64,000 nucleotides of DNA from Paeniglutamicibacter quisquiliarum (GTDB taxonomy: Bacteria; Actinomycetota; Actinomycetes; Actinomycetales; Micrococcaceae), in NCBI RefSeq assembly GCF_019084045.1, contig NZ_JAHRED010000009.1, forward strand, positions 62,001-126,000, written 5' to 3'. Both the position numbers and the translations under genes were made by a program. The stretch's first letter is position 1, and each line of letters opens with the position of its first letter. Positions 1 to 64,000 of the stretch are shown piece after piece. The notes beneath the pieces were generated by a model. It made no database searches, was not told the DNA's origin, and was given only the letters and a program-made list of their open reading frames with translations.

Positions 1-198
1 CCGGCCGCCTTTGAGCTGGCCCGCCTGGGACACGCAACGCTCCCGGTTGCCCTGGCCATGGTCACGGCGAACCCCGCGGCGGCCGCTGGCCTTGACGACA
101 GGGGCATCCTCCGCGCCGGGTACCGCGCGGACCTGGTGCTGTGCTCGATTCTCAGGGATCGGCCGCGGGTGATGCGGACCCTGGCTGCCGCGCACTAG
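1..198 (+). CDS. PhnM-like amidohydrolase, C-terminal fragment
   Basis: Only the last 65 residues are inside the window; the frame is open from base 1 to a TAG. The tail has the block typical of metal-dependent amidohydrolases near their C terminus: a helix ending AMVTANPAAAAGLDDRG, then a Gly-Tyr-Arg-Ala-Asp-Leu segment that closes the small beta-sandwich domain. The LDDRG spacing resembles PhnM (ribose methylphosphonate triphosphate diphosphatase) more than N-acetylglucosamine-6-phosphate deacetylase, but both share this fold. No phosphonate genes lie to the right, so the context to test PhnM is outside the window. The metal ligands cannot be checked. Confidence 0.6.
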   Translation, partial: PAAFELARLGHATLPVALAMVTANPAAAAGLDDRGILRAGYRADLVLCSILRDRPRVMRTLAAAH

Positions 199-224
199 GC
201 CGACCGCACCGGGCCGCGGGCACC

Positions 225-623
225 CTACGCGGTGCCCGCCGCGGCATCGACAGGCGTGAAATAGACCTTGCGCAGGGGCTCGGTGACGGTCCAGCTGGTC
301 TTCATTCCGGCCGCCAGGCGCATGACGGTGCCGGGAACCAGGTCCGCGGTCCGCGCTGGATGGCCGTCGAACGGCTCGATGACCACGGTGCCGTGCCCGG
401 CGGTGACCACGAAGACCTCCTCCGCCTCCACGTCGTACATCGAACCGACGCCCATTTCCCAGATGCCGAACGCGGTCCCTGCCAGCGTGCCCAGCGGCAC
501 CGTGGCGGTCGTGGTGGATGCGGTGGCGGCCAGGTCCTCCGAAACGGGTTCGTGGACCACGGGCACCCGGTTGGCGCGCAGTGCCTGGCCGCCGCGCAGC
601 TGCGGGAATTCCCCGGCGCTCAC
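225..623 (-). CDS. Cupin-fold protein (EutQ/ureidoglycine aminohydrolase-like cupin)
   Basis: A 132-residue protein with one cupin barrel, roughly residues 50-125. The segment around EEVFVVTAGHG and the later PGTVMRLAAGMKTSW resemble the Cupin_3 (DUF861) family. The usual HxH metal motif is missing, so a metal-dependent activity is doubtful. The GTG start overlaps the stop of the upstream FAD oxidase gene in a GTGA arrangement, implying translational coupling and a shared role. Cupins of this size often accompany amine or amino acid oxidases in actinobacteria, but the exact function is unknown. It is the last gene of the three-gene operon. Confidence 0.85.
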   Translation of the reverse strand: MSAGEFPQLRGGQALRANRVPVVHEPVSEDLAATASTTTATVPLGTLAGTAFGIWEMGVGSMYDVEAEEVFVVTAGHGTVVIEPFDGHPARTADLVPGTVMRLAAGMKTSWTVTEPLRKVYFTPVDAAAGTA

Positions 624-2086
624 GAGTCGAACCCCATGCCCACGGCGTCCATGGCCTTCAGGAACGGGCCGCGCCTGCCTTCGTTGCGGTCGGCCTTGGC
701 CAGCGCGTGGGTCATCAGCCTCACGCCCATCCAGGCCGCCGGCTCCGGAGGGAAGGGCAACGGCTTCTTCCTGACCAATTCCAGCTCGGTGAGCTCGGTC
801 TTTTGCCCCGAGAGGAGCTCAAGCATGACGCGGGCCCCGAATCTGCTGGCCCCCACGCCCAGGCCGGTGAATCCGGCGCAGTAGGCGACCCTGCCGCCGT
901 GGGAGGTGTCGAAGAAGGCGAAGAACCGGCTGCAGGTGTCGATGGCCCCGCCCCAGGCGTGGGAGAATCCGATCCCCTCCAGCTGCGGGAAGGTACCCAG
1001 GAAATGTGCGGCCAGCTTCCGGAAGGTGGCATCGTGCCTGTCGTGCCCGGGCTTGATCCTCCGGCCGTAGTGGTAGACCGCGTCGTAGCCGCCATAGAGG
1101 ATCCGCCGGCCGCCGTTCTCGTCGACGGTGGGGCGGGCGTAGTGGAAGCGGTTGTTCATGTCGGCCAGGCCTACGTTTTCCTCCCATCCGATCGCCGCAC
1201 GCTGGGAACCGGTGAGCGGCTCGGTCATCAGGGCGTAGTCGTAGACCGGGATGGTGTGCAGCCGGTGGCGCTTGAGCAGCGACGGGAACGCGTTGGTGGC
1301 CAGCGCGACGCGCCGGGCGCTGATGTCCCCGGCACCGGTGCGCACCCGGATCGCGGCGTCCGTGGAGGTGAGCTCGACGCCCCGGGTGTGTTCGAAGATC
1401 TTCACGCCGAGTTCGAGGCACACCCGGCGCAGCCCCCAGGCAAGCTTGGCCGGGTGCACCAGGACGGTGGAGTCCTCCTCCAGGATTCCTCCCTCGAAGA
1501 GCGGGGAGTCGATGTGGGCGCGCACCTGCCCGGCGTCCAGGACAACGACTTCCGGGTTGCCGGCCGCTTCCTCCTCCAGCCACGGCACCTGGTGCTTCTC
1601 GGTGGCGACATTCAGCACGCCGCCGGTCATCAGGTCGCAGTCGATGCCGTACCTGTGGATGGTCGCGATGATGCCGGCAAGGTTTTCGGCGCCGAGTTCG
1701 GTGAGCCTGGCGTTTTCCCGGGGCAGGTGCCGCTCGCCGTTGGATTCGCCGTGGACCAGGGAAGCCTCGCAGAACCCGCCGTTGCGGCCGGAGGCGGCCC
1801 AGCCGACGGTCTCGGCCTCGATGAGCGCGACCTCGCGGTCTGGATCGGCCTCCTTGGCCAACAATGCCGTCCACAGTCCGGTGTAGCCGCCACCGACCAC
1901 CAACAGGTCGGTGGAGAGATTGCCTTCCAGCGCGGGAAGGGCGGCGGGGCGGTCGGGATGGCACAGCCAGTAGGGGGCATAGGTGGTGCCGCTGAGCGAG
2001 GCGTCGATGGTGGACCCGGCGACCGAGGCCTCGATGCGGTCAAAGGAGACGGGGGTGCGGTTGGACGTGGCAGGAATGCTGCTCAT
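620..2086 (-). CDS. FAD-dependent amine/amino acid oxidase (DadA/PuuB-like)
   Basis: A 488-residue flavoenzyme of the D-amino-acid oxidase/glycine oxidase superfamily. The dinucleotide-binding motif GGGYTG is at residues 65-70, followed by the GWAASGRNGGF block at 95-105 typical of gamma-glutamylputrescine oxidase-type proteins, and a C-terminal FAD segment with GFTGLGVG. It probably oxidises a primary or secondary amine to an aldehyde or imine with release of hydrogen peroxide; the substrate is not readable. The ATG at 2086 was chosen because AAGGA lies 6 bases upstream; an in-frame ATG 15 bases earlier has no better site. It sits between an amidohydrolase and a cupin gene, suggesting that a hydrolysed amide or carbamate yields the amine oxidised here. 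Confidence 0.9.
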   Translation of the reverse strand: MSSIPATSNRTPVSFDRIEASVAGSTIDASLSGTTYAPYWLCHPDRPAALPALEGNLSTDLLVVGGGYTGLWTALLAKEADPDREVALIEAETVGWAASGRNGGFCEASLVHGESNGERHLPRENARLTELGAENLAGIIATIHRYGIDCDLMTGGVLNVATEKHQVPWLEEEAAGNPEVVVLDAGQVRAHIDSPLFEGGILEEDSTVLVHPAKLAWGLRRVCLELGVKIFEHTRGVELTSTDAAIRVRTGAGDISARRVALATNAFPSLLKRHRLHTIPVYDYALMTEPLTGSQRAAIGWEENVGLADMNNRFHYARPTVDENGGRRILYGGYDAVYHYGRRIKPGHDRHDATFRKLAAHFLGTFPQLEGIGFSHAWGGAIDTCSRFFAFFDTSHGGRVAYCAGFTGLGVGASRFGARVMLELLSGQKTELTELELVRKKPLPFPPEPAAWMGVRLMTHALAKADRNEGRRGPFLKAMDAVGMGFDS

Positions 2087-2168
2087 GGAGGTTCCTTGCA
2101 TGGAAGAAGAAGTGATCTTGGAGTGCTCTTGCAAAATGCGTGGGGGAAGCTGGAAGGGACCTGGGGCC

Positions 2169-3836
2169 CTAGACGCCGGCGGCGGCACGGGCAAAGACCG
2201 CGTGCCCGGCGGCGAGGGTGAGTTCCACCTCCACGCGGTGCAAGTCGGAGGAAGGGATGGAGAACGGATCTGCGTCCAACAGCACCAGGTCGGCCCGTGA
2301 CCCGGGACGGAGGCTGCCGCCCTCGGCGTCGCGGTTGACCCAGGCGCTGCCGGCCGTGTAGCCGCGCATGGCCTCCAGGACGGTGATGGCCTGTTCCGGG
2401 ACCAGCGGTGCGGCATCGGGGCGGTCCGGGGCGGTGCGGTTGACCGCAACGTGGATGGCCTCGAACGGGTTGGGTGTGGAGACAGGCCAGTCCGATCCCA
2501 TCACCAGGTGCGCCCCGGCGTCGATGAGGGAGCGGAAGGGGTACTGCCAGCCGGCGCGTTCCTGGCCCAGGATCGGGTTGGTCAGCTCCACCATTTGGTC
2601 GTCGTTGCAGGCCCAGAGCGCCTGGGCGTTGATGCTCAGGCCCAGGGCCCCGAACCGTGCCACGTCGTCGGGGTGGATGACCTGCAGGTGGGCGAGGTGG
2701 TGGCGCCCGCCGGTGGCGCCGTTGGCCGCGCGGGCTGCCTCGAGTGCATCCAGTCCCATGCGGACGGCCCCGTCGCCGATGACGTGCAGGTGGAGGTCGA
2801 ATCCCGCGGCGTCCAGCGCCACGGCAACCGCGGAGAGCACCTCGGCGGAGAGGTAGCGCAGCCCGGTGTCGCCCGGTGAGCCGGGGGCGCAGTCGCAGGC
2901 ACGCAGGTAGGGCTCGAGCATGGCGGCGGTCCGGTTCTCGGCTACCCCGTCGACCATGATCTTCGCGGTCGTGGTGCGGAACCCGGCGGCGGCGTTTTCC
3001 TTCCGGCGGGCCAGGAAGTCCTGGACCAGGGCGGGAACTGACTCGAGGGTGGTCTCGCGGGGGACCCAGAGCGCGCCCGCGGCCTGCCCGGTGAGCAGGC
3101 CCCGGGCCTGCAGCTCGCGGTAGATCCCGGAGGCATCGGTGTATCCGGCGTAGTTGCCCAGGATCGCCTCCTGCCATCCGGTGATCCCGAAGGAGTGCAG
3201 GTGCCGCTGGCCGGCCAGCAGCCCCGCGCGCAGGGTGGCCGCCTCGGGGACGGGGATCAGGGAGTTCACCAGGTCCATGGCGCCCTCGTGCAGGGTTCCG
3301 GTGGGGTTTCCCTGCGCGTCCCGTTCGATGCGCCCGTCGGGCGGGTCGGGGGTGGCTGCGGCGATTCCTGCCAGCCGGAGCGCCGCGGTGTTGACCCAGG
3401 CGCCGTGGTGGTCGCGGTTGATCAGGTAGGTGGGGCTCGCGCCGGTGATTGGGTCCAGCATTGCGGCGGTGGGGGTGCCGCCGGGGAAATCGCTCATGGT
3501 CCAGCCGCCGCCGGTGAGCCAGCCGCCGGTGCTCGAGGATGCGTAGGCGGCGATGGCTGCCAGGGTTTCGTTCGGACCCTCGGCGCCGGTGAGGTCGCAG
3601 GCCAGGGACTCCACGCCGCCCATCAGGGCATGGACGTGGGCGTCGGTGAAACCGGGGGACAGCGCCCGGCCGGCCAGGGACACGTCGTGGTCCGGGTCCG
3701 GTAGTGCCGCGCGGACCTGCACTTCCGGGCCTGCCGCCAGGATCCGCCCGTCGCGCACCGCGACGGCGCTGCCCGGGTCCAGGAGTGCGTGGCCGTCGAA
3801 GATGGTGCCCGAGTGAAATAGCCAGGTCTCGCTCAC
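2169..3836 (-). CDS. Amidohydrolase family protein (YtcJ-like)
   Basis: A 555-residue metal-dependent hydrolase of the YtcJ/NfdA-like amidohydrolase_3 family. Visible metal-site elements are DAHVH (residues 65-69), a later HLHVIGDG histidine, HLAHLQVIHPDD, and the GSDWPVSTPNP aspartate near the C terminus. Members hydrolyse N-acyl, formamide or carbamate bonds. GTG at 3836 is preferred since GAAAGGG lies just upstream and the protein begins where family members begin; the frame itself stays open far upstream. It is the first gene of the operon reading leftward into the FAD oxidase and cupin genes. The predicted promoter is overlapped by an inverted repeat shared with the divergent TetR gene. 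Confidence 0.9.
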   Translation of the reverse strand: MSETWLFHSGTIFDGHALLDPGSAVAVRDGRILAAGPEVQVRAALPDPDHDVSLAGRALSPGFTDAHVHALMGGVESLACDLTGAEGPNETLAAIAAYASSSTGGWLTGGGWTMSDFPGGTPTAAMLDPITGASPTYLINRDHHGAWVNTAALRLAGIAAATPDPPDGRIERDAQGNPTGTLHEGAMDLVNSLIPVPEAATLRAGLLAGQRHLHSFGITGWQEAILGNYAGYTDASGIYRELQARGLLTGQAAGALWVPRETTLESVPALVQDFLARRKENAAAGFRTTTAKIMVDGVAENRTAAMLEPYLRACDCAPGSPGDTGLRYLSAEVLSAVAVALDAAGFDLHLHVIGDGAVRMGLDALEAARAANGATGGRHHLAHLQVIHPDDVARFGALGLSINAQALWACNDDQMVELTNPILGQERAGWQYPFRSLIDAGAHLVMGSDWPVSTPNPFEAIHVAVNRTAPDRPDAAPLVPEQAITVLEAMRGYTAGSAWVNRDAEGGSLRPGSRADLVLLDADPFSIPSSDLHRVEVELTLAAGHAVFARAAAGV

Positions 3837-3894
3837 GGATGCCCTTTCGGTGCGCGGTGCGCGGTTTGCCGCCGGATGAAGTGTGTTCCAGTTC

Positions 3895-3923
3895 ATAAAA
3901 TCGCAGCAGGGGGCTAAAGTCAA
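3895..3923 (-). promoter_or_regulatory. Predicted promoter of amidohydrolase operon
   Basis: Reading leftward on the minus strand, TTGACT (3923-3918) is followed after 17 bases by TTTTAT (3900-3895), a good sigma70-type match in a high-GC genome. Transcription would start about 50 bases before the GTG at 3836. The -35 element lies inside the start of the inverted repeat at 3919-3933. Confidence 0.6.
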
Positions 3924-3933
3924 CGGTGTTGAC
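3919..3933. promoter_or_regulatory. Candidate TetR operator, perfect inverted repeat
   Basis: GTCAAC-GGT-GTTGAC is a perfect dyad with 6-base arms. It lies between the divergent amidohydrolase and TetR genes and covers the -35 of the leftward promoter, so a bound repressor would block the operon. It also contains TTGACA in the rightward direction (3929-3934), which could serve the TetR gene itself. TetR binding is inferred from position. Confidence 0.6.
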
Positions 3934-3965
3934 ATTGGCGACTGGCAAGGGAGCTGCAACCACCC

Positions 3966-4742
3966 ATGGACACCAGGGATCCGGCACGCGGGCCGGTGAA
4001 TGCCGCGCCGGCCGTGCGCCGACGCGCCCGGGGACTGGGCCGGGACGTCATCCTGGAAGCCTGCCTGAGACTGGCCGGGGGCCCCGAGGCCGACGCGCTG
4101 TCCTTCCGCAAGATCGGCAGGGAACTCGGCGCCGACCCCACCGCGCTGTACCGCCACTTCGCCGACAAGGACGAACTGCTGCTGGCGCTCGCCGACCGCG
4201 TGATCGGCAAGGGCATGGAGGGCTACCGACCGAGCCCGCGCTGGGACGAGTCGCTGCGGGACCTGATGTTGCGGACCCGGGCGGGCTTCCTGCGCTATCC
4301 GCAGGTCGCCGCGCTGGCGGCCCTGCGCGTGACGCGGCAGGAGGGCGAGCTGAAGTTCATCGAGGCGATGCTTCGCGCGCTGGAGGAAGCCGGGTTCGAA
4401 CGGTCCGAGGCCGTGCTGGTCTACCGGGCCTGCGGCGATTTCATGCTGGCCTGGACCGGGTTCAGCGCCGGCCTGGCGCTGCTGGGCGAGAAATCGGCGC
4501 AGGACGATGCGGCGTGGGTGCGCAGCTATGCCCGGGTCCCGGAGCGGGATTACCCGTTGGCGGTGTCCTCGGTGGCGATGCTGGCGGCGGTGCAGGACGA
4601 GGACAACCACCGCTTCGCCCTCGACCTGCTGTTGGCGGGGATTGCCGCACGGCTCGAGCACCGAGTAATAAGCCGCGACGGCGGGGTCCCCGGAGAGAAC
4701 CCGGAAGCCCGCCCCCGCGGCAACGCGGCTGCCGAAGGCTAG
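3966..4742 (+). CDS. TetR family transcriptional regulator
   Basis: A 258-residue regulator. The N-terminal DNA-binding domain has its helix-turn-helix at about residues 46-67 (LSFRKIGRELGADPTALYRHF), a strong TetR signature, followed by an all-helical ligand domain of the TetR_C type. The first 25 residues form a basic extension. It is divergent from the amidohydrolase/FAD oxidase/cupin operon, with a perfect 15-base dyad in between, so it probably represses that operon and is relieved by a pathway amine or amide. Its TAG stop shares the bases CTAG with the stop of the convergent membrane protein gene. The ligand cannot be predicted. Confidence 0.9.
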   Translation: MDTRDPARGPVNAAPAVRRRARGLGRDVILEACLRLAGGPEADALSFRKIGRELGADPTALYRHFADKDELLLALADRVIGKGMEGYRPSPRWDESLRDLMLRTRAGFLRYPQVAALAALRVTRQEGELKFIEAMLRALEEAGFERSEAVLVYRACGDFMLAWTGFSAGLALLGEKSAQDDAAWVRSYARVPERDYPLAVSSVAMLAAVQDEDNHRFALDLLLAGIAARLEHRVISRDGGVPGENPEARPRGNAAAEG

Positions 4743-5218
4743 CTGCGCGGTCCCTTCCCTGCAGCGGGGTGTGGGGCGGCGAGCCGCAGGCCGATCCCGC
4801 ACAGCATCACCAGCACCAGCTCGGCCGCGGCGACGGCGAGCATCGCCCCGGCTCCGGCGTTCGCTGATGCCACTGCGGAATCGCCGCCGTGCCGGTGCCC
4901 GTGGACTCCCAGCGCCATGAAGGTGTGCGCCAGGGCCATGAGGGCGGACATGGCCAGCAGCTCGAGAAGGGCCGCCGGGTTTCCCCAGGCCCGGTGCGCG
5001 CACTTGAAGCACAGCAGCACCATGGCACCGAGGACGGCGCCCGCCCACGGTCCGTGGGGGAACGCGACCATGACCCAAACGTGCACCAGGCCCAGGCCCG
5101 CCGCAAGGACGGCGACGGCCCGCGCAAAGCCGGCTCCCGGACCGCGGCGGGCGCGCACCGGGGCGCCCGCGGCGATCGGCCGTGCGGGCCATGCGATAGC
5201 GGCCTGGGTGGTGGTCAT
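4739..5218 (-). CDS. Small membrane protein with CxxC and His-rich loop, linked to amine oxidase
   Basis: A 159-residue protein with about four hydrophobic helices (near 33-52, 58-72, 82-104 and 122-146). The second helix ends in Cys-Phe-Lys-Cys-Ala-His (70-75), and the loop after the third carries HGHRHGG (106-112), both plausible metal ligands. No family was recognised. The gene begins 11 bases after the copper amine oxidase stop and is probably cotranscribed with it. This suggests a role in copper delivery, cofactor maturation or amine handling, but that is inference from position and residues. ATG at 5218 is the natural start next to the oxidase; its ribosome site is weak. Confidence 0.8.
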   Translation of the reverse strand: MTTTQAAIAWPARPIAAGAPVRARRGPGAGFARAVAVLAAGLGLVHVWVMVAFPHGPWAGAVLGAMVLLCFKCAHRAWGNPAALLELLAMSALMALAHTFMALGVHGHRHGGDSAVASANAGAGAMLAVAAAELVLVMLCGIGLRLAAPHPAAGKGPRS

Positions 5219-5228
5219 GGCATTTGCC

Positions 5229-7145
5229 CTAGGAGTGGCAGGACTTGCCGGTGGCCGGCGCCGGGACATCCAGGACGGGCGAGCGGTCGAAGAAGCCCTC
5301 GGGACGCAGTTTGAAGCCCACGGTGTCCACCGGCATGATGGGCCAGTCCTCCGGGCGCGGGAAGTGCGTGAGCCCGAAGGTGTGCCAGAGGACCAGGTCC
5401 TCGCCGTCGATGTTGCGGTCGGCCTTGACCCATTCGGGCAGCCCGGCGCCCCCGGCATGCTGGTTCACGAAGTCGCCGGTCGGGTAGCGCTGGTCCTCGG
5501 TTGCCGGGGTGACCCACAGGGCCTTGGAGGCAAAGGTGGCGCGGCGGTGGATCGAGGATCCCTCGTCGGCCAGCAGGGTGGGGTTTCCCTGCGGGTGCAG
5601 CTTGTAGCCCACCGGATGGCCCAAACGGTTTTTCGATTCCGGGTTGGAGATGACCCAGGTGCGTCCGGCGGAGTTGTCCGCGTCGCGGATCGCCTCGGAC
5701 TCGCGGGCCAGCACGGTGCGCTTGCGGGAGAACGCGTTGCCGCGCAGGTTCTCCGGTCCGGTCGAGACCCGCACCACGTCCTCCTCCTCGACGCGACCGG
5801 GGCCGCCGTCCAGGGCGAAGTCCAGCCGGGCACCGAAGAGGTGCTGGTGGTAGGGGGCGCCGAGGCCCGGGGCCAGTTCGGAGGCGTACGGTGTTTCCCC
5901 GTCCGGAAGTGCGCTGGTGAACACGATGCCCGTGGCCTTGGCCTCGAACTCGATGGTGCCGTCGAGGTAGAGGTACCAGTAGAAGCCGTAGTCGTAGTTG
6001 CCGATCGTGGTGAAGAAGGAAATCACCAGGCGGCGGTTGCGGCGGGTGTAGTTGATGCCGCTCCACAGATCCGAGTGCTTGGCCAGGATCGAATAGTCTT
6101 CCTCGTGCATGCAGATGCCGTTGCGGATGGTGCGGGCCTCGCCGCGCGCGTTGGAGACGACGGGGGAGATGTAGTGGATCTCGCCCAGGCAGTCGCAGCC
6201 CAGTTCGAGCGAGTTGGCGAACTGTCCCACCAGGTATTCGCCGGTGTCGAAGTAGTTCTGCCAGCTGCGCACGGGGGACGGGTCGCCGTAGGGGACCACC
6301 ATCTCGGCAATGGAGGCGCGGTTGAGGATGCGCCGGGGCGCACCCTTGTCCTCGAAGGAAACGTTGTGCAGCACCAGGCCCTCGCGCACGTCGAAGCCCA
6401 CGTCCAGGCTCCATTTCTCCCATTCGACGTGGTTGCCGCCGGTGACGTCGAAACTCACGCCCTCCGGCTGGGTGATGGAGATCGGCTTCTGCGTGGTGCG
6501 CAGCGGGCCGGTCAATTCGGGGTCGGTGTAGTTGCCGTGCTCGGCCGGAATCGGGACGACGCCCAGGTCGATGACCGTATCCACGCTGCGGTTTCCCACG
6601 TCCACGTAGCCGACGAGTCCGTCGACCGGGTGGGCCCAGGCCGAGTCCTCCGGGTGGTCCTGCACGAAGGCCAGCCCGCGCAGGATCCGGCGGCCCGATT
6701 CCTCCGGGTACTCGAACACACCTGCAGAGAGCGGGGCGACGCGCACCTTCTCCACGTCGAGGTTTCGCTTGGCCAGGGCCTCCAGCCAGCGCGGGTCCTG
6801 TGCCAGCAACTGCTCGACGACCTCGAACTCCTCCTCCAGCACCGGCAGCTCGCCGCTGGTGGCGGTGTCCAGCTCGATGACGCTTTCCACCTCGCCGCGG
6901 GTCACGGAAACCACGACGTCCTTGGGGCGGTTGCCGTCGACATCGAGGAGGAAGATGCGGAAGCGGCGATCGGTCTCCGTCGCGTCCCGTCGTGGATCCT
7001 CGAGTCCCAGGTAGGCCACGCGGGCCGATTCCGGGAAGTGGCCGTTTTCGGCCAGGATGGTGCGCACCTGTGCGATTTCCGCTTCGGTGGCAAGGGCATA
7101 GGCGCCGAGGCGGGTGTCGTTGTCGATGGCGTTGCTGGGGTTCAT
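5229..7145 (-). CDS. Copper/TPQ-dependent primary amine oxidase
   Basis: A 638-residue amine oxidase converting primary amines (phenylethylamine, histamine or tyramine type) to aldehydes with ammonia and peroxide. The TPQ precursor tyrosine is Tyr384 in the Thr-Ile-Gly-Asn-Tyr-Asp context, the catalytic base is Asp300 (YFDTGEY), and copper histidines are His433 and His435 (YHQHLFG) with a third in [10 protein letters not shown]. These lie about two residues from the well-known Arthrobacter globiformis enzyme (Tyr382, Asp298, His431/433/592), which has the same length. No signal peptide is seen, so it is cytoplasmic. ATG at 7145 has AAAGGG upstream. It is divergent from a TetR gene with a strong dyad between them. 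Confidence 0.96.
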
Positions 7146-7215
7146 GGCGTTGCCCTTTCGGGGGTGGGGACGAACGAGACGTGCATTACCGATGGCGGTG
7201 ACCTGCACCACGTTT

Positions 7216-7239
7216 TTATTCTCTGCTTGTAGAGAATAA
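7216..7239. promoter_or_regulatory. Candidate operator, 9-base perfect dyad
   Basis: TTATTCTCT and AGAGAATAA are perfect complements separated by GCTTGT, in an AT-rich island between the amine oxidase and the divergent TetR gene. Arm and spacer sizes suit a TetR-family dimer. It lies 71 bases upstream of the oxidase ATG, within reach of its promoter. Binding by the adjacent TetR is inferred. Confidence 0.7.
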
Positions 7240-7323
7240 CCGTGTTTGTCGGGCATGGCAAGGGGTCGTCCCCGGGCGGTGCGCCGTGCGCCAGCGGGTG
7301 GATGGATCCGTAGGATGGGTGGC

Positions 7324-7917
7324 ATGCCAAAGATTGTTGATCATGACGCCCGCCGCCTTGAGCTTGTCGAGGTCACCTGGAGGGTCATTGCACACCGCGG
7401 CTTTGACGGGGTGACCCTGCGCGACGTGGCGGCCGAGGCCGGCTTTGCCAACGGGGCGTTGAAGCCGTACTTTCCCACGCGGGCCAGCTTGGTCCGCGCA
7501 ACCTTTACCCACGTCTTCGGCCGCACCAATGCCCGGGTCGAATCCTCCGTCCAGGGTCTGGCCGGGCTGGATGCCCTTCGTGCATTTGCGCTGGAGGTCT
7601 TGCCCCTGGATGAGGATCGTCTCGACGAGGCCAGGGTCGTGATCCCGTTTTGGCAGGCCGCCATCCACGATTCCGGATTCGCTGCACTTAACGACGAGGC
7701 CATGCTCCAGTGGCGTCAATGGATCAACGGGTGGCTTGCGCAAGCGCGGAGCAAGGGCTCGCTGCGCGCGGGAGTTGTTGGCGAGGTCGCGGCGGAATCG
7801 CTGCTCACGTTCCTGTTGGGCGCCCAGGTCGCTGCAGTGCTGGATGCGGGGTTCAATGACCCGGCGCAACTGCGCGCCCAGTTGGACCAACATCTTTCAC
7901 TGCTGAAGGCGGGCTGA
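7324..7917 (+). CDS. TetR/BetI-like transcriptional regulator
   Basis: A 197-residue TetR-family repressor. The helix-turn-helix is at about residues 31-51 ([20 protein letters not shown]), followed by a TetR_C_6/BetI-like helical domain. ATG at 7324 was chosen because the protein then starts one helix before the HTH as in BetI; an upstream ATG at 7246 would lie inside the operator-promoter region and add an atypical leader. It is divergent from the copper amine oxidase across a perfect 24-base dyad and is the likely repressor of the oxidase and perhaps of itself. The inducer may be the amine or aldehyde. Confidence 0.9.
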
Positions 7918-8069
7918 CCCTGCACCTGGATTTAAAACCTACAGTCAGAGAAAAAACGTGACTTTGGGGGCTGTTGCGCGTACATTGACTGGAATGTGAT
8001 GTCGTTCACTTCCCTTGGAGCCGTTTATGCCGAGGGACGTCACCGCAATTGGGGAAAGGTCTCTCGCAC

Positions 8070-8999
8070 ATGTACCAGATGCAACACGTTGATTCCTTCG
8101 AAGCCTGGAAGTCGCTCGTGTCCAGTGCCTTCGTTCCGCTGCATTCGGAACCGGTGCGTGCGGGATCCTTTGCCGGCAGCATCGCCGGCAGCCAATTCGG
8201 CTCTGTGGGCGTCATGCAGGTCGAGGCCACTGCCCACGCGGTGCGCCGCACAGAAAACCTGCTGGCCGCAGGCGACGCGCCGCACTTCAAGCTCAACCTG
8301 CAGTTCAGTGGGCATGGAATCCTGCTGCAGGACGGTCGGGAAACCCTGCTGCGGCCCGGCGAACTGGCCATCTACGACACGCAGCGCCCCTACACGCTGA
8401 TGTTCGAGGAGGACTTCAAGACCCTCGTCCTCATGTTTCCCCAGCACCAGCTGGGACTGCCCGTGGCCCAAATCCGGGAGATGACGGCCACTGCCATCGG
8501 AACAGAACATCCCCTGGGTCGGGCGGTCACGCCATTCCTGGGGCAACTGGCGGGCCTGCTTCCGCAGCTTCGGGATCCCGTGGGGCATCGGCTGGCCGCC
8601 AATGCCATTGACCTGTTGGGCACCTTGCTCGCGGCCGAACTCCACGACCACGACGACTCGGCAGCCGACGGTCATCACCGACAGCTCCTGGCAATACAGG
8701 CCTACATCAACGAGCATCTCGCCGATCCCGAATTGTGCCCGGGATCCATTGCCGAGTCCCATTTCGTCTCCTTGCGCAGCCTGCACAAGATTTTCGCCGA
8801 GTCGGGACACACCGTCGCCGAATGGATTCGCACCCGAAGGCTCGAGCAATGCCGACGAGACCTGGGAGATTCCCTTCAACGCCACGTCCCCGTGGGAGTG
8901 GTTGGCTCCCGCTGGGGTTTTCCCGATGCAGCGCATTTCAGCAGGGTCTTTCGCGTGGCGTACGGGCTCTCGCCCTCGGCGTTTAGGGACCAAGCCTAA
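8070..8999 (+). CDS. AraC family regulator (FeaR/NphR-like)
   Basis: A 309-residue regulator with an AraC-binding-like N-terminal domain (about residues 30-180, including the cupin-like segment RPGELAIYDTQRPYTLMF) and two C-terminal helix-turn-helix units ending in the AraC signature GFPDAAHFSRVFRVAYGLSPSAFR. This architecture matches FeaR, the activator of tynA (amine oxidase) and feaB (phenylacetaldehyde dehydrogenase) in enterobacteria. Here it stands between an amine oxidase and a permease/aldehyde dehydrogenase pair, which supports the same type of role. ATG at 8070 follows GGGGAAAGG; a TTG 21 bases earlier is also possible. Confidence 0.88.
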   Translation: MYQMQHVDSFEAWKSLVSSAFVPLHSEPVRAGSFAGSIAGSQFGSVGVMQVEATAHAVRRTENLLAAGDAPHFKLNLQFSGHGILLQDGRETLLRPGELAIYDTQRPYTLMFEEDFKTLVLMFPQHQLGLPVAQIREMTATAIGTEHPLGRAVTPFLGQLAGLLPQLRDPVGHRLAANAIDLLGTLLAAELHDHDDSAADGHHRQLLAIQAYINEHLADPELCPGSIAESHFVSLRSLHKIFAESGHTVAEWIRTRRLEQCRRDLGDSLQRHVPVGVVGSRWGFPDAAHFSRVFRVAYGLSPSAFRDQA

Positions 9000-9134
9000 G
9001 TTTCGACACGATAGCCGGGCCGGGCCCGAGGGCAAGATTGCACTGTTTGCCAAGGAGCGCTCACGCAAAGCCAAGCGCCGGCACCTGCCTGGAAAGCAAG
9101 CTGGTAGGAAAGACGCTTCAAGGAGGAACTTCCC

Positions 9135-10613
9135 ATGGCAGCATCCATCGAATCACAAATTACCGAGGCCCCGGGCCTGGGCAAACGCACGCTCGGGGTG
9201 CCCGCACTGATCTTCATGATCATTGCCGCATCAGCGCCACTGACCGTGGTGGCAGGCGGGGTCACCAGCGACTATGCCGTGAGCGGGGTGCTCGGGGTCC
9301 CGCTGTCATTCCTGGTGCTCGGTGTGGTGTTGCTGGTCTTTGCCGTGGGGTACACGGCCATGAGTCGGCACGTGCAGAACGCAGGCGCCTTCTACGCCTA
9401 CGTGGCCCGGGGCCTGGGCAAGCCCGCCGGAATCGGCGCCTCGTGGGTCGCACTGATCAGCTACAACGCCATGCAGATCGGCATCTACGGACTTTTCGGC
9501 TTCGCGTTGTCCTCCTTCCTGGCCGGATCGTTCGGGCTGTCCGCCTCGTGGTGGCTCTGCGCCCTGGCCGGCTGGGTGCTGGTGGGCATCTTCGGGGTGA
9601 GCCGGGTCGATCTCTCGGCCAAGGTGCTGGGCGTCATCGTCGCCTGCGAGTTCCTCGTCGTCGTGGTCTACGACGTGCTGGCGCTGAAGGTGGCGCCCGA
9701 GGGCATCTCGGGGGCCTCCCTTGAGCCGGGCAACCTCTTCACCGCCGGGGTCGGCGCGGCTCTCTCCTTCAGCATTGCCGGATTCATGGGTTTCGAATCC
9801 GGGGCCATCTACGGCGAAGAAGTCAAGGACCCGGCACGGACCCCGCGCCGGGCCACGCTCATCGCCGTGGCCATCATCGCCGTTTTCTACGCCTTCTCCT
9901 CCTGGTCGATGGCCGTGGGCGAAGGCCATACCAAGGTCATTGACGCCTCACGCGAAATGGGGCCGGACCTCGTGTTCGCGTTCCTCGCCGGGCACACCCC
10001 GGGATGGTTCGTCGACCTGGGCAACCTGCTGTTTATCACCAGCCTGCTCGCCGCGCTGATCGCGTTCCACAACGTGGTGGCCCGCTACCTGTTCTCCCTG
10101 GGACGCGAAGGTGTCATGCCCGCGGCGCTGGGCAGGACCAACGCCCGGACCCATGCCCCGGTCGCCGGCTCGCTGACCCAGTCCGTCCTTGCCCTGCTGG
10201 TGTTGCTGGTCTTCACCGTGGCGGGGGCCGGACAGGATGCCATGTTCCCGGTGCTCACGTTGTTCACCTGGCTGACCAACACCGGCGCCTTCGGGCTGGT
10301 CATGCTCATGACGCTGACCTCCTTCGCCGTCATCGGATACTTCCGCGCCGAGCCGCACGGGCTCGGCAGGTGGACCGCCCTCGTGGCGCCGCTGCTGGCC
10401 GGCCTTGCCCTGGCCGCCCTCTTTGCCGCGATCGTGGCCAACTTCGACGTGCTGATCGGTTCGGAGGAGGCAGGCGTGCTCGGCTGGCTGCTGCCGGCCC
10501 TGGTCGTCGTCCCGGGCGTCTTGGGCTGCCTGTGGGGCATGCGGCTTCGCCGGACGCGGCCCGGGATCTACGCACGCATCGGACGCGGCGGGGACACGGA
10601 CCAAGGCGCATAG
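9135..10613 (+). CDS. APC superfamily amino acid/amine permease
   Basis: A 492-residue integral membrane protein with about twelve hydrophobic segments. It contains the APC features of the first helix (MIIAASAPLTVVAGG) and GFESGAIYGEEVKDPARTPRRA near residue 220, the conserved helix 6 to loop 6 motif of amino acid-polyamine-organocation carriers. It likely imports the amine substrate of the neighbouring oxidase by proton or substrate symport. A strong AAGGAGG precedes the ATG. It is followed after 80 bases by the aldehyde dehydrogenase gene, probably in the same transcript, and follows the AraC regulator in the same direction. Confidence 0.92.
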   Translation: MAASIESQITEAPGLGKRTLGVPALIFMIIAASAPLTVVAGGVTSDYAVSGVLGVPLSFLVLGVVLLVFAVGYTAMSRHVQNAGAFYAYVARGLGKPAGIGASWVALISYNAMQIGIYGLFGFALSSFLAGSFGLSASWWLCALAGWVLVGIFGVSRVDLSAKVLGVIVACEFLVVVVYDVLALKVAPEGISGASLEPGNLFTAGVGAALSFSIAGFMGFESGAIYGEEVKDPARTPRRATLIAVAIIAVFYAFSSWSMAVGEGHTKVIDASREMGPDLVFAFLAGHTPGWFVDLGNLLFITSLLAALIAFHNVVARYLFSLGREGVMPAALGRTNARTHAPVAGSLTQSVLALLVLLVFTVAGAGQDAMFPVLTLFTWLTNTGAFGLVMLMTLTSFAVIGYFRAEPHGLGRWTALVAPLLAGLALAALFAAIVANFDVLIGSEEAGVLGWLLPALVVVPGVLGCLWGMRLRRTRPGIYARIGRGGDTDQGA

Positions 10614-10693
10614 ACCGACATCGCGGGGCCCGGGAGCCCCGGCAAGACTTCATCACAAACTCACTTTTGGAACCAACGACAGGAGCAGGACCC

Positions 10694-12130
10694 ATGGGTA
10701 CCGACACCACAACAATTGCCAGCTACGCCACCGCGGACGAGCTGCTTGCCGCGATCCAGCCGGCCACCGGGGGACGCGAAATCCTCGACCCGGCCACCGG
10801 CGGGCCGGTGGGCCGCGCACCCGAGCACGAGGTCGCGGACCTCGAGGCCGCCATCGCCGCGGCCCACGCGGCACAACCGGAATGGGACGCGCTGGGCCAC
10901 GCGGCACGCCGCGCCCTGCTGAACCGGGCCGCCGACGCCATCGAGGCAAGCGCCGAGGCGCTGGCCCAGCTGCTCTCGCGCGAGCAGGGCAAGCCGCTCA
11001 ACGGCCCGAACGCCCGCTTCGAGGTCGGGGGCGCGGCGGCCTGGCTGCGCGCCGCAGCCGCGTTCGACCTCGAGGCCGAGGTGCTCGTCGACGACGGAAC
11101 CACCTACGCGGAGATGCACTACCGCCCCTTCGGCGTGGTCGGTGCCATCGGCCCGTGGAACTGGCCGATGATGATCTCGGTCTGGCAGCTGGCCCCGGCC
11201 CTGCGCATGGGCAACACCGTGGTGATGAAGCCCAGTGAATACACCCCGCTGAGTGTGCTGGCCCTGGGCCACGTCATCAATCAGGTGCTCCCGTCCGGCG
11301 TGCTGCACGTGGTCGCCGGCGGCCGCGACGTCGGCCAGCTGCTGAGCACCCATAAGGACATCGACAAGGTTATGTTCACCGGATCCACCGCCACCGGGAA
11401 GGCCATCATCCGGTCCTCGGCCGACACCGTGAAGCGCCTGACCCTTGAACTGGGCGGCAACGACGCCGGCATCGTGCTGCCCGACGTGGACCCCAAGGCC
11501 ATTGCCGAGAACCTGTTCTGGGGCGCCTTCATCAACACCGGCCAGACCTGCGCCGCGCTCAAGCGCCTCTACGTGCACAAGGACATCTACGAGGAGGTCT
11601 GCCAGGCGTTGACCGAGGTCGCGAGGAACATGCCGATGGGCGTTGGGCTGGACGAGGCCAACGTGCTGGGCCCGTTGCAGAACAAGGCCCAGTACGACAT
11701 CGTCGCCAACCTGGTCCGCCAGGCCACCGACTCCGGCGCGCGCGTGCTGATCGGGGCGAACCCGCAGGCGGAGCAGCCGGGCTACTTCTACCCGAGCACG
11801 CTGGTCGCCGACATCGCCACCGACAACCCCCTGGTCGTCGAGGAGCAGTTCGGCCCGGTCCTGCCGATCGTCAAGGTCGACTCGATCGAGCAGGCGGTCC
11901 AGCTGGCCAACGCCCTGGACGTCGGGCTGGGCGCCTCGGTGTGGTCCGCCGACCGCGCCGCGGCGCGCGAGGTGGCGGCACGCCTGCAGGCCGGCACCGT
12001 GTGGATCAACAGCCACGGCGGCGTGGATCCGCGGATCCCGTTTGGCGGTGCCAAGTCCTCGGGTTACGGCGTCGAATTCGGCGTTGACGGGCTCAAGGCC
12101 CTGGGCCAGCCACAGGTGATCAACGGCTAG
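10694..12130 (+). CDS. NAD(P)-dependent aldehyde dehydrogenase
   Basis: A 478-residue ALDH-superfamily enzyme oxidising an aldehyde to its acid. The catalytic cysteine is Cys286 (NTGQTCAALKR), the general base Glu252 in ELGGND, and the oxyanion asparagine Asn156 in GPWNWP; Lys179 in VMKPSE binds the cofactor. Motifs are complete. The gene follows the APC permease with AGGAG 8 bases before ATG and ends at a strong terminator. In this setting it should oxidise the aldehyde made by the copper amine oxidase, such as phenylacetaldehyde or an aminoaldehyde. The residues do not fix the substrate. Confidence 0.95.
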   Translation: MGTDTTTIASYATADELLAAIQPATGGREILDPATGGPVGRAPEHEVADLEAAIAAAHAAQPEWDALGHAARRALLNRAADAIEASAEALAQLLSREQGKPLNGPNARFEVGGAAAWLRAAAAFDLEAEVLVDDGTTYAEMHYRPFGVVGAIGPWNWPMMISVWQLAPALRMGNTVVMKPSEYTPLSVLALGHVINQVLPSGVLHVVAGGRDVGQLLSTHKDIDKVMFTGSTATGKAIIRSSADTVKRLTLELGGNDAGIVLPDVDPKAIAENLFWGAFINTGQTCAALKRLYVHKDIYEEVCQALTEVARNMPMGVGLDEANVLGPLQNKAQYDIVANLVRQATDSGARVLIGANPQAEQPGYFYPSTLVADIATDNPLVVEEQFGPVLPIVKVDSIEQAVQLANALDVGLGASVWSADRAAAREVAARLQAGTVWINSHGGVDPRIPFGGAKSSGYGVEFGVDGLKALGQPQVING

Positions 12131-12145
12131 GTTCGTCCACCGACG

Positions 12146-12204
12146 GGGTCGGGACAGGGGGTGCTTCAGCCCGGCGGGAGCACTCCCTGCCCCGGCCCTT
12201 TTTT
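12146..12204 (+). terminator. Rho-independent terminator after aldehyde dehydrogenase
   Basis: Two 20-base arms (12146-12165 and 12179-12198) pair with one mismatch and two G-U pairs around a 13-base loop, followed by six T residues. It ends the permease/aldehyde dehydrogenase transcript. Confidence 0.9.
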
Positions 12205-12244
12205 GCGTCCACACCGCCACTATCGAGGCAGTATCTGCCGGTGG

Positions 12245-12838
12245 CTAGTCGACCTTGGCGCGCTGCGCCTTGGCCTGCTCGGCGAGGATGTTCTCGGCAA
12301 TGCCCTTGAGCTCCGGGGCATAGGCGGTGAGGCTGCTGTCGTCCCGGGACACCCACCATTTCCCGCACAGGTGGGTGGTCAGGTTTTCCTGGCCGGTGGG
12401 CCACCAGTCTGCGGACAGCAGTGGCGTTTGGTACTGGGATTCCACTCGCCCGGCGATCTCCTGCATGGGGGCGGGGTCCTCCAGCTCCAGCCCCTCGGCC
12501 AGCTCCGCCATGGTGGGCTTGCCCGTTTCCGCGATGGCCACGCAGCCCGGGGGCAGCGCCCCGGCGTGGTCCATGCGCAGGATGCGTTCGTTCCCCGTGG
12601 TCCGCACGATTTCCTTGATGTTCGTGGCCTCGTCGGGGACCCAGGCCGGCAGCACCTGCTGTTCCTTGCCTTCGGCGCCGGTGGCGAATTCGTGGCCGGT
12701 GCTCTTGTCGTACGTGGACTCGATGCCCAGGGCGCTGCAACCGGACAGTGCCAGGCCCGCCAGGATGGTGGCCGAGGCCAGCAGCAGGGCCTTGGGGCGT
12801 ATGGACGTCGATGGCCGGGGATGTGCTGTCAGTGTCAT
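12245..12838 (-). CDS. Secreted lipoprotein, function unknown
   Basis: A 197-residue protein starting with a basic segment and hydrophobic helix that ends in a lipobox, Leu-Ser-Gly-Cys at residues 31-34, so it is probably a lipid-anchored envelope protein. The mature part is soluble with Trp- and Pro-rich stretches (WWPTGQENLTTHLCGKWWV) and an N-terminal GIESTYDKST region. No family was recognised. It lies on the opposite strand to the preceding amine operon and does not share its regulation. The following minus-strand membrane protein gene is separated by 128 bases, in which no clear promoter stands out. Confidence 0.8.
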   Translation of the reverse strand: MTLTAHPRPSTSIRPKALLLASATILAGLALSGCSALGIESTYDKSTGHEFATGAEGKEQQVLPAWVPDEATNIKEIVRTTGNERILRMDHAGALPPGCVAIAETGKPTMAELAEGLELEDPAPMQEIAGRVESQYQTPLLSADWWPTGQENLTTHLCGKWWVSRDDSSLTAYAPELKGIAENILAEQAKAQRAKVD

Positions 12839-12966
12839 GCCTCCAGACTATTTACCGAATAGCGGCCGCACATCGGAACACGGGTGCAGCTTCCGGGCAT
12901 CCATCTGGGACCGCAGGTGGAGGCCGGGGCGCAGACCACGGGCCGAAGGTACCGGTCACGTGCTCC

Positions 12967-13437
12967 CTAGCGAAGTTCGAGGGAGTGATCCACTGCGTGC
13001 CGGGGATCCAAAGCGAACGCCGGATCCCGCAAAACCGGAGTACCCACGGCGTCGAAGGACACCTCGATCCCCGTGGCTGCCAGGCCTTTGCCGTCCTTCA
13101 GGTCGACCGTGGCCCACGACCCGTTCCAACTTGTCATCACCACATCGGTGACGGCGTATCGGTTTTCGACGTTTGCCACGAGATTATTGGCCGATTGCTT
13201 CCACCCGAGCCCGAAGACACCAGCGCACACCAAGGCGGCAATGATCCCCGCGGCGGCAACCCCGGATTCGACCCCGATGTCCCGGCGGCGCGCGAAGGTC
13301 CGGAGGTTCTCGGTGTCGCGACGGAATTTACGCCGGCGGAAGTATGCGTGGATCGCCAGGGGCACGGCAAACACCGCCAGGATCACTGCGGCGGCAAGGT
13401 AGAGCTGTGGCGTTGCGAAATCGACCGGCTGGTTCAT
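12967..13437 (-). CDS. Membrane protein, function unknown
   Basis: A 156-residue protein with two hydrophobic helices (about residues 11-30 and 57-78) separated by a strongly basic loop (RRRKFRRDTENLRTFARRR), then an extracytoplasmic or luminal tail of about 75 residues. The tail contains a beta-rich segment ending in a domain like that of small stress or DUF4333-type envelope proteins, though I cannot assign a family. It lies between two lipoprotein genes and may be an envelope component with them, but no direct link is visible. Confidence 0.75.
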   Translation of the reverse strand: MNQPVDFATPQLYLAAAVILAVFAVPLAIHAYFRRRKFRRDTENLRTFARRRDIGVESGVAAAGIIAALVCAGVFGLGWKQSANNLVANVENRYAVTDVVMTSWNGSWATVDLKDGKGLAATGIEVSFDAVGTPVLRDPAFALDPRHAVDHSLELR

Positions 13438-13598
13438 GGTCGAAGCCTAGCCAAGGGAACGGAACCTCCGCATCGCCCGAAAGGCGTATCTGGCGTGGGC
13501 GGCTCCATTCCGCGCGACGATGCCATAGGCTCTGTCAAACAGGAGCGGAAACCGGGAATCCCGCAGCGGGCGCCGGAAAACCATGAAGGGGGAGACCC

Positions 13599-14126
13599 AT
13601 GGGGAACAACAGGCATAAGCCGGCGCTGAAACTCTTCGCCTTGTTGTGCCTTGGCAGCCTGTTGCCGGGATGCACGACCCTCACCGATGACCTGGCGGAT
13701 CCTTCCGAGTCGCTGCAACAGACGGCACCTCTGCCGGTTCAACCCGAAGTGGCCAGCGAATGGGAATCGATCCAATACGTCGATGTCGCGACAGGGGAAC
13801 CACTGCTGAAACCCGGGGACGGCGAGGAAGAGGTTTTCCGGATGATTGGCACGGGATCCGCCCGAGGCGGAACCAGGGGTGCGGAAGCCGCCGGCAATGC
13901 CTTGGACCAAGGCGAAACGATTGTCTACTGGACATGCCGGGGCACCGGGCCAATCAGCATCACGTTGACCGATGGCACCGGGTTCGCCTCGGCTTGCGAG
14001 GACTTGGAGCCGGATCAAGTCAGCCGAAACAGCTACGCGAGCGAAGCGCGCGAGGAACTGCACGTGTCAGTCGAGGCCGGGCCCGAAGCGACCTGGCAGG
14101 TGCTTGTCACCCAGGCCGCCGGCTAG
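13599..14126 (+). CDS. Lipoprotein, function unknown
   Basis: A 175-residue protein with a lipoprotein signal: basic N terminus, hydrophobic stretch and Leu-Pro-Gly-Cys ending at residue 25. The mature part is acidic and has two cysteines far apart (in VYWTCRGTG and ASACEDL) that could form a disulphide, suggesting a small beta-sandwich like many actinobacterial surface lipoproteins. GGGGGAG precedes the ATG. No family was recognised. It ends at a bidirectional hairpin shared with the convergent aminotransferase gene. Confidence 0.8.
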   Translation: MGNNRHKPALKLFALLCLGSLLPGCTTLTDDLADPSESLQQTAPLPVQPEVASEWESIQYVDVATGEPLLKPGDGEEEVFRMIGTGSARGGTRGAEAAGNALDQGETIVYWTCRGTGPISITLTDGTGFASACEDLEPDQVSRNSYASEAREELHVSVEAGPEATWQVLVTQAAG

Positions 14127-14157
14127 CTGCCAGCCAAGGGGCAGGACCCAAACCAAC

Positions 14158-14198
14158 GGTGGCCGGGTCCCGGGGAAATCACCCCGAACCCGGCCACC
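14158..14198. terminator. Bidirectional terminator hairpin
   Basis: GGTGGCCGGGT (14158-14168) pairs perfectly with ACCCGGCCACC (14188-14198), and inside it CGGGG pairs with CCCCG around AAATCA. It lies between the convergent lipoprotein and aminotransferase genes. There is no clear T run on either side. Confidence 0.7.
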
Positions 14199-14221
14199 GC
14201 CTGCTCCTGTCTTTGAGCCGG

Positions 14222-15595
14222 CTAGGCGTCCACGTACCCGTCGGCGACCGACAGTGCCGTATCCAGCATGGCCAGGCCCGCGCGCAGGTCCTCGTCGCCG
14301 ATGTTCAGCGGCGGAACCACGTGGATGCGGTTGAAGTTCACGAACGGCAGCATGCCGGCCTTCTTCAGCGCACCGGTCACCGCGGCCATGGCCGGCGAGG
14401 AACCGCCATAGGGCGCCATCGGCTCCCGGGTCTCGCGGTTGGTGACAAGCTCCACGGCCCAGAAACAGCCGGTTCCGCGGACATCGCCCACGGAGGGGTG
14501 CCTGGCCTTCAGCTCGTCCAGGGCCGGGCCGATGATGTCCTCGCCGAGGCGGGCGGCGTTCTCCACCATCCCCTCTTCCTTCATGGCGTTGATGGTTGCC
14601 ACGGCGGCGGCGGAGGCCAGCGGGTGTCCGGAGTAGGTCAAGCCGCCCGGGTAGGCGCGGTCGCGGAAGGTTTCGAAGATGGCATCGGAGATCGCCACGC
14701 CGCCCAGCGGCACGTAGCCGGAGTTCACGCCCTTGGCGAAGGTGAGCAGGTCGGGCTCCACGTTCCAGTGGTTCACGGCGAACCACTTGCCGGCGCGGCC
14801 GAAGCCGGCCATGACCTCGTCGGCAATGAAGACGATGCCGTACTTGCGGGTCAATGTCCGCACCCCCTCCATGTAGCCCGCCGGCGGCACGTAGATGCCG
14901 CAGCTGCCCGGGATCGACTCCAGGACCAGGGCGCCGATGGTGCCAGGGCCCTCGAGGATGATGGTGTCCTCCAGGTGGCGCAGGGCGCGCTGCGTCTCCT
15001 CGGCCTCCGTGGTGGAGTTGAAGTAGGAGCGGTACGGGTAGGCGGGGAAGAAGTGCACGACCCCGTCGGTGGCGTTGTCCGATGCCACGCGGCGTGGGTC
15101 GCCGGTGACGTTCACTGCCAGGTGCGTGCCGCCGTGGTAGCTGCGGTACGCGGCCAGGACCTTGTGCTTGCCGGTATGCAGGCGGGCCATGCGGATGGCG
15201 TGCTCGTTGGCGTCGGCGCCGCCGTTGGTGAAGAAGATGCGGTTCAGGTCCCCGGGGGTCAGCTCGGCGATCAGGCGTGCGGCCTCGGAGCGTGCGTCGT
15301 TGACGTACTGCGGGGCGATGGTGCAGATCTGCGCCGCCTGGTCCTGGATCGCCGCGACGACCTTCGGGTGCTGGTGGCCGATGTTGGTGTTGACCAGCTG
15401 CGAGGAGAAGTCCAGCAACTTATTGCCCGCCCCGTCCCAGACCCAGGAACCCGCGGTCTTCAGGATGGTCATCGGGTCGAACTGGCCCTGTGCCTGCCAG
15501 GAATGGAAGACGTGCGCGCGGTCCAGTTCGTGGGCGCGGGCGCCCGCTGCGATCTGCCCTGCGGCGATGGTTTCGGTGCTCACATCGATGCTCAT
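14222..15595 (-). CDS. Class III (omega) aminotransferase
   Basis: A 457-residue PLP enzyme. The Schiff-base lysine is Lys288 (LLTFAKGVNSGYVPLGG), and the PLP ring-binding Asp259 lies in FIADEVMAGFGR. SYHGGTH and NGGADANEHAIR are other family blocks. It moves an amino group from an omega-amino acid or amine to pyruvate or 2-oxoglutarate. It is encoded 33 bases after a methylmalonate/malonate-semialdehyde dehydrogenase gene in the same direction, which suggests beta-alanine or 3-aminoisobutyrate as donor: the resulting semialdehyde would go to the dehydrogenase. A taurine-pyruvate-like role is an alternative. AAAGGGC precedes the ATG. Confidence 0.92.
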   Translation of the reverse strand: MSIDVSTETIAAGQIAAGARAHELDRAHVFHSWQAQGQFDPMTILKTAGSWVWDGAGNKLLDFSSQLVNTNIGHQHPKVVAAIQDQAAQICTIAPQYVNDARSEAARLIAELTPGDLNRIFFTNGGADANEHAIRMARLHTGKHKVLAAYRSYHGGTHLAVNVTGDPRRVASDNATDGVVHFFPAYPYRSYFNSTTEAEETQRALRHLEDTIILEGPGTIGALVLESIPGSCGIYVPPAGYMEGVRTLTRKYGIVFIADEVMAGFGRAGKWFAVNHWNVEPDLLTFAKGVNSGYVPLGGVAISDAIFETFRDRAYPGGLTYSGHPLASAAAVATINAMKEEGMVENAARLGEDIIGPALDELKARHPSVGDVRGTGCFWAVELVTNRETREPMAPYGGSSPAMAAVTGALKKAGMLPFVNFNRIHVVPPLNIGDEDLRAGLAMLDTALSVADGYVDA

Positions 15596-15628
15596 GGTGT
15601 GTTTGCCCTTTCTGGCGGTACGTCGAGC

Positions 15629-17122
15629 CTAGGCGTTCTGCGGGAAGCCGAGGTTCAGGCCGCCGTGGCTGGGGTCCAGCCAGCGAGAGGTGACGACCTT
15701 GCCGCGGGTGAAGAACTGGATGCCCTCCGCGCCGTAGGCGTGGGTGTCCCCGAAGAGCGAGTTCTTCCAGCCGCCGAAGGAGTAGTAGGCCATCGGGACC
15801 GGAATGGGCACGTTGATTCCCACCATACCGACCTGGATCTCGTTCTCGAAGCGGCGGGCGGCGCCCCCGTCGTTGGTGAAGATCGCGGTGCCGTTGCCGA
15901 AGGGGTTGGCATTGATGGTCTCGATGCCTTCCTCGAAGGAATTCACGCGGAGAACGGAGAGCACCGGGCCGAAGATCTCGTCGGTGTAGATCGACATGTC
16001 GCGGGTGACGTTGTCAAAGAGGGTCGGGTTCAGGAAGAAGCCCTCGCCCTCGGCATCCGGGTTCACCTTGCGCCCGTCGAGCACCATGGTCGCCCCCGCG
16101 GCCTCGCCCGCGTCGATGTACCCGGCAACCTTGTCGCGGTGTGCGGCGGTGACCAGCGGGCCCATGTCGCAGCCGCGGGTTCCGTCGCCCACGCGCAGCG
16201 TGGCGGTGCGGTCGGCGATCTTGGCGACCAGTTCGTCGGCGATCGAGTCGACGGCGACGATCGCCGAAATGGCCATGCAGCGCTCGCCGGCCGCGCCGAA
16301 GCCCGCATTGACCGCGGCGTCGGCCGCCAGGTCAAGGTCGGCATCCGGGAGCACCAGCATGTGGTTCTTGGCCCCGCCCAGGGCCTGGACGCGCTTGCCG
16401 TGTGCGGTGCCGGTGGCGTAGACATACTGGGCGATCGGGGTCGAGCCCACGAAGGAAACCGAGGCAACGCGCGGGTCGGTCAGCAGGGCGTCAACTGATT
16501 CCTTGTCGCCGTGGACCACGTTGAACACGCCGTCGGGAAGCCCTGCTTCCTTCCAGAGCTCGGCCATCCACTGGGCGGCGGTCGGGTCCTTCTCGCTGGG
16601 CTTGAGCACCACGGTGTTGCCGGCGGCGATGGCGATGGGGAAGAACCACATGGGCACCATGGCCGGGAAATTGAAGGGGGAGATGATGGCCGAGACGCCC
16701 AGTGGCTGGCGGATCGAGTGGACGTCGATCTTGGTGGAGGCGTTCTCCGTGTAGCCGCCCTTGACCAGGTGCGGGATGCCGCAGGCGTACTCGACGACCT
16801 CCTGGCCGCGGGAGATCTCGCCCATGGCGTCGTCAAGCACCTTGCCGTGCTCGGCGGTGATGATGGCGGCCAGCTCGGCCTTGCGCTTGTTCAGCAGTTC
16901 GCGGTAGTTGAACAGGATCTGCGAGCGTCGGGTCAACGAGGTGTCGCGCCAGGCGGGGAACGCCGCGTGGGCCACGGCGATCGCCTCGCCGGTGGTTTCA
17001 GCGGAGGCAAGGGCCACGCGCGAGGAGACCTTGCCGGTGGCGGGATTGGTGATGTCGGCAAAGCGGGAATCGGCGGGGACTTCCAGAGTGGTTCCGTCAA
17101 TCCAGTGGGAGAGAGTCTGCAT
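15629..17122 (-). CDS. mmsA: CoA-acylating methylmalonate-semialdehyde dehydrogenase
   Basis: A 497-residue ALDH-superfamily protein. The catalytic cysteine is Cys282 in GERCMAIS, and the usual ALDH glutamate is replaced in the ALGGAKNHMLVLPD segment, a hallmark of the CoA-dependent methylmalonate-semialdehyde group. It converts methylmalonate or malonate semialdehyde with CoA and NAD to propionyl- or acetyl-CoA plus carbon dioxide and NADH. It is upstream of an aminotransferase gene, as in beta-alanine, valine or uracil breakdown operons. ATG at 17122 has AAAGGA upstream. A PucR regulator gene is divergent, with two dyads in between. Confidence 0.93.
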   Translation of the reverse strand: MQTLSHWIDGTTLEVPADSRFADITNPATGKVSSRVALASAETTGEAIAVAHAAFPAWRDTSLTRRSQILFNYRELLNKRKAELAAIITAEHGKVLDDAMGEISRGQEVVEYACGIPHLVKGGYTENASTKIDVHSIRQPLGVSAIISPFNFPAMVPMWFFPIAIAAGNTVVLKPSEKDPTAAQWMAELWKEAGLPDGVFNVVHGDKESVDALLTDPRVASVSFVGSTPIAQYVYATGTAHGKRVQALGGAKNHMLVLPDADLDLAADAAVNAGFGAAGERCMAISAIVAVDSIADELVAKIADRTATLRVGDGTRGCDMGPLVTAAHRDKVAGYIDAGEAAGATMVLDGRKVNPDAEGEGFFLNPTLFDNVTRDMSIYTDEIFGPVLSVLRVNSFEEGIETINANPFGNGTAIFTNDGGAARRFENEIQVGMVGINVPIPVPMAYYSFGGWKNSLFGDTHAYGAEGIQFFTRGKVVTSRWLDPSHGGLNLGFPQNA

Positions 17123-17168
17123 GGTGCGGGGTCCTTTCAGGATGGTGTAAATCCGGTATTGAGTCCAT

Positions 17169-17186
17169 TGTGTCGTCCGGGACACA
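17169..17186. promoter_or_regulatory. Candidate operator upstream of mmsA
   Basis: TGTGTC and GACACA form a perfect 6-base dyad separated by GTCCGG. It lies 47 bases upstream of the mmsA start in the gap to the divergent PucR gene, where a regulator would be expected to bind. Confidence 0.4.
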
Positions 17187-17216
17187 CGGGGGATATGGGC
17201 AACCTGTCAACTCTTT

Positions 17217-17233
17217 GTGTAAAAGCAATACAC
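17217..17233. promoter_or_regulatory. Candidate operator upstream of PucR gene
   Basis: GTGTA and TACAC form a 5-base dyad with a 7-base AT-rich spacer, just before the regulator start. It shares the GTGT/ACAC core with the dyad at 17169-17186 and could be a second site for the same protein. Confidence 0.35.
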
Positions 17234-17240
17234 TTTGTCC

Positions 17241-18893
17241 ATGAGTGCCGCCGCCAGCCATCAGAAGCCCGCCGTTTCCGGGACCCTGGGCATTGCCCGG
17301 GTCCTTGAATTGCCTGCCGTTGCCGCGGGGGAACCCGAGGTGCTGGGAGGCGCGGACCTGCTGGGCAACCCGGTGCGCTGGGTGCACGTGGCCGAAACGC
17401 CCGACCTGGCCGAATTGCTCTCCGGCGGGGAATTGGTGTTGACCACGGGAATGGCCTTCGGGGAGGCCGGGGCGGGGGTCGCCGGGTTCCTGGCACAGGT
17501 GCGGGCCGCGGGGGCCTCCGGGCTCATCGTCGAATTGGTTGCCGGGGCGGACCGGGAGCGCGGCGCCTCGATCGCCGCCCTGCGCCGGCTGGCGGGGCAG
17601 GCAGGTTTCCCGGTGATCCTGCTGCACAAGCGCGTGCGCTTTGTCGAGATCACCGAGGTGGTGCACCGGATGCTGGTCTCGGACCAGCTTGCCGCGCTGG
17701 AACGCTCCCGAACGATCCACGAGGTCTTCACCGCGCTGAGCCTGCAGAATGCGACCGAGGAAGGGATCGTGGCACGGGCCGCCGAACTCATCGGGGCGCC
17801 GGTGGTGCTGGAGGACGTGGCCCACCTGGTCCTGGGCTTCGATGCGGGCCCGGAACCCGACGCGGAGCTGCTTGCGCACTGGCCGGAGCGCTCGCGCAGG
17901 GTCGGGTACCTGGAAAGCACGGGGCGCGGGGCGGGGGAGGAGAGCTGGCTGCAGACGCCCGTCGGGATCCAGGGCCAGCGCTGGGGCCGGCTGGTGGTCC
18001 CCGGCGAACTGGCCGACGACGAGGACGCCACCATGGTCCTTGAGCGCGCGGGGCAGACGCTGTCCATTGCCCGTCTGGCCGGACGGGACCAAAAGGAATT
18101 GCTGCACCAGGCCCGGGCGGGGCTGCTGCACGAACTGCGCCAGCAGCACGCCCTGGGGGAGGGCGAGGTGTTGATCCGCGCCGGCGCCCTGGGGCTGGGC
18201 GAAGCCCCGCACTACGTCCCGGTGGTGTTCCGGCTGGATGTCCGCGCCGGGCAAACACCGACGGGGGTGCAGCTGCGCGAGCGCGCGTTGCTGGATGCGC
18301 TCAATGCCGTGGTGGAATCGGCCAGGGCCACAGCACTGGCCGCCAGCCTGCAAAGCGGCCAGATCGGGATGGTGCTGGGCGTGGGTGCCAGGCAGCTGGA
18401 GGAGCCCCTGCTGGAGCGGATCTGCAGGCAGCTTGCCCAGGGCCAGGGGTCGGTTGACTGGTCGGTGGGTGTGGGAAGGGGGCGAAAAAACGTGAAGGAT
18501 GCCGCCCATGGATTGGAGGAAGCGGTCCAGGTGGCCGAGACCGTGGCAACCTTCGACACCCGCGCGCGGCCCTTCTACCGCTTTGCCGACGTGCGGCTGC
18601 GCGGACTGCTCGCGTTGATGCACGAGGACGCGCGGCTGAGGTCCTTTGCCGAGGCCGAGCTGGCCGGAATCCTGGACCCGCTCGACGAACCCGCACTTGA
18701 GCTGCTCGGCCTCTACCTCAAGCACGGCGGCAACAAGTCGGCCCTGGCCCGCACCGGGTTCCTGAGCCGGCCGGCGCTCTACGCGCGGCTCGAAAAACTC
18801 GAGGACAAGCTTGGGGTCAGCCTGGATGACGCCGAGTCGCGAACCTCCCTGCACGTTGCCTTGCTGTGGAGAGATCTGGGCCGCCGCCACTAG
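17241..18893 (+). CDS. PucR family transcriptional regulator
   Basis: A 550-residue regulator with the PucR domain order: N-terminal PucR sensor domain (about residues 15-135, with WVHVAETPDLAELLSGGELVLTTG), a central GGDEF-like/CdaR region, and a C-terminal helix-turn-helix (about 475-545, ALARTGFLSRPALYARLEKLEDKLG). Such proteins activate purine, beta-alanine or GABA catabolic operons in response to a metabolite. It is divergent from mmsA and the aminotransferase, which are the probable targets. ATG at 17241 follows a poor ribosome site; a TTG six bases earlier is also possible. Confidence 0.9.
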   Translation: MSAAASHQKPAVSGTLGIARVLELPAVAAGEPEVLGGADLLGNPVRWVHVAETPDLAELLSGGELVLTTGMAFGEAGAGVAGFLAQVRAAGASGLIVELVAGADRERGASIAALRRLAGQAGFPVILLHKRVRFVEITEVVHRMLVSDQLAALERSRTIHEVFTALSLQNATEEGIVARAAELIGAPVVLEDVAHLVLGFDAGPEPDAELLAHWPERSRRVGYLESTGRGAGEESWLQTPVGIQGQRWGRLVVPGELADDEDATMVLERAGQTLSIARLAGRDQKELLHQARAGLLHELRQQHALGEGEVLIRAGALGLGEAPHYVPVVFRLDVRAGQTPTGVQLRERALLDALNAVVESARATALAASLQSGQIGMVLGVGARQLEEPLLERICRQLAQGQGSVDWSVGVGRGRKNVKDAAHGLEEAVQVAETVATFDTRARPFYRFADVRLRGLLALMHEDARLRSFAEAELAGILDPLDEPALELLGLYLKHGGNKSALARTGFLSRPALYARLEKLEDKLGVSLDDAESRTSLHVALLWRDLGRRH

Positions 18894-18911
18894 GCGGGTG
18901 GAAACCCAAAA

Positions 18912-19574
18912 CTAATCGCGAGCCGGCAGGCTGCGCGGGTCGATGTCGCCGGGGTCGTGGCAGCGGCCCAGCGCCCGGATGATCGTGTCGAGTTCGCCGG
19001 CGGGCAGGGCCTTGAGGATTGCGCGGTGCTCGCTCGCGATGGCGGCCTGGTGTTCCGGCCCCAACTGGTAGGCGCGGGTGATCCGCCGCTGGATCGGGTG
19101 TGCCCAGATGCTGCCCAGGGTCTCGCGTAGGTACTCGTTGGGACAGGGCTCGATGAGCTTGAGGTGGAATTCCTTCCCCAGCCGGAATTGCTCTTCGGCG
19201 TCGGTGGGGTCCAAGGTCTCGAATTCGTCGATCAGGGCCCTGAGCCTTACCAGCTGGGCCGGGGTGTGTTTGCCCAGGGCCTGGGTCAGTGCCAGCTGTT
19301 CCAGGTGGTAGCGCACCTCGAAGACGTTGCGCACGTCCTGGGTGGTGAGGTCGTTGACCACGTAGCCGCTTCCGGGCACCAGCGTGGCAAGGCCCTCCAT
19401 GGCGACCTGGGCCAGCGCATCGCGCACGGGGGTGCGGGAGACGCCATATTGCGCGGCGACCTGTTCCTGGACGAGCGCGGTTCCGGGCTTCAGCGTGCCA
19501 TTGACGATCTCGGAGGCGATTTGTTCGTGGACCCGCACCGCCAGAGGCCGTGCGTCGTGGACTCCCGTAGCCAT
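18912..19574 (-). CDS. GntR family regulator (FCD subfamily)
   Basis: A 220-residue regulator with an N-terminal winged helix (about residues 9-75, including PGTALVQEQVAAQYGVSRTPVRDAL) and a C-terminal all-helical FCD domain (about 85-205), in which Asp/His residues such as HLKLIEPCPNEYLRE and SEHRAILKAL fit the metal-ligand pattern. FCD regulators usually repress catabolic genes and are released by a carboxylated metabolite. It is divergent from the Rieske oxygenase cluster; an imperfect 26-base dyad with a GTATAC centre covers the oxygenase promoter and is the likely binding site. Confidence 0.92.
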   Translation of the reverse strand: MATGVHDARPLAVRVHEQIASEIVNGTLKPGTALVQEQVAAQYGVSRTPVRDALAQVAMEGLATLVPGSGYVVNDLTTQDVRNVFEVRYHLEQLALTQALGKHTPAQLVRLRALIDEFETLDPTDAEEQFRLGKEFHLKLIEPCPNEYLRETLGSIWAHPIQRRITRAYQLGPEHQAAIASEHRAILKALPAGELDTIIRALGRCHDPGDIDPRSLPARD

Positions 19575-19670
19575 GCGTCTCCCTGAGTATCTTCCTTCGC
19601 GGTTCCCAGCAGTCTAGCGTGCGGTTTTCGCTGTTCGGCGCGGGATGGTGGCGCGGGTCACAAAAAACCC

Positions 19671-19699
19671 TTGACCCATCTGTATCCACTGTATACGGT
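19671..19699 (+). promoter_or_regulatory. Predicted promoter of Rieske oxygenase cluster
   Basis: TTGACC (19671-19676) is followed after 17 bases by TACGGT (19694-19699). The start would lie about 38 bases before the oxygenase ATG. The -10 element is inside the GntR-type dyad. Confidence 0.5.
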
Positions 19700-19706
19700 G
19701 AATACA
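19681..19706. promoter_or_regulatory. Candidate GntR/FCD operator
   Basis: Left arm TGTATCCACT and right arm GGTGAATACA match in 8 of 10 positions as inverted repeats around a GTATAC centre. The TGTATAC-like core is typical of FCD-type GntR sites. It overlaps the spacer and -10 of the predicted promoter, consistent with repression. Confidence 0.65.
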
Positions 19707-19742
19707 ATTCACAGCGTTCCACCTCCCGACAAAGGAAAAAAC

Positions 19743-20783
19743 ATGTATGTCCTGAACACCTGGTACGTGGCGGCCTGGAGCAGCGAGGTCGACCGCAAGC
19801 CGGTCAAGCGCGTGATCTGCGAGCAGCCGCTCGTGCTCTTCCGCACCCAGAACGGCACCCCCGTGGCCCTGGCCGACCGTTGCGCCCACCGCGCTTTCCC
19901 GCTCTCGGAAGGCCGCACCGTCGGGGACTCCATCGAATGCGGATACCACGGCTTCACCTACGGCGCGGACGGGATGTGCACCAAGGTCCCGGCGCAGAGC
20001 ACCATTCCCGATCGCGCCAAGGTCCGCAAGTACCCGCTGGTGGAAAAGGACGGCTGGATCTGGGCCTGGATGGGGGATGCTGACCTGGCCGACCCCGCGG
20101 ACGTGCCGGACACGCACTGGATGACCGACCCCGGGTGGGCCACCGTCACCCATTCTTTCCACTTCAAGTGCCGCGCCGGGCTGATCCACGACAACCTGCT
20201 GGACTTGACCCACGAATCGTTCCTGCACCAGACCACCGTGGGCGACGACTACATCTACGAGCACGGCATCACCGTGGAGGTCGAGGGGTCGGTGGTCAGC
20301 GTCGACCGGCTGATGCCCTCGGTTGCGGCCCCGCCGCTGTACGCCGACACCATGGACGCGCGCGGGCTCTTCGACCGTTTCCACTGCACCGAGTTCTTCG
20401 TCCCCAACCTGCACGTGCTGCACTCCGGGATCACCGGGGAGGGCAAGCCGCGCGCCGAGGGCTACCTGATCAAGGTGCTCAACGGCATCACCCCCATCGA
20501 CGAGCACAACTCCTGGTACTACTACGCCTTCAGTCGCAACTTCGCGCTCGACGACGCGCAGGCGACCGAGGACCTGCGGGTGGGCCTGAACACCGTGCTG
20601 CAGGAGGACGCCGATGCACTGGAAGCCCAGGAGATCGGCATGCAGTCCCGCCCGCCTGGCGAATTCGACGTGCTCATCGCCCAGGACGGCGGCGTGGCCA
20701 AGGCCCGGCGCATCCAGTCCACGCTGATCAAGCGCGAGCAGGCCGCCGCCGCGGACCGGCCCGTCGCCGGCGCAAGGGCCTAG
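19743..20783 (+). CDS. Rieske non-heme iron oxygenase, VanA-like oxygenase subunit
   Basis: A 346-residue terminal oxygenase of the vanillate O-demethylase type. The Rieske 2Fe-2S ligands are Cys47, His49, Cys66 and His69 (RCAHR and CGYHG). The mononuclear iron site has Asp154, His157 and His162 in DNLLDLTHESFLH, with a carboxylate expected later. It probably demethylates or hydroxylates a small substrate using electrons from the VanB-like reductase at the end of the cluster. AAAGGA precedes ATG by 6 bases. It is the first gene after the GntR-type operator. Unlike vanillate operons, the neighbours are a deacylase and a polar amino acid importer, so the substrate is probably not vanillate. Confidence 0.9.
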   Translation: MYVLNTWYVAAWSSEVDRKPVKRVICEQPLVLFRTQNGTPVALADRCAHRAFPLSEGRTVGDSIECGYHGFTYGADGMCTKVPAQSTIPDRAKVRKYPLVEKDGWIWAWMGDADLADPADVPDTHWMTDPGWATVTHSFHFKCRAGLIHDNLLDLTHESFLHQTTVGDDYIYEHGITVEVEGSVVSVDRLMPSVAAPPLYADTMDARGLFDRFHCTEFFVPNLHVLHSGITGEGKPRAEGYLIKVLNGITPIDEHNSWYYYAFSRNFALDDAQATEDLRVGLNTVLQEDADALEAQEIGMQSRPPGEFDVLIAQDGGVAKARRIQSTLIKREQAAAADRPVAGARA

Positions 20784-20788
20784 CCGCC

Positions 20789-21238
20789 ATGTGGATGCTG
20801 GTGCGCAAGGATTCGCTGGACGACTACTGGGAGGCCGGACAGGGGCAACGCACCCTGGCTGCCTGCCCGGATACCGACGAACGTGGGGACCCCTGGCGCT
20901 GGACCGCGCGGCTGGCCGAGGATGCGTCCGGACCCGAGGTGCTCATTGACGCGGACCCCGACTACATCGGGGTGCAGACCTCCGTGTACGCCGATGGGCA
21001 CACCGGGGTCGTCGAACGCCCCGCCGGGCACCAGATGGTGGTGACCTCGCTGCACGGACAGGTGCTCATCTCCGCGGTCGACGGGCCCTGGGAACGCTGG
21101 CTGAACCCCGGCGACGTGTTCATCGTGGAGGGGGAGGAGAACGAATCGCTGCGTCTCTCGCTCACGGCCCCCGACGCACGGGTCTCGGTCACGATGCTCG
21201 CCCCGCGCCGCGCCGCGGCCCTCCGGTGGGTCCCGTGA
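20789..21238 (+). CDS. Small cupin/HutD-like protein in Rieske cluster
   Basis: A 149-residue soluble protein beginning 6 bases after the oxygenase stop. The composition is beta-rich with evenly spaced Gly and Trp (DPWRWTARLAED, RPAGHQMVVTSLHG, WLNPGDVFIVEGEE), resembling a bicupin fold such as HutD/Ves, but no catalytic motif is certain. Its TGA overlaps the GTG of the deacylase gene (GTGA), indicating coupled translation. It may be an accessory or sensor protein of the pathway; this is inference from position only. Confidence 0.75.
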   Translation: MWMLVRKDSLDDYWEAGQGQRTLAACPDTDERGDPWRWTARLAEDASGPEVLIDADPDYIGVQTSVYADGHTGVVERPAGHQMVVTSLHGQVLISAVDGPWERWLNPGDVFIVEGEENESLRLSLTAPDARVSVTMLAPRRAAALRWVP

Positions 21239-22278
21239 GCGCCGGGACGGCGCCGGCGCGCCGGCTCGTGCCGGTCGCCGCGTCCTTCACCGGGATCGAT
21301 TTCTCCGCAGCCGGCAAACAACTGGGCTACGGGCACGTGGTGCATTCGGACAACGTGCACGACGGGTCGGTCATCCCGGTGCCCGTTGCCGTGATTTCCT
21401 CGGGACCCGGGCCGGTGGCACTGCTGGTTGCCGGCACCCACGGGGACGAATACGAGGGGCAGGTCCTGGCCCATGAGCTGATCCGCGAACTGGATCCCGC
21501 CCGGCTGTCGGGCACCGTGATCATTGTCCCGGCGGCCAATTCCCCGGCCGTGCGCGGCGCCGCCCGCGTCTCGCCCATCGACGCCGGGAACCTGAACCGC
21601 AGCTACCCGGGCCGCGCCGACGGCGGGCCCACCGAGCAGGTTGCCGCGCTGATTGCCGGTGCCCTGTTGCCGCGCGCCGACTTCGTCATCGACATGCACT
21701 CGGGCGGATCGAACTCGACCTACCTGCCCTGCGCATTCATCTACCGCGGACCGGACGAGGAATTGTGGGGTGCGAAGCTGCGCACCGCCCGGCTGCTGGG
21801 ACTGCCCTACGTCATGGTGGTGGCCCCGATGCTCGAGCCGGGCTCGCTGTCCAGCGCCGGGGACCTGGCCGGGATCCCGACCATCTCCACCGAGCTTTCC
21901 GGGGCCGGGACCGTTGACCGGCATGCACTGGAGGCCATGCGCCGCGGCATGCCGCGGCTCCTGGCCGACCTGGGGATCCTGCAGGAGGACACTGCCGGCC
22001 CGGCCCACGCCGAACCGCAGTGGCTGGAGCTGGTGCCCGAGTCCCCGGTGACCTCCACCGCCGCCGGGCTCTTCGAACCGCTGGTCGACCTGGGCCAGAC
22101 GGTGCGCGCCGGGCAGCCGGTGGCGCGGGTGCACTTCATCGACGAACTGGACCGCGCGCCGCGCCCCTTCCATGCCCGCGTCGACGGGGTGGTCGCGATC
22201 ATGCGCCGACCCACGCTGGTGGCCCCGGGCACCCACCTGCTCCACATTGCACCGCTGCTTGATTCCCCCGCATCGTAA
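21235..22278 (+). CDS. AstE/aspartoacylase-family zinc deacylase
   Basis: A 347-residue enzyme of the succinylglutamate desuccinylase/aspartoacylase (M14-like, COG3608) family. Zinc ligands are His69 and Glu72 in AGTHGDEYEG and His155 in IDMHSGGS; NLNRSYPG (about residues 119-126) forms the carboxylate-binding region, and a C-terminal small beta domain follows. Members hydrolyse N-acyl amino acids or, as DoeB, N-acetyl-diaminobutyrate from ectoine. Here it sits with a Rieske oxygenase and an amino acid importer, so it may cleave an amide in the imported molecule or in an oxidised product. The GTG at 21235 overlaps the preceding stop; an upstream GTG at 21226 is possible. Confidence 0.85.
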   Translation: MSAGTAPARRLVPVAASFTGIDFSAAGKQLGYGHVVHSDNVHDGSVIPVPVAVISSGPGPVALLVAGTHGDEYEGQVLAHELIRELDPARLSGTVIIVPAANSPAVRGAARVSPIDAGNLNRSYPGRADGGPTEQVAALIAGALLPRADFVIDMHSGGSNSTYLPCAFIYRGPDEELWGAKLRTARLLGLPYVMVVAPMLEPGSLSSAGDLAGIPTISTELSGAGTVDRHALEAMRRGMPRLLADLGILQEDTAGPAHAEPQWLELVPESPVTSTAAGLFEPLVDLGQTVRAGQPVARVHFIDELDRAPRPFHARVDGVVAIMRRPTLVAPGTHLLHIAPLLDSPAS

Positions 22279-22345
22279 CCACTCCCGTTCTCCCACCTAG
22301 CCCGGTGCCACTCGCGGCCCGGACACCACCGAAGAAGGACAGATT

Positions 22346-23278
22346 ATGATCTCGCACCGCACCTCCCGTTTCCTGGTCGGCGGCATGCTCCTTGCCCTTG
22401 CCGCCACCGGTTGCACCACCGTCTCCCAGGCCGAGACGACGCAGGGCCCCGGAGCCCCGGCATCCGGATCCGCGGCCACCACCGCATTGGTCGTCAACGA
22501 GGACGCCCGCGCCCTGCTCCCGGCGGACATCCGGGAGTCGGGGGTGCTGCGCATTGCCTCGGACCCCACCTACCCGCCGTTCGAGTTCTACGACACCGAC
22601 AACAAGACCCTGATCGGGTGGGACGCCGACATGGGCGATGCCATCGGTGCGGTGCTGGGCCTGAAGGTCGAGCACGTCCCGGCAACCTTCGACACCATCC
22701 TGCCCGGCCTGGCCTCGGGCAAGTACGACCTGGGCATGTCCACCTTCAGCGTCACCGCCGAGCGCCGCAAGGCCGTGGATTTCGTGCCATACCTGCAGGG
22801 CGGCACCGGGCTGGCCGTGGCGCCGGGCAACCCCGAGAAGCTGAGCGTGGACGCGGCAACCCTGTGCGGCAAGGCGGTCGCCGCGCAGAAGGGATCGATC
22901 CAGTCCCTGGACATCCTGCCGGCGTTCTCCAAGAAATGCACCGAGGCCGGCAGCCCGGCCATTGACATGCAGTTCTTCCCCACGCAGAACGACGCGAACC
23001 TCGCGCTGACCTCCGGCCGGGTCCAGGGGGTCATGGCCGACTCGGTGTCGCTGGCCTACCAGGGCAAGCTGGCCGGCGGGAAGTTTGAGGTCGCGCAGGG
23101 CCCGGACTACGAGCCGGAACTGACCGGCACGGCGCTGGGCAAAAAGAGCGGGCTGCTTCCTGCCATCCAGGCCGCCACGACCGCGGTGCTTGAATCCCCG
23201 ACCTACCAGGAGATCAACACCAAGTGGGGGCTGCCGGCCAGCACCGAGATCACCTCCGCAGACGTCGTGCTGAAGTAG
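22346..23278 (+). CDS. Polar amino acid ABC transporter, substrate-binding lipoprotein
   Basis: A 310-residue lipoprotein. The lipobox Ala-Thr-Gly-Cys ends at residue 23. The mature protein has the SBP_bac_3 fold: LRIASDPTYPPFEFYD at about residues 68-83 and GWDADMGDAIG just after, then STFSVTAERRKAVDFVPYL, all typical of polar amino acid binding proteins. It captures an amino-acid-like ligand outside the membrane and delivers it to the permease and ATPase that follow. AAGGA lies before ATG. It follows the deacylase gene by 67 bases in what is probably one long operon. Confidence 0.92.
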   Translation: MISHRTSRFLVGGMLLALAATGCTTVSQAETTQGPGAPASGSAATTALVVNEDARALLPADIRESGVLRIASDPTYPPFEFYDTDNKTLIGWDADMGDAIGAVLGLKVEHVPATFDTILPGLASGKYDLGMSTFSVTAERRKAVDFVPYLQGGTGLAVAPGNPEKLSVDAATLCGKAVAAQKGSIQSLDILPAFSKKCTEAGSPAIDMQFFPTQNDANLALTSGRVQGVMADSVSLAYQGKLAGGKFEVAQGPDYEPELTGTALGKKSGLLPAIQAATTAVLESPTYQEINTKWGLPASTEITSADVVLK

Positions 23279-23294
23279 CGATGGGGACCACGCG

Positions 23295-24230
23295 ATGACA
23301 CTCATGACCGAACCCAAGAAGACCTCCCCGGCCACCGACGAGTACAGCATCGTCAAGGCGCGGCACCCGGGGCGCTGGATTTCCGCCGCCGTGATCGTGT
23401 TCCTGGGATTGCTGCTTGCCCGCTCCGTGGTCACCAACCCGAATTTCGGGTGGGAGACCGTGGGGATGTACATCCGCGACGTCTCCATCGTGCGCGGCAT
23501 CGGCATCACCCTTGAACTGACCGCCATCTGCATGCTTATCGGCATCGTGCTGGGCGTGGTGCTGGCCGTCATGCGGATCTCGGCGAACCCGGTGGTGCGC
23601 ACCGCGGCCTTCGCCTACGTGAACTTCTTCCGCGGCACCCCGGTGCTGGTCCAGTTGCTCTTTTGGTACAACCTGGCCGCGCTCTATCCCTCGATCACCT
23701 TTGGCATCCCCGGGGTGGACCTGGACGCCAACCGGATCATCACGCCGCTGACCGCGGCGATCCTGGGGCTGGGGCTGAACCAGGCGGCGTACATGTCCGA
23801 GATCGTGCGTGCCGGCATCCTGTCGGTGGAGCACGGCCAGTCCGAGGCGGCCGGGGCGCTGGGCATCAACCGGCTGCAGACCATGCGGCGGATCATCCTG
23901 CCGCAGGCCATGCGCGTGATCATCCCGCCCACCGGCAACGAGACCATCGGGATGCTCAAGACCACGGCCCTGGTCTCGGTCATCTCGGTGCCCGAGCTGC
24001 TGTACTCCGCGCAGATCATCTACGCGCGCAATTTCGAGACCATCCCGCTGCTGATGGTCGCCAGCATCTGGTACATCGTGGTCACCTCGATCCTGAGCAT
24101 CGGGCAGTACTACCTGGAACGCCACTATGCCAAGGGCGGGCAGCGCAGCCTGCCGGCGACCCCGTGGCAACAACTCAAACGCTTCGTGCGGGTCCACGAC
24201 CCGCTGACCGGCAAGGGAGCCAAGAAATGA
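23295..24230 (+). CDS. Polar amino acid ABC transporter permease
   Basis: A 311-residue membrane protein of the HisM/GlnP type with about five hydrophobic helices. The EAA loop is visible as [23 protein letters not shown], and the entry motif [16 protein letters not shown] is typical of this group. An N-terminal cytoplasmic extension of about 35 residues precedes the first helix. Its TGA overlaps the ATG of the ATPase gene (ATGA). Both permease sites are presumably occupied by a homodimer, since no second permease gene is present. Confidence 0.92.
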
Positions 24231-25030
24231 GTGCGACCATCCTGGAAACCGGCGCCACCGCCACGGCACCCGGGCCAATGATCAAGGCCGATGCGATCCG
24301 CAAGAACTACGGCCGGCTGGAGGTGCTCAAGGGCATCGACCTGCGGGTGGAGCGCGGGGAGGTGGTGTGCCTGATCGGGCCCTCCGGGTCGGGGAAGTCA
24401 ACGCTGCTGCGCTGCATCAACCACCTGGAAACGATCGAGGGCGGGCGGATGTGGGTAGACGGGTCGGTCATGGGCTACGACCTGAGGGGCACCAAGCTGC
24501 ACGAACAGCCGCACGCGAAGATCTGCCGCAGCCGGGTGGAGATCGGGATGGTGTTCCAGCACTTCAACCTGTTCCCGCACATGAGCGTGCTGGAGAACCT
24601 GATCGAGGCCCCGCGCCTGGTGCTGAAGGAGAAGCGCTCGACCGCTACGGCGCGGGCCCTTGCCCTGCTCGAATCGGTGGGACTGGCAGACAAGGCCAAG
24701 GCCTACCCGCGGCAGCTTTCCGGCGGCCAACAGCAGCGCGTGGCGATTGCCCGGGCGCTGTGCATGCGGCCGAAGGTCATGCTCTTCGACGAACCGACCT
24801 CCGCCCTGGACCCCGAGCTGGTCGGCGAGGTGCTCAAGGTCATGAAGGACCTGGCGGCCACCGGCATGACCATGGTCGTGGTGACCCACGAGATGAACTT
24901 CGCCCGGGACGTCGCGGACCGGGTGGTGTTCATGGACGACGGCCACGTCGTGGAGCAGGGCCCGGCCCAGGACGTCATCGGCAATCCGCAGCACGAACGC
25001 ACCCGCGCCTTCCTGGCCTCGGTCCTCTGA
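24227..25030 (+). CDS. Polar amino acid ABC transporter ATPase
   Basis: A 267-residue GlnQ-type ATPase. Walker A is GPSGSGKST (about residues 49-57), the Q-loop lies in [12 protein letters not shown], the signature is [15 protein letters not shown], and Walker B is [15 protein letters not shown] with a switch histidine in VTHEM. All motifs are complete. The start overlaps the permease stop. It powers the importer whose binding protein and permease precede it; the reductase gene follows after 48 bases. Confidence 0.95.
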
Positions 25031-25078
25031 CCCATCAACCCATCCATTCACCACGCATCTTCGAAAGGGCACACACCG

Positions 25079-26050
25079 ATGTCGACCCTGGAATTCTTTG
25101 AAACCGAAGTCCACCGCATCAGCAGCGAGTCCGACGGCGTCCTGTCCCTCGAGCTGCGGCACCCGCTGGGGCGGGAACTGCCCGAGTGGAGTGCCGGGGC
25201 GCACCTGGACGTGCTGCTGCCCAACGGGTTGATCCGGCAGTATTCCCTCTGCTCGGATCCCGGCAAGCGGGATTCGTGGCGCCTGGCGGTGCTGCGCGAA
25301 CCGGCCGGGCGCGGCGGATCGGCCTACGTGCACGACGAATTGCGCCCCGGGACCAAAATCCAGGTGCGCGGGCCCAAAAACAACTTCGCGCTGGCACCGG
25401 CACCGCAATACGTGTTCCTGGCCGGCGGCATCGGCATCACCCCGATCATGCCCATGGTGCGGGCCGCAGCCGCGGCGGGCGTGCCCTGGAAGCTGGTGTA
25501 CCTGGGCCGCAGCCGACGGAACATGGCCTTCCTCGAGGAGCTGGCGGTCCACGGGGACAAGGTGCACATCCATGCCGACGACGAGAGCGGCTTCTACCCG
25601 CTGGCCGAATTGCTGGCCGACAGGTCCGCGGACTTCCATCTGTACACCTGCGGGCCAGGTCCGCTGCTGAAGGTGATCGAATCCCTGGCCCGGTCCTGGC
25701 AGGACCCGTCCCGCCTGCACTTCGAGCGATTTGCCGCGGACCCCGAGGCGGCGGGCGCGGCCGCGGCGGCGCACCAGGGCGACCACGAATTCACGGTGCA
25801 GGGCACCGACGGAACGGAGGTCAGCGTGCCGGTGGGGGTCAGCATCCTGCAGGCCCTGGAGGAAGCAGGCATGAGCCCGCTGAACTCCTGCCGCGAGGGG
25901 ATCTGCGGCACCTGCGAGACGCCTGTCGTTTCAGGGGAGGTCGACCACCGCGATTCCCTGCTCTCGGACGAGGAACGCGATGCCGGGGACACCATGATGA
26001 TTTGCGTCTCGCGGTGCAAGGGCAAGCGACTGGTGCTCGATCTGGGCTAG
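25079..26050 (+). CDS. VanB-like ferredoxin/flavin oxidoreductase subunit
   Basis: A 323-residue reductase of the phthalate dioxygenase reductase/VanB type: an FMN-binding barrel (RQYSLCSDPG near residue 60), an NAD-binding domain (LAGGIGITPIMPM) and a C-terminal plant-type 2Fe-2S domain with cysteines 271, 276, 279 and 309. It should pass electrons from NADH to the Rieske oxygenase encoded 4.3 kb upstream; the importer genes lie between the two. The stop shares CTAG with the convergent acyl-CoA dehydrogenase gene. GAAAGGGC precedes the ATG. Confidence 0.93.
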   Translation: MSTLEFFETEVHRISSESDGVLSLELRHPLGRELPEWSAGAHLDVLLPNGLIRQYSLCSDPGKRDSWRLAVLREPAGRGGSAYVHDELRPGTKIQVRGPKNNFALAPAPQYVFLAGGIGITPIMPMVRAAAAAGVPWKLVYLGRSRRNMAFLEELAVHGDKVHIHADDESGFYPLAELLADRSADFHLYTCGPGPLLKVIESLARSWQDPSRLHFERFAADPEAAGAAAAAHQGDHEFTVQGTDGTEVSVPVGVSILQALEEAGMSPLNSCREGICGTCETPVVSGEVDHRDSLLSDEERDAGDTMMICVSRCKGKRLVLDLG

Positions 26051-27996
26051 GCGCCGTACGGGCGCCGCCGGTCCGGCAACGTCTGGGTGGACCACGGGGC
26101 AATCCACTCGCCTGTACCCTCCGAAGGATCCAGTACGCCTGCCTCCAACCATTTGAAGTCCCCGGCCAGCACCTTCCTTGCCAGCTTCCTGTCGGTCTTG
26201 TCGCTATTGGCCCACAGGTCCCGGAACAGGGTTTCGCAGCGGTGCCGGGACTGTTCGCAGAACGCCAGGGCCAGCAGCTCGGCCGAGGCCGCGTTCGCCG
26301 GGTCCCGCGTGCGCATCAGCTCGACCCGCGAGATGCAGGCCGCCATGGCAAAGAGCTCGGCCCCCAGGTCGACGACCCTGCCCAGGAACGCCTGGTGCTG
26401 TTCCATGCCGGCCTGCCACTTGGCCATGCCGGCGAAGGTGTGCCGGGCCAGGCGGCGCGAGGCCCGCTCGATGTAGCGCAGGTGCCTGGCCAGCCGCCCG
26501 TGCTGCGCGTAGGAGTTGGGAAGCAGCCCCGAGCCCACGGCCAGGCTCGGCAGCCACTTGGCATAGAAACCGGAAGCACCCATGGCCGCCTTGGCCTTGG
26601 ATTGCAGGTCCGAGTCCCTGTCGGCCAGGGCGCCGGCCGCCTTGAGGTGCGCGTCCACCGCCTCGCGGGCGATGAGCAGGTGCATGATCTCGGTGGAGCC
26701 CTCGAAGATGCGGTTGATGCGCAGGTCCCGCAGTGCCTGCTCCACGGGGACCGCGCGTTCCCCGCGGGCCCGCTGCGAGGCGGCGGTCTCGTAGCCGCGT
26801 CCGCCGCGGATCTGCAGCAGCTCGTCGGCGATCTTGTAGGAGACCTCCGAGGAGAAGAGCTTGGCCAGCGCTGCCTCGATGCGCACGTCCTTCATCCCGG
26901 CGTCGGCCAGCGCGGCCGAGAGTTCGAACACCGATTCCAGGGCGAAGGTGCTTGCGGCGATGTAGGCGATCTTCTTGCCGACCGCCTCGTGCTCCCCGAC
27001 TGGCCTGCCCCACTGGATGCGGGCGTTTGACCATTCGCGCGCGATTTTCAGCGACCACTTGCCGGCCCCGGCGCACATCGCCGGAATGGAAAGGCGTCCG
27101 GTGTTCAGGGTGCTCAGGGCGATCTTCAGCCCGGCGCCCTCCTTGCCCAGACGGTTCGCGGCCGGGACCCTGACGTCATGGAACCGGGTGACACCGTTTT
27201 CGATGCCGCGCAGCCCCATGAAGGCGTTGCGGTTTTCCACGACGATGCCGGGGGAATCTGCTTCCACGATGAAGGCGCTGATGCCGCCGCGGGACCTGCT
27301 TCCGTCTGGCAGTTGGCCGGCGGGGACGGCCGCCATGACCACCAGCAGTTCGGCCACGACCCCGTTGGTGGTCCAAAGCTTGGCACCGTTGATGAGGTAG
27401 CTTTGTCCGTCGTCGGCGAGGGTGGCGGTGGTGCCCAGTCGCGCGGGGTCCGAGCCCACGTCGTTTTCGGTCAGCAGGAAGGCGGAAATTGCCCCTGCCG
27501 CGCACCGGGGAAGGAAGGCCCGTTTTTGTTCCTCGGTGCCGAACATCTTCACCGGCTCGGGTACCCCGATGGATTGGTGGGCCGAGAGCAGGGCGCCAAG
27601 GCTTGGACTCAGGGTGCCCAAGAGCATCAGCGCCCGGCCGTAGTCGGCCAGGTCAAGCCCGAGTCCTCCGTATTGCACCGGGATCTTCATGCCAAAGGCG
27701 CCCACCTCGCGCAGGGCCTTGATGTAGTCGTCCGGGATCCGGGACTCGCGTTCAATGACGCCCGGGTCGAAGTCCTTGATGGCCGTTCGCAGGGCGGCCA
27801 TGAAGGCAGTGCCGCGAGCTGCCGCCTCGGGGTCGGGTTGCGGGTGCGGGTGGATCAGGCTCCAGTCGAAGTCACCCATGTACAGGCCCTTGGCGAAGCT
27901 GGGCCGCTCCCATTGTTGCTCGCGTGCGGCCTCGGCCACCTCGCGTGCGGCCTTCTCGTCGACGCGTTCACCGGATTGCTTTTCATCAATGCTCAT
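26047..27996 (-). CDS. Acyl-CoA dehydrogenase (long form)
   Basis: A 649-residue flavoprotein, longer than the usual 380-residue short-chain enzymes. The core has the ACAD signatures ISAFLLTENDVGSD and RIFEGSTEIMHLLIAR (FAD-binding end), followed by a C-terminal extension of about 170 residues, as in VLCAD-like proteins. It introduces a double bond into an acyl-CoA. ATG at 27996 has GGGGAGT 6 bases upstream and begins with a hydrophilic region. It is convergent with the Rieske cluster reductase, so it need not belong to that pathway. The next gene upstream on its strand is a cysteine-rich regulator, 125 bases away. Confidence 0.9.
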   Translation of the reverse strand: MSIDEKQSGERVDEKAAREVAEAAREQQWERPSFAKGLYMGDFDWSLIHPHPQPDPEAAARGTAFMAALRTAIKDFDPGVIERESRIPDDYIKALREVGAFGMKIPVQYGGLGLDLADYGRALMLLGTLSPSLGALLSAHQSIGVPEPVKMFGTEEQKRAFLPRCAAGAISAFLLTENDVGSDPARLGTTATLADDGQSYLINGAKLWTTNGVVAELLVVMAAVPAGQLPDGSRSRGGISAFIVEADSPGIVVENRNAFMGLRGIENGVTRFHDVRVPAANRLGKEGAGLKIALSTLNTGRLSIPAMCAGAGKWSLKIAREWSNARIQWGRPVGEHEAVGKKIAYIAASTFALESVFELSAALADAGMKDVRIEAALAKLFSSEVSYKIADELLQIRGGRGYETAASQRARGERAVPVEQALRDLRINRIFEGSTEIMHLLIAREAVDAHLKAAGALADRDSDLQSKAKAAMGASGFYAKWLPSLAVGSGLLPNSYAQHGRLARHLRYIERASRRLARHTFAGMAKWQAGMEQHQAFLGRVVDLGAELFAMAACISRVELMRTRDPANAASAELLALAFCEQSRHRCETLFRDLWANSDKTDRKLARKVLAGDFKWLEAGVLDPSEGTGEWIAPWSTQTLPDRRRPYGA

Positions 27997-28121
27997 GGCG
28001 ACTCCCCATTCAAAAACCGATGGGCCTGCCATGCGGACTCCCAGGCCCTGACGTATTGGTGCCAGCCTAGCCGCGGGCATCGGTTGCCGATAGGGGGCGT
28101 GCGCCGGGGTGCGTGGCGTGG

Positions 28122-28793
28122 CTAGTCCTGGCGGGGATCGAGCCTCACGCAGCAATGGTGTTGGTTCGTGGGCGGGTCAAGGCAGACGCGGTACGGCGCT
28201 TCGGCCCCGTCGACCACCGCCGTGAGCAGCTCGAGGTTCATGAAACACACGGTGTCCCTGTGGTTGGCGGAGAGCTGGTGGAACGGGCAGTCGAGTAGCT
28301 CGACCGAGCCGTCCATGCGGACCTCAGGCCGGTATCCGTGATCCTCCAGCACCTGCGTCAGCGAACCGATGCGGGTGCCGATGGCCTTGCCTGCCTCGCG
28401 TGCCACCTCGGCCAGGACCGGCGCGACCGGCCGGCCTTCGGCCCCGGCCCTTTCGATGGCCCTGGCCATCAGGTCCGCGGCCAGGGCGTATTCGCGGTGC
28501 GGCACGCTTGCCGCCACGTCCAGGTGCGCGGCCGCGTAGAGCTTCGCCGGCCGCCCGGAACCCGGGCCGCCTTTTCCCTTGAGCCGGCGAAATTGCACGG
28601 CGAGCAGGCCCTGGTCGGCCAACTTGTCCAGCTGGAAGGCCACGGTATTGCGGGGCAACCCGAGCACGGAAGCGCACTCGTCACGTCCCACTGCCGCCTC
28701 GCTGGTGCGCACGAATTCATACACTGCCTTGCGCACCGGATCGGCCAATGCTGCCACGGCGGCCAGCCCTTGATCCCCTGGTGGAAACTTCAT
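28122..28793 (-). CDS. HTH regulator with C-terminal cysteine cluster
   Basis: A 223-residue ArsR/HTH_20-type regulator. The winged helix occupies about residues 10-80 (LADPVRKAVYEFV, SVLGLPRNTVAFQLDKLADQGLL). The C-terminal part carries cysteines at 169, 183, 204, 214 and 215, with histidines between them, a layout reminiscent of SufR-like iron-sulphur sensing regulators, though I cannot name the family with certainty. A metal or Fe-S cluster may control DNA binding. It is divergent from a DoxX-like membrane protein gene; dyads with the core CTAA/TTAG lie between them and are candidate binding sites. Confidence 0.85.
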   Translation of the reverse strand: MKFPPGDQGLAAVAALADPVRKAVYEFVRTSEAAVGRDECASVLGLPRNTVAFQLDKLADQGLLAVQFRRLKGKGGPGSGRPAKLYAAAHLDVAASVPHREYALAADLMARAIERAGAEGRPVAPVLAEVAREAGKAIGTRIGSLTQVLEDHGYRPEVRMDGSVELLDCPFHQLSANHRDTVCFMNLELLTAVVDGAEAPYRVCLDPPTNQHHCCVRLDPRQD

Positions 28794-28808
28794 GACTCCA
28801 GTGTAAAT

Positions 28809-28875
28809 CTAAAGTTAGCAACTGTTGACTTAGAGCCCGCGACGTTTCTAAAATTAGGCATCATCACTTTAGAAA
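28809..28875. promoter_or_regulatory. Candidate operator array CTAANNTTAG
   Basis: CTAAAGTTAG (28809-28818) and CTAAAATTAG (28848-28857) are two copies of a small palindrome. TTTCTAAA (28845-28852) and TTTAGAAA (28868-28875) form a further perfect 8-base inverted repeat with a 15-base spacer. They cover the DoxX-like gene promoter and are likely bound by the divergent cysteine-rich regulator. Confidence 0.55.
28825..28854 (+). promoter_or_regulatory. Predicted promoter of DoxX-like gene
   Basis: TTGACT (28825-28830) is followed after 18 bases by TAAAAT (28849-28854). The start would be about 30 bases before the ATG at 28890. The -10 lies within the second CTAANNTTAG palindrome, consistent with repression. 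Confidence 0.6.
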
Positions 28876-28889
28876 GAGGGGCCGAGACC

Positions 28890-29297
28890 ATGGCCACGCA
28901 CACCGTGGGTGCTGCAACCGAACGCAGCGCCAAGCTCAATCACCAAGCGTTCGTGCTCTTGCGAACCATTTTCACCGTTGCGCCGATTGTTTTCGGGCTC
29001 GACAAGTTCACCAACCTGCTCACCGACTGGACGCAGTATCTGGCGCCCCTGGCCACGGACATCATCCCGGTCAGCCCGGAGGTGTTCATGTACGTGGTCG
29101 GCGTCGTGGAGATCGCCGCCGGCGTCCTGGTCGCGCTGCGCCCCAAGATCGGGTCGCTGGTCGTCGCGCTCTGGCTCCTGGGCATCATCGTGAACCTGCT
29201 GGTGCTGCCGGGATTCTTCGATGTCGCCCTGCGCGACTTCGGGTTGTTGGTCGGGGCCCTGGCCCTGAACCGGCTCGCCACGGCACGGGGAGCCTAG
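28890..29297 (+). CDS. DoxX-like small membrane protein
   Basis: A 135-residue protein with four hydrophobic helices (about 21-40, 62-80, 85-104 and 108-128) and a short polar N terminus. The composition fits the DoxX/DoxD-like family, in which members are thought to act in quinone or thiol redox reactions at the membrane. An aspartate-lysine pair in the first helix (FGLDKF) fits the family. GAGGGG precedes the ATG. It is divergent from the cysteine-rich regulator, which probably controls it; a role in redox stress is inferred from that pairing. Confidence 0.8.
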   Translation: MATHTVGAATERSAKLNHQAFVLLRTIFTVAPIVFGLDKFTNLLTDWTQYLAPLATDIIPVSPEVFMYVVGVVEIAAGVLVALRPKIGSLVVALWLLGIIVNLLVLPGFFDVALRDFGLLVGALALNRLATARGA

Positions 29298-29500
29298 CGT
29301 CATTTCGCTGGGCCCGGTCGCTTCGGCAGGACCACGTGGCCGGTGCCGTGCATGGATTCCCACCATTCGCGGCGCCGGCCATCTGCGCGTTCAGTGCGCC
29401 GGCGTCGCGCGGGGTGCCGGTTGTCCGGCCCTGTCCGGGATGGCAGGATGGGCCGAGAACGCCCGCGCTACATCTCCGGCCCAAGTACTAAGGACACAAC

Positions 29501-29791
29501 ATGACCGTGACGCGACCTGCCGCAGTGGCCAACCTCCAGATCGACAACGAACGCGTGCGCGTCACCGAATGGCGTTTCGCCCCCGGAACCGAAACCGGGT
29601 GGCACGTCCATCCCACTGACTATGTCGTGGTCCCGATGACCACCGGGGAGCTCGGCCTGGAAACGAGGGACGGGGTGGCGGTCAACTCCCTGCAGGAAGG
29701 TGTTTCCTACACCCGCGTTGCCGGCAGCGAGCACAACGTCTTCAACGACGGGGCATCGGAGTTCGTGTTCGTGGAGATCGAGCTCAAATAG
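29501..29791 (+). CDS. BauB-like cupin protein
   Basis: A 96-residue single-domain cupin. Metal ligands His35 and His37 lie in GWHVHPTDYVVVP, with a further His in the AGSEHNVFN segment, so the metal site appears complete. The size and sequence resemble BauB of the Pseudomonas beta-alanine catabolic cluster, where its exact step is not settled. AAGGA lies 7 bases before ATG. The next gene, convergent, is an omega-aminotransferase like BauA, which supports a link with amine or beta-alanine degradation. A very long perfect hairpin separates the two. Confidence 0.82.
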   Translation: MTVTRPAAVANLQIDNERVRVTEWRFAPGTETGWHVHPTDYVVVPMTTGELGLETRDGVAVNSLQEGVSYTRVAGSEHNVFNDGASEFVFVEIELK

Positions 29792-29815
29792 CAGGGTTAC
29801 CGCCGCGATCCGGCG

Positions 29816-29873
29816 GGGAGTGCACCGGGGCGGGAGGCGATTCCATCATCGCCTCCCGCCCCGGTGCACTCCC
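29816..29873. terminator. Bidirectional terminator with 26-base perfect stem
   Basis: The arms 29816-29841 and 29848-29873 are perfectly complementary over 26 bases with a 6-base loop TCCATC. It sits between the convergent cupin and aminotransferase genes. No T run follows on either strand. The length is unusual for a terminator. Confidence 0.75.
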
Positions 29874-29881
29874 GAAGGTGC

Positions 29882-31297
29882 CTAGACGTGGTTTTCCGCC
29901 TCGGTCAGCACCGATCGCAGGATCGACTCCATTTGGTCGAACTCCGGAGGGCCCACCGTCAACGGGGGAGCCAACTGGATGACGGGGTCGCCGCGGTCAT
30001 CGGCGCGGCAGTACAGCCCCGCGTCAAAGAGCGCGGTGGACAGGAAGCCGCGCAGCAGGCGCTCGGATTCCTCGTCGTTGAACGTCTCCTTGGTCTTCTT
30101 GTCCTTGACCAACTCGATGCCGTAGAAGTAGCCCGCGCCTCGCACGTCCCCGACGATCGGCAGGTCCTTGAGCTTCTCCAGCGTGGACTTGAAGATCGGG
30201 GCGTTGTCCTTCACCCGCTGGTTCAGCCCCTCGCGCTCGAAGATGTCCAGGTTCGCCATGGCCACCGCGGTGGACACCGGGTGCCCGCCGAAGGTGTAGC
30301 CGTGGTAGAAGGTGGTGTCCCCGTGCTTGAACGGCTCGAAGAGCTTTTCCGAGGCGATCATGGCGCCCAGCGGCGAGTAGCCGCTGGTGATGCCCTTGGC
30401 GCAGGTGATGATGTCCGGCACGTAGCCGAAGTCCTCGCAGGCGAACATCGAGCCGATGCGTCCGAAGGCGCAGATGACCTCGTCGGAGACCAGCAGCACG
30501 TCGTACTCGTCGCAGATCTCGCGGACCCGCTGGAAGTAGCCCGGGGGTGGCGGGAAGCAGCCTCCGGAGTTCTGCACCGGCTCTAGGAAGACCGCGGCAA
30601 CCGATTCTGCGCCCTCGAACTCGATGGCCTCGCGGATGCGTTCGGCGGCCCAGAGGCCGAAGTCCTTCTCGTTGTCCGCTAATTGCTCGGGGGCTCGGTA
30701 GAAGTTGGTGTTCGGGACGCGGAAGGTGCCGGGCACCAGCGGTTCGAACGGCGTCTTCATCCCCGGCAGCGAGGTGATGGCCAGGGCGCCCTGCGGGGTG
30801 CCGTGGTAGGCCAGTGCCCGGGAAATCACCTTGTGCTTGCCGGGCTTGCCCTGCAGCTTGAAGTACTGCTTGGCCAGCTTGAACGCCGATTCGACGGCCT
30901 CGCCGCCGCCGGTGGTGAAGAAGACCCGGTTCAGGTCGCCCGGCGCGTAGTTGGCCAGTCGCTCGGCCAGGTCGATGGCCGGTTCGTGGGCGTAGGACCA
31001 CAGCGGCATGAAGGCGAGTTTTTCCGCCTGCCTTGCGGCGGCCTCGGCGAGCTCGGCCCGTCCGTGGCCGGCATTGACGACGAAGAGGCCGGCCAGCCCG
31101 TCAATGTAGGGCTTGCCCGCATCGTCATAGAGCATGTGGCCCTGGCCGCGGGTGATGATCGGGACGCGGGCGCCTTCCTGCAAGGGGGAGTGGCGCGCCA
31201 TGTGCATCCACAGGTGGTCCCGGGCGGCGGCCTGTCGGTCGGTGCCCAGGGGCGTGGTGCTGGGTGCAGTGCTGGCGGTGGTGCTGGATATGGTCAT
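29882..31297 (-). CDS. Class III (omega) aminotransferase, GabT/SpuC-like
   Basis: A 471-residue PLP enzyme. The Schiff-base lysine is Lys301 (ITCAKGITSGYSPLGA) and the PLP-binding aspartate is Asp272 in VSDEVICAFGR. The N-terminal AGLFVVNAGHGR and the FTTGGGEAVESA block fit the putrescine/beta-alanine/GABA:pyruvate aminotransferase group. The ATG overlaps the stop of the Lrp gene (ATGA), so both are translated together. A polyamine importer is divergent, which makes putrescine, cadaverine or a related diamine the likely substrate; the product aldehyde would go to a dehydrogenase. Confidence 0.93.
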   Translation of the reverse strand: MTISSTTASTAPSTTPLGTDRQAAARDHLWMHMARHSPLQEGARVPIITRGQGHMLYDDAGKPYIDGLAGLFVVNAGHGRAELAEAAARQAEKLAFMPLWSYAHEPAIDLAERLANYAPGDLNRVFFTTGGGEAVESAFKLAKQYFKLQGKPGKHKVISRALAYHGTPQGALAITSLPGMKTPFEPLVPGTFRVPNTNFYRAPEQLADNEKDFGLWAAERIREAIEFEGAESVAAVFLEPVQNSGGCFPPPPGYFQRVREICDEYDVLLVSDEVICAFGRIGSMFACEDFGYVPDIITCAKGITSGYSPLGAMIASEKLFEPFKHGDTTFYHGYTFGGHPVSTAVAMANLDIFEREGLNQRVKDNAPIFKSTLEKLKDLPIVGDVRGAGYFYGIELVKDKKTKETFNDEESERLLRGFLSTALFDAGLYCRADDRGDPVIQLAPPLTVGPPEFDQMESILRSVLTEAENHV

Positions 31298-31773
31298 CGG
31301 GTACCCCAGTTGTATTCCTGTTTGCGTAGCGAGAGGTACATGAACGTTTCGGTTTCACGCACCCCTTCCACGGATCGAATTTCAGTGATGATGCGCAGCA
31401 GGTCCTCATCATTGGCGCAAATGACCTCGGCAATGATGTCCGAGGGGCCGGCCACCACAACGCAGTAGTCGACCTCGGGCAGGGCGGCGATCCGGTCGGC
31501 GGTGGCAATGATGTCGCCGGTGGATCGAATGCCCAGCAGGGCCTGGCGCTTGAAGCCAAGTTGCAGGGGGTCGGTGACGGCAACCACCTGCATGACCTTG
31601 CTGTCGACGAGTTTCTGGACCCTCTGCCGCACGGCTGCCTCGCTGAGCCCGACGGCCTTGCCGATGGCTGCGTAGGAACGACGTCCATCTTGTTGCAGTT
31701 GCTCGATGATTGCCTTGGACGTTTCATCCATGATGAAGCCATGGGGCGCTCCATTGGGTGCGGATTGGGTCAC
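31294..31773 (-). CDS. Lrp/AsnC family transcriptional regulator
   Basis: A 159-residue regulator with an N-terminal helix-turn-helix (about residues 18-60, with RRSYAAIGKAVGLSEAAVRQRVQKLV) and a C-terminal RAM ligand-binding domain (VVAGPSDIIAEVICANDEDLLRII). It starts with GTG at 31773, preceded by AGGAGG 11 bases upstream; an internal ATG at residue 15 would still retain the HTH. It is the first gene of an operon with the aminotransferase and is divergent from the pot importer. The leader between them holds several perfect dyads, candidate binding sites. Confidence 0.92.
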   Translation of the reverse strand: MTQSAPNGAPHGFIMDETSKAIIEQLQQDGRRSYAAIGKAVGLSEAAVRQRVQKLVDSKVMQVVAVTDPLQLGFKRQALLGIRSTGDIIATADRIAALPEVDYCVVVAGPSDIIAEVICANDEDLLRIITEIRSVEGVRETETFMYLSLRKQEYNWGTR

Positions 31774-31934
31774 TTCCTATCGACCTCCTGATCGATCAAA
31801 CGGGTGTCCATGCTCCGCGCTGTGGCACCAGCCACACCGCTTGGGAATGAGCATAGCCCGAAGGAATCAGTTGCGGAAGAGCCTTCTAACGGTTGATTTC
31901 CATCGTTGATGAAATGCATGTCGACGAAAACTAT

Positions 31935-31958
31935 TGTCAGGAAGAGCAATTCCTGACA
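31935..31958. promoter_or_regulatory. Inverted repeat 1 in pot leader
   Basis: TGTCAGGAA and TTCCTGACA are perfect 9-base arms around GAGCAA, 93 bases before the potD-like ATG and 160 bases from the Lrp start. The arm overlaps the next dyad at 31954. Confidence 0.6.
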
Positions 31959-31970
31959 TGATCCATGTCA
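31954..31970. promoter_or_regulatory. Inverted repeat 2 in pot leader
   Basis: TGACATG and CATGTCA are perfect 7-base arms around ATC. It shares TGACA with the dyad before it, so binding to the two would be mutually dependent. Confidence 0.55.
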
Positions 31971-31975
31971 AGAGT

Positions 31976-31999
31976 CGACCGTGACGGGCGTCACGGTCG
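31976..31999. promoter_or_regulatory. Inverted repeat 3 in pot leader
   Basis: CGACCGTGACG and CGTCACGGTCG are perfect 11-base arms with a GG centre, 51 bases before the potD-like ATG. The core GTGACG/CGTCAC differs from the two dyads upstream, so a different protein or an RNA hairpin could be involved. Confidence 0.55.
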
Positions 32000-32050
32000 G
32001 TTAGGGGGCGTCAAGGGAAGACGCTGTGCCAGCTGAAGGGGAAACGAAGA

Positions 32051-33289
32051 ATGTCCAACCAGAACCAGCGCGAATTGCCCAGGGATCCAGCGGTACGGGC
32101 ACTGATCCAGCAGGCACAGCGCATGCAGTTGTCGCGCCGCAGGCTATTGGCCGGTGCAGGGGGACTTGGTCTCGCCGCCTTCCTGGCCGCATGCGGGACC
32201 GGGGGCACGGGCGGCAACGCCGGCAACAGCACCGCGGCCGCCGTGGCCGACATGTCCGAAAGCGACAAGAACGTCTTCTGGGCCAACTGGACCCTCTACC
32301 TGGATTACGATGACGAGGCCAAGAACTACCCGACCCTCGACGAATTCGCCAAGCGCACCGGAATCAAGACGCACTACGCCGAGGACATCGACGGCAACGA
32401 CTCCTATTACGGCAAGGTCCAGGCCCAGCTCGCCGCAGGCCAGGACATCGGCCAGGACATCATCACCCTGACCGATTGGATGGCCGGTCGCGTCATCCGC
32501 CAGGGATTCACCCAGGAGCTGGATCACGCCAACATCCCGAACATCAAGAACCTCCTGACCGGTCTGCAGGACGTTGACTTCGACCCGGGACGCAAGAACT
32601 CGTTGACCTGGCAAAGCGGCTACGCGGGCATTGCCTACAACAAGGCCAAGTACCCCAAGGGGCTGCGCACGGTTTCCGACCTGTGGAATCCGGACCTCAA
32701 GGGCCGGATCACCGTACTTGATGAAATGCGCGACACCATGGGCCTGCTGATGCTCGACAACGGCGTGGACATCTCAAGCGGCTGGGGCGACACCGAATTC
32801 GCCGCCGCCACCGACGTGCTGTCCAAGCAGATCGCGAACGGCCAGATCCGCCAGGTGAAGGGCAACTCCTACAAGGAAGACTTCATTTCCGGGGACGCCA
32901 TCGCCGGAATCGTCTGGAGCGGTGACATCACCCAGATGAACTTCGAGAACGACGACCAGTGGGAGTTCGTGCTCCCCGACGCGGGCGGAACGCTGTGGAG
33001 TGACAACCTCATGGTCGCTGTCGCATCTCCCCGCAAGTCCAATGCCGAGAAGCTCATGGACTACTACTACGAACCGGAGGTCGCCGCCCAGGTGGCCGCC
33101 TACGTGAACTTTATTTCCCCGGTCCAGGGTGCAAAGGAAGCGATGGAAAAGATCGATCCGGAGCTGATGAACAACCCGCTGATCTTCCCGTCCGAATCCG
33201 ACCTGGCCAAGGCCCACGTCTTCAGGTCACTCAGCGCCGAGGAAGAAACCAACTTCAACAGCCAGTTCCAGACCTCGATCGGCGCGTAG
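32051..33289 (+). CDS. potD: Polyamine ABC transporter, substrate-binding protein (PotD-like)
   Basis: A 412-residue SBP_bac_8-type binding protein. The N terminus has a twin-arginine-like SRRRLL at residues 28-33 and a lipobox Leu-Ala-Ala-Cys ending at residue 48, so it may be a Tat-exported lipoprotein. The mature protein has PotD-like features such as FWANWTLYLDYDDE near residue 76 and WQSGYAGIAYNK, with the aromatic residues that line a polyamine site. It precedes ATPase and two permease genes in the usual potDABC-like order. The divergent Lrp-aminotransferase operon suggests the imported diamine is transaminated. Confidence 0.9.
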   Translation: MSNQNQRELPRDPAVRALIQQAQRMQLSRRRLLAGAGGLGLAAFLAACGTGGTGGNAGNSTAAAVADMSESDKNVFWANWTLYLDYDDEAKNYPTLDEFAKRTGIKTHYAEDIDGNDSYYGKVQAQLAAGQDIGQDIITLTDWMAGRVIRQGFTQELDHANIPNIKNLLTGLQDVDFDPGRKNSLTWQSGYAGIAYNKAKYPKGLRTVSDLWNPDLKGRITVLDEMRDTMGLLMLDNGVDISSGWGDTEFAAATDVLSKQIANGQIRQVKGNSYKEDFISGDAIAGIVWSGDITQMNFENDDQWEFVLPDAGGTLWSDNLMVAVASPRKSNAEKLMDYYYEPEVAAQVAAYVNFISPVQGAKEAMEKIDPELMNNPLIFPSESDLAKAHVFRSLSAEEETNFNSQFQTSIGA

Positions 33290-33341
33290 TGCCCGGCCTG
33301 CAGATCCACAGAAAGTCCCAGCAATTGATTGGCGTCCGAAA

Positions 33342-34496
33342 ATGACAACAACTTCCACCATCAAGGACGAGGCCCGGCCCAAGGCGTCCTCCGGGGCCGA
33401 CCTTCATCTGGCCAACGTCACCAAGCGATTTTCGGATTTCACCGCGGTCGACGACCTGACCCTCACGGTGCCCAGCGGCACGTTCTTTGCCCTGCTCGGC
33501 CCCTCGGGCTGCGGCAAGACCACCACGCTGCGGATGATTGCAGGCCTCGAACAGCCCACCAGCGGGACGATCAGCATCGGAGGCAAGGACGTCACCAAGC
33601 TGCCTTCCTTCCAACGCCAGGTCAACACCGTCTTCCAGTCCTACGCGCTGTTTCCGCACATGACGGTGCTCGACAACGTTGCCTTCGGGCTCAAGCGCAA
33701 GCGGGTCGGGGACTCGGTCGCCCGGGCCAAGGCGGCGCTGGAGATGGTCGAGCTCCAGCACCTGGCCGCGCGCAAGCCGATGCAGCTCTCCGGAGGGCAG
33801 CAGCAGCGTGTGGCGCTGGCCCGTGCGCTGGTCAACCGTCCCGCCGTGCTGCTGCTTGACGAACCGCTCGGCGCCCTGGACATGAAGCTTCGCCGGCAGA
33901 TGCAGGTGGAGCTGAAGTCAATCCAGACTGAGGTCGGCCTGACCTTCATCCACGTGACCCACGACCAGGAGGAGGCCATGACCATGGCCGACACCGTCGC
34001 GGTGATGAACAAGGGCAAGATCGAGCAAATGGGTGCCCCGCGCGATTTGTACGAACTGCCCAGGACCGCCTTCGTTGCAAACTTCCTGGGCAAGTCCAAC
34101 CTGATGCCCGGAAGCGTCACCGAGGACCTCGGCAACGCCGTCGCCGTGGACGTGGCAGGCCACCGCCTGGTCATGCCCAAGGACCGGGCCGTGTCCCACA
34201 GCGGTGCAGCCGTGGTGGGAGTGCGCCCGGAAAAGATGCGGGTGTTGAACCTGTCCGACGAATACTCGCCCAGTGCCAACATGCTCACCGGCACCGTCCT
34301 TGACGCCTCGTTCACCGGGGTCAGCACCGAATACCTGGTGGAGGTCCCCGGCATCGGCACCCTCGCCACGTTCTCGCAGAACATGGGCCAGGCCCCGGCG
34401 CGGCGCGGGGACACCGTGCGCATGACCTGGGAACCGGACTTCTCCTTCGGCCTTGACGGGTCCGCAAAGACCACCGAGGGGCAGGACGCGGTATGA
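33342..34496 (+). CDS. potA: Polyamine ABC transporter ATPase (PotA-like)
   Basis: A 384-residue ATPase. Walker A is GPSGCGKTT (about residues 54-62), the signature is [15 protein letters not shown], Walker B is LLLDEPLGALD, followed by a switch histidine in IHVTHDQEEAM. A C-terminal TOBE-type domain with VGVRPEKMRV completes the PotA architecture. It starts 52 bases after the binding protein stop, and its TGA overlaps the ATG of the first permease. Assignment to polyamine transport comes from the gene order and the sequence type. Confidence 0.93.
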   Translation: MTTTSTIKDEARPKASSGADLHLANVTKRFSDFTAVDDLTLTVPSGTFFALLGPSGCGKTTTLRMIAGLEQPTSGTISIGGKDVTKLPSFQRQVNTVFQSYALFPHMTVLDNVAFGLKRKRVGDSVARAKAALEMVELQHLAARKPMQLSGGQQQRVALARALVNRPAVLLLDEPLGALDMKLRRQMQVELKSIQTEVGLTFIHVTHDQEEAMTMADTVAVMNKGKIEQMGAPRDLYELPRTAFVANFLGKSNLMPGSVTEDLGNAVAVDVAGHRLVMPKDRAVSHSGAAVVGVRPEKMRVLNLSDEYSPSANMLTGTVLDASFTGVSTEYLVEVPGIGTLATFSQNMGQAPARRGDTVRMTWEPDFSFGLDGSAKTTEGQDAV

Positions 34497-35437
34497 CTTC
34501 CACCGTGGAGCGTTCCCGCAGACGGAAGAACAGGGGACCCCAGGACCTTCGCAGCGAGGAAGAACTCGTCGCCGAAAGGCGCAAGGGCAGGGTCGGCCTC
34601 TACCTGATCATTCCCGGCATGGCCGTCCTGGCCCTGTTCTTTGCTGCTCCGGTAATGGTCCTTCTGGGCATGTCGCTCTATGCCAGGCCCCCGGGCGCGG
34701 AGATCGGCGAGTTTGTCCCGGCCCTCGAATTCGGCAACTACGCCACGGTCGTCGGCGCCTATTGGGAGGTGTTCCTGCGCTCGTTCCTCTTCGCGCTCAT
34801 CGCCACCGTCGCTGCACTGCTCATCGGCTACCCGATGGCCTACCTTGTGGCAGTCCGCCTGCGCGGGCGACAGCTCATGCAGGGGATCCTGTTGGTGCTG
34901 CTGATCGCGCCCTTCTTTTCCAGCTTCATCCTGCGCACCCAGGCCTGGAAGCAAATCCTCTCCGACGAGGGCCCGGTGGTCACGGTGCTGCGGGCCATTG
35001 CGATCCTGCCGGCGGATGGCCACCTCACCGCAACCGCCTTCGCCGTGGTGTGCGGACTGACGTACAACTTCCTGCCGTTCATGATGCTGCCGATATACGC
35101 GAACCTCGACCGGCTGGACACCAACCTGTTGGAGGCCTCGGGGGACCTTTACGCCAGCCCGCTGACCACCTTCTTCAAGGTGACGCTGCCGCTGTCGATG
35201 CCGGGTGTTTTTGCCGGCACCCTACTGACTTTCATTCCGGCGGCCGGAGACTATGTCAACGCCGCACTGTTGGGCAACAACCGGGACACGGCAATGATCG
35301 GGCAGATCATTGACTCGCGATTCTTCAAGGTGGTCGACTACCCCGGGGCCTCGGCGCTGAGCTTCATCCTCATGGTCCTGATCCTTGCGCTGGTCATGAT
35401 CTACATCAAGCGATTTGGCACCAAGGAATTGTTCTAG
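34493..35437 (+). CDS. potB: Polyamine ABC transporter permease (PotB-like)
   Basis: A 314-residue membrane protein with a cytoplasmic N-terminal 40 residues rich in basic amino acids, then about six helices. The EAA loop appears as EASGDLYASPLTTFFKVTLPLSMPG. It is the first of two PotB/PotC-type permeases. It starts with ATG overlapping the ATPase stop and ends 11 bases before the next permease gene. Confidence 0.93.
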   Translation: MTSTVERSRRRKNRGPQDLRSEEELVAERRKGRVGLYLIIPGMAVLALFFAAPVMVLLGMSLYARPPGAEIGEFVPALEFGNYATVVGAYWEVFLRSFLFALIATVAALLIGYPMAYLVAVRLRGRQLMQGILLVLLIAPFFSSFILRTQAWKQILSDEGPVVTVLRAIAILPADGHLTATAFAVVCGLTYNFLPFMMLPIYANLDRLDTNLLEASGDLYASPLTTFFKVTLPLSMPGVFAGTLLTFIPAAGDYVNAALLGNNRDTAMIGQIIDSRFFKVVDYPGASALSFILMVLILALVMIYIKRFGTKELF

Positions 35438-35448
35438 GAAGGCAAGGC

Positions 35449-36246
35449 ATGAGACAAAAATTTGGGCGCTGGTTCATTCCTGTCGCCGGGGGCCTCGCCT
35501 TCATCTATCTGCTGGTACCGATTGCCTACATCTTCGTTTTCTCGTTCAACGATGCCGGGCGCACCAACCTCGAATGGCGAGGATTCACCCTTGATAACTG
35601 GAAGAATCCCTGCGGCGCCCCCAATGTGTGCGAATCGTTGGTGAACTCGCTGCAGATCGGCGTGGTTGCCACCATCTTCGCCACGGTGCTCGGAACCTGT
35701 GTGGCCCTGGGCCTGGTGCGCTACAAATTCAAGTTCCGCAATACCGCGGACCTGCTGATCATCCTGCCGCTGGCCACACCCGAGGTGGTGCTGGGAGCCT
35801 CGCTGTTGGCCCAGTTCCTGAACCTGGGTTGGGAGCTTGGATTCAGCACCATCGTGATTTCCCACATCATCTTCTGCATGTCGTTCGTCGTGGTCACCGT
35901 CAGGGCCAGGGTCTCTTCGCTGGACCCGCGCCTCGAAGAGGCGGCCTCCGACCTCTATGCCAGCCCGATCACCACCTTCTGGAAGGTGACGTTCCCGCTG
36001 TTGCTTCCGGGCATCGTCGCCGCGGCGCTGCTGTCGTTCGCGATGAGCTTCGACGACTTCATCATCACCAACTTCAACTCCGGAAACTTCTCGACCTTCC
36101 CGAAATTCATCTATGTCTCGGCCACCCGGGGCATTCCGGCCCAGGCCAACGTCATCGGATCGGCGATGTTCATCCTTGCACTCGTGGTGGTGGTGACCTC
36201 CCAGGTCATTGCCTACCGCCGGCGAAAGGCACTGGCCGCGCGCTAG
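35449..36246 (+). CDS. potC: Polyamine ABC transporter permease (PotC-like)
   Basis: A 265-residue membrane protein of the binding-protein-dependent permease type with about six helices. The EAA loop is EEAASDLYASPITTFWKVTFPLLLPG, with SMSFDDFIITNF shortly after. It completes the heterodimeric channel. AAGGCA lies before its ATG. It is the last transporter gene; the MarR gene that follows after 96 bases has its own direction-equal start. Confidence 0.93.
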   Translation: MRQKFGRWFIPVAGGLAFIYLLVPIAYIFVFSFNDAGRTNLEWRGFTLDNWKNPCGAPNVCESLVNSLQIGVVATIFATVLGTCVALGLVRYKFKFRNTADLLIILPLATPEVVLGASLLAQFLNLGWELGFSTIVISHIIFCMSFVVVTVRARVSSLDPRLEEAASDLYASPITTFWKVTFPLLLPGIVAAALLSFAMSFDDFIITNFNSGNFSTFPKFIYVSATRGIPAQANVIGSAMFILALVVVVTSQVIAYRRRKALAAR

Positions 36247-36342
36247 CCTGGCCGCGCCGGACACGCGATTTCTGCCACGAACCACCGGTGACAAGGGGAC
36301 AGAAGGGGGAAAGCGGGCAGGGCCTGTGGAAAGATAGTGGCC

Positions 36343-36816
36343 ATGACTGAACCGAAGTGGTTGACGCCCGTGGAAAGAGAAGCCTGGCTGGCTCTCGTCT
36401 CGGTGACGACGTTGCTGCCGGCCGCTCTCGACAGCGAACTGCAGGTCCAGGCGAAGATCACCCTCTTTGACTACACGGTGCTGGCCATGTTGTCGGAGGC
36501 CCCCGACCACATCCTGGCCATGAGCGAGCTGGCATCGCGCACCAGCTCCTCGCTTTCGAGGCTCTCACACGTGGTTAAGAAGCTCGAGGGCCGCGGATGG
36601 GTAGAACGCAGCAGGTCCGCCGAGGATGCCCGTGTCACCATTGCCAAGCTGACCCGCGAAGGCTGGGACACCGTGGTGACCCTGGCCCCCGAACACGTCG
36701 ACTCGGTGCAAAAGATGATTTTTCAGGGACTTGACGACCACGATGTAGCGGAATTGGCGCGTATCGGCCGGAAGCTTGTGGGCCAGCTGAATCCCGAACA
36801 CTGGATCCTGCGGTAG
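36343..36816 (+). CDS. MarR family transcriptional regulator
   Basis: A 157-residue MarR-type regulator. The winged helix lies at about residues 47-115, with LSEAPDHILAMSELASRTSSSLSRLSHVVKKLEGRGWV and a wing in RSRSAEDARVTIAKLTREG. The N-terminal dimerisation helix has the Trp-rich MarR pattern. It may be cotranscribed with the pot genes, or independent, given 96 intervening bases; no dyad stands out there. Its target is not clear. The ATG at 36343 is preferred over the GTG six bases earlier. Confidence 0.88.
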   Translation: MTEPKWLTPVEREAWLALVSVTTLLPAALDSELQVQAKITLFDYTVLAMLSEAPDHILAMSELASRTSSSLSRLSHVVKKLEGRGWVERSRSAEDARVTIAKLTREGWDTVVTLAPEHVDSVQKMIFQGLDDHDVAELARIGRKLVGQLNPEHWILR

Positions 36817-36910
36817 GAAGCAACCGGGCCACTCTCCCCGGTGACGGCGCAGCCGTACCCGGGAGTGAGGTAGATCGCATGCGTGGAAGCCAAAAAGGCA
36901 TGTTGTCGAT

Positions 36911-36940
36911 TTGGCTGCCGATGTGTTAATCGCCTAGAAT
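36911..36940 (+). promoter_or_regulatory. Predicted promoter of rpmB operon
   Basis: TTGGCT (36911-36916) is followed after 18 bases by TAGAAT (36935-36940). The -10 lies in an inverted repeat, TTAATCGCCTA and TAGGCGTTAA (36926-36953). Confidence 0.45.
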
Positions 36941-36953
36941 GATTAGGCGTTAA
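36926..36953. repeat. Inverted repeat overlapping rpmB -10
   Basis: CGCCTA (36931-36936) and TAGGCG (36944-36949) are perfect arms around GAATGAT, extended on the outside by TTAA on both sides with one extra base on the left. It overlaps the predicted -10 and could be an operator. Confidence 0.5.
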
Positions 36954-37233
36954 GTCGTGCATGCCCAATCGGGTTTGTGCGGTTACCCGTAAAACCGAAT
37001 ATCGCGGACAGCTGAGTAGGGAAAAATACTCGCCGACCGCGAGGTTCACCGTCTTTCACGCTAATCAGGGCGCTTCGGTTGGTTCTCACCCAGCCTGGTT
37101 ACCTTCAAAGTGTGCAGTAATAACGGTGTCACAACTGGTGGCGGGACTCTTATACGCAGATTCAGAGGCAGCAGTTTTCCGCTGTATCTGTAAAACGAGT
37201 ACCGCCAATATTTACTACAACTGAGGAGTGATC

Positions 37234-37470
37234 ATGGCAGCAGTATGCCAGGTGACTGGTGCAGTTCCGAACTTCGGACACAGCATCTCCCACTCGCACC
37301 GCCGCAACAAGCGTCGGTTCGACCCGAATATCCAGAAGAAGCGCTACTGGGTTCCGTCCCTGCGCCGTAACGTCACGCTGACCCTGTCGGCAAAGGGCAT
37401 CAAGCTCATTGACGTTCGCGGCATCGACGCCGTTGTTACCGGACTCATTGCAAAGGGTGTGAAGATCTAG
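37234..37470 (+). CDS. rpmB: 50S ribosomal protein L28
   Basis: A 78-residue ribosomal protein. The N-terminal [25 protein letters not shown] block is characteristic of L28. It has a single cysteine (residue 5), so it lacks the CxxC zinc motif and belongs to the cysteine-poor type. ATG at 37234 follows GAGGAG. It is the first gene of the rpmB-rpmG-rpsN operon; its stop overlaps the GTG of rpmG by one base. Confidence 0.97.
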
Positions 37471-37637
37471 TGGCTAAGGATAAGGACGTACGTCCCATCA
37501 TCAAGCTCAAGTCGACCGCCGGCACCGGTTTCACTTACGTAACCCGTAAGAACCGTCGTAACAACCCAGACCGCATGGTTCTGAAGAAGTACGACCCGGT
37601 AGTCCGCAAGCACGTCGAATTCCGAGAGGAGCGCTAA
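37470..37637 (+). CDS. rpmG: 50S ribosomal protein L33
   Basis: A 55-residue ribosomal protein starting with GTG immediately at the L28 stop. The sequence begins [18 protein letters not shown] and continues with [20 protein letters not shown], the typical L33 pattern. There are no cysteines, so it is the zinc-independent form. In many bacteria cysteine-free L28/L33/S14 are the zinc-starvation paralogues; here no paralogue is in view and no Zur box was recognised upstream. Confidence 0.96.
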
Positions 37638-37639
37638 AG

Positions 37640-37945
37640 ATGGCCAAGAAGTCCATGATTGCTAAGAACGAGCAGCGCAAGGTCATCGTTGAGCGTTACG
37701 CCGAAAAGCGTGCAACCTTGAAGAAGACCCTCGTTGACCCGAACGCAACCGACGAGGCACGCGAAGAGGCCCGCCTGGGCCTGCAGAAGCTGCCCCGCAA
37801 CGCATCGCCGATCCGCGTTCGCAACCGCGACGCCATCGACGGCCGCCCCCGCGGCACCCTCCAGAAGTTCGGTATCTCCCGTGTTCGCTTCCGCGACATG
37901 GCACACCGTGGCGAGCTTCCGGGCATCACCAAGTCTTCCTGGTAA
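37640..37945 (+). CDS. rpsN: 30S ribosomal protein S14
   Basis: A 101-residue S14 of the long type, beginning [22 protein letters not shown] and ending [24 protein letters not shown]. The zinc-binding CxxC pairs of short S14 are absent. The ATG lies 3 bases after the L33 stop with GAGGAG inside the rpmG end. The operon ends at the terminator just downstream. Confidence 0.97.
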
Positions 37946-37960
37946 ATTCCAGAAGCAGTC

Positions 37961-37991
37961 AAAGGCCCCAACCGATTCGGTTGGGGCCTTT
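37961..37991 (+). terminator. Terminator of rpmB-rpmG-rpsN operon
   Basis: AAAGGCCCCAACCG (37961-37974) pairs perfectly with CGGTTGGGGCCTTT (37978-37991), with a 3-base loop. The second arm ends in TTT. A classic rho-independent terminator. Confidence 0.9.
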
Positions 37992-38051
37992 GGCCATTTA
38001 AAGGTTCAACGCGTTGCCCGAGGACGCCTGGTGGCACGGAGCCGGGGGAGG

Positions 38052-38690
38052 CTACGGCCTATTGCGTTTACCCAGCCAGCGTCCGAGCCACCTGGCACGT
38101 CGCGGCGCAACCGCGACTTCCTGCTCCTGAACCTCGGCTGATCGTCGCGATTTCCATGCGGCGATCTCGACCTCGACGTCCCGCAGGGGCGTAATTACCG
38201 GAGGTCCCCCGAGCAGCTGGCGACGTGCATCGATGACGCGGGCATTGAAATCCTCAAGCAGGGCCCGCACGGCGGCGGCGCCGGACAACCGGTCAAGGGT
38301 CCCCTCAAGCTCATCGTCTTCCTTGCGCAGCATCAAGGCAGGGGGACCGAGGCCGGTGATTTTCTCCCGCTCGATAAGCCCCTTGACCCACCAGTCCGGA
38401 TCCGTGGTGGAGCCAAGGCCGGGTATGGGTTTGCCGGCGTAGGCAAGGTTGTCGAATTCTCCCCGCGCGAACGCGGCATCCAAGGCACTGTTGGCGGCCT
38501 CCCAGACCTTGTCCTCTGCGAGGAAGCGGGGGATCGCGGCAGGTGCATCCTCCGTGTCGCCAAGGGTCTTCCCGGTGCGCTGGGCATATTCATCCGTGAG
38601 GGGGAGTTCCTCGGCAATGTCCCGGTCCAGGCGGTAGCGCGCCGAGCGCAGCGATGCCTCACTGTCTTCATCAAGATTGCGTCGGGCCAT
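38052..38690 (-). CDS. DUF1992 / DnaJ homologue subfamily C member 28-like protein
   Basis: A 212-residue protein matching the conserved DnaJC28 domain (DUF1992): the block FDNLAYAGKPIPG near residue 90 followed by WWVKGLIEREKI is diagnostic. The C terminus is basic and rich in Arg. Its biochemical role in bacteria is not known. ATG at 38690 was chosen since the sequence then begins MARRNLDEDSEASLRSARY with AAAGG upstream; a longer upstream extension is open but atypical. It faces rightward genes from the opposite strand, with the rpsN terminator between. Confidence 0.9.
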   Translation of the reverse strand: MARRNLDEDSEASLRSARYRLDRDIAEELPLTDEYAQRTGKTLGDTEDAPAAIPRFLAEDKVWEAANSALDAAFARGEFDNLAYAGKPIPGLGSTTDPDWWVKGLIEREKITGLGPPALMLRKEDDELEGTLDRLSGAAAVRALLEDFNARVIDARRQLLGGPPVITPLRDVEVEIAAWKSRRSAEVQEQEVAVAPRRARWLGRWLGKRNRP

Positions 38691-39011
38691 GGGTGTCGCC
38701 CACCTTTCAATGAGGTTCCCCACCAACACTAACGAGGGCCCGGCAGCGGGGCAACGACTGGCAATTGCAGGCACCCCATGCCGTTGTGGCTCACTCCCTG
38801 CATTCCAACGGCTCGCTCAGCCCAGGATTCGATGGGCTGCCGCCCATAAAGGCGCTTTTCGGTATCGCCACCCTGATGCCCCTGGTTACTAAAGCCGCCG
38901 CGGCTCCGTCGCACCGGCGGGGTATCTACCCCTGGGTTAAGGGATGCTCCAGGGGACCAACCAAACCGGAATGCCCAATGCCAGGCTTGGCAGGCGGTAG
39001 CTTTGGAGATC
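38691..39011. other. Intergenic region, no gene seen
   Basis: The 321 bases between the divergent DUF1992 and SDR genes show no frame with family features and no tRNA. Promoters for both genes should lie here, but no clear -35/-10 pair stands out by eye. Confidence 0.6.
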
Positions 39012-39995
39012 ATGAGCCAGAACAAAACCACCCACGCGGTCCCGAACCGTGCCATGCCACAGACCGCAACCGAGGCTCACCGCCACGTCGGCGATGCCGC
39101 CGGACTGCGGATACTGGTCACCGGGGCGAATGCCGGCATCGGTTTTTGGAGCAGCCTCCAGCTGGCCGGACGCGGCGCAGAGGTCATCATGGCGTGCCGG
39201 AACACCCGCAAGGCCAAAGCGGCTGCCCAGGCCATCCGCGCCAGGGTCCCGGCCGCAAATCTCCGTGTCGTCGAACTTGATGTTGCCAGCCTTCAGTCGG
39301 TCTCCGAAACCGCCAAGGAACTCAACGGTCTCACGCACCTGGACGTCCTGATCGCCAACGCAGGCATGGTCCATACCCCTCGAACGAGGCAACGCAGCAT
39401 GGACGGGCTGGAGCTGGTGGCCGCGACCAACTACTTCGGTCACTTTGCGCTGGTTGCAGGGCTGTTGCCCGTGCTGGAACGGGCGGCGGCTTCCCGTGTA
39501 GTGGCCCTCGGCTCGCTGTCGACCCTGTTGGTCCGCCCGCGCCTCGACGATCCGCAATTGCTGAGGAACTATTCATCGTGGCTTGCGTACGCGCAATCCA
39601 AGATCATGCTCCAGTCCTTCGCCTTTGAGCTGGACCGTCGGCTTCAGCGGTCTTCGAGCAGCATCCGTGCCCTGGGCGCGCATCCCGGCTACTCGATTTC
39701 CGGGCGCACCCCCGCGGTTGTCGGCGTCAATGAACCGAGAGCGTTCAAGCGGGCCACGGACACACTCCAGGCGCCGTTCGCCCAGGGCAAGGACAGGGGC
39801 GCCTGGCCCATTGTCCGTGCCGCGCTGGACCCCGAAGCGTTCACCTCTGAGGGACCGGTGTTTTACGGTCCGAACGGTTGGGTCAAGGGCGGTCCGACAA
39901 CGACCAGGCCCGCTTCGATCACCACCGATCCGCACGCTGCGAAGACCATCTGGAACGCAGCTGAATCCGCCACCGGAATTTCCTTGCTTGGCTGA
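39012..39995 (+). CDS. Short-chain dehydrogenase/reductase
   Basis: A 327-residue SDR-family oxidoreductase. The cofactor motif TGANAGIG lies at residues 37-44; MACRNTRKA shortly after favours NADP. LIANAGM is the NAG-type motif and YAQSK holds the catalytic Tyr-Lys pair. It resembles retinol-dehydrogenase-like or daunorubicin ketoreductase-like proteins rather than FabG. The N-terminal 25 residues form a polar extension. The ATG at 39012 is preceded by GGAG. The substrate is not known, and neither neighbour suggests one. Confidence 0.9.
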   Translation: MSQNKTTHAVPNRAMPQTATEAHRHVGDAAGLRILVTGANAGIGFWSSLQLAGRGAEVIMACRNTRKAKAAAQAIRARVPAANLRVVELDVASLQSVSETAKELNGLTHLDVLIANAGMVHTPRTRQRSMDGLELVAATNYFGHFALVAGLLPVLERAAASRVVALGSLSTLLVRPRLDDPQLLRNYSSWLAYAQSKIMLQSFAFELDRRLQRSSSSIRALGAHPGYSISGRTPAVVGVNEPRAFKRATDTLQAPFAQGKDRGAWPIVRAALDPEAFTSEGPVFYGPNGWVKGGPTTTRPASITTDPHAAKTIWNAAESATGISLLG

Positions 39996-40317
39996 GGCCG
40001 AATGTTGCCCAGAGCCGTTTCAAGGGAGCGTACCCAACCCGATTTTTGTCGCGATCGGAACTGAAATCGGCAACTCGCGCACGACTTCGGGGGAAGGGAC
40101 GATTGCCGGCCCGGGCGTGCTGTTCGTCTCTCTTTGGGCTGAAAAACTGCCGCTGAACGCGAAAAACCTGCCAAAGTTCAAAAAATTCCCGGGAATTCGG
40201 CCCAATTCGGGCGTTTCGCGCAGGAACATTTGGTAAGTTCTCACACAGAAGTCCCCGCGAACGCGAGGCGACCCGCGCCGATACCGGGCGGGAAGATGAA
40301 GTCCAGGAGGACATACT
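39996..40317 (+). other. Leader region of HU gene, no gene seen
   Basis: The 322 bases before the HU gene hold no convincing gene. Notable is a perfect palindrome AATTCCCGGGAATT (40184-40197) and a repeated AATTCGG within 20 bases downstream, in an AT-richer patch. A promoter is expected here. Confidence 0.55.
40305..40310 (+). promoter_or_regulatory. Ribosome binding site deciding TTG start of HU
   Basis: AGGAGG lies 7 bases before TTG at 40318, while the next ATG at 40324 is 13 bases away. The spacing favours TTG as the start codon. Confidence 0.75.
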
Positions 40318-40602
40318 TTGGCTATGAACCGTAGTGAACTTGTTGCAGCTGTCGCCGAGAAGACCGGCAACTCCCAGGTAGCCGTCAACGGTGTTTTGGA
40401 TGCAGTGTTCGACGTATTCGTTTCCCAGATTTCCAAGGGCGAAAAGGTCTCGATCCCGGGCTGGCTCGCAGTCGAGCGCACCGACCGTGCAGCACGCACC
40501 GGCCGCAACCCGCAGACCGGCGAAGCCATCCAGATTCCGGCCGGCCACTCGGTCAAGCTGACCGCTGGCTCGAAGCTGAAGGCTGCCGTCACCGGCAAGT
40601 AG
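40318..40602 (+). CDS. HU family DNA-binding protein
   Basis: A 94-residue nucleoid protein of the HU/HupB core type. The pattern MNRSELVAAVAEKTG, GVLDAVFDVFV, GWLAVERTDRAARTGRNPQTGE, followed by SVKLTAGSKLKAAV, fits HU with the DNA-intercalating arm NPQTGE. Unlike mycobacterial HupB there is no Lys-rich tail. It bends and compacts DNA. The TTG start at 40318 is set by a strong AGGAGG; the protein then begins MAMNRSEL. A very stable hairpin follows. Confidence 0.96.
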   Translation: MAMNRSELVAAVAEKTGNSQVAVNGVLDAVFDVFVSQISKGEKVSIPGWLAVERTDRAARTGRNPQTGEAIQIPAGHSVKLTAGSKLKAAVTGK

Positions 40603-40626
40603 TCTGCGCCCCGCGCAACAGCTTTC

Positions 40627-40673
40627 AAGCCGCCCCCTGCATCGGTCCATGGACCGGAAGCAGGGGGCGGCTT
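40627..40673 (+). terminator. Terminator after HU gene
   Basis: AAGCCGCCCCCTGC (40627-40640) pairs perfectly with GCAGGGGGCGGCTT (40660-40673). The loop holds a second palindrome, CGGTCC-AT-GGACCG, so the hairpin can extend. There is no long T run. Confidence 0.85.
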
Positions 40674-40787
40674 GGCGTTAACGGGGCCCCCGGCGAAATC
40701 TGGGTTCTACGATCAGTAGAACCCCGTAGAATGATTGCTGGAACTTGTAGGCAAGACCTCGGAATCCCTTGGTGGAGGAATCACGGC

Positions 40788-41417
40788 ATGAAGAATCACG
40801 GCCAGCGCATCGTGCGTGGCTGGATCGGCGCGCTCGTTTGCACCAGCCTTGCCGCTGCCTCCCACACACTGATCGACGGCGACTTGCCCCCGCTGCCGAT
40901 TCTCGGCCTCCTGCTGTGCATCGGTGCCGCGATCTGCACCGCGCTTGCAGGCAGCCGGATCTCGCTGCTGCGCACCGCGCTGGCCGTGATGCTGAGCCAG
41001 GGGGCGTACCACGGCGCCTTTGCCCTGTTCGGACATCAGCATCGGGCCACCGGACTGCTCAATGAAGACCCAAGTCTTGCCGGTCACGCCGCCCACACCC
41101 TGACACTGAGCGTGGACACCTCCGTGGCAGCGGCCACCGATCCCTCCGCATCCTGGCTGATGCCGCTCGCGCACGTGCTTGCGGCGGCGGTGACCGTGGT
41201 GGCCCTGCGCCGGGGCGAAGTCGCTGTTCGTGCATTCGCCGACGTCGTCTCCCTCTACGTGCCGCGACTGATCCTGTTCATCCGCAGCCTGCCATCCGTA
41301 CGCGGCAAGCAGCCGCTGCTCGGTGTCCCCTTCAGGTCCTTGGTGCTGCGCGACGTGCTGCGTCCCGCGCTGCATCGCCGCGGTCCTCCGCGTGGTCCCG
41401 CTTTCGCATACTCGTAA
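40788..41417 (+). CDS. Membrane protein upstream of copper genes
   Basis: A 209-residue protein with about four hydrophobic helices (near 13-28, 35-50, 60-80 and 125-140). A GHQHR motif (about residues 82-86) and a histidine cluster in LAGHAAHTL suggest possible metal contact. No family was recognised with certainty. GGAGG lies 9 bases before the ATG. It is followed by copC, and may be part of the same copper or cytochrome oxidase assembly group by position. Confidence 0.8.
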   Translation: MKNHGQRIVRGWIGALVCTSLAAASHTLIDGDLPPLPILGLLLCIGAAICTALAGSRISLLRTALAVMLSQGAYHGAFALFGHQHRATGLLNEDPSLAGHAAHTLTLSVDTSVAAATDPSASWLMPLAHVLAAAVTVVALRRGEVAVRAFADVVSLYVPRLILFIRSLPSVRGKQPLLGVPFRSLVLRDVLRPALHRRGPPRGPAFAYS

Positions 41418-41475
41418 AAGCCCCAGACCACGATCGCGGCGCAGCAGTGCCGCGAAGGACAGGACCACAAGACCC

Positions 41476-42096
41476 ATGACCCAAGTAATCCCAACCCCGC
41501 GCACCGCCACCCGGATCGGTGTGCTCCTTGCCGCCGTGCTGCTGTGCCTGATGACCGTCTTCGGCGTCTCCGGCGCGCAGGCGCACGATGAGCTGATTTC
41601 CTCCACCCCGGCCAGCGGCGACGTCCTCAAGACCTCACCGAAGTCGCTCGTGCTCACCTTCAGCGGGGACATCAAGGAGATCGGCACCATCCTCGAGCTG
41701 AAGGCCGCCGACGGGAAGAAGATCGGCACCACCTTCAAGATTGACCGCCGTGACGTCATCGTCACCCCCGAGGCCCCGCTGCCCAACGGAAGCTACACGC
41801 TGGTTGCCCGCGTGGTGTCCTCCGACGGCCACCCGATCGCCAAGGACATCGACTTCCAGGTCAACGGCCCCGCGGCCGTCGCGGACTCCGCGCCCGCAAC
41901 CGCCCAGGCCCCTGACGCCGGCGCACCGGCGGCAGGCCCGGCACCCGCGGCCGAAACCGCAGCGACCGCCGATGACACCGCGGAGGACCAGCCCCTGGCC
42001 GGCATGCCTGCTGGCCTTGTCTGGACGATCCTCGCCCTTGCCGGAATCGGCATGGTCGTGCTGGTGCTGCTCAAGGTCCGCCGCCAAAACAAGTAG
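41476..42096 (+). CDS. copC: CopC-domain copper-binding protein
   Basis: A 206-residue secreted protein. A signal peptide ends GAQA at residue 36, making His37 the mature N-terminal residue, and a second His119 lies in SSDGHPIAKD; both are the standard Cu(II) ligands of CopC. The domain covers about residues 37-130. A Pro/Ala-rich linker and a C-terminal membrane anchor (about 173-195) with a short basic tail follow, a form common in actinobacteria as an anchored CopC. The copD/ctaG fusion gene is downstream, separated by a long hairpin. Confidence 0.92.
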   Translation: MTQVIPTPRTATRIGVLLAAVLLCLMTVFGVSGAQAHDELISSTPASGDVLKTSPKSLVLTFSGDIKEIGTILELKAADGKKIGTTFKIDRRDVIVTPEAPLPNGSYTLVARVVSSDGHPIAKDIDFQVNGPAAVADSAPATAQAPDAGAPAAGPAPAAETAATADDTAEDQPLAGMPAGLVWTILALAGIGMVVLVLLKVRRQNK

Positions 42097-42123
42097 CCGG
42101 CTGCCCGGCAACGACCGGTCGCA

Positions 42124-42171
42124 ACTCTTCCGGGCCCAGGGTGGCGTGGGCCACCCTGGGCCCGGAGGAGT
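42124..42171 (+). terminator. Long hairpin between copC and copD-ctaG
   Basis: A 15-base perfect stem, CCGGGCCCAGGGTGG and CCACCCTGGGCCCGG, surrounds a CGTGGG loop; outside it the arms continue to pair for several more bases, with one G-U, to about 42124 and 42171. It lies just before the GTG of the next gene and could act as a terminator or attenuator that reduces downstream expression. Confidence 0.6.
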
Positions 42172-42217
42172 GGCCGATCGGTGGGAGAATGAAGCGGCAG
42201 GAAGCTGAAAGGACATT

Positions 42218-44347
42218 GTGAACAAGTCACGGAACATGCAGGCAACGGCCTCCAGGGCGCAGGCGGCGGACCCCACGGGACGGCTGTGGCCGCTGCTGAC
42301 CCTTCCCGCACTGGCTGTCGGCGTGCTGGTGCTGATCGCGGCCAGCTACTTTGCCGGCACCGCGCAGGCCAGCGAGCTGGGTGACCCCGGACCGATGATC
42401 CGCTGGGCACTTCCCATGGCCAAGGCGCTTCACCATTCCTCGATGGCCATCACGGTTGCCGCGCTGGTTTTTGCCGCCACCATCCTGCCGCGCTCCACCA
42501 AGCCCAAGCGCCCGGCACCGGGCGAACACGACACCGACGGCGGCCAGGTCCATCCCGCCTTTGCCCGCACCATGAACCTTGCCGCCGCCGCAGGCATGCT
42601 CTGGACGGTGACCGCGGCGGGGGTGCTGGTCTTCAATTTCTGGGACCTCGTCGGCAAGCCCATGAGCACCGATCCCAGCTATACCAGCGCGATGCTCGAC
42701 TACGTCCTGAACATTTCCGTGGGCCGGGCCTGGGCCTGGATGATCGTGATTGCCGCGATCACCTCCTCGCTGGCCTTTGGCGTGCGGTCCCCGGCACTGG
42801 TGGGTGCCACCGCCGTCTTTTCCCTCGCGGGAGTCCTGCCGATGTCCCTGATCGGACATGCCGCCGGCGGCGACGACCACTGGGGAGCGGTCAACTCGAT
42901 CATGCTGCACCTGGTGGGCGTGTGCCTCTGGTTCGGCGGCATTGTCGTGCTTGCCGCGCTGGCCCCGCTGCTGGCCGCCAAGGCTCCGGGCCGCTACGCG
43001 GGCACCCGGCCCATCCTGGCCGGCACCGTGCTGCAGCGTTTCTCGGCGCTGGCCACCATTTCCATCGTCCTGGTCGCCGGTTCCGGCGTCGTCAACGCCT
43101 CGATCCGCATCACCGGCTGGGACCAGTGGATGACCCCCTACGGCTGGATCGTGATCGCCAAGGCCGTGGCCACCCTGGCCCTGGGTGCCCTGGGCCTGGC
43201 CCACCGCCGACGGGTGATCCCGGCGCTTCGGGACGGAAAGCTCCAGGCCACGCGCGCCGCCTGGCTCGTGGTGGGCGCCGAGGCCATCGTCATGGCCGCC
43301 GTCATGGCACTGGCCACGGTCCTGGCCCGCACCGCGCCTCCCACTCCGGACACCGCGCCGGAACTGCCGACCCCGGCACGGTTGCTCACCGGGTACGAGC
43401 TCCCCCCGGCGCTGACCAGTGCCAGCTGGCTTGAGGTCTGGCGCTTCGACTGGCTGTGGATCGCCATCGCGCTCTTCCTGGCCCTCGCCTACCTGTGGGC
43501 CGTGGTGAGGGTGCGCCGCCGCGGAGACAAGTGGTCGGTCCTGCTCACGATCTCCTGGATGGTCGGGTTGGCCTGCCTGTTCTACTTCACCTCCGGCGCC
43601 CTGGCCGTCTACGGCAAGATCCTCTTCTCCGTGCACATGGTCGACCACATGGCGCTGACCATGGTCGCGCCCCTGTTCCTGGTGATCGGCTCGCCCGTCA
43701 CCCTGGCCCTGAAGGCCCTGCCCTCGCGCGGCGACGGGACCCGCGGGCCGCGCGAGTGGATCCTGGTGCTGGTGCACTCGAAGTTCTCCGCGTTGGTCAC
43801 CAACCCGATCTTCGCCGCCGCCAACTTCGCCGGATCGATCATCATCTTCTACGGCACCGAGGCCTTCGGCTTCGCCCTGCGCAACCACGTGGGCCACGAA
43901 TTGATGAACGTGCACTTCCTCATCACCGGCTACCTCTTCGCCCTGTCGATGATCGGCACCGACCCGGTGCCGCGCCGCGCGCCGTACCCGCTGCGCCTGG
44001 TGATCCTGCTGGCGACCATGAGCTTCCACGCCTTCTACGGGGTCTCCATCATGAGCTCCACCTCGCTGATGCAGGCCGACTGGTTCGGCAACATGGGACG
44101 CACCTGGGGCGAGGACGCGCTGGAGGACCAGCGGCTGGGCGCCGGGGCCATGTGGGGGATCGGCGAGATCCCGACGCTGCTGCTGGCCCTGGGCGTGATG
44201 GTCTCCTGGAACCGGGACGACTCCAGGGAGAGCAAGCGCAAGGACCGGCAGGCCGAACGCGACAACGACGCCGAGTTGAATGCGTACAACGACATGTTTG
44301 CCCAGTTGAAAAAACGAGACGAGGAGATTGCGCGCCGTGGCCGCTAG
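42218..44347 (+). CDS. CopD/CtaG fusion protein for copper and cytochrome oxidase assembly
   Basis: A 709-residue membrane protein with a CopD-type N-terminal half of about eight helices (to about residue 390) and a CtaG-like C-terminal half (about 420-670). CtaG features include VHMVDHMALTMVAPLFLVIGSP and the conserved His pairs such as in NVHFLITGYLF, HVGHEL and SFHAFYGV. It is likely to move copper across the membrane for loading of cytochrome oxidase. The cytoplasmic tail is acidic and basic mixed. GTG at 42218 is preceded by GAAAGGA. The lipoprotein gene starts before its stop. Confidence 0.9.
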   Translation: MNKSRNMQATASRAQAADPTGRLWPLLTLPALAVGVLVLIAASYFAGTAQASELGDPGPMIRWALPMAKALHHSSMAITVAALVFAATILPRSTKPKRPAPGEHDTDGGQVHPAFARTMNLAAAAGMLWTVTAAGVLVFNFWDLVGKPMSTDPSYTSAMLDYVLNISVGRAWAWMIVIAAITSSLAFGVRSPALVGATAVFSLAGVLPMSLIGHAAGGDDHWGAVNSIMLHLVGVCLWFGGIVVLAALAPLLAAKAPGRYAGTRPILAGTVLQRFSALATISIVLVAGSGVVNASIRITGWDQWMTPYGWIVIAKAVATLALGALGLAHRRRVIPALRDGKLQATRAAWLVVGAEAIVMAAVMALATVLARTAPPTPDTAPELPTPARLLTGYELPPALTSASWLEVWRFDWLWIAIALFLALAYLWAVVRVRRRGDKWSVLLTISWMVGLACLFYFTSGALAVYGKILFSVHMVDHMALTMVAPLFLVIGSPVTLALKALPSRGDGTRGPREWILVLVHSKFSALVTNPIFAAANFAGSIIIFYGTEAFGFALRNHVGHELMNVHFLITGYLFALSMIGTDPVPRRAPYPLRLVILLATMSFHAFYGVSIMSSTSLMQADWFGNMGRTWGEDALEDQRLGAGAMWGIGEIPTLLLALGVMVSWNRDDSRESKRKDRQAERDNDAELNAYNDMFAQLKKRDEEIARRGR

Positions 44348-45107
44348 GACCAAGACGGGTGCCCTGCGCACCCTTGCCCTGAGCCTGTCGATGGGCCTGC
44401 TGCTGGCCGGATGCGCCGGATCCCCGCAGGCGGTCGAGCTGCCCGAGGGGCACGCACCGCTCAGCACCGGGTCTTCCGCTGCCGCGCCCTCCAGCGCGGC
44501 AGCCCAGCTGGACGTCTCGGAGCTCTCGGTGGCCTCGGGCATCTCCATGGCCGCACGGCTGGGCTTCGACCAGGCACGGGTGATCACCGGCACCGAACTC
44601 GCAGCGCTGAAGAAGGCGCCGGAGGGAACCCAGGGCGGGGTCACCGTGCTGCCCACCCAATGCGCCGAGGTCATCGAGTCGCTGAACTGGTCCCCGCTGC
44701 AGATGGGCGGCGAGGGCGCGCGGACCGATTTCCTGACCGAGAAGATTCCCGCCACCGGGTCGGTCGAGGTCGCCAAGGTCACGGACAAGGCCGCGCTGGA
44801 GGCGCACTACGCCACCGTGCTGGCCATGCTCACCGACTGCAAGAAGGTGACCATGCACCAGGAAACCGAGACGGTGCCCTTCGCCACCGCCAAGCCGGAT
44901 CTCAAGGCCGGCGAGGCGGACTCGGCCATCGCGTGGACCCGTGGCAGGCCCGGCCAGGGAATGCGACAGCAGGCCCTGGTGTTGATCAAGGCCAAGGGGG
45001 ACCACGTGGCAATGGTGTCCTTCATCGCCGCTGACGGCCTTGAGGCCCCCGAGTTCAGCCAGATGGCAGCCCAGATCCTCAACGCCGCACTCGCCCAGGC
45101 CGGCTAG
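44337..45107 (+). CDS. Lipoprotein, function unknown
   Basis: A 256-residue lipoprotein; the lipobox Leu-Ala-Gly-Cys ends at residue 26. The mature region is soluble with two cysteines in PTQCAEV and TDCKKV that could pair. No motif for copper was seen. The GTG at 44337 follows GAGGAG about 10 bases upstream and overlaps the end of the preceding gene by 11 bases, indicating cotranslation. It may serve as an envelope partner of the copper block. An earlier TTG at 44328 is possible but poorly spaced. Confidence 0.78.
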   Translation: MAARTKTGALRTLALSLSMGLLLAGCAGSPQAVELPEGHAPLSTGSSAAAPSSAAAQLDVSELSVASGISMAARLGFDQARVITGTELAALKKAPEGTQGGVTVLPTQCAEVIESLNWSPLQMGGEGARTDFLTEKIPATGSVEVAKVTDKAALEAHYATVLAMLTDCKKVTMHQETETVPFATAKPDLKAGEADSAIAWTRGRPGQGMRQQALVLIKAKGDHVAMVSFIAADGLEAPEFSQMAAQILNAALAQAG

Positions 45108-45123
45108 CCGGCCCCGTGCCTTC

Positions 45124-45143
45124 CCCCGGGCAGGGGCCCGGGG
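45124..45143 (+). terminator. Possible weak terminator after lipoprotein gene
   Basis: CCCCGGGC and GCCCGGGG are perfect 8-base arms with an AGGG loop, followed by a CCCGCC-GGCGGG palindrome. There is no T run. Confidence 0.4.
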
Positions 45144-45250
45144 CCCGCCGGCGGGTTCGTCGCATCAGGTCATGATGTCCCGCCCCGGGGAACAAACCGG
45201 GATAATTGAATCCAGCACCGCGTCAGCCGACAAGCTCAAGGAGTATCCCC

Positions 45251-47206
45251 ATGACAGCGTCCACAAACACCGGAACCGAATCCGTGCGTACCTCGTACAA
45301 GGTCCGCGCCTCAGAACTGGTCGGCCGCAACTGGCTGAACACCGGCGGAAAACAACTGACGCTGCAGGACTTCCGTGGCAAGATCACGATCCTGGACTTC
45401 TGGACCTTCTGCTGCATCAACTGCCTGCACGTGCTGGACGAACTGCGGCCGCTGGAGGCCAAGTACTCCGATGTCCTGGTGACGGTCGGAGTCCACTCCC
45501 CGAAGTTCGAGTACGAGGCGGACCCGGTGGCCCTGGCCGCGGCAGTGGAACGCTACGAGATCCAGCACCCGGTGCTCGATGACCCCGAGCTTGTCACCTG
45601 GCAGGCCTACGGCGCCCGCGCCTGGCCGACCCTGGTGGTCGTGGACCCCGAGGGCTACATCGTCGCCCACCTCTCCGGCGAGGGCCACGCCAGCGGACTG
45701 GAGTCGCTGGTGGAGGAACTCATCGCCGAGCACGATGCCAAGGGCACGTTGCACCGCGGCACCGGCCCCTACGTGGCACCCCCGGCACGCGAGGGCGACC
45801 TGCGCTTCCCGGGCAAGGCGGTTGCGCTGGAAAACGGGAACTTCCTCATCGGGGACTCGGGCCACCACCGCATCGTGGAGCTGGGCAACGACCTGTCCAC
45901 CGTGGTGCGCACCTTCGGCTCCGGCGTGAAGGGCTTTGCCGACGGCGACGCGGCCACCGCACAGTTCAACGAGCCCCAGGGCCTGGCCCTGCTCCCGGCC
46001 GAGCTTGCCGCCACCCTGGGCTACCACGCGGTCATCGCCGACACCGTGAACCACCGCCTGCGCGGGCTGAACCTCGACACCGGCGCGGTCACCACGCTGG
46101 CAGGCAACGGCATCCAGCGCCTGCTCGACGCCGACCAGGCCCGCTCCGCGGCCGGCGACGGCAACGAAGGGGCCTGGATCAGCGACCTGGGCAACGACCC
46201 GCTGAACACCTCGCTGTCCTCCCCGTGGGACGTGTTGTGGAGCCCCAAGACCAACGCGGTCATCATCGCGATGGCCGGAACCCACCAGATCTTCTCCTTT
46301 AACCCCGAGACCCTGGCCCTTTCCGTCTTCGCCGGCACGGGCCTGGAGGGCCTCGCCGACGGGGCGCCCGGGGAGAGCTGGTTTGCCCAGTCCTCCGGCC
46401 TGGCCCTGGACAAGCAGGAAAACATCTGGGTTGCCGATTCGGAGACCTCAGCGCTGCGCCGCCTGGTGCTGGCCGCGGACGGCTCCGTCGAAACGGTCGA
46501 AACAGCGATCGGCGCCGGGCTCTTTGACTTCGGCTTCCGCGACGGCGCGGCCGATGCGGCACGCCTGCAGCACCCGCTGGGCGTTGCGGCGCTGCCCGAC
46601 GGCTCCATTGCCATCGCCGACACCTACAACGGCGCGGTGCGCCGCTACGACCCGGCCACCGCCACCGTCAGCACCCTGGCCCGCGGCCTGAACGAGCCCG
46701 CCGACGTGCAGCTCGATGCCTCGGTGGACGGCGAGCCGGTCCTGCTGGTCGTGGAAACCAACAACCACCAGCTGGTGCGCCTGCCGCTGCCGGCCGAGGC
46801 ACTGGTCGTTGACGAGGGCGCCAGCCAGACCCAGCGCCCCAAGACCAAGGTCACGGCGGGGGAGCACGCGCTGACCGTGCGTTTCTCCGCACCCAAGGGC
46901 CAGAAGCTCGATGACCGCTGGGGGGATCCCACCCAGCTGAAGATCTCCTCCTCCCCGGAGGAGCTGCTGCTCTCCGGCGGCGGCACCTCGACGGGCCTGA
47001 CCCGCACCCTGGAACTGAACCCGGAGATCCCCGAGGGCGTCCTGCACATCACGGCCCGCGCCGCCGCCTGCGACGGGGAGCCGGGTGGCGAGATCCCGAT
47101 GCACGCCGCCTGCCACCTCTACCAGCAGGACTGGGGCATCCCGGTGGTCCTGGACGCCGAGGGTGAAAGCGAGCTGGTCCTGGACCTGCGCGGGCTGGAC
47201 AACTAG
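45251..47206 (+). CDS. Thioredoxin-like and NHL-repeat protein (NHLRC2-type)
   Basis: A 651-residue two-part protein. The N-terminal thioredoxin-like domain (about residues 15-160) has the active site WTFCCINC (51-58) with a CxxC pair at 55 and 58. The rest forms a beta-propeller of NHL repeats (about 165-540; DSGHHRIVEL, ADTVNHRLRGL, ADSETSALRRL, ADTYNGAVRRY) and a C-terminal domain with three cysteines, the last two in AAACDGEPGGEIPMHAACHLY. This is the architecture of NHLRC2. It has no signal peptide, so it should be cytoplasmic. AAGGAG precedes the ATG. Its role is not settled; a redox function is inferred. Confidence 0.92.
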   Translation: MTASTNTGTESVRTSYKVRASELVGRNWLNTGGKQLTLQDFRGKITILDFWTFCCINCLHVLDELRPLEAKYSDVLVTVGVHSPKFEYEADPVALAAAVERYEIQHPVLDDPELVTWQAYGARAWPTLVVVDPEGYIVAHLSGEGHASGLESLVEELIAEHDAKGTLHRGTGPYVAPPAREGDLRFPGKAVALENGNFLIGDSGHHRIVELGNDLSTVVRTFGSGVKGFADGDAATAQFNEPQGLALLPAELAATLGYHAVIADTVNHRLRGLNLDTGAVTTLAGNGIQRLLDADQARSAAGDGNEGAWISDLGNDPLNTSLSSPWDVLWSPKTNAVIIAMAGTHQIFSFNPETLALSVFAGTGLEGLADGAPGESWFAQSSGLALDKQENIWVADSETSALRRLVLAADGSVETVETAIGAGLFDFGFRDGAADAARLQHPLGVAALPDGSIAIADTYNGAVRRYDPATATVSTLARGLNEPADVQLDASVDGEPVLLVVETNNHQLVRLPLPAEALVVDEGASQTQRPKTKVTAGEHALTVRFSAPKGQKLDDRWGDPTQLKISSSPEELLLSGGGTSTGLTRTLELNPEIPEGVLHITARAAACDGEPGGEIPMHAACHLYQQDWGIPVVLDAEGESELVLDLRGLDN

Positions 47207-47228
47207 CGGGTTCCTTCCCCTGCCCCTC

Positions 47229-47264
47229 CGCGAGGCCCGTCCCCATCCGGGGGCGGGCCTCGCG
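47229..47264 (+). terminator. Terminator after thioredoxin/NHL gene
   Basis: CGCGAGGCCCG (47229-47239) pairs perfectly with CGGGCCTCGCG (47254-47264), and the inner CCCC pairs with GGGG. There is no long T run. Confidence 0.7.
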
Positions 47265-47364
47265 CCGTCCGCGGGTGCACCCCGGCATGGTGAGCATTCT
47301 CACCCACTGCCGGGACGCGAACGGTGAGCCGCGTCATGGCGGGGAAAATTCGACCCGCGTATCG

Positions 47365-47377
47365 TTAGCAATGCTAA
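47365..47377. promoter_or_regulatory. Candidate MarR operator
   Basis: TTAGCA-A-TGCTAA is a perfect 6-base dyad about 60 bases upstream of the MarR start, in an otherwise GC-rich region. It is of the type often bound by MarR regulators that control an adjacent MFS exporter. Confidence 0.6.
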
Positions 47378-47437
47378 AGAAACCAACGAGGTCGAAACCA
47401 AAGACGCCGGGTCGCCCGGCGCATTGAAGGAGGGTCC

Positions 47438-47926
47438 GTGGCTCGCCCGGATCAAGTGAACGTAACCAACAACGCCCCGAAACCCGCACCAACAACCCCC
47501 GCCGACCCCAGCGACACCGGGGACCTGGCCGCCGAACTGCGCGTGGCCGTGATGAAGACATCCCGCCGCCTGCGCCTGGAATCAAGCTCCGAGTCGCTCA
47601 CCCCCGCACAGTATTCAGTGCTCGCGGCCCTGAGAAACGAGCAACACACCATCGGCGAGCTGGCCGCCCGCGAACAGGTCGCGGCCCCGTCCATGACGCG
47701 CATCGTGAAGTCCCTGCTGGAGGCGGGGCTGGTCACCCGCACCGCCAGCGAGCACGACGGACGCCAGGTGCTGATCGCACCCACCGCCGCCGGGAGAGAC
47801 GCCTACCGGGGCGCACGCAGCCAACGCACCGCCTGGCTGGCCACGCGCCTGGAAACACTCGGCGCCAAGGATCGGGCAACGCTCGCGCGCGCCGCGGCCC
47901 TGCTGCAGGAAATGAGCGCCAAGTGA
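47438..47926 (+). CDS. MarR family transcriptional regulator
   Basis: A 162-residue regulator. The winged helix spans about residues 55-120, with AALRNEQHTIGELAAREQVAAPSMTRIVKSLLEAGLV and the wing RTASEHDGRQVLIAPT. GTG at 47438 has AAGGAGGG upstream. Its stop overlaps the start of the MFS gene (GTGA), so the pair is expressed together. An inverted repeat lies upstream, suggesting autorepression released by the compound that the transporter exports. Confidence 0.9.
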   Translation: MARPDQVNVTNNAPKPAPTTPADPSDTGDLAAELRVAVMKTSRRLRLESSSESLTPAQYSVLAALRNEQHTIGELAAREQVAAPSMTRIVKSLLEAGLVTRTASEHDGRQVLIAPTAAGRDAYRGARSQRTAWLATRLETLGAKDRATLARAAALLQEMSAK

Positions 47927-49203
47927 GCCGGATGTTCAGCGCCCTGAAAAACCCGAACTACCGGCTCTGGACCGCCGGCGCACTGGTCTCCAACATCGGC
48001 ACCTGGATGCAGCGCGTGGCCCAGGACTGGCTGGTGCTCACCATGCTGACCAACCACGACGGAACGGCCGTCGGCATCACCACCGGCCTGCAATTCCTCC
48101 CGATTCTGCTCCTGGGACCCTTTGCCGGCGTGCTCGCGGACCGCATGGACAAGCGCAAGCTGCTGCTGGTCACGCAGTCGGCGATGGGCTTCTTTGCCGT
48201 GCTGTTGGGCGTATTGGTGGTCACCGGCGCCGCGGAGCTTTGGCACGTCTACCTGCTTGCGCTGGGGCTGGGCGTGGCCAGCGCCTTCGACGCGCCGGCA
48301 CGCCAGGCCTTTGTCTCCGAACTGGTGCCGGCCGGCGACCTGCCCAATGCCGTGGCGCTGAACAGCGCCTCGTTCAACCTGGCCCGGCTGGCCGGCCCCG
48401 GCGTCGCCGGGATGCTGATTGCCCTCTTCGGCACCGGACCGGCATTCCTCATCAACGCCGCCAGCTTCGGCGCGGTGATCTTCTCCCTGGCCAAGATGCG
48501 CACGGAGCGGTTCCAGCCCACCGTGCTGGTGGCCCGCCGGAAGGGCCAGATCCGCGAGGGCGTGGCCTATGTGCGCCAGCGCCCCGACCTGCTGCTGATC
48601 TTTGGGCTGGCCTTCGTCGTGGCCACGTTCGGCCTGAACTTCCAGCTCACCAACGCCATGATGGCCACCGACGTGTTCAACGTCGGTGCGGGGGAGTTCG
48701 GATTGCTGGGAACCATCATGGCCGTCGGCACCCTGGCCGGGGCCCTGCTGGCCGCCCGGCGCGGCAGGCCGCGGATGCGCTACCTGCTGGGCGGTGCCAT
48801 CGGCTTTGGCGCCACGGCACTGATTGCCAGTTTCATGCCGAGCTTCCTCTGGTACGCGCTGATGATGGTGCCGGTGGGGCTGGCCTCGCTGACGTTCCTC
48901 AACAGCGCCAATACCATGATCCAGTTGTCGGTCGATCCTGCCTACCGCGGGCGCGTGCTGGGGCTCTACGTGATGGTGGTCCAGGGCGGAACGCCCCTGG
49001 GCGCCCCCTTGGTGGGCTGGCTCGGCACCGAGTTCGGTGCCCGCTGGTCGGTCGGCAGCGGCGCGGTGCTCTCCCTGGTCGCCGGGCTCATTGCCGTTGT
49101 CCTGGTGGTGCGCAGGTCGCGGAACGCCCCGCGCCTGAAGTCCGGCTCCCCGGCCAGGCACCGGGCCGCATCCCGCCCGCTGGTCCCCGCGCTGGGCCGC
49201 TAG
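47923..49203 (+). CDS. MFS transporter, DHA3-type exporter
   Basis: A 426-residue major facilitator of about twelve helices. The early segment NYRLWTAGALVSNIGTWMQRVAQDWLVL and FAGVLADRMDKRKLL (motif A-like) fits the DHA3/enterobactin exporter-type group. It may export a drug, siderophore or metabolite. It is coupled by GTGA to the MarR gene, the usual layout of an efflux pump with its local regulator. The C-terminal tail is basic. The start is GTG at 47923. Confidence 0.9.
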   Translation: MSRMFSALKNPNYRLWTAGALVSNIGTWMQRVAQDWLVLTMLTNHDGTAVGITTGLQFLPILLLGPFAGVLADRMDKRKLLLVTQSAMGFFAVLLGVLVVTGAAELWHVYLLALGLGVASAFDAPARQAFVSELVPAGDLPNAVALNSASFNLARLAGPGVAGMLIALFGTGPAFLINAASFGAVIFSLAKMRTERFQPTVLVARRKGQIREGVAYVRQRPDLLLIFGLAFVVATFGLNFQLTNAMMATDVFNVGAGEFGLLGTIMAVGTLAGALLAARRGRPRMRYLLGGAIGFGATALIASFMPSFLWYALMMVPVGLASLTFLNSANTMIQLSVDPAYRGRVLGLYVMVVQGGTPLGAPLVGWLGTEFGARWSVGSGAVLSLVAGLIAVVLVVRRSRNAPRLKSGSPARHRAASRPLVPALGR

Positions 49204-49229
49204 GCCCCGCGGCGTGGCCGAAGCGCGCG

Positions 49230-50225
49230 TTACTCGCTGGAGACGGGGGTGACGCGGACCTTGGTGGTGTTGGCCTTGAGTGCCGCGGTGAAACCGAAGG
49301 TGTCGTCGATGGTCTGTTCGGTGTACCTGCCGGTGCGCAGGTCCTGCTCGGTGAGTTCCAGGCGGGCCTTGACGGTCAAGGGACGCAGGGACCAGCCCCC
49401 GTCGAAGGAAACGACCTCGGCGGCCGGGTAGTCCACGATGCTCCAGTGGATCGAGTCCGACTGCACCCGAGCGGAGGTGGAGTAGCTCATCGGGCAGCCG
49501 GCGGGCATGAGCACCTGCTGGCTGGCGCAGCCATCGAGGTACGCGGTGATCTGCTTGTTGACCTCGTCGAGCAATTTCTTGGTCGGCCGGGTCTGCAGCT
49601 TCACCTCCGTGCCCTTCCTGGCGAAATCGGTCACCGCCAGGCCCCGCGAGTCGGCACTGAAGTTGGGGGTCGCGAAACCGGTGTCGATGACCGCGGGAAC
49701 GAAGACCGGAACGGTGGCCTGGCCCTTGACCAGCGGGGCGCGCCGCGCGTTCACCAGGACCTCGTTGGTGGTGTTGGCCGAGATGGCCACCGTGGGAAGT
49801 GTCGTGGGAACGAACTCCCAGGTGTCGAAGAACAGCCAGCTGCGCCCGGTGTGCCGCAACTGGTAAGTGGTTTGCTGCTCGACGCCGTGGATCGAGTAGC
49901 TGGCCACGACCTTGACGGTGTCCTCGGCTCCGAGGATCTCCTCGGGCTTGCCGACGGTGAAGTCCTTGATGTCGGCACTGGCGGCCTTCAGCCCCTCGCC
50001 GTCAAGCAGCAGGGCGTTGCCCGCGGGCACCTTGGCATTGAGCATGCCCAGTGCCTGGGCGCCCTCGCCGTTGACGAGGTGGGACTGGAGTTCCTTGACC
50101 ATCTGGGCCGGCCCGAAGGCCTTCTGGTTCACCAGGACGATGACGGAAACTGCAACTACGGCCAGCACCACAAGGGCCGCCGCCCAGATGGCAGCGACCC
50201 TTGTGGGTGATAAACGTTCGCTCAT
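49230..50225 (-). CDS. Membrane-anchored protein, function unknown
   Basis: A 331-residue protein with one N-terminal hydrophobic helix (about residues 9-33) and a large extracytoplasmic part. It has one pair of cysteines in DGCASQQVLMPAGCPMSY. The layout resembles actinobacterial zinc-ribbon-less TcaA-like or DUF-type proteins, but I cannot name a family. It lies next to a HerA-like ATPase gene on the same strand, 46 bases downstream of it, so they may be cotranscribed. ATG at 50225 was chosen as it places the helix near the N terminus. Confidence 0.8.
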   Translation of the reverse strand: MSERLSPTRVAAIWAAALVVLAVVAVSVIVLVNQKAFGPAQMVKELQSHLVNGEGAQALGMLNAKVPAGNALLLDGEGLKAASADIKDFTVGKPEEILGAEDTVKVVASYSIHGVEQQTTYQLRHTGRSWLFFDTWEFVPTTLPTVAISANTTNEVLVNARRAPLVKGQATVPVFVPAVIDTGFATPNFSADSRGLAVTDFARKGTEVKLQTRPTKKLLDEVNKQITAYLDGCASQQVLMPAGCPMSYSTSARVQSDSIHWSIVDYPAAEVVSFDGGWSLRPLTVKARLELTEQDLRTGRYTEQTIDDTFGFTAALKANTTKVRVTPVSSE

Positions 50226-50271
50226 TGAGTCCAAGGCTACCGGGAAAATCGGGACGTTTGCGCTAACTGTC

Positions 50272-51975
50272 CTAGCGGCGGCGGCGCCGCCTGGTGCCGA
50301 ACATGCCGCGGAGCATTTCCCTTCCGAACACGTTTGCAGCCTGTAAGGCCATGTCAAGCAGGGGATTGTCGGGTTTCTGCGCCGGTGCCGGCGCCTTGGT
50401 CCGGCCACCGGGGGAACCCGTTGTGGCCACCGGCGGTTCGGCCTTGGTGTAGTCGGCCGCCCCCGGTTCCGGAGCGGAATTCGGGATTGACGACGGCCGG
50501 CCAAGAATGGATTCCTCGATGTGCCGTGCGGCGGCGTCGATGTCGGCCTGGGTCTGGCCGGGACCCGGGACCCGGGCGGCAACCGACCCTCCGGTGGGCA
50601 CCGGCGCCTCGGAGCCCGAGGTGGTGGCCCCGTTGAGCTTTTCGTAGGCCGATTCGCGGTCCACGCTCGTGCCGTAGACCTGCATCAGGGCGGAAGAACC
50701 GATGATCCCGGATACCACGTCGGGGGCGGAGGGGCCCATGGTGGATTCAGGGCTCCACATGCGCGTCCAGGCCACCGGGGTGGGGGCGCCCTTCTCGTTC
50801 ATGACAGTGACCACCGCTTCGCCGGTGCCCGCCTGCGTTAGCGCCTCGTCCAGGTCGTAGTCGCTGGTGGGGAACGTGGAGATCGTCGACTTCAGGGCCT
50901 TGGCGTCATCGGGGGTGAAGGCCCGCAGGGCATGCTGGATGCGGTTGGCCAGCTGTCCCAGCACGTCGCCGGGAACGTCCTTGGGCGTCTGGGTCACGAA
51001 GAACACGCCGACGCCCTTGGAGCGGATCAATCGGACGGTGGCCGTGATCGAGGTCAGGAAGGCCTTGGAGGCCCCGTTGAAGAGCAGGTGCGCCTCGTCG
51101 AGGAAGAACACCAGCTTGGGCTTCTCCGGGTCCCCGGCTTCGGGCAGTTCGGCAAAGAGGTCCGCCAGCAGCCAGATCATGAAGGTGGAAAAGAGCAGCG
51201 GCTTTTCCATGAGGGTCGGCAGTTCCAGGATGCTGATGACCCCGCGGCCGTCAGGCGCCTGGCGCAGGAGCTCGGCGGTGTCGAATTCCGGCTCGCCGAA
51301 AAACGACTCCATGCCCTGGGCCTGGAGGGTGACAAGCTCGCGCAGGATGACGCCGGCGGTCGCCTTGGACACGCCTCCCAGCCCCTCGAGTTCGTCCTTG
51401 CCTTCATCGCTGGTCAGGTGCTGGATGACCGCGCGCAGGTCCTTGAGGTCGTGGAGGTCCAGGTCCTTGGTGTCGGCGTAGTGGAAGATGAGCTGCAGGC
51501 AGGATTCCTGCGTTTCGTTCAACTCCATGATCCGCGAGAGCAGCAGGGGACCGAAGGAGGAGAGGGTAGCGCGGATCGGGGTTCCCTGCCCGTTGCCGCC
51601 CAGGGCGTAATACTCCACGGGGAAGGACTTGGCTTCCCATTTCATGCCGACCGAGGCGGTGCGGGCGGTGAGTTTTTCCGTCGGGGTCCCGGGCGTGGAA
51701 AGACCGGTGAGATCGCCCTTGATGTCTGCCAGGAAGACCGGAACCCCGTGGGCCGACAGCTGTTCGGCCATCAACTGCAGGGTAATGGTCTTGCCGGTGC
51801 CGGTGGCGCCTGCCACCAGGCCGTGCCGGTTCATCATCCGCAACGGCAGGCGGACCTGTGCCTCGGGGAAGAGCTGGCCATCGACCAGTGTTGCCCCCAG
51901 ATACACCGCCAACCCGTCAAAGGCATAACCTGCGCTGATGGATTCCACGTGCTGGGCTGTTGTCATCTTGGCCAT
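50272..51975 (-). CDS. HerA-like ATPase (DUF853 family)
   Basis: A 567-residue hexameric-type ATPase. Walker A is GATGTGKT (residues 56-63) and Walker B is LVFFLDEAHLLF near residue 300, followed by the sensor-like FFVTQTPKDVPGDVLGQLANRIQHALRAF region and a poorly conserved C-terminal tail rich in Pro, Ala and Gly that ends in a run of Arg. The central domain matches the DUF853/YjgR type. It may translocate DNA, but no nuclease partner (NurA) lies nearby. The ATG at 51975 has AGG about 8 bases upstream; 51981 is an alternative. Confidence 0.9.
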   Translation of the reverse strand: MAKMTTAQHVESISAGYAFDGLAVYLGATLVDGQLFPEAQVRLPLRMMNRHGLVAGATGTGKTITLQLMAEQLSAHGVPVFLADIKGDLTGLSTPGTPTEKLTARTASVGMKWEAKSFPVEYYALGGNGQGTPIRATLSSFGPLLLSRIMELNETQESCLQLIFHYADTKDLDLHDLKDLRAVIQHLTSDEGKDELEGLGGVSKATAGVILRELVTLQAQGMESFFGEPEFDTAELLRQAPDGRGVISILELPTLMEKPLLFSTFMIWLLADLFAELPEAGDPEKPKLVFFLDEAHLLFNGASKAFLTSITATVRLIRSKGVGVFFVTQTPKDVPGDVLGQLANRIQHALRAFTPDDAKALKSTISTFPTSDYDLDEALTQAGTGEAVVTVMNEKGAPTPVAWTRMWSPESTMGPSAPDVVSGIIGSSALMQVYGTSVDRESAYEKLNGATTSGSEAPVPTGGSVAARVPGPGQTQADIDAAARHIEESILGRPSSIPNSAPEPGAADYTKAEPPVATTGSPGGRTKAPAPAQKPDNPLLDMALQAANVFGREMLRGMFGTRRRRRR

Positions 51976-52049
51976 GACCATAGCCTACGGTCTGGATCGT
52001 GACAGTGGTGGTGGGCGCGCCAATTCTTTTTGGCAGCCAGGATGCGCAG

Positions 52050-52076
52050 GGCCCCGGGAGGAATGCTCCCGGGGCC
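52050..52076. terminator. Hairpin terminator between HerA-like and ABC genes
   Basis: GGCCCCGGGAG and CTCCCGGGGCC are perfect 11-base arms with a GAATG loop. It follows the amino acid ABC operon (transcribed leftward) and precedes the HerA-like gene. No T run on the relevant side. Confidence 0.65.
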
Positions 52077-52110
52077 GGCCGTCGTGGTTGCGGTGCGCTG
52101 CTCCGTGCCG

Positions 52111-52893
52111 CTAGAACGGGTTGAGCAGGCGGTGCACGAATTGCTGGGTGCGCTCGTTCTGCGGAGCCCGCAGCACGACCTCGGGGTGGCCGCGCTCTAC
52201 CACCACGCCCTGGTCCATGAAGACGACCTCGTCGGCGACCTCGCGGGCAAAGGCCAGTTCGTGGGTCACCAGGACCATGGTCCAGCCCTCGTCGGCCAAC
52301 TCCTTGATCACCTTCAGCACGTCTCCCACCAGTTCCGGGTCCAGCGCGGAGGTCGGCTCGTCAAAGAGCAGCAGCGAGGGCCGCAAGGCCAGCGCCCGGA
52401 CAATGCCGACCCGCTGCTGCTGCCCGCCGGAGAGCTGGTGCGGGTACTGGTCGCGCTTGGCTTCCAGCCCGACCCGCGCCAGCAGCACTTCCGCTTCGGC
52501 AACCGCCTCCTTGCGCTTGCGCCGCTGCACCTGGACCGGGCCCTCTATCACGTTCTCCAGCACCGTCATGTGGGGAAAGAGATTGTAGTTCTGGAAGACC
52601 ATGGCGCTGCGGGTGCGCAGGACCTGCGCCTGCTTTTGCGTCGTCCCGGAATCAAAGACCACGGCGGGCCCGTCGCTGAAGGCGACTTCGCCGCCGTCCG
52701 GGATCTCCAGGCCATTGAGGCAGCGCAGCACCGTCGTCTTGCCGGAACCCGAGGGACCGATCAGCGCAAGCACCTGTCCCTTGCCGATTTGCAGGTCGAT
52801 GGACTTGAGGACCTGGTGGTCCCCGAAGCTTTTCTGCAGGTCGGTCACCTTCAGCAGCGCGGGGGCATTCGTGCCGGGGCTAGTGTGCGACAT
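52111..52893 (-). CDS. Amino acid ABC transporter ATPase
   Basis: A 260-residue GlnQ/TcyN-type ATPase. Walker A is GPSGSGKTT, the signature is [15 protein letters not shown], and Walker B is [15 protein letters not shown]. The ATG at 52893 lies inside the end of the permease gene (14-base overlap), with AAGAAGG upstream. It powers the second polar amino acid importer of the window; gene order is binding protein, permease, ATPase on the minus strand. The sequence type is close to cystine transporters, but the substrate is not proven. Confidence 0.92.
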   Translation of the reverse strand: MSHTSPGTNAPALLKVTDLQKSFGDHQVLKSIDLQIGKGQVLALIGPSGSGKTTVLRCLNGLEIPDGGEVAFSDGPAVVFDSGTTQKQAQVLRTRSAMVFQNYNLFPHMTVLENVIEGPVQVQRRKRKEAVAEAEVLLARVGLEAKRDQYPHQLSGGQQQRVGIVRALALRPSLLLFDEPTSALDPELVGDVLKVIKELADEGWTMVLVTHELAFAREVADEVVFMDQGVVVERGHPEVVLRAPQNERTQQFVHRLLNPF

Positions 52894-53545
52894 AGCGGTC
52901 AAGCCTTCTTTCCAGTCGTGTCTGGCCGGCGGAGAGCACCAGGCAGACCACCCAATAGACCATGGCCGCCTCGATGTACACCAGCAGGAATTCCTGGCTG
53001 AAGGCGGCGATTTCCTGGGCCCTGCGGAACAGCTCGGTGAACAGGATCAGCGAGGCCAGGGAGGTGTCCTTGACCAGGGAGATGAAGGTGTTCGACAGCG
53101 GGGGCACCGACACCCTTGCGGCCTGCGGCAGGATCACCCGGCGCAGCGTGGTGGTGCGCGACATGCCGATGGTGTAGCCGGCCTCCCACTGGCCCTTGGC
53201 CACCGAGAGGATGGCCGCGCGGATCACTTCGGCCGCGTAGCCGCCCACGTTCAGCGAGAAGGCGATGACGGCGCTGGGCCAGGGGTCCAGGGTTACCCCG
53301 ATGGACGGCAAACCGAAGAAGATCACGAAAAGCTGCACCAGCAGCGGGGTCCCGCGGATCACAGAGATGTAGGCGCGGGCGATGAACGAGACCACCGGGT
53401 TGCGGCTCAGCCGCATCAGCGCCACGACCAGCGCGATCGCCAGGCCGATGGCGAAGCTCAGCAGCGACAGGGGAATGGTCCCGACCAGCCCTCCCTGGAC
53501 GATGGGCCAAAGCGAACTGCCGACAAGCTCCCAATCGACATCCAT
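52880..53545 (-). CDS. Amino acid ABC transporter permease
   Basis: A 221-residue permease of the TcyB/GlnP type with about five helices. YISVIRGTPLLVQLFVIFFGLP and the EAA loop WEAGYTIGMSRTTTLRRVILPQA are typical. It probably works as a homodimer. The ATG at 53545 follows the binding protein by 66 bases. The closeness to cystine-type permeases suggests a sulphur amino acid, an inference only. Confidence 0.92.
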   Translation of the reverse strand: MDVDWELVGSSLWPIVQGGLVGTIPLSLLSFAIGLAIALVVALMRLSRNPVVSFIARAYISVIRGTPLLVQLFVIFFGLPSIGVTLDPWPSAVIAFSLNVGGYAAEVIRAAILSVAKGQWEAGYTIGMSRTTTLRRVILPQAARVSVPPLSNTFISLVKDTSLASLILFTELFRRAQEIAAFSQEFLLVYIEAAMVYWVVCLVLSAGQTRLERRLDRYVAH

Positions 53546-53611
53546 GGGCAGTACTCCTTTGCAAGGTGGGGTCGCGGGCCGCAGGGATGCGGCCCGCGGC
53601 GATGCCGGGTA

Positions 53612-54433
53612 CTACTTGGTGACGTCGGCCCCGAAGTACTTCTCGGAGATCTTGGCCAGGGTGCCGTCCGCGGCGAGCTCGTCCAGGGCCTTGTCCACGG
53701 CCTTGACCAGGTCGTCGCTGCCCTGGCGGAATGTCACGGCACTGAGTGACTTGTCGGTGGTTTCTGCGGCGATCTTGATGCCGTCGTCCTGCTTGGTCTT
53801 CTGCGAATCCAGGTAAGTCAGCTTGTCGTTGATGGTGGCATCCACGCGACCTTGCTTCAGCAGCGTGATGGCCTGGGCCCACCCTTCCACGGCTTCGACA
53901 TTGGCCCCCGAGTCCTTGGCCAGCGTGTTCCAGTTGCTCGTCAGCGACTGGGCGGTGGTCTTGCCCTTCAGGTCCGCGAAGGAGGAAATATCGCTGTTCC
54001 CGGCCTCGGTCACGATGACGCCGGTGCTCACGGTGTAGGGCTTGGAGAATTCGTACTTGGCCTCACGCTCCGGGGTTATGGAGACCTGGTTGGCGATGAC
54101 GTCGAAGCGTCCCGCCTCCAGCCCGGCAAAGATCGCGTCCCACTGGGATTCCTCGAACTTGGGCTCAACGCCGAGCTTTTGGGCCACGGCAGTCACGATT
54201 TCCACGTCGAAGCCGGTCAATGCGCCGGTCCCGCCCTCGTGGAAGGAGAACGGCTTGTAGGTGCCTTCGGTGCCGACCTTCAGGACACCCGCGTCCTGGA
54301 CCTGCTTCAGGGTCAGGCCGGTGGCGGTTCCGGTGGCCGCCGGCGATCCCGAGGGCTCGGTCGAGCCGCCGCATCCGGTGGCAGCCAGGGCGAGCACTGC
54401 CGTTGTCATTAAGGCGATGATTTGACGTTTCAT
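53612..54433 (-). CDS. Amino acid ABC transporter, substrate-binding lipoprotein
   Basis: A 273-residue SBP_bac_3-type lipoprotein. The lipobox Ala-Thr-Gly-Cys ends at residue 21. The mature fold has LKVGTEGTYKPFSFHEGGTGALTGFDVEI, FDVIANQVSITPEREAKYEFSKPY and the loop EAGNSDISSFADLKGKTTAQ, strongly resembling cystine/diaminopimelate binding proteins. It is the first gene of the importer operon. AAAGGACC precedes the ATG. Different from the importer in the Rieske cluster. Confidence 0.93.
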   Translation of the reverse strand: MKRQIIALMTTAVLALAATGCGGSTEPSGSPAATGTATGLTLKQVQDAGVLKVGTEGTYKPFSFHEGGTGALTGFDVEIVTAVAQKLGVEPKFEESQWDAIFAGLEAGRFDVIANQVSITPEREAKYEFSKPYTVSTGVIVTEAGNSDISSFADLKGKTTAQSLTSNWNTLAKDSGANVEAVEGWAQAITLLKQGRVDATINDKLTYLDSQKTKQDDGIKIAAETTDKSLSAVTFRQGSDDLVKAVDKALDELAADGTLAKISEKYFGADVTK

Positions 54434-54620
54434 GGGAAACGGTCCTTTCGGTGGCGATTGTTCAAGCGCCGGCGGGGGGAGCGGGTCCCTTGGGGCAAGG
54501 GGCCGCGTTCCGCGTGGCCAAATGAATCCTGATCAGACGCTAACACGGAGGTGGGGCTGGCATAAGCCTTTTATTCCCCCGTGCGTCGAAGGGCCGTCCA
54601 AACCGGCCGATCCGTATCGC

Positions 54621-55547
54621 TCAGGCCAGCAGCAGGGGAATGAACATCATGGCCGGGACGGCGACGATGGTGGTGAGCAGGACGGTGTCCTTGGCGAGCA
54701 CCACGCCGCGCTCGTAGCGCGAGGCGGTCACGAAGATGTTTTGGGCGGTGGGAAGTGCCGCCATGATCACCGCGACAAACACGGCGTCGCTATCCAGTCG
54801 GAAGAGCCAAACCGACAGGGCCCAGGCAATGACGGGCTGGAAGAACAGCTTCATGCCCGTGGCCAGCAGCGTGTCGGCTCGCCGCCCGCCCGAGGCCTCT
54901 AAGGGCTTGGATCCAACGAGGGAAATGCCGAAGGCAATGAGCATGGCCGGAATGGAGGCGCCGGCGATCAACTCGATCGGGTCGGCCAGCGGCTGGGGGA
55001 GCGTCAAATCGAACAGCGCGCACACCAACCCGGCCAGCGAACCGACGATCATCGGGTTCTTCAGCGTCTGGACCAACATGGAAAACACGGTGGTGCGGTG
55101 CCTGGAGGTGCTGGCGTCCAGGATCGCCAGGCACACCGGGGAGAACAACGCCAGCTGCCACAGGATCACCGGCGCCGCATGTGCCATGTCCCCTAGGACG
55201 TAGAGGGCGATGGGCAGCCCGAGGTTTGCCGAGTTCACCGTGGAGGCACTCATCGCGCCAATGGTCGACTCGGTCAGGTCGCGGCGCAGCCACCATCGGG
55301 TAACCAGCACGAAGACGACGGCCGTGGCCAGGGACGACATCGCCGCAACTCCCAGGAAGGGGCCAAGCACCGAAGCGGGATCCGACTCCGCCAGGGTGGT
55401 GAACAACAGTGCGGGGCTGGCCACGAAGAAGGTCAGGCGGTTCAGCACATACCGGGCGTTTTCCCCCAGCACGCCGCTTCGACCGACGAAGTAACCCACG
55501 ACGATGACCGTCCACACCACGGCAAAACCAGAGAGTACGCCATTCAT
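54621..55547 (-). CDS. Auxin efflux carrier (AEC) family transporter
   Basis: A 308-residue membrane protein with about ten helices in two five-helix halves, as in the AEC/BART family. The first half has FVASPALLFTTLAE and the later ASTVNSANLGLPIALY and GASIPAMLIAFGISL segments carry the conserved Asn and Pro. Members export malate, malonate or auxin-like acids. ATG at 55547 is favoured because it puts the first helix at residue 6. The tRNA-Gly lies on the same strand upstream (about 100 bases). No partner gene suggests the substrate. Confidence 0.88.
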   Translation of the reverse strand: MNGVLSGFAVVWTVIVVGYFVGRSGVLGENARYVLNRLTFFVASPALLFTTLAESDPASVLGPFLGVAAMSSLATAVVFVLVTRWWLRRDLTESTIGAMSASTVNSANLGLPIALYVLGDMAHAAPVILWQLALFSPVCLAILDASTSRHRTTVFSMLVQTLKNPMIVGSLAGLVCALFDLTLPQPLADPIELIAGASIPAMLIAFGISLVGSKPLEASGGRRADTLLATGMKLFFQPVIAWALSVWLFRLDSDAVFVAVIMAALPTAQNIFVTASRYERGVVLAKDTVLLTTIVAVPAMMFIPLLLA

Positions 55548-55608
55548 TGGACTCGGATTCCCACTTTCCCCTATTCGGCGCACCGCACCGAGGGGTGCCC
55601 CTTAACGC

Positions 55609-55639
55609 ATTGGGACCCGGCCGCAGGCCGGGTCCCAAT
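55609..55639 (-). terminator. Terminator after tRNA-Gly
   Basis: ATTGGGACCCGGCC (55609-55622) pairs perfectly with GGCCGGGTCCCAAT (55626-55639) around GCA. It lies 10 bases beyond the tRNA 3' end in the direction of transcription. No T run follows. Confidence 0.75.
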
Positions 55640-55648
55640 TTCATAGCG

Positions 55649-55719
55649 AGCGGGCGACGGGAATCGAACCCGCGTGTCCAGCTTGGGAAGCTGGCGCTCT
55701 ACCATTGAGCTACGCCCGC
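55649..55719 (-). tRNA. tRNA-Gly (anticodon CCC)
   Basis: The 71-base minus-strand sequence folds into a complete cloverleaf. The acceptor stem GCGGGCG pairs with CGCCCGC; the D-arm is GCTC/GAGC; the anticodon stem CCAGC/GCTGG closes a TTCCCAA loop, so the anticodon is CCC reading GGG; the T-arm has GCGGG, loop TTCGATT, and CCCGT. The discriminator is T, and CCA is not encoded. Confidence 0.95.
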
Positions 55720-55807
55720 AGTGCTCCGGGAAGCCTATTGGCGTCCCGGGCAAAAAACAGCATATCCCAAAGTGGGGTGCCAAAACCTAATCGGGAATCC
55801 CGGCGCG

Positions 55808-56995
55808 TCAAAAAGCGACGTCGGGTGCCGGCGACGCCTTGGGCATGAACGGCCTGGCCAGCGGCTCGGCCAGGCGGGCCGCCACCGGCCCCAGGACCGC
55901 CAACAGCAGCACGTAGGCCGTTGCCAGCGCGGCAAGTTCGCCGGTGATGGCACCGGAGGCCACGGCCAGTCCGGCAATGACAATGGAAAACTCGCCGCGG
56001 GCGATCAGCGCGACACCGGCGCGGACCCGTCCCGGTATCCCGATGCCGGCCCGCTTTGCCGCCCAGACCCCGGTGGCGACCTTCGTCAACGAGGTGACGA
56101 TGGCCAACAAGATGGCCATCGGCAGGACCGCGGGAATGCTGGTCGGATCGGTGTTCAGCCCGAAGACCACAAAGAACATGGCGGCAAAAAGGTCCCTCAG
56201 CGGTTCAAGCACCTTGGTTGCCGAGTGCGCGGTCGACCCGGAAATGGCAATGCCGAGCATGAAGGCGCCCACCGCCGCGGAGACCTGCAGCGCCGATGCC
56301 AGCCCCGCGACCAGCAACGCCGCCCCGATGAGCTTGAGCAGGAAGTTTTCCCGGTCCGAGGAATGGATCAGCCGCGAAATCTGCGGCCCGAAGCGCAACG
56401 CGGCCAACAGCACCAGCGTGATGGTGCCCATCGCAATGCCCACCGCACGCAAACCGCCCAGAAATCCGAGCCCGGCCAGGGTGGCGGTGAGCACCGGCAG
56501 GTAGATGGCCATGGCGAGGTCCTCGAGCACCAGGATGGAAAGCACCACCGGGGTCTCGCGGTTGCCCAGCCTGCCCAGGTCGGAGAGCACCTTGGCGATG
56601 ATGCCGGAGGACGACACGTAGGTGACGCCGCCAAGGACCAAGGCCCCGGTGACGCCCCAGCCCATGATCAGTGCCAGCCCGGCTCCCGGGGTGAAATTCA
56701 GGACCAGGTCAACGACTCCCGCGAGCCACGAACTTTTCAGCCCAGTGACAAGCTCGCGGGCGGTGTATTCCAGCCCCAGCATGAGCAGGAGCAGGATCAC
56801 CCCGATTTCGCTGGCGATCTCCCCGAACTCCGAAACCCCGGCCAGGTTGACCACGCCACCGCTGCCAAAGAGCAGGCCGCCGAGCAGATACAACGGAACC
56901 GGTGACATCCCGATTCGTGCTGCCAGGCGTCCCAGCAGGCCAAGCCCCAAGAAAACGGCGCCGAGCTCAACGAGTATTAGCGCAGTGCCGTGCAT
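55808..56995 (-). CDS. CPA2 family K+/H+ antiporter, KhtU/KefB-like
   Basis: A 395-residue antiporter with about twelve helices (LGLGLLGRLAARIGMSPVPLYLLGGLLFG and the conserved VSSSGIIAKVL, DLAMAIYLPVL, GARGEFS-like segment near LIARGEFSIVIAG). It lacks the cytoplasmic RCK domain of KefB, which is supplied by the separate gene just upstream. It would exchange K+ (or Na+) for H+ to manage turgor or pH. It starts 17 bases after the small RCK_C gene stop, so the two form an operon. Confidence 0.9.
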   Translation of the reverse strand: MHGTALILVELGAVFLGLGLLGRLAARIGMSPVPLYLLGGLLFGSGGVVNLAGVSEFGEIASEIGVILLLLMLGLEYTARELVTGLKSSWLAGVVDLVLNFTPGAGLALIMGWGVTGALVLGGVTYVSSSGIIAKVLSDLGRLGNRETPVVLSILVLEDLAMAIYLPVLTATLAGLGFLGGLRAVGIAMGTITLVLLAALRFGPQISRLIHSSDRENFLLKLIGAALLVAGLASALQVSAAVGAFMLGIAISGSTAHSATKVLEPLRDLFAAMFFVVFGLNTDPTSIPAVLPMAILLAIVTSLTKVATGVWAAKRAGIGIPGRVRAGVALIARGEFSIVIAGLAVASGAITGELAALATAYVLLLAVLGPVAARLAEPLARPFMPKASPAPDVAF

Positions 56996-57012
56996 GAACC
57001 GTGCACCTCCCC

Positions 57013-57495
57013 TTAGCCGTCGTTGATCAGGTGCGCTGCGTTTTCCAGCCCTGCGGAGGTGCCGACAATGATCAGGACGTCCCCCCCATTGAGCTCAAAA
57101 TCGGGTGTGGGGGAGGGGAACACCTTTCCGCTGCGGGAAATGGCGACAACAGAGGTTCCCGTACGGGTCCGCAGGCGGGTGTCGCCCAGGGTCTGGTTGA
57201 CGTAGGGGCTCTCGTGGCTCAGGACGAATTGCTGGGTGTTGACCCCGGGCAGGTCGCGATGTTGGTCCGTCAGCTGGGTCACCAGCTGCGGGGCGCCGAG
57301 CATGGCACCGATGGCGCCGGCTTCCTCAACGCTCAACGGAATGGACGCGGCGCAGGCGTCGGGGTCATCGCGCTGGGAAATGATCAACTGCATGGTTCCA
57401 TCACGCAGGATCACCACGCCCACCCGGCGCCCTGACGCGAGGATTATTTCGCGACGGACGCCGAGCCCGGGCAACGACGTATCTTCAAAATCCAT
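57013..57495 (-). CDS. TrkA_C/RCK_C-domain regulatory subunit, KhtT-like
   Basis: A 160-residue protein. The C-terminal half (about residues 78-158, LGDTRLRTRTGTSVVAISRSGKVFPSPTPDFELNGGDVLIIVGT) is a TrkA_C/RCK_C domain; in Bacillus KhtT and its relatives it binds c-di-AMP and controls the antiporter KhtU. The N-terminal half is of the KhtT type (LGVRREIILASGRRVGVVILRDG). The gene lies just before the CPA2 antiporter in the same direction, the known KhtTU arrangement. Ligand control is inferred from the family. Confidence 0.9.
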   Translation of the reverse strand: MDFEDTSLPGLGVRREIILASGRRVGVVILRDGTMQLIISQRDDPDACAASIPLSVEEAGAIGAMLGAPQLVTQLTDQHRDLPGVNTQQFVLSHESPYVNQTLGDTRLRTRTGTSVVAISRSGKVFPSPTPDFELNGGDVLIIVGTSAGLENAAHLINDG

Positions 57496-57556
57496 GCTCC
57501 CACTCTAGTCCGCAGGACACGCAAAACGGAGGCACGGATACGGCGACGGGGCAGGG

Positions 57557-58060
57557 TTACTTGTTTCCCTCGCCGGAGGGCTTCTTCAGCGTTCCGTCGA
57601 GGTTGAATTCCTCCCGGATGGTCCTCACCCCGGCGGCATCGATTTCAAAGCACAGCTCATGCCCGGGGTTGATGACCAGCCCGGTGTCCTGCAGCGAGCG
57701 GACGACTGTCCCGCCGAGCACCTGGACGCCATACGGGGCGACGTCGATGTAGGCGCCGGGGATCCGGGCCAGATGCGTGAACAGGGCGATCACCGGTTCG
57801 CCCGAGGCGTTCTGCAAGATCATCGGCTGGGCATTCGTGGCCTCGCCGGCGACCTCCTCGCGACTGAGGAAATATACTTCCGAGTTCATCAACGAGGCGA
57901 TGACTTGGCCGTTGAGGGCGGGGTCGTTCTGTGCAGCACGGATCATCATTTCAAAATGGGTGGCCGGTTCATTGCCGGTAACCGTCGGCTCGATGCCCAA
58001 GGCAGCCTGGATGTCGTCGGTGCCTGCGGTGGACTTGGCTTGCTGGTTCTCTTCACTCAT
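57557..58060 (-). CDS. SseB-family protein
   Basis: A 167-residue protein with SseB N-terminal-domain features (SEVYFLSREE near residue 63, EPVIALFTHLARIP, LVINPGHELCFEID). SseB-like proteins in actinobacteria are of unknown function. The ATG at 58060 is preceded by a weak GGGTGC; the gene ends just before the KhtT-like gene by 61 bases on the same strand. The fumarase gene is divergent. Confidence 0.85.
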   Translation of the reverse strand: MSEENQQAKSTAGTDDIQAALGIEPTVTGNEPATHFEMMIRAAQNDPALNGQVIASLMNSEVYFLSREEVAGEATNAQPMILQNASGEPVIALFTHLARIPGAYIDVAPYGVQVLGGTVVRSLQDTGLVINPGHELCFEIDAAGVRTIREEFNLDGTLKKPSGEGNK

Positions 58061-58169
58061 GCACCCAAGCATGTCTACATTGCGCCCGTCGGCGCAACCC
58101 GATGTCTGGTTGTTCGCCCAACCGTCCTAAACTAGGGGGAAACGAATTGAATCTTTTGCAAGGAAGCCC

Positions 58170-59876
<1,707 letters not shown>

Positions 59877-59897
59877 GCCGCGGCAGGAAAAATCCCC

Positions 59898-59943
59898 AAG
59901 GCATCGGATGATGCGGGCGCAAACCCGCATCATCCGATGCCTT
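59898..59943 (+). terminator. Strong terminator after fumarase
   Basis: The arms 59898-59917 and 59924-59943 are perfectly complementary over 20 bases around CGCAAA, and the right arm runs into TTTTT. A textbook rho-independent terminator. Confidence 0.95.
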
Positions 59944-60048
59944 TTTGCTGCGTCGTGCCGTGCCTTGGGCCCGTCGTCGGGGCGCCATACTACGTGAATT
60001 GCGGCGCACACCGTGGCCGGAATTCGGGTGGGGTGCCGGGGCTACTCG

Positions 60049-60882
60049 CTAGCGCGCGAAGTCGAAGCCGATCGACCAGTCGCGATAGGGCGGCAGGAAC
60101 CGCAGGATCAGCAGCGATTCGCGCTGTTTCTTGATCTCGGCCGCGGTGGGCGGCTTGACCTTGGACGCCTTGACGAGGGCAGCGTGGAAGGCCTCGAAGG
60201 TCTCGGCCTTGGACTTCTCCATGGCCTTTGCCTGGTCGACCCCGATAAAGCGCAGATGCCACGGCTCGTACTTGTAGCCTGTCACCTTTTCGCCGTCGGA
60301 CGGGTATCGAATGATGAAGCCAAAGTCAGCCGCGTTCGCAGCCAGCCATTTTCCGCCATCGGTTTCGCCGAAGCAGGCCTTGAGGTCGCACACGCCACTG
60401 CTGAGCCCCAGGTCCGCAGCCAGTCCGAGCTGGTGTTCACTGGTTCCGGCCGGGGCGGAAATCCGGGTGGCGTAGTCGGTGCCGTAGCGCGCCTTGTATC
60501 CGTTGAACAGGGCGATCTGCCGGTCGTAGGAACGGTACGCGCTGAGCACGCTCAGCGACTGGGCGTCCTTGCGAGAGGCCTTGAGCAGTTTCTCGAGTGC
60601 CGTTGCCGCATCCTTGCGCAATTCCATCCCGGTGCCGGACACCGTCCGCAGGTCCTTCGGCTTGTAGTTCGCGGGATCCAAGGGATGGTCCCTGCTCACC
60701 AGGGCGAGGTAGGAATCCTGGTCCTTCGTCAGTTCATCGGTGGTCGGTGCCTTCAACCGCGTTTCGGCGCGCACCTGCATGGCCGCGGCGTCCACGGGGG
60801 CGGCCTGCGCGGCGAGCGGGGCCGCCAGCACGAGGGCGGAGCCCAACAGGATGGCGGGAAGGCCGGCACGAAACAAAGACAC
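60049..60882 (-). CDS. D-alanyl-D-alanine carboxypeptidase, VanY (M15) type
   Basis: A 277-residue exported peptidase with a signal peptide (hydrophobic run to about residue 26, ending AAQA). The M15B/VanY motif is complete: SAYRSYDRQIALFNGYKARYG, GTSEHQLGLAADLG with the zinc-binding His and Asp, and YEPWHLRFIG with the catalytic Glu and third ligand His. It trims D-Ala from peptidoglycan stem peptides. GTG at 60882 follows AAGGGAC. It is divergent from dcd. Confidence 0.92.
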   Translation of the reverse strand: MSLFRAGLPAILLGSALVLAAPLAAQAAPVDAAAMQVRAETRLKAPTTDELTKDQDSYLALVSRDHPLDPANYKPKDLRTVSGTGMELRKDAATALEKLLKASRKDAQSLSVLSAYRSYDRQIALFNGYKARYGTDYATRISAPAGTSEHQLGLAADLGLSSGVCDLKACFGETDGGKWLAANAADFGFIIRYPSDGEKVTGYKYEPWHLRFIGVDQAKAMEKSKAETFEAFHAALVKASKVKPPTAAEIKKQRESLLILRFLPPYRDWSIGFDFAR

Positions 60883-61058
60883 GATGTCCCTTCGGGAAAA
60901 CTGGATGGAGCCCTTTCAGGATAACCGCAGACCGCGTGATTCCGCCCATGCCAAGCGGGTGCATATTCCCGTAGGCAGCCCGCGCTCGGCCGGTCGCCAC
61001 CCATCCACCCAGGACTCCGATGCCGGAACCACGCGCCAAATGGGATATTTTGGGTACT

Positions 61059-61640
61059 GTGCTGATTTCTGATGGTGATATTCGACGCGAGCTGGCCTCC
61101 GAACGTATTAAGTTGGACCCCTTCGACCCGGCGATGATCCAGCCGGCAAGCGTGGACGTGAGGATTGACCGGTTCTTCCGGCTCTTCGACAACCACAAAT
61201 ACGCCCACATCGATCCGGCGCTGGACCAGCCGGAACTGACCAGGCTGGTGGAAGTCGACCCGGACGAGCCGTTCATCCTGCACCCCGGCGAATTCGTCCT
61301 GGGTTCGACCTATGAAACGGTTACGCTGCCCACGGATATCGCCGCACGCCTCGAGGGCAAGAGCTCGCTGGGCCGCCTTGGCCTGTTGACCCACTCCACG
61401 GCCGGCTTCATCGACCCCGGGTTCTCCGGACACGTGACCCTGGAACTGTCGAACATGGCGACCCTGCCCATCAAGCTGTGGCCGGGATCGAAGATCGGGC
61501 AGCTGTGCTTCTTCAAGCTCTCCTCCCCGGCCGAGCACCCCTACGGTTCCGGAGCCTACGGGAACCGCTACCAGGGACAGCGCGGCCCCACGGCGTCGCG
61601 CAGCCACCTGAACTTCCACAAGACCACGCTGGAAAACTAG
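61059..61640 (+). CDS. dcd: dCTP deaminase
   Basis: A 193-residue nucleotide enzyme (Dcd family). It begins [12 protein letters not shown], and contains [15 protein letters not shown], the [33 protein letters not shown] block with active-site Ser, Arg and Glu, and [12 protein letters not shown] at the C terminus. It converts dCTP to dUTP, or directly to dUMP if bifunctional as in mycobacteria. The GTG at 61059 is chosen because the family starts with MLLSD-like residues; upstream frame is noise. It ends at a hairpin facing a convergent GNAT gene. Confidence 0.96.
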
Positions 61641-61654
61641 GCAAAAGCTAAATG

Positions 61655-61694
61655 CGGGTGCGGGCCGGCGGAGGATTCCGCCGGCCCGCACCCG
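61655..61694. terminator. Bidirectional terminator with 18-base perfect stem
   Basis: The arms 61655-61672 and 61677-61694 are perfectly complementary over 18 bases around GGAT, between the convergent dcd and GNAT genes. No T run is present. Confidence 0.8.
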
Positions 61695-61725
61695 TGTTCC
61701 AGGCGTCGCCCTGGCCCGGTCCAGC

Positions 61726-62220
61726 CTAGAGCACCAGCTTCATGCCCTCGTGGCTTGCCTCGAACCCCAGCCGTTCATAGAAGCGGTGGGCATCGGAGCG
61801 GCTCTTGTCGGTGGTCAATTGCACCAGTGAGCAGCCGCCGTCGCGCGCCAGCTCGATGGCCCACTGGATGAAGCCCCTGCCCAGGCCGAGCCCCCGGAAA
61901 TCCGCGTGGGTGCGCACCGCCTCGATCTGGGCGCGCCAGGCCCCGCGGCGGGAAAGACCTGGAATGAAGGACAGCTGCAGCATGGCGACAACGCGTCCGG
62001 CGCTCTCGCACACCAGCAGCCGGTATGCCGGATCCTTGTCGATGGCGGCAAAGGCAGCGAGGTAGGGCTCCACGTCCACGTCGGCGTCGGCAACCGGGTC
62101 GCGCGACGCCCCGAGGGGGTCGTCGGCGAGCATCGCCAGGAGCGCGGGAAGGTCGCCCCGGACCGCATCACGCACCGCAACCTCCTGCCCGTCCAGCTGC
62201 AAAACAGTGCTCCGCTCCAC
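61726..62220 (-). CDS. GNAT family N-acetyltransferase
   Basis: A 164-residue GNAT protein. Motif A is visible as EAVRTHADFRGLGLGRGFIQWAIELA, with an RGLGLG pyrophosphate-binding loop, followed by LVQLTTDKSRSDAHRFYERLGFE. The acceptor substrate is unknown. GTG at 62220 follows AAAGGAAG at a good distance. It is encoded 30 bases after malate dehydrogenase in the same direction, likely one transcript, without an evident functional link. Confidence 0.9.
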   Translation of the reverse strand: MERSTVLQLDGQEVAVRDAVRGDLPALLAMLADDPLGASRDPVADADVDVEPYLAAFAAIDKDPAYRLLVCESAGRVVAMLQLSFIPGLSRRGAWRAQIEAVRTHADFRGLGLGRGFIQWAIELARDGGCSLVQLTTDKSRSDAHRFYERLGFEASHEGMKLVL

Positions 62221-62250
62221 GAAAAAACTTCCTTTTCACGGGAAAACCCG

Positions 62251-64000
<1,750 letters not shown>

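Follow-up and report, generated by a model that had tools for sequence, protein, structure and literature searches.

Bacteria keep copper out of the cytosol. How, then, does a copper enzyme that carries no export signal obtain its metal? The question is raised by a pair of genes in Paeniglutamicibacter quisquiliarum, one for a copper amine oxidase (AO) and one for a small membrane protein (SM), within the stretch of 64,000 nucleotides analysed here (the window, to which all positions refer). According to the accessible part of a review, bacteria have hardly any cuproenzymes in the cytosol, and amine oxidases are counted as periplasmic (PMC7558416). A need for copper supply at AO follows because the bacterial cytosol is nearly devoid of cuproenzymes, yet these oxidases have no signal peptide. 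For oxidases of the type of the phenylethylamine oxidase of Arthrobacter globiformis (AGAO), which also lack one, the origin of the copper thus still calls for an explanation, much studied though the model enzyme is, and we found no bacterial protein that has been named for the delivery of copper to a cytoplasmic AO.

AO (positions 5229 to 7145, minus strand) is the first gene of the pair. It carries the Cu_amine_oxid domain (PF01179, E 5.7e-152) and matches the NCBIfam primary-amine oxidase model PRK11504 with 849 bits (cut-off 651). The NYDY motif, which we take to be the topaquinone (TPQ) site, and an HxH pair (here HQH) with a third His, presumably the copper ligands, are both present; these assignments were made from the sequence using known AO signatures. 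The closest relative with a solved structure is AGAO. By eye, the N-terminus has no signal peptide, and none of the 123 listed AO N-termini resembles one (a crude hydrophobicity check together with inspection by eye).

SM lies downstream of AO at positions 4739 to 5218 of the same strand, as the preliminary description had it, and encodes a four-helix membrane protein of 159 amino acids with conserved Cys, His and Met residues, a putative copper import or hand-over protein. Its ATG is at 5216-5218 and the AO stop codon at 5229-5231, leaving a gap of 10 bases and not the 11 first reported. The two genes are probably carried on the same mRNA. A TetR-type regulator gene (positions 3966-4742) converges on SM, the frames overlapping by a few bases at their stops.

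The neighbourhood of the pair is a normal amine catabolic cluster. On the plus strand are found a TetR-type regulator gene divergent from AO (7246-7917), an AraC-type regulator of the amine cluster (8049-8999), an amino acid/amine permease of the APC type (9135-10613) and an aldehyde dehydrogenase for the next catabolic step (10703-12130, start approximate). Genes for an FAD-dependent oxidoreductase (DAO) and an Amidohydro_3 protein (623-3839, minus strand) lie beside this cluster.

SM is a real gene, which evolves faster than AO yet remains under purifying selection: the median dN/dS is 0.28 (43 usable of 45 pairs, from 10 genomes/loci of the genus), compared with 0.075 for AO (45 of 45 pairs, same 10 loci). 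Of the 15 genomes in the genus, 13 have it, directly behind AO in every locus whose contig covers both genes. In one genome (G011) SM is split across contig ends; in another (G012, locus L007) the frame opens immediately after the AO stop without the usual ATG, and its N-terminal part is unlike that of its relatives. As a single sequence SM matches nothing in Pfam or NCBIfam. With 11 and then 55 members as queries, these databases return only scattered weak names, and a sequence comparison with the PDB gives chance matches (best E 0.19). An AlphaFold model built with five sequences is weak (pLDDT 60.5, pTM 0.34) and places helices at residues 29-52, 57-76, 81-105 and 115-147.

The residues that are retained in this nameless protein are chiefly potential metal ligands. 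A set of 73 members, collected without any motif filter, has 113 core columns, 17 of which are Cys, His or Met. Nine columns are conserved in at least 90% of members (H46, M66, C70, C73, M94, H98, H108, L127 and E133), and seven of these nine are Cys, His or Met (hypergeometric 1.5e-5). In a second alignment, A4 (68 rows, 19-55% identical to SM), all eight of the most conserved columns are of this type: H46, M66, C70, C73, M94, H98, H108 and H110 (4.8e-8). A4 was drawn from 116 of 117 distinct sequences with a CxxC pair required, so that Cys invariance in it is partly by choice; the filter removed a single sequence. This sequence (L161) is SM-like (E 2.8e-13) and lies behind an AO but has no CxxC pair, a possible exception to the motif.

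Helix 2 carries the run M66-x3-C70-x2-C73 (5000-5023) near its predicted cytoplasmic end, with C70 and C73 in 73 of 73 unfiltered members and M66 in 66. H46 in helix 1 (5081-5083) is found in 72, as are both M94 and H98 of the helix 3 run M90-x3-M94-x3-H98 (4925-4951), in which M90 occurs in 55. Two loops contribute further His residues: H55 (5054-5056; 59 of 73) in the PHG loop that joins helix 1 to helix 2, and residues 106-112, HGHRHGG (4883-4903), in which H108 is shared by 70 members and H110 by 64; both loops are predicted to lie outside. All of these positions are on the minus strand. The preliminary description had singled out a CxxC-Ala-His motif and the HGHRHGG loop as copper ligands and had held that poor conservation of their Cys and His would refute the idea. 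Both motifs are present (C70-F-K-C73-A74-H75 and H106-G-H-R-H-G-G112), and C70, C73, H108 and H110 are conserved, so that this refutation does not apply; H75, however, is His in only 11 of 73 members and falls outside the conserved set.

The distribution of charge indicates how these residues may be arranged. Lys plus Arg per sequence in A4 amount to 5.3 in the N-terminal part (a value that is too high in rows starting ahead of the real first residue), 0.1, 2.0 and 0.26 in loops 1 to 3 and 3.4 in the C-terminal part; the His loop, with its 0.26 Lys plus Arg, holds 3.0 His. This predicts that the two termini and loop 2 face the cytoplasm, that the PHG and His loops are exposed outside and that the CxxC pair sits at the inner face. 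From this charge pattern, the helices of the weak model and the conserved residues, we infer a ladder of ligands that begins outside with H108, H110 and H55, continues through the outer half with H46 and H98, has M94 and M66 midway and ends towards the inside with M90, C70 and C73.

If SM serves AO, the two should be inherited together, and co-occurrence across amine oxidase loci had been proposed as a check. We searched 295 genomes of the family, counting AO at E values up to 1e-30; here absence means not detected among the best candidates scored per genome (12 for SM, 4 for AO). AO is found in 156 genomes, leaving 139 without it. With a profile built from the genus only, SM occurs in 86 genomes and 20 of 32 genera; every one of these 86 also carries AO, and SM is detected in none of the 139 genomes without AO. 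This profile gave 90 SM hits, of which 79 are within 600 bp of an AO (76 behind it on the same strand, and 3 divergent and adjacent), 7 sit 2.7-69 kb from an AO and 4 are on contigs for which no AO is listed. Among 55 AO loci (up to 6 kb on each side) taken from 53 of the 70 AO genomes in which the genus profile had found no SM, 29 hold a more divergent SM, L161 included.

The broader A4 profile raises the count to 125 SM genomes, and here too the check came out in favour of the pairing: all 125 carry AO, and SM is again detected in none of the 139 genomes without it. The Fisher value of 6e-54 is overstated since the genomes are related. A4 was built partly from AO neighbourhoods; the genus-only profile shows the same pattern. 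One round of iteration, from hits below 1e-6, was kept, and a further round, which drifted from 144 to 273 hits, was discarded. At least 12 genera hold both species with AO and SM and species with neither (26 of the 139 AO-less genomes having a genus given). SM is not indispensable, because it is undetected in 31 of the 156 AO genomes. In ten AO loci without SM, no replacement gene was seen by eye beside AO.

In a sample of the order, SM is found in 21 of 297 genomes; 20 of these hits are below 1e-9, all with AO, ten being new and ten already counted in the family sample. The remaining hit (G366, 9e-4) is weak and not among the AO matches, and was not counted as SM. AO is present in 57 of 287 genomes at this level, many without a detected SM. 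The six hits among 246 genomes of the phylum sample comprise two family members, one clear case (G639, 1e-19, with AO) and three weak hits (G666, G752 and G758; 3e-5 to 5e-4), which were not counted; the G758 protein has no CxxC and lies beside DUF305 and DUF302 genes. In one genus outside the family (seven loci, L227, L228 and L230-L234, AO 73-74% identical), no SM was found within about 5 kb, and likewise none near AO in another such genus (L229).

Plasmids add further pairs. A plasmid search with the SM sequence itself gave no match, and relatives were found there only via AO. SM is directly behind AO in a Rhodococcus pyridinivorans plasmid (E 5e-26), and another Rhodococcus plasmid has the order AO-permease-SM (3e-18). 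In Paenarthrobacter aurescens pTC2 an SM frame (L276:4476-4922, E 4e-39) lies behind AO but is missing from the incomplete gene table. In most cases SM is directly behind AO, and in other loci it is divergent, in front of AO; gene order therefore varies while linkage has been kept. As far as comparison of genomes can tell, the link between SM and AO is strong. In a genus with 8-Mb genomes, SM copies occur that are not beside AO (L193, L197, L198, L202, L203 and L205); a DUF305 gene about 2 kb from SM in one of these (L197) may point to a wider role.

The oxidase itself has a feature that fits a copper supply at the membrane. Its C-terminus (5232-5261, minus strand) forms a Cys/His tail, putatively copper-receiving, which was recognized by comparison of AO C-termini. 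From 228 loci with AO hits (some covering the same place twice), 224 tails were obtained. The four loci dropped are L155, which misses the pattern yet ends in GHCCESENEAAPCCES, L240, with an odd end and an AO without a Cys/His tail, and the incomplete L251 and L066. The 151 distinct C-termini that fit the pattern all end in a short tail of variable sequence, in which a Cys/His pair and one or more Cys are found (for example, HCH in 38, CC in 49 and CxC in 39). Compared across these C-termini, the tail is a fast-changing element, and it occurs in AO loci both with and without SM. In one genus (g7; L140, L147, L148, L154, L159 and L208) AO is extended at its N-terminus as well, by a stretch rich in His and Cys (such as HDHACH or HEHACH), and SM, where found, is several kb from AO and not directly behind it.

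AGAO carries the tail too, as SHCH. In the accessible part of a study of this enzyme, the tail is described as having a free Cys636, and a Cys636 to Ser form made in E. coli was studied copper-bound (PMC8550341). Since this form is copper-bound, both the tail Cys and SM are dispensable when copper is ample. The E. coli oxidase TynA, periplasmic according to the part of the source available (PMC4640556), ends in GALKKDK and has no Cys/His tail. Seven plasmid AOs from outside the class Actinomycetes, chosen from 90 records, have a tail Cys in six cases (Gemmobacter, Paraburkholderia, Acinetobacter, Rhizobium, Paenibacillus and Rubrobacter), and none in the archaeon Salinigranum.

What occupies the position behind AO in these other lineages bears on the function of SM. 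In three proteobacterial genera (L270, L271 and L272) it is a protein of the Caa3_CtaG family. The gene directly behind AO in Gemmobacter and in Acinetobacter johnsonii is annotated as a cytochrome c oxidase assembly protein and scores above the Pfam cut-off for Caa3_CtaG (1.6e-8 and 2.2e-8, respectively); in Paraburkholderia a frame absent from the gene table matches at 2.2e-12. The Acinetobacter protein as a plasmid query found 11 records, 10 of them beside AO by the coordinates given (seven of these 10 are Acinetobacter plasmids with identical match values). The Gemmobacter protein found 13, with 9 beside AO; for the other four (two Marinobacter, Acuticoccus and a small Acinetobacter plasmid) there is no AO among the matches listed. 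Caa3_CtaG is not specific to AO. No homology between SM and Caa3_CtaG was found (hhalign probability 0.1%, from an alignment of only two CtaG proteins), and the family would represent a second, unrelated solution that converged with SM. In Paenibacillus a frame for a 121-residue membrane protein with the motif HAHHM (L273:4457-4819) is directly behind AO. Pfam has no match for it, and when a handful of frames were compared with the SM profile it reached a weak 19.5 bits; it is possibly a third kind of partner, or else a remote SM relative that has no CxxC pair. In the remaining three of the seven loci (Rhizobium, Rubrobacter and Salinigranum), no copper-type membrane gene lies directly behind AO.

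We consider it rather likely that SM represents a new small four-helix membrane family whose role is to provide cytoplasmic copper amine oxidases with their metal. A dedicated membrane copper-delivery protein, as the preliminary description had suggested, is supported by ligand conservation, by co-occurrence and by Caa3_CtaG in the same position elsewhere; our inference from this combination is that the metal carried is copper and travels inward, that the AO tail contacts SM and that the enzyme gains from it. In such a scheme, the outside His loop (H108, H110) and H55 would catch copper, which would pass H46 and H98, then step over M94/M66 and M90/C70, and would arrive at C73, at the cytoplasmic end of helix 2. 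It would there be handed to the C-terminal tail of the AO encoded just upstream and move from the tail to the active site, where topaquinone would then form by itself with O2. SM probably matters when copper is scarce, because 31 AO genomes and the L227 group manage without a detected or nearby SM and the AGAO tail-Cys mutant is copper-bound. Counting against this reading, besides these cases, SM has no evident energy source or known transporter fold, the tail is also found where SM is not, the 8-Mb genus has SM copies away from AO, and the Rhizobium, Rubrobacter and Salinigranum loci show no copper-type membrane gene directly behind AO.

The chief rival is a membrane-bound metallation factor that imports nothing. 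In this case SM would receive copper from a cytosolic donor, or its CxxC pair would reduce the metal, and it would dock the AO tail at the membrane. The predicted position of CxxC at the inner face, the tail itself and the naming of Caa3_CtaG as an assembly factor rather than a transporter are all consistent with this. However, the ligand set spans the membrane and includes an outside His loop that a purely cytoplasmic hand-over would not need, and we regard this explanation as unlikely, if the best of the alternatives.

Considerably less probable is that SM is an exporter, a safety valve for copper lost from AO. The same ligand chemistry would serve export, and the AO reaction yields H2O2. 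Copper efflux, however, is a general need, and SM is paired with one enzyme and is detected in none of the 139 AO-less genomes of the family. We give an equally small chance to a channel for amine, aldehyde, ammonia or H2O2, by which SM would serve the pathway in some other way. Its location in a catabolic cluster with a permease and an aldehyde dehydrogenase would suit a channel, as would one Acinetobacter locus with an ammonium transporter after CtaG; but the cluster already has its permease, the conserved residues are mainly soft metal ligands, and other lineages place a cytochrome oxidase assembly family in the same position. It is very improbable that SM is a small cytochrome of the b type, such as a cupric reductase, with heme held by the near-invariant H46 and H98 of helices 1 and 3, as this would give no reason for the His loop, the two Met and the pair of invariant Cys.

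Dedicated copper supply to a single cuproenzyme is already known as a kind. The MelC1 caddie of tyrosinase is a partner gene product that loads one oxidase with copper; unlike SM, it is presumably not an integral membrane protein and is unrelated. MerC and MerT are small mercury importers with few helices and Cys pairs in a helix, and their metal differs from the copper proposed for SM. Among 55 SM members there is no MerC match in Pfam at E 0.1, and MerT appears once in NCBIfam at E 0.031, which is chance level. Caa3_CtaG (PF09678) is a membrane assembly factor of a cuproenzyme, and matches 0 of the 55 members at E 0.1.

CcoA/CalT is closest in role, being a bacterial inner-membrane copper importer for one cuproenzyme, as SM would be. 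In the parts of the sources available, its helices carry Met and His spaced i,i+4, as MxxxM and HxxxM (PMC6362234; PMC8406296). M90xxxM94xxxH98 and M66xxxC70 of SM are similar to these but not identical. CcoA is an MFS protein of 12 helices, in contrast to the four predicted for SM by the weak model, and no MFS family is among the 16 weak Pfam names obtained with the 55 members. Eukaryotic Ctr1, a small copper importer, has a filter of the form MX3M, and its C-terminus bears an HCH motif for which a relay of copper is proposed in the accessible part of the source (PMC6437178). That motif is on the transporter itself, whereas here HCH is on the tail of the enzyme (38 of the 151 tails). Ctr1 is a trimer of three-helix subunits with MxxxM in helix 2, whereas SM has four helices and MxxxCxxC in helix 2; the Ctr profile matches none of the 55 members. 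What is new is a nameless four-helix family that would serve a cytoplasmic enzyme with a matching tail. Among the open PMC papers that our searches listed, none describes, by its title or the opening of its abstract, SM or a copper role for the AO tail.

We advance more tentatively, at a little under even chances, a general two-part route for cytoplasmic AOs. A Cu(I) importer in the membrane, whose gene neighbours that of the oxidase, would work with a fast-changing Cys/His tail of the enzyme, and this tail would take the copper at the membrane before any could enter the cytosol in free form. The importer would be SM in Actinomycetota, the unrelated Caa3_CtaG in some Proteobacteria and perhaps the small His/Met protein in Paenibacillus. 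If this is true, the paired importer and enzyme tail would explain the copper source of AGAO-type oxidases. It would also add a family of bacterial copper importers unrelated to the systems compared here (CcoA/CalT, Ctr1, MerC/MerT, Caa3_CtaG and MelC1), and could matter for the production of active amine oxidases.
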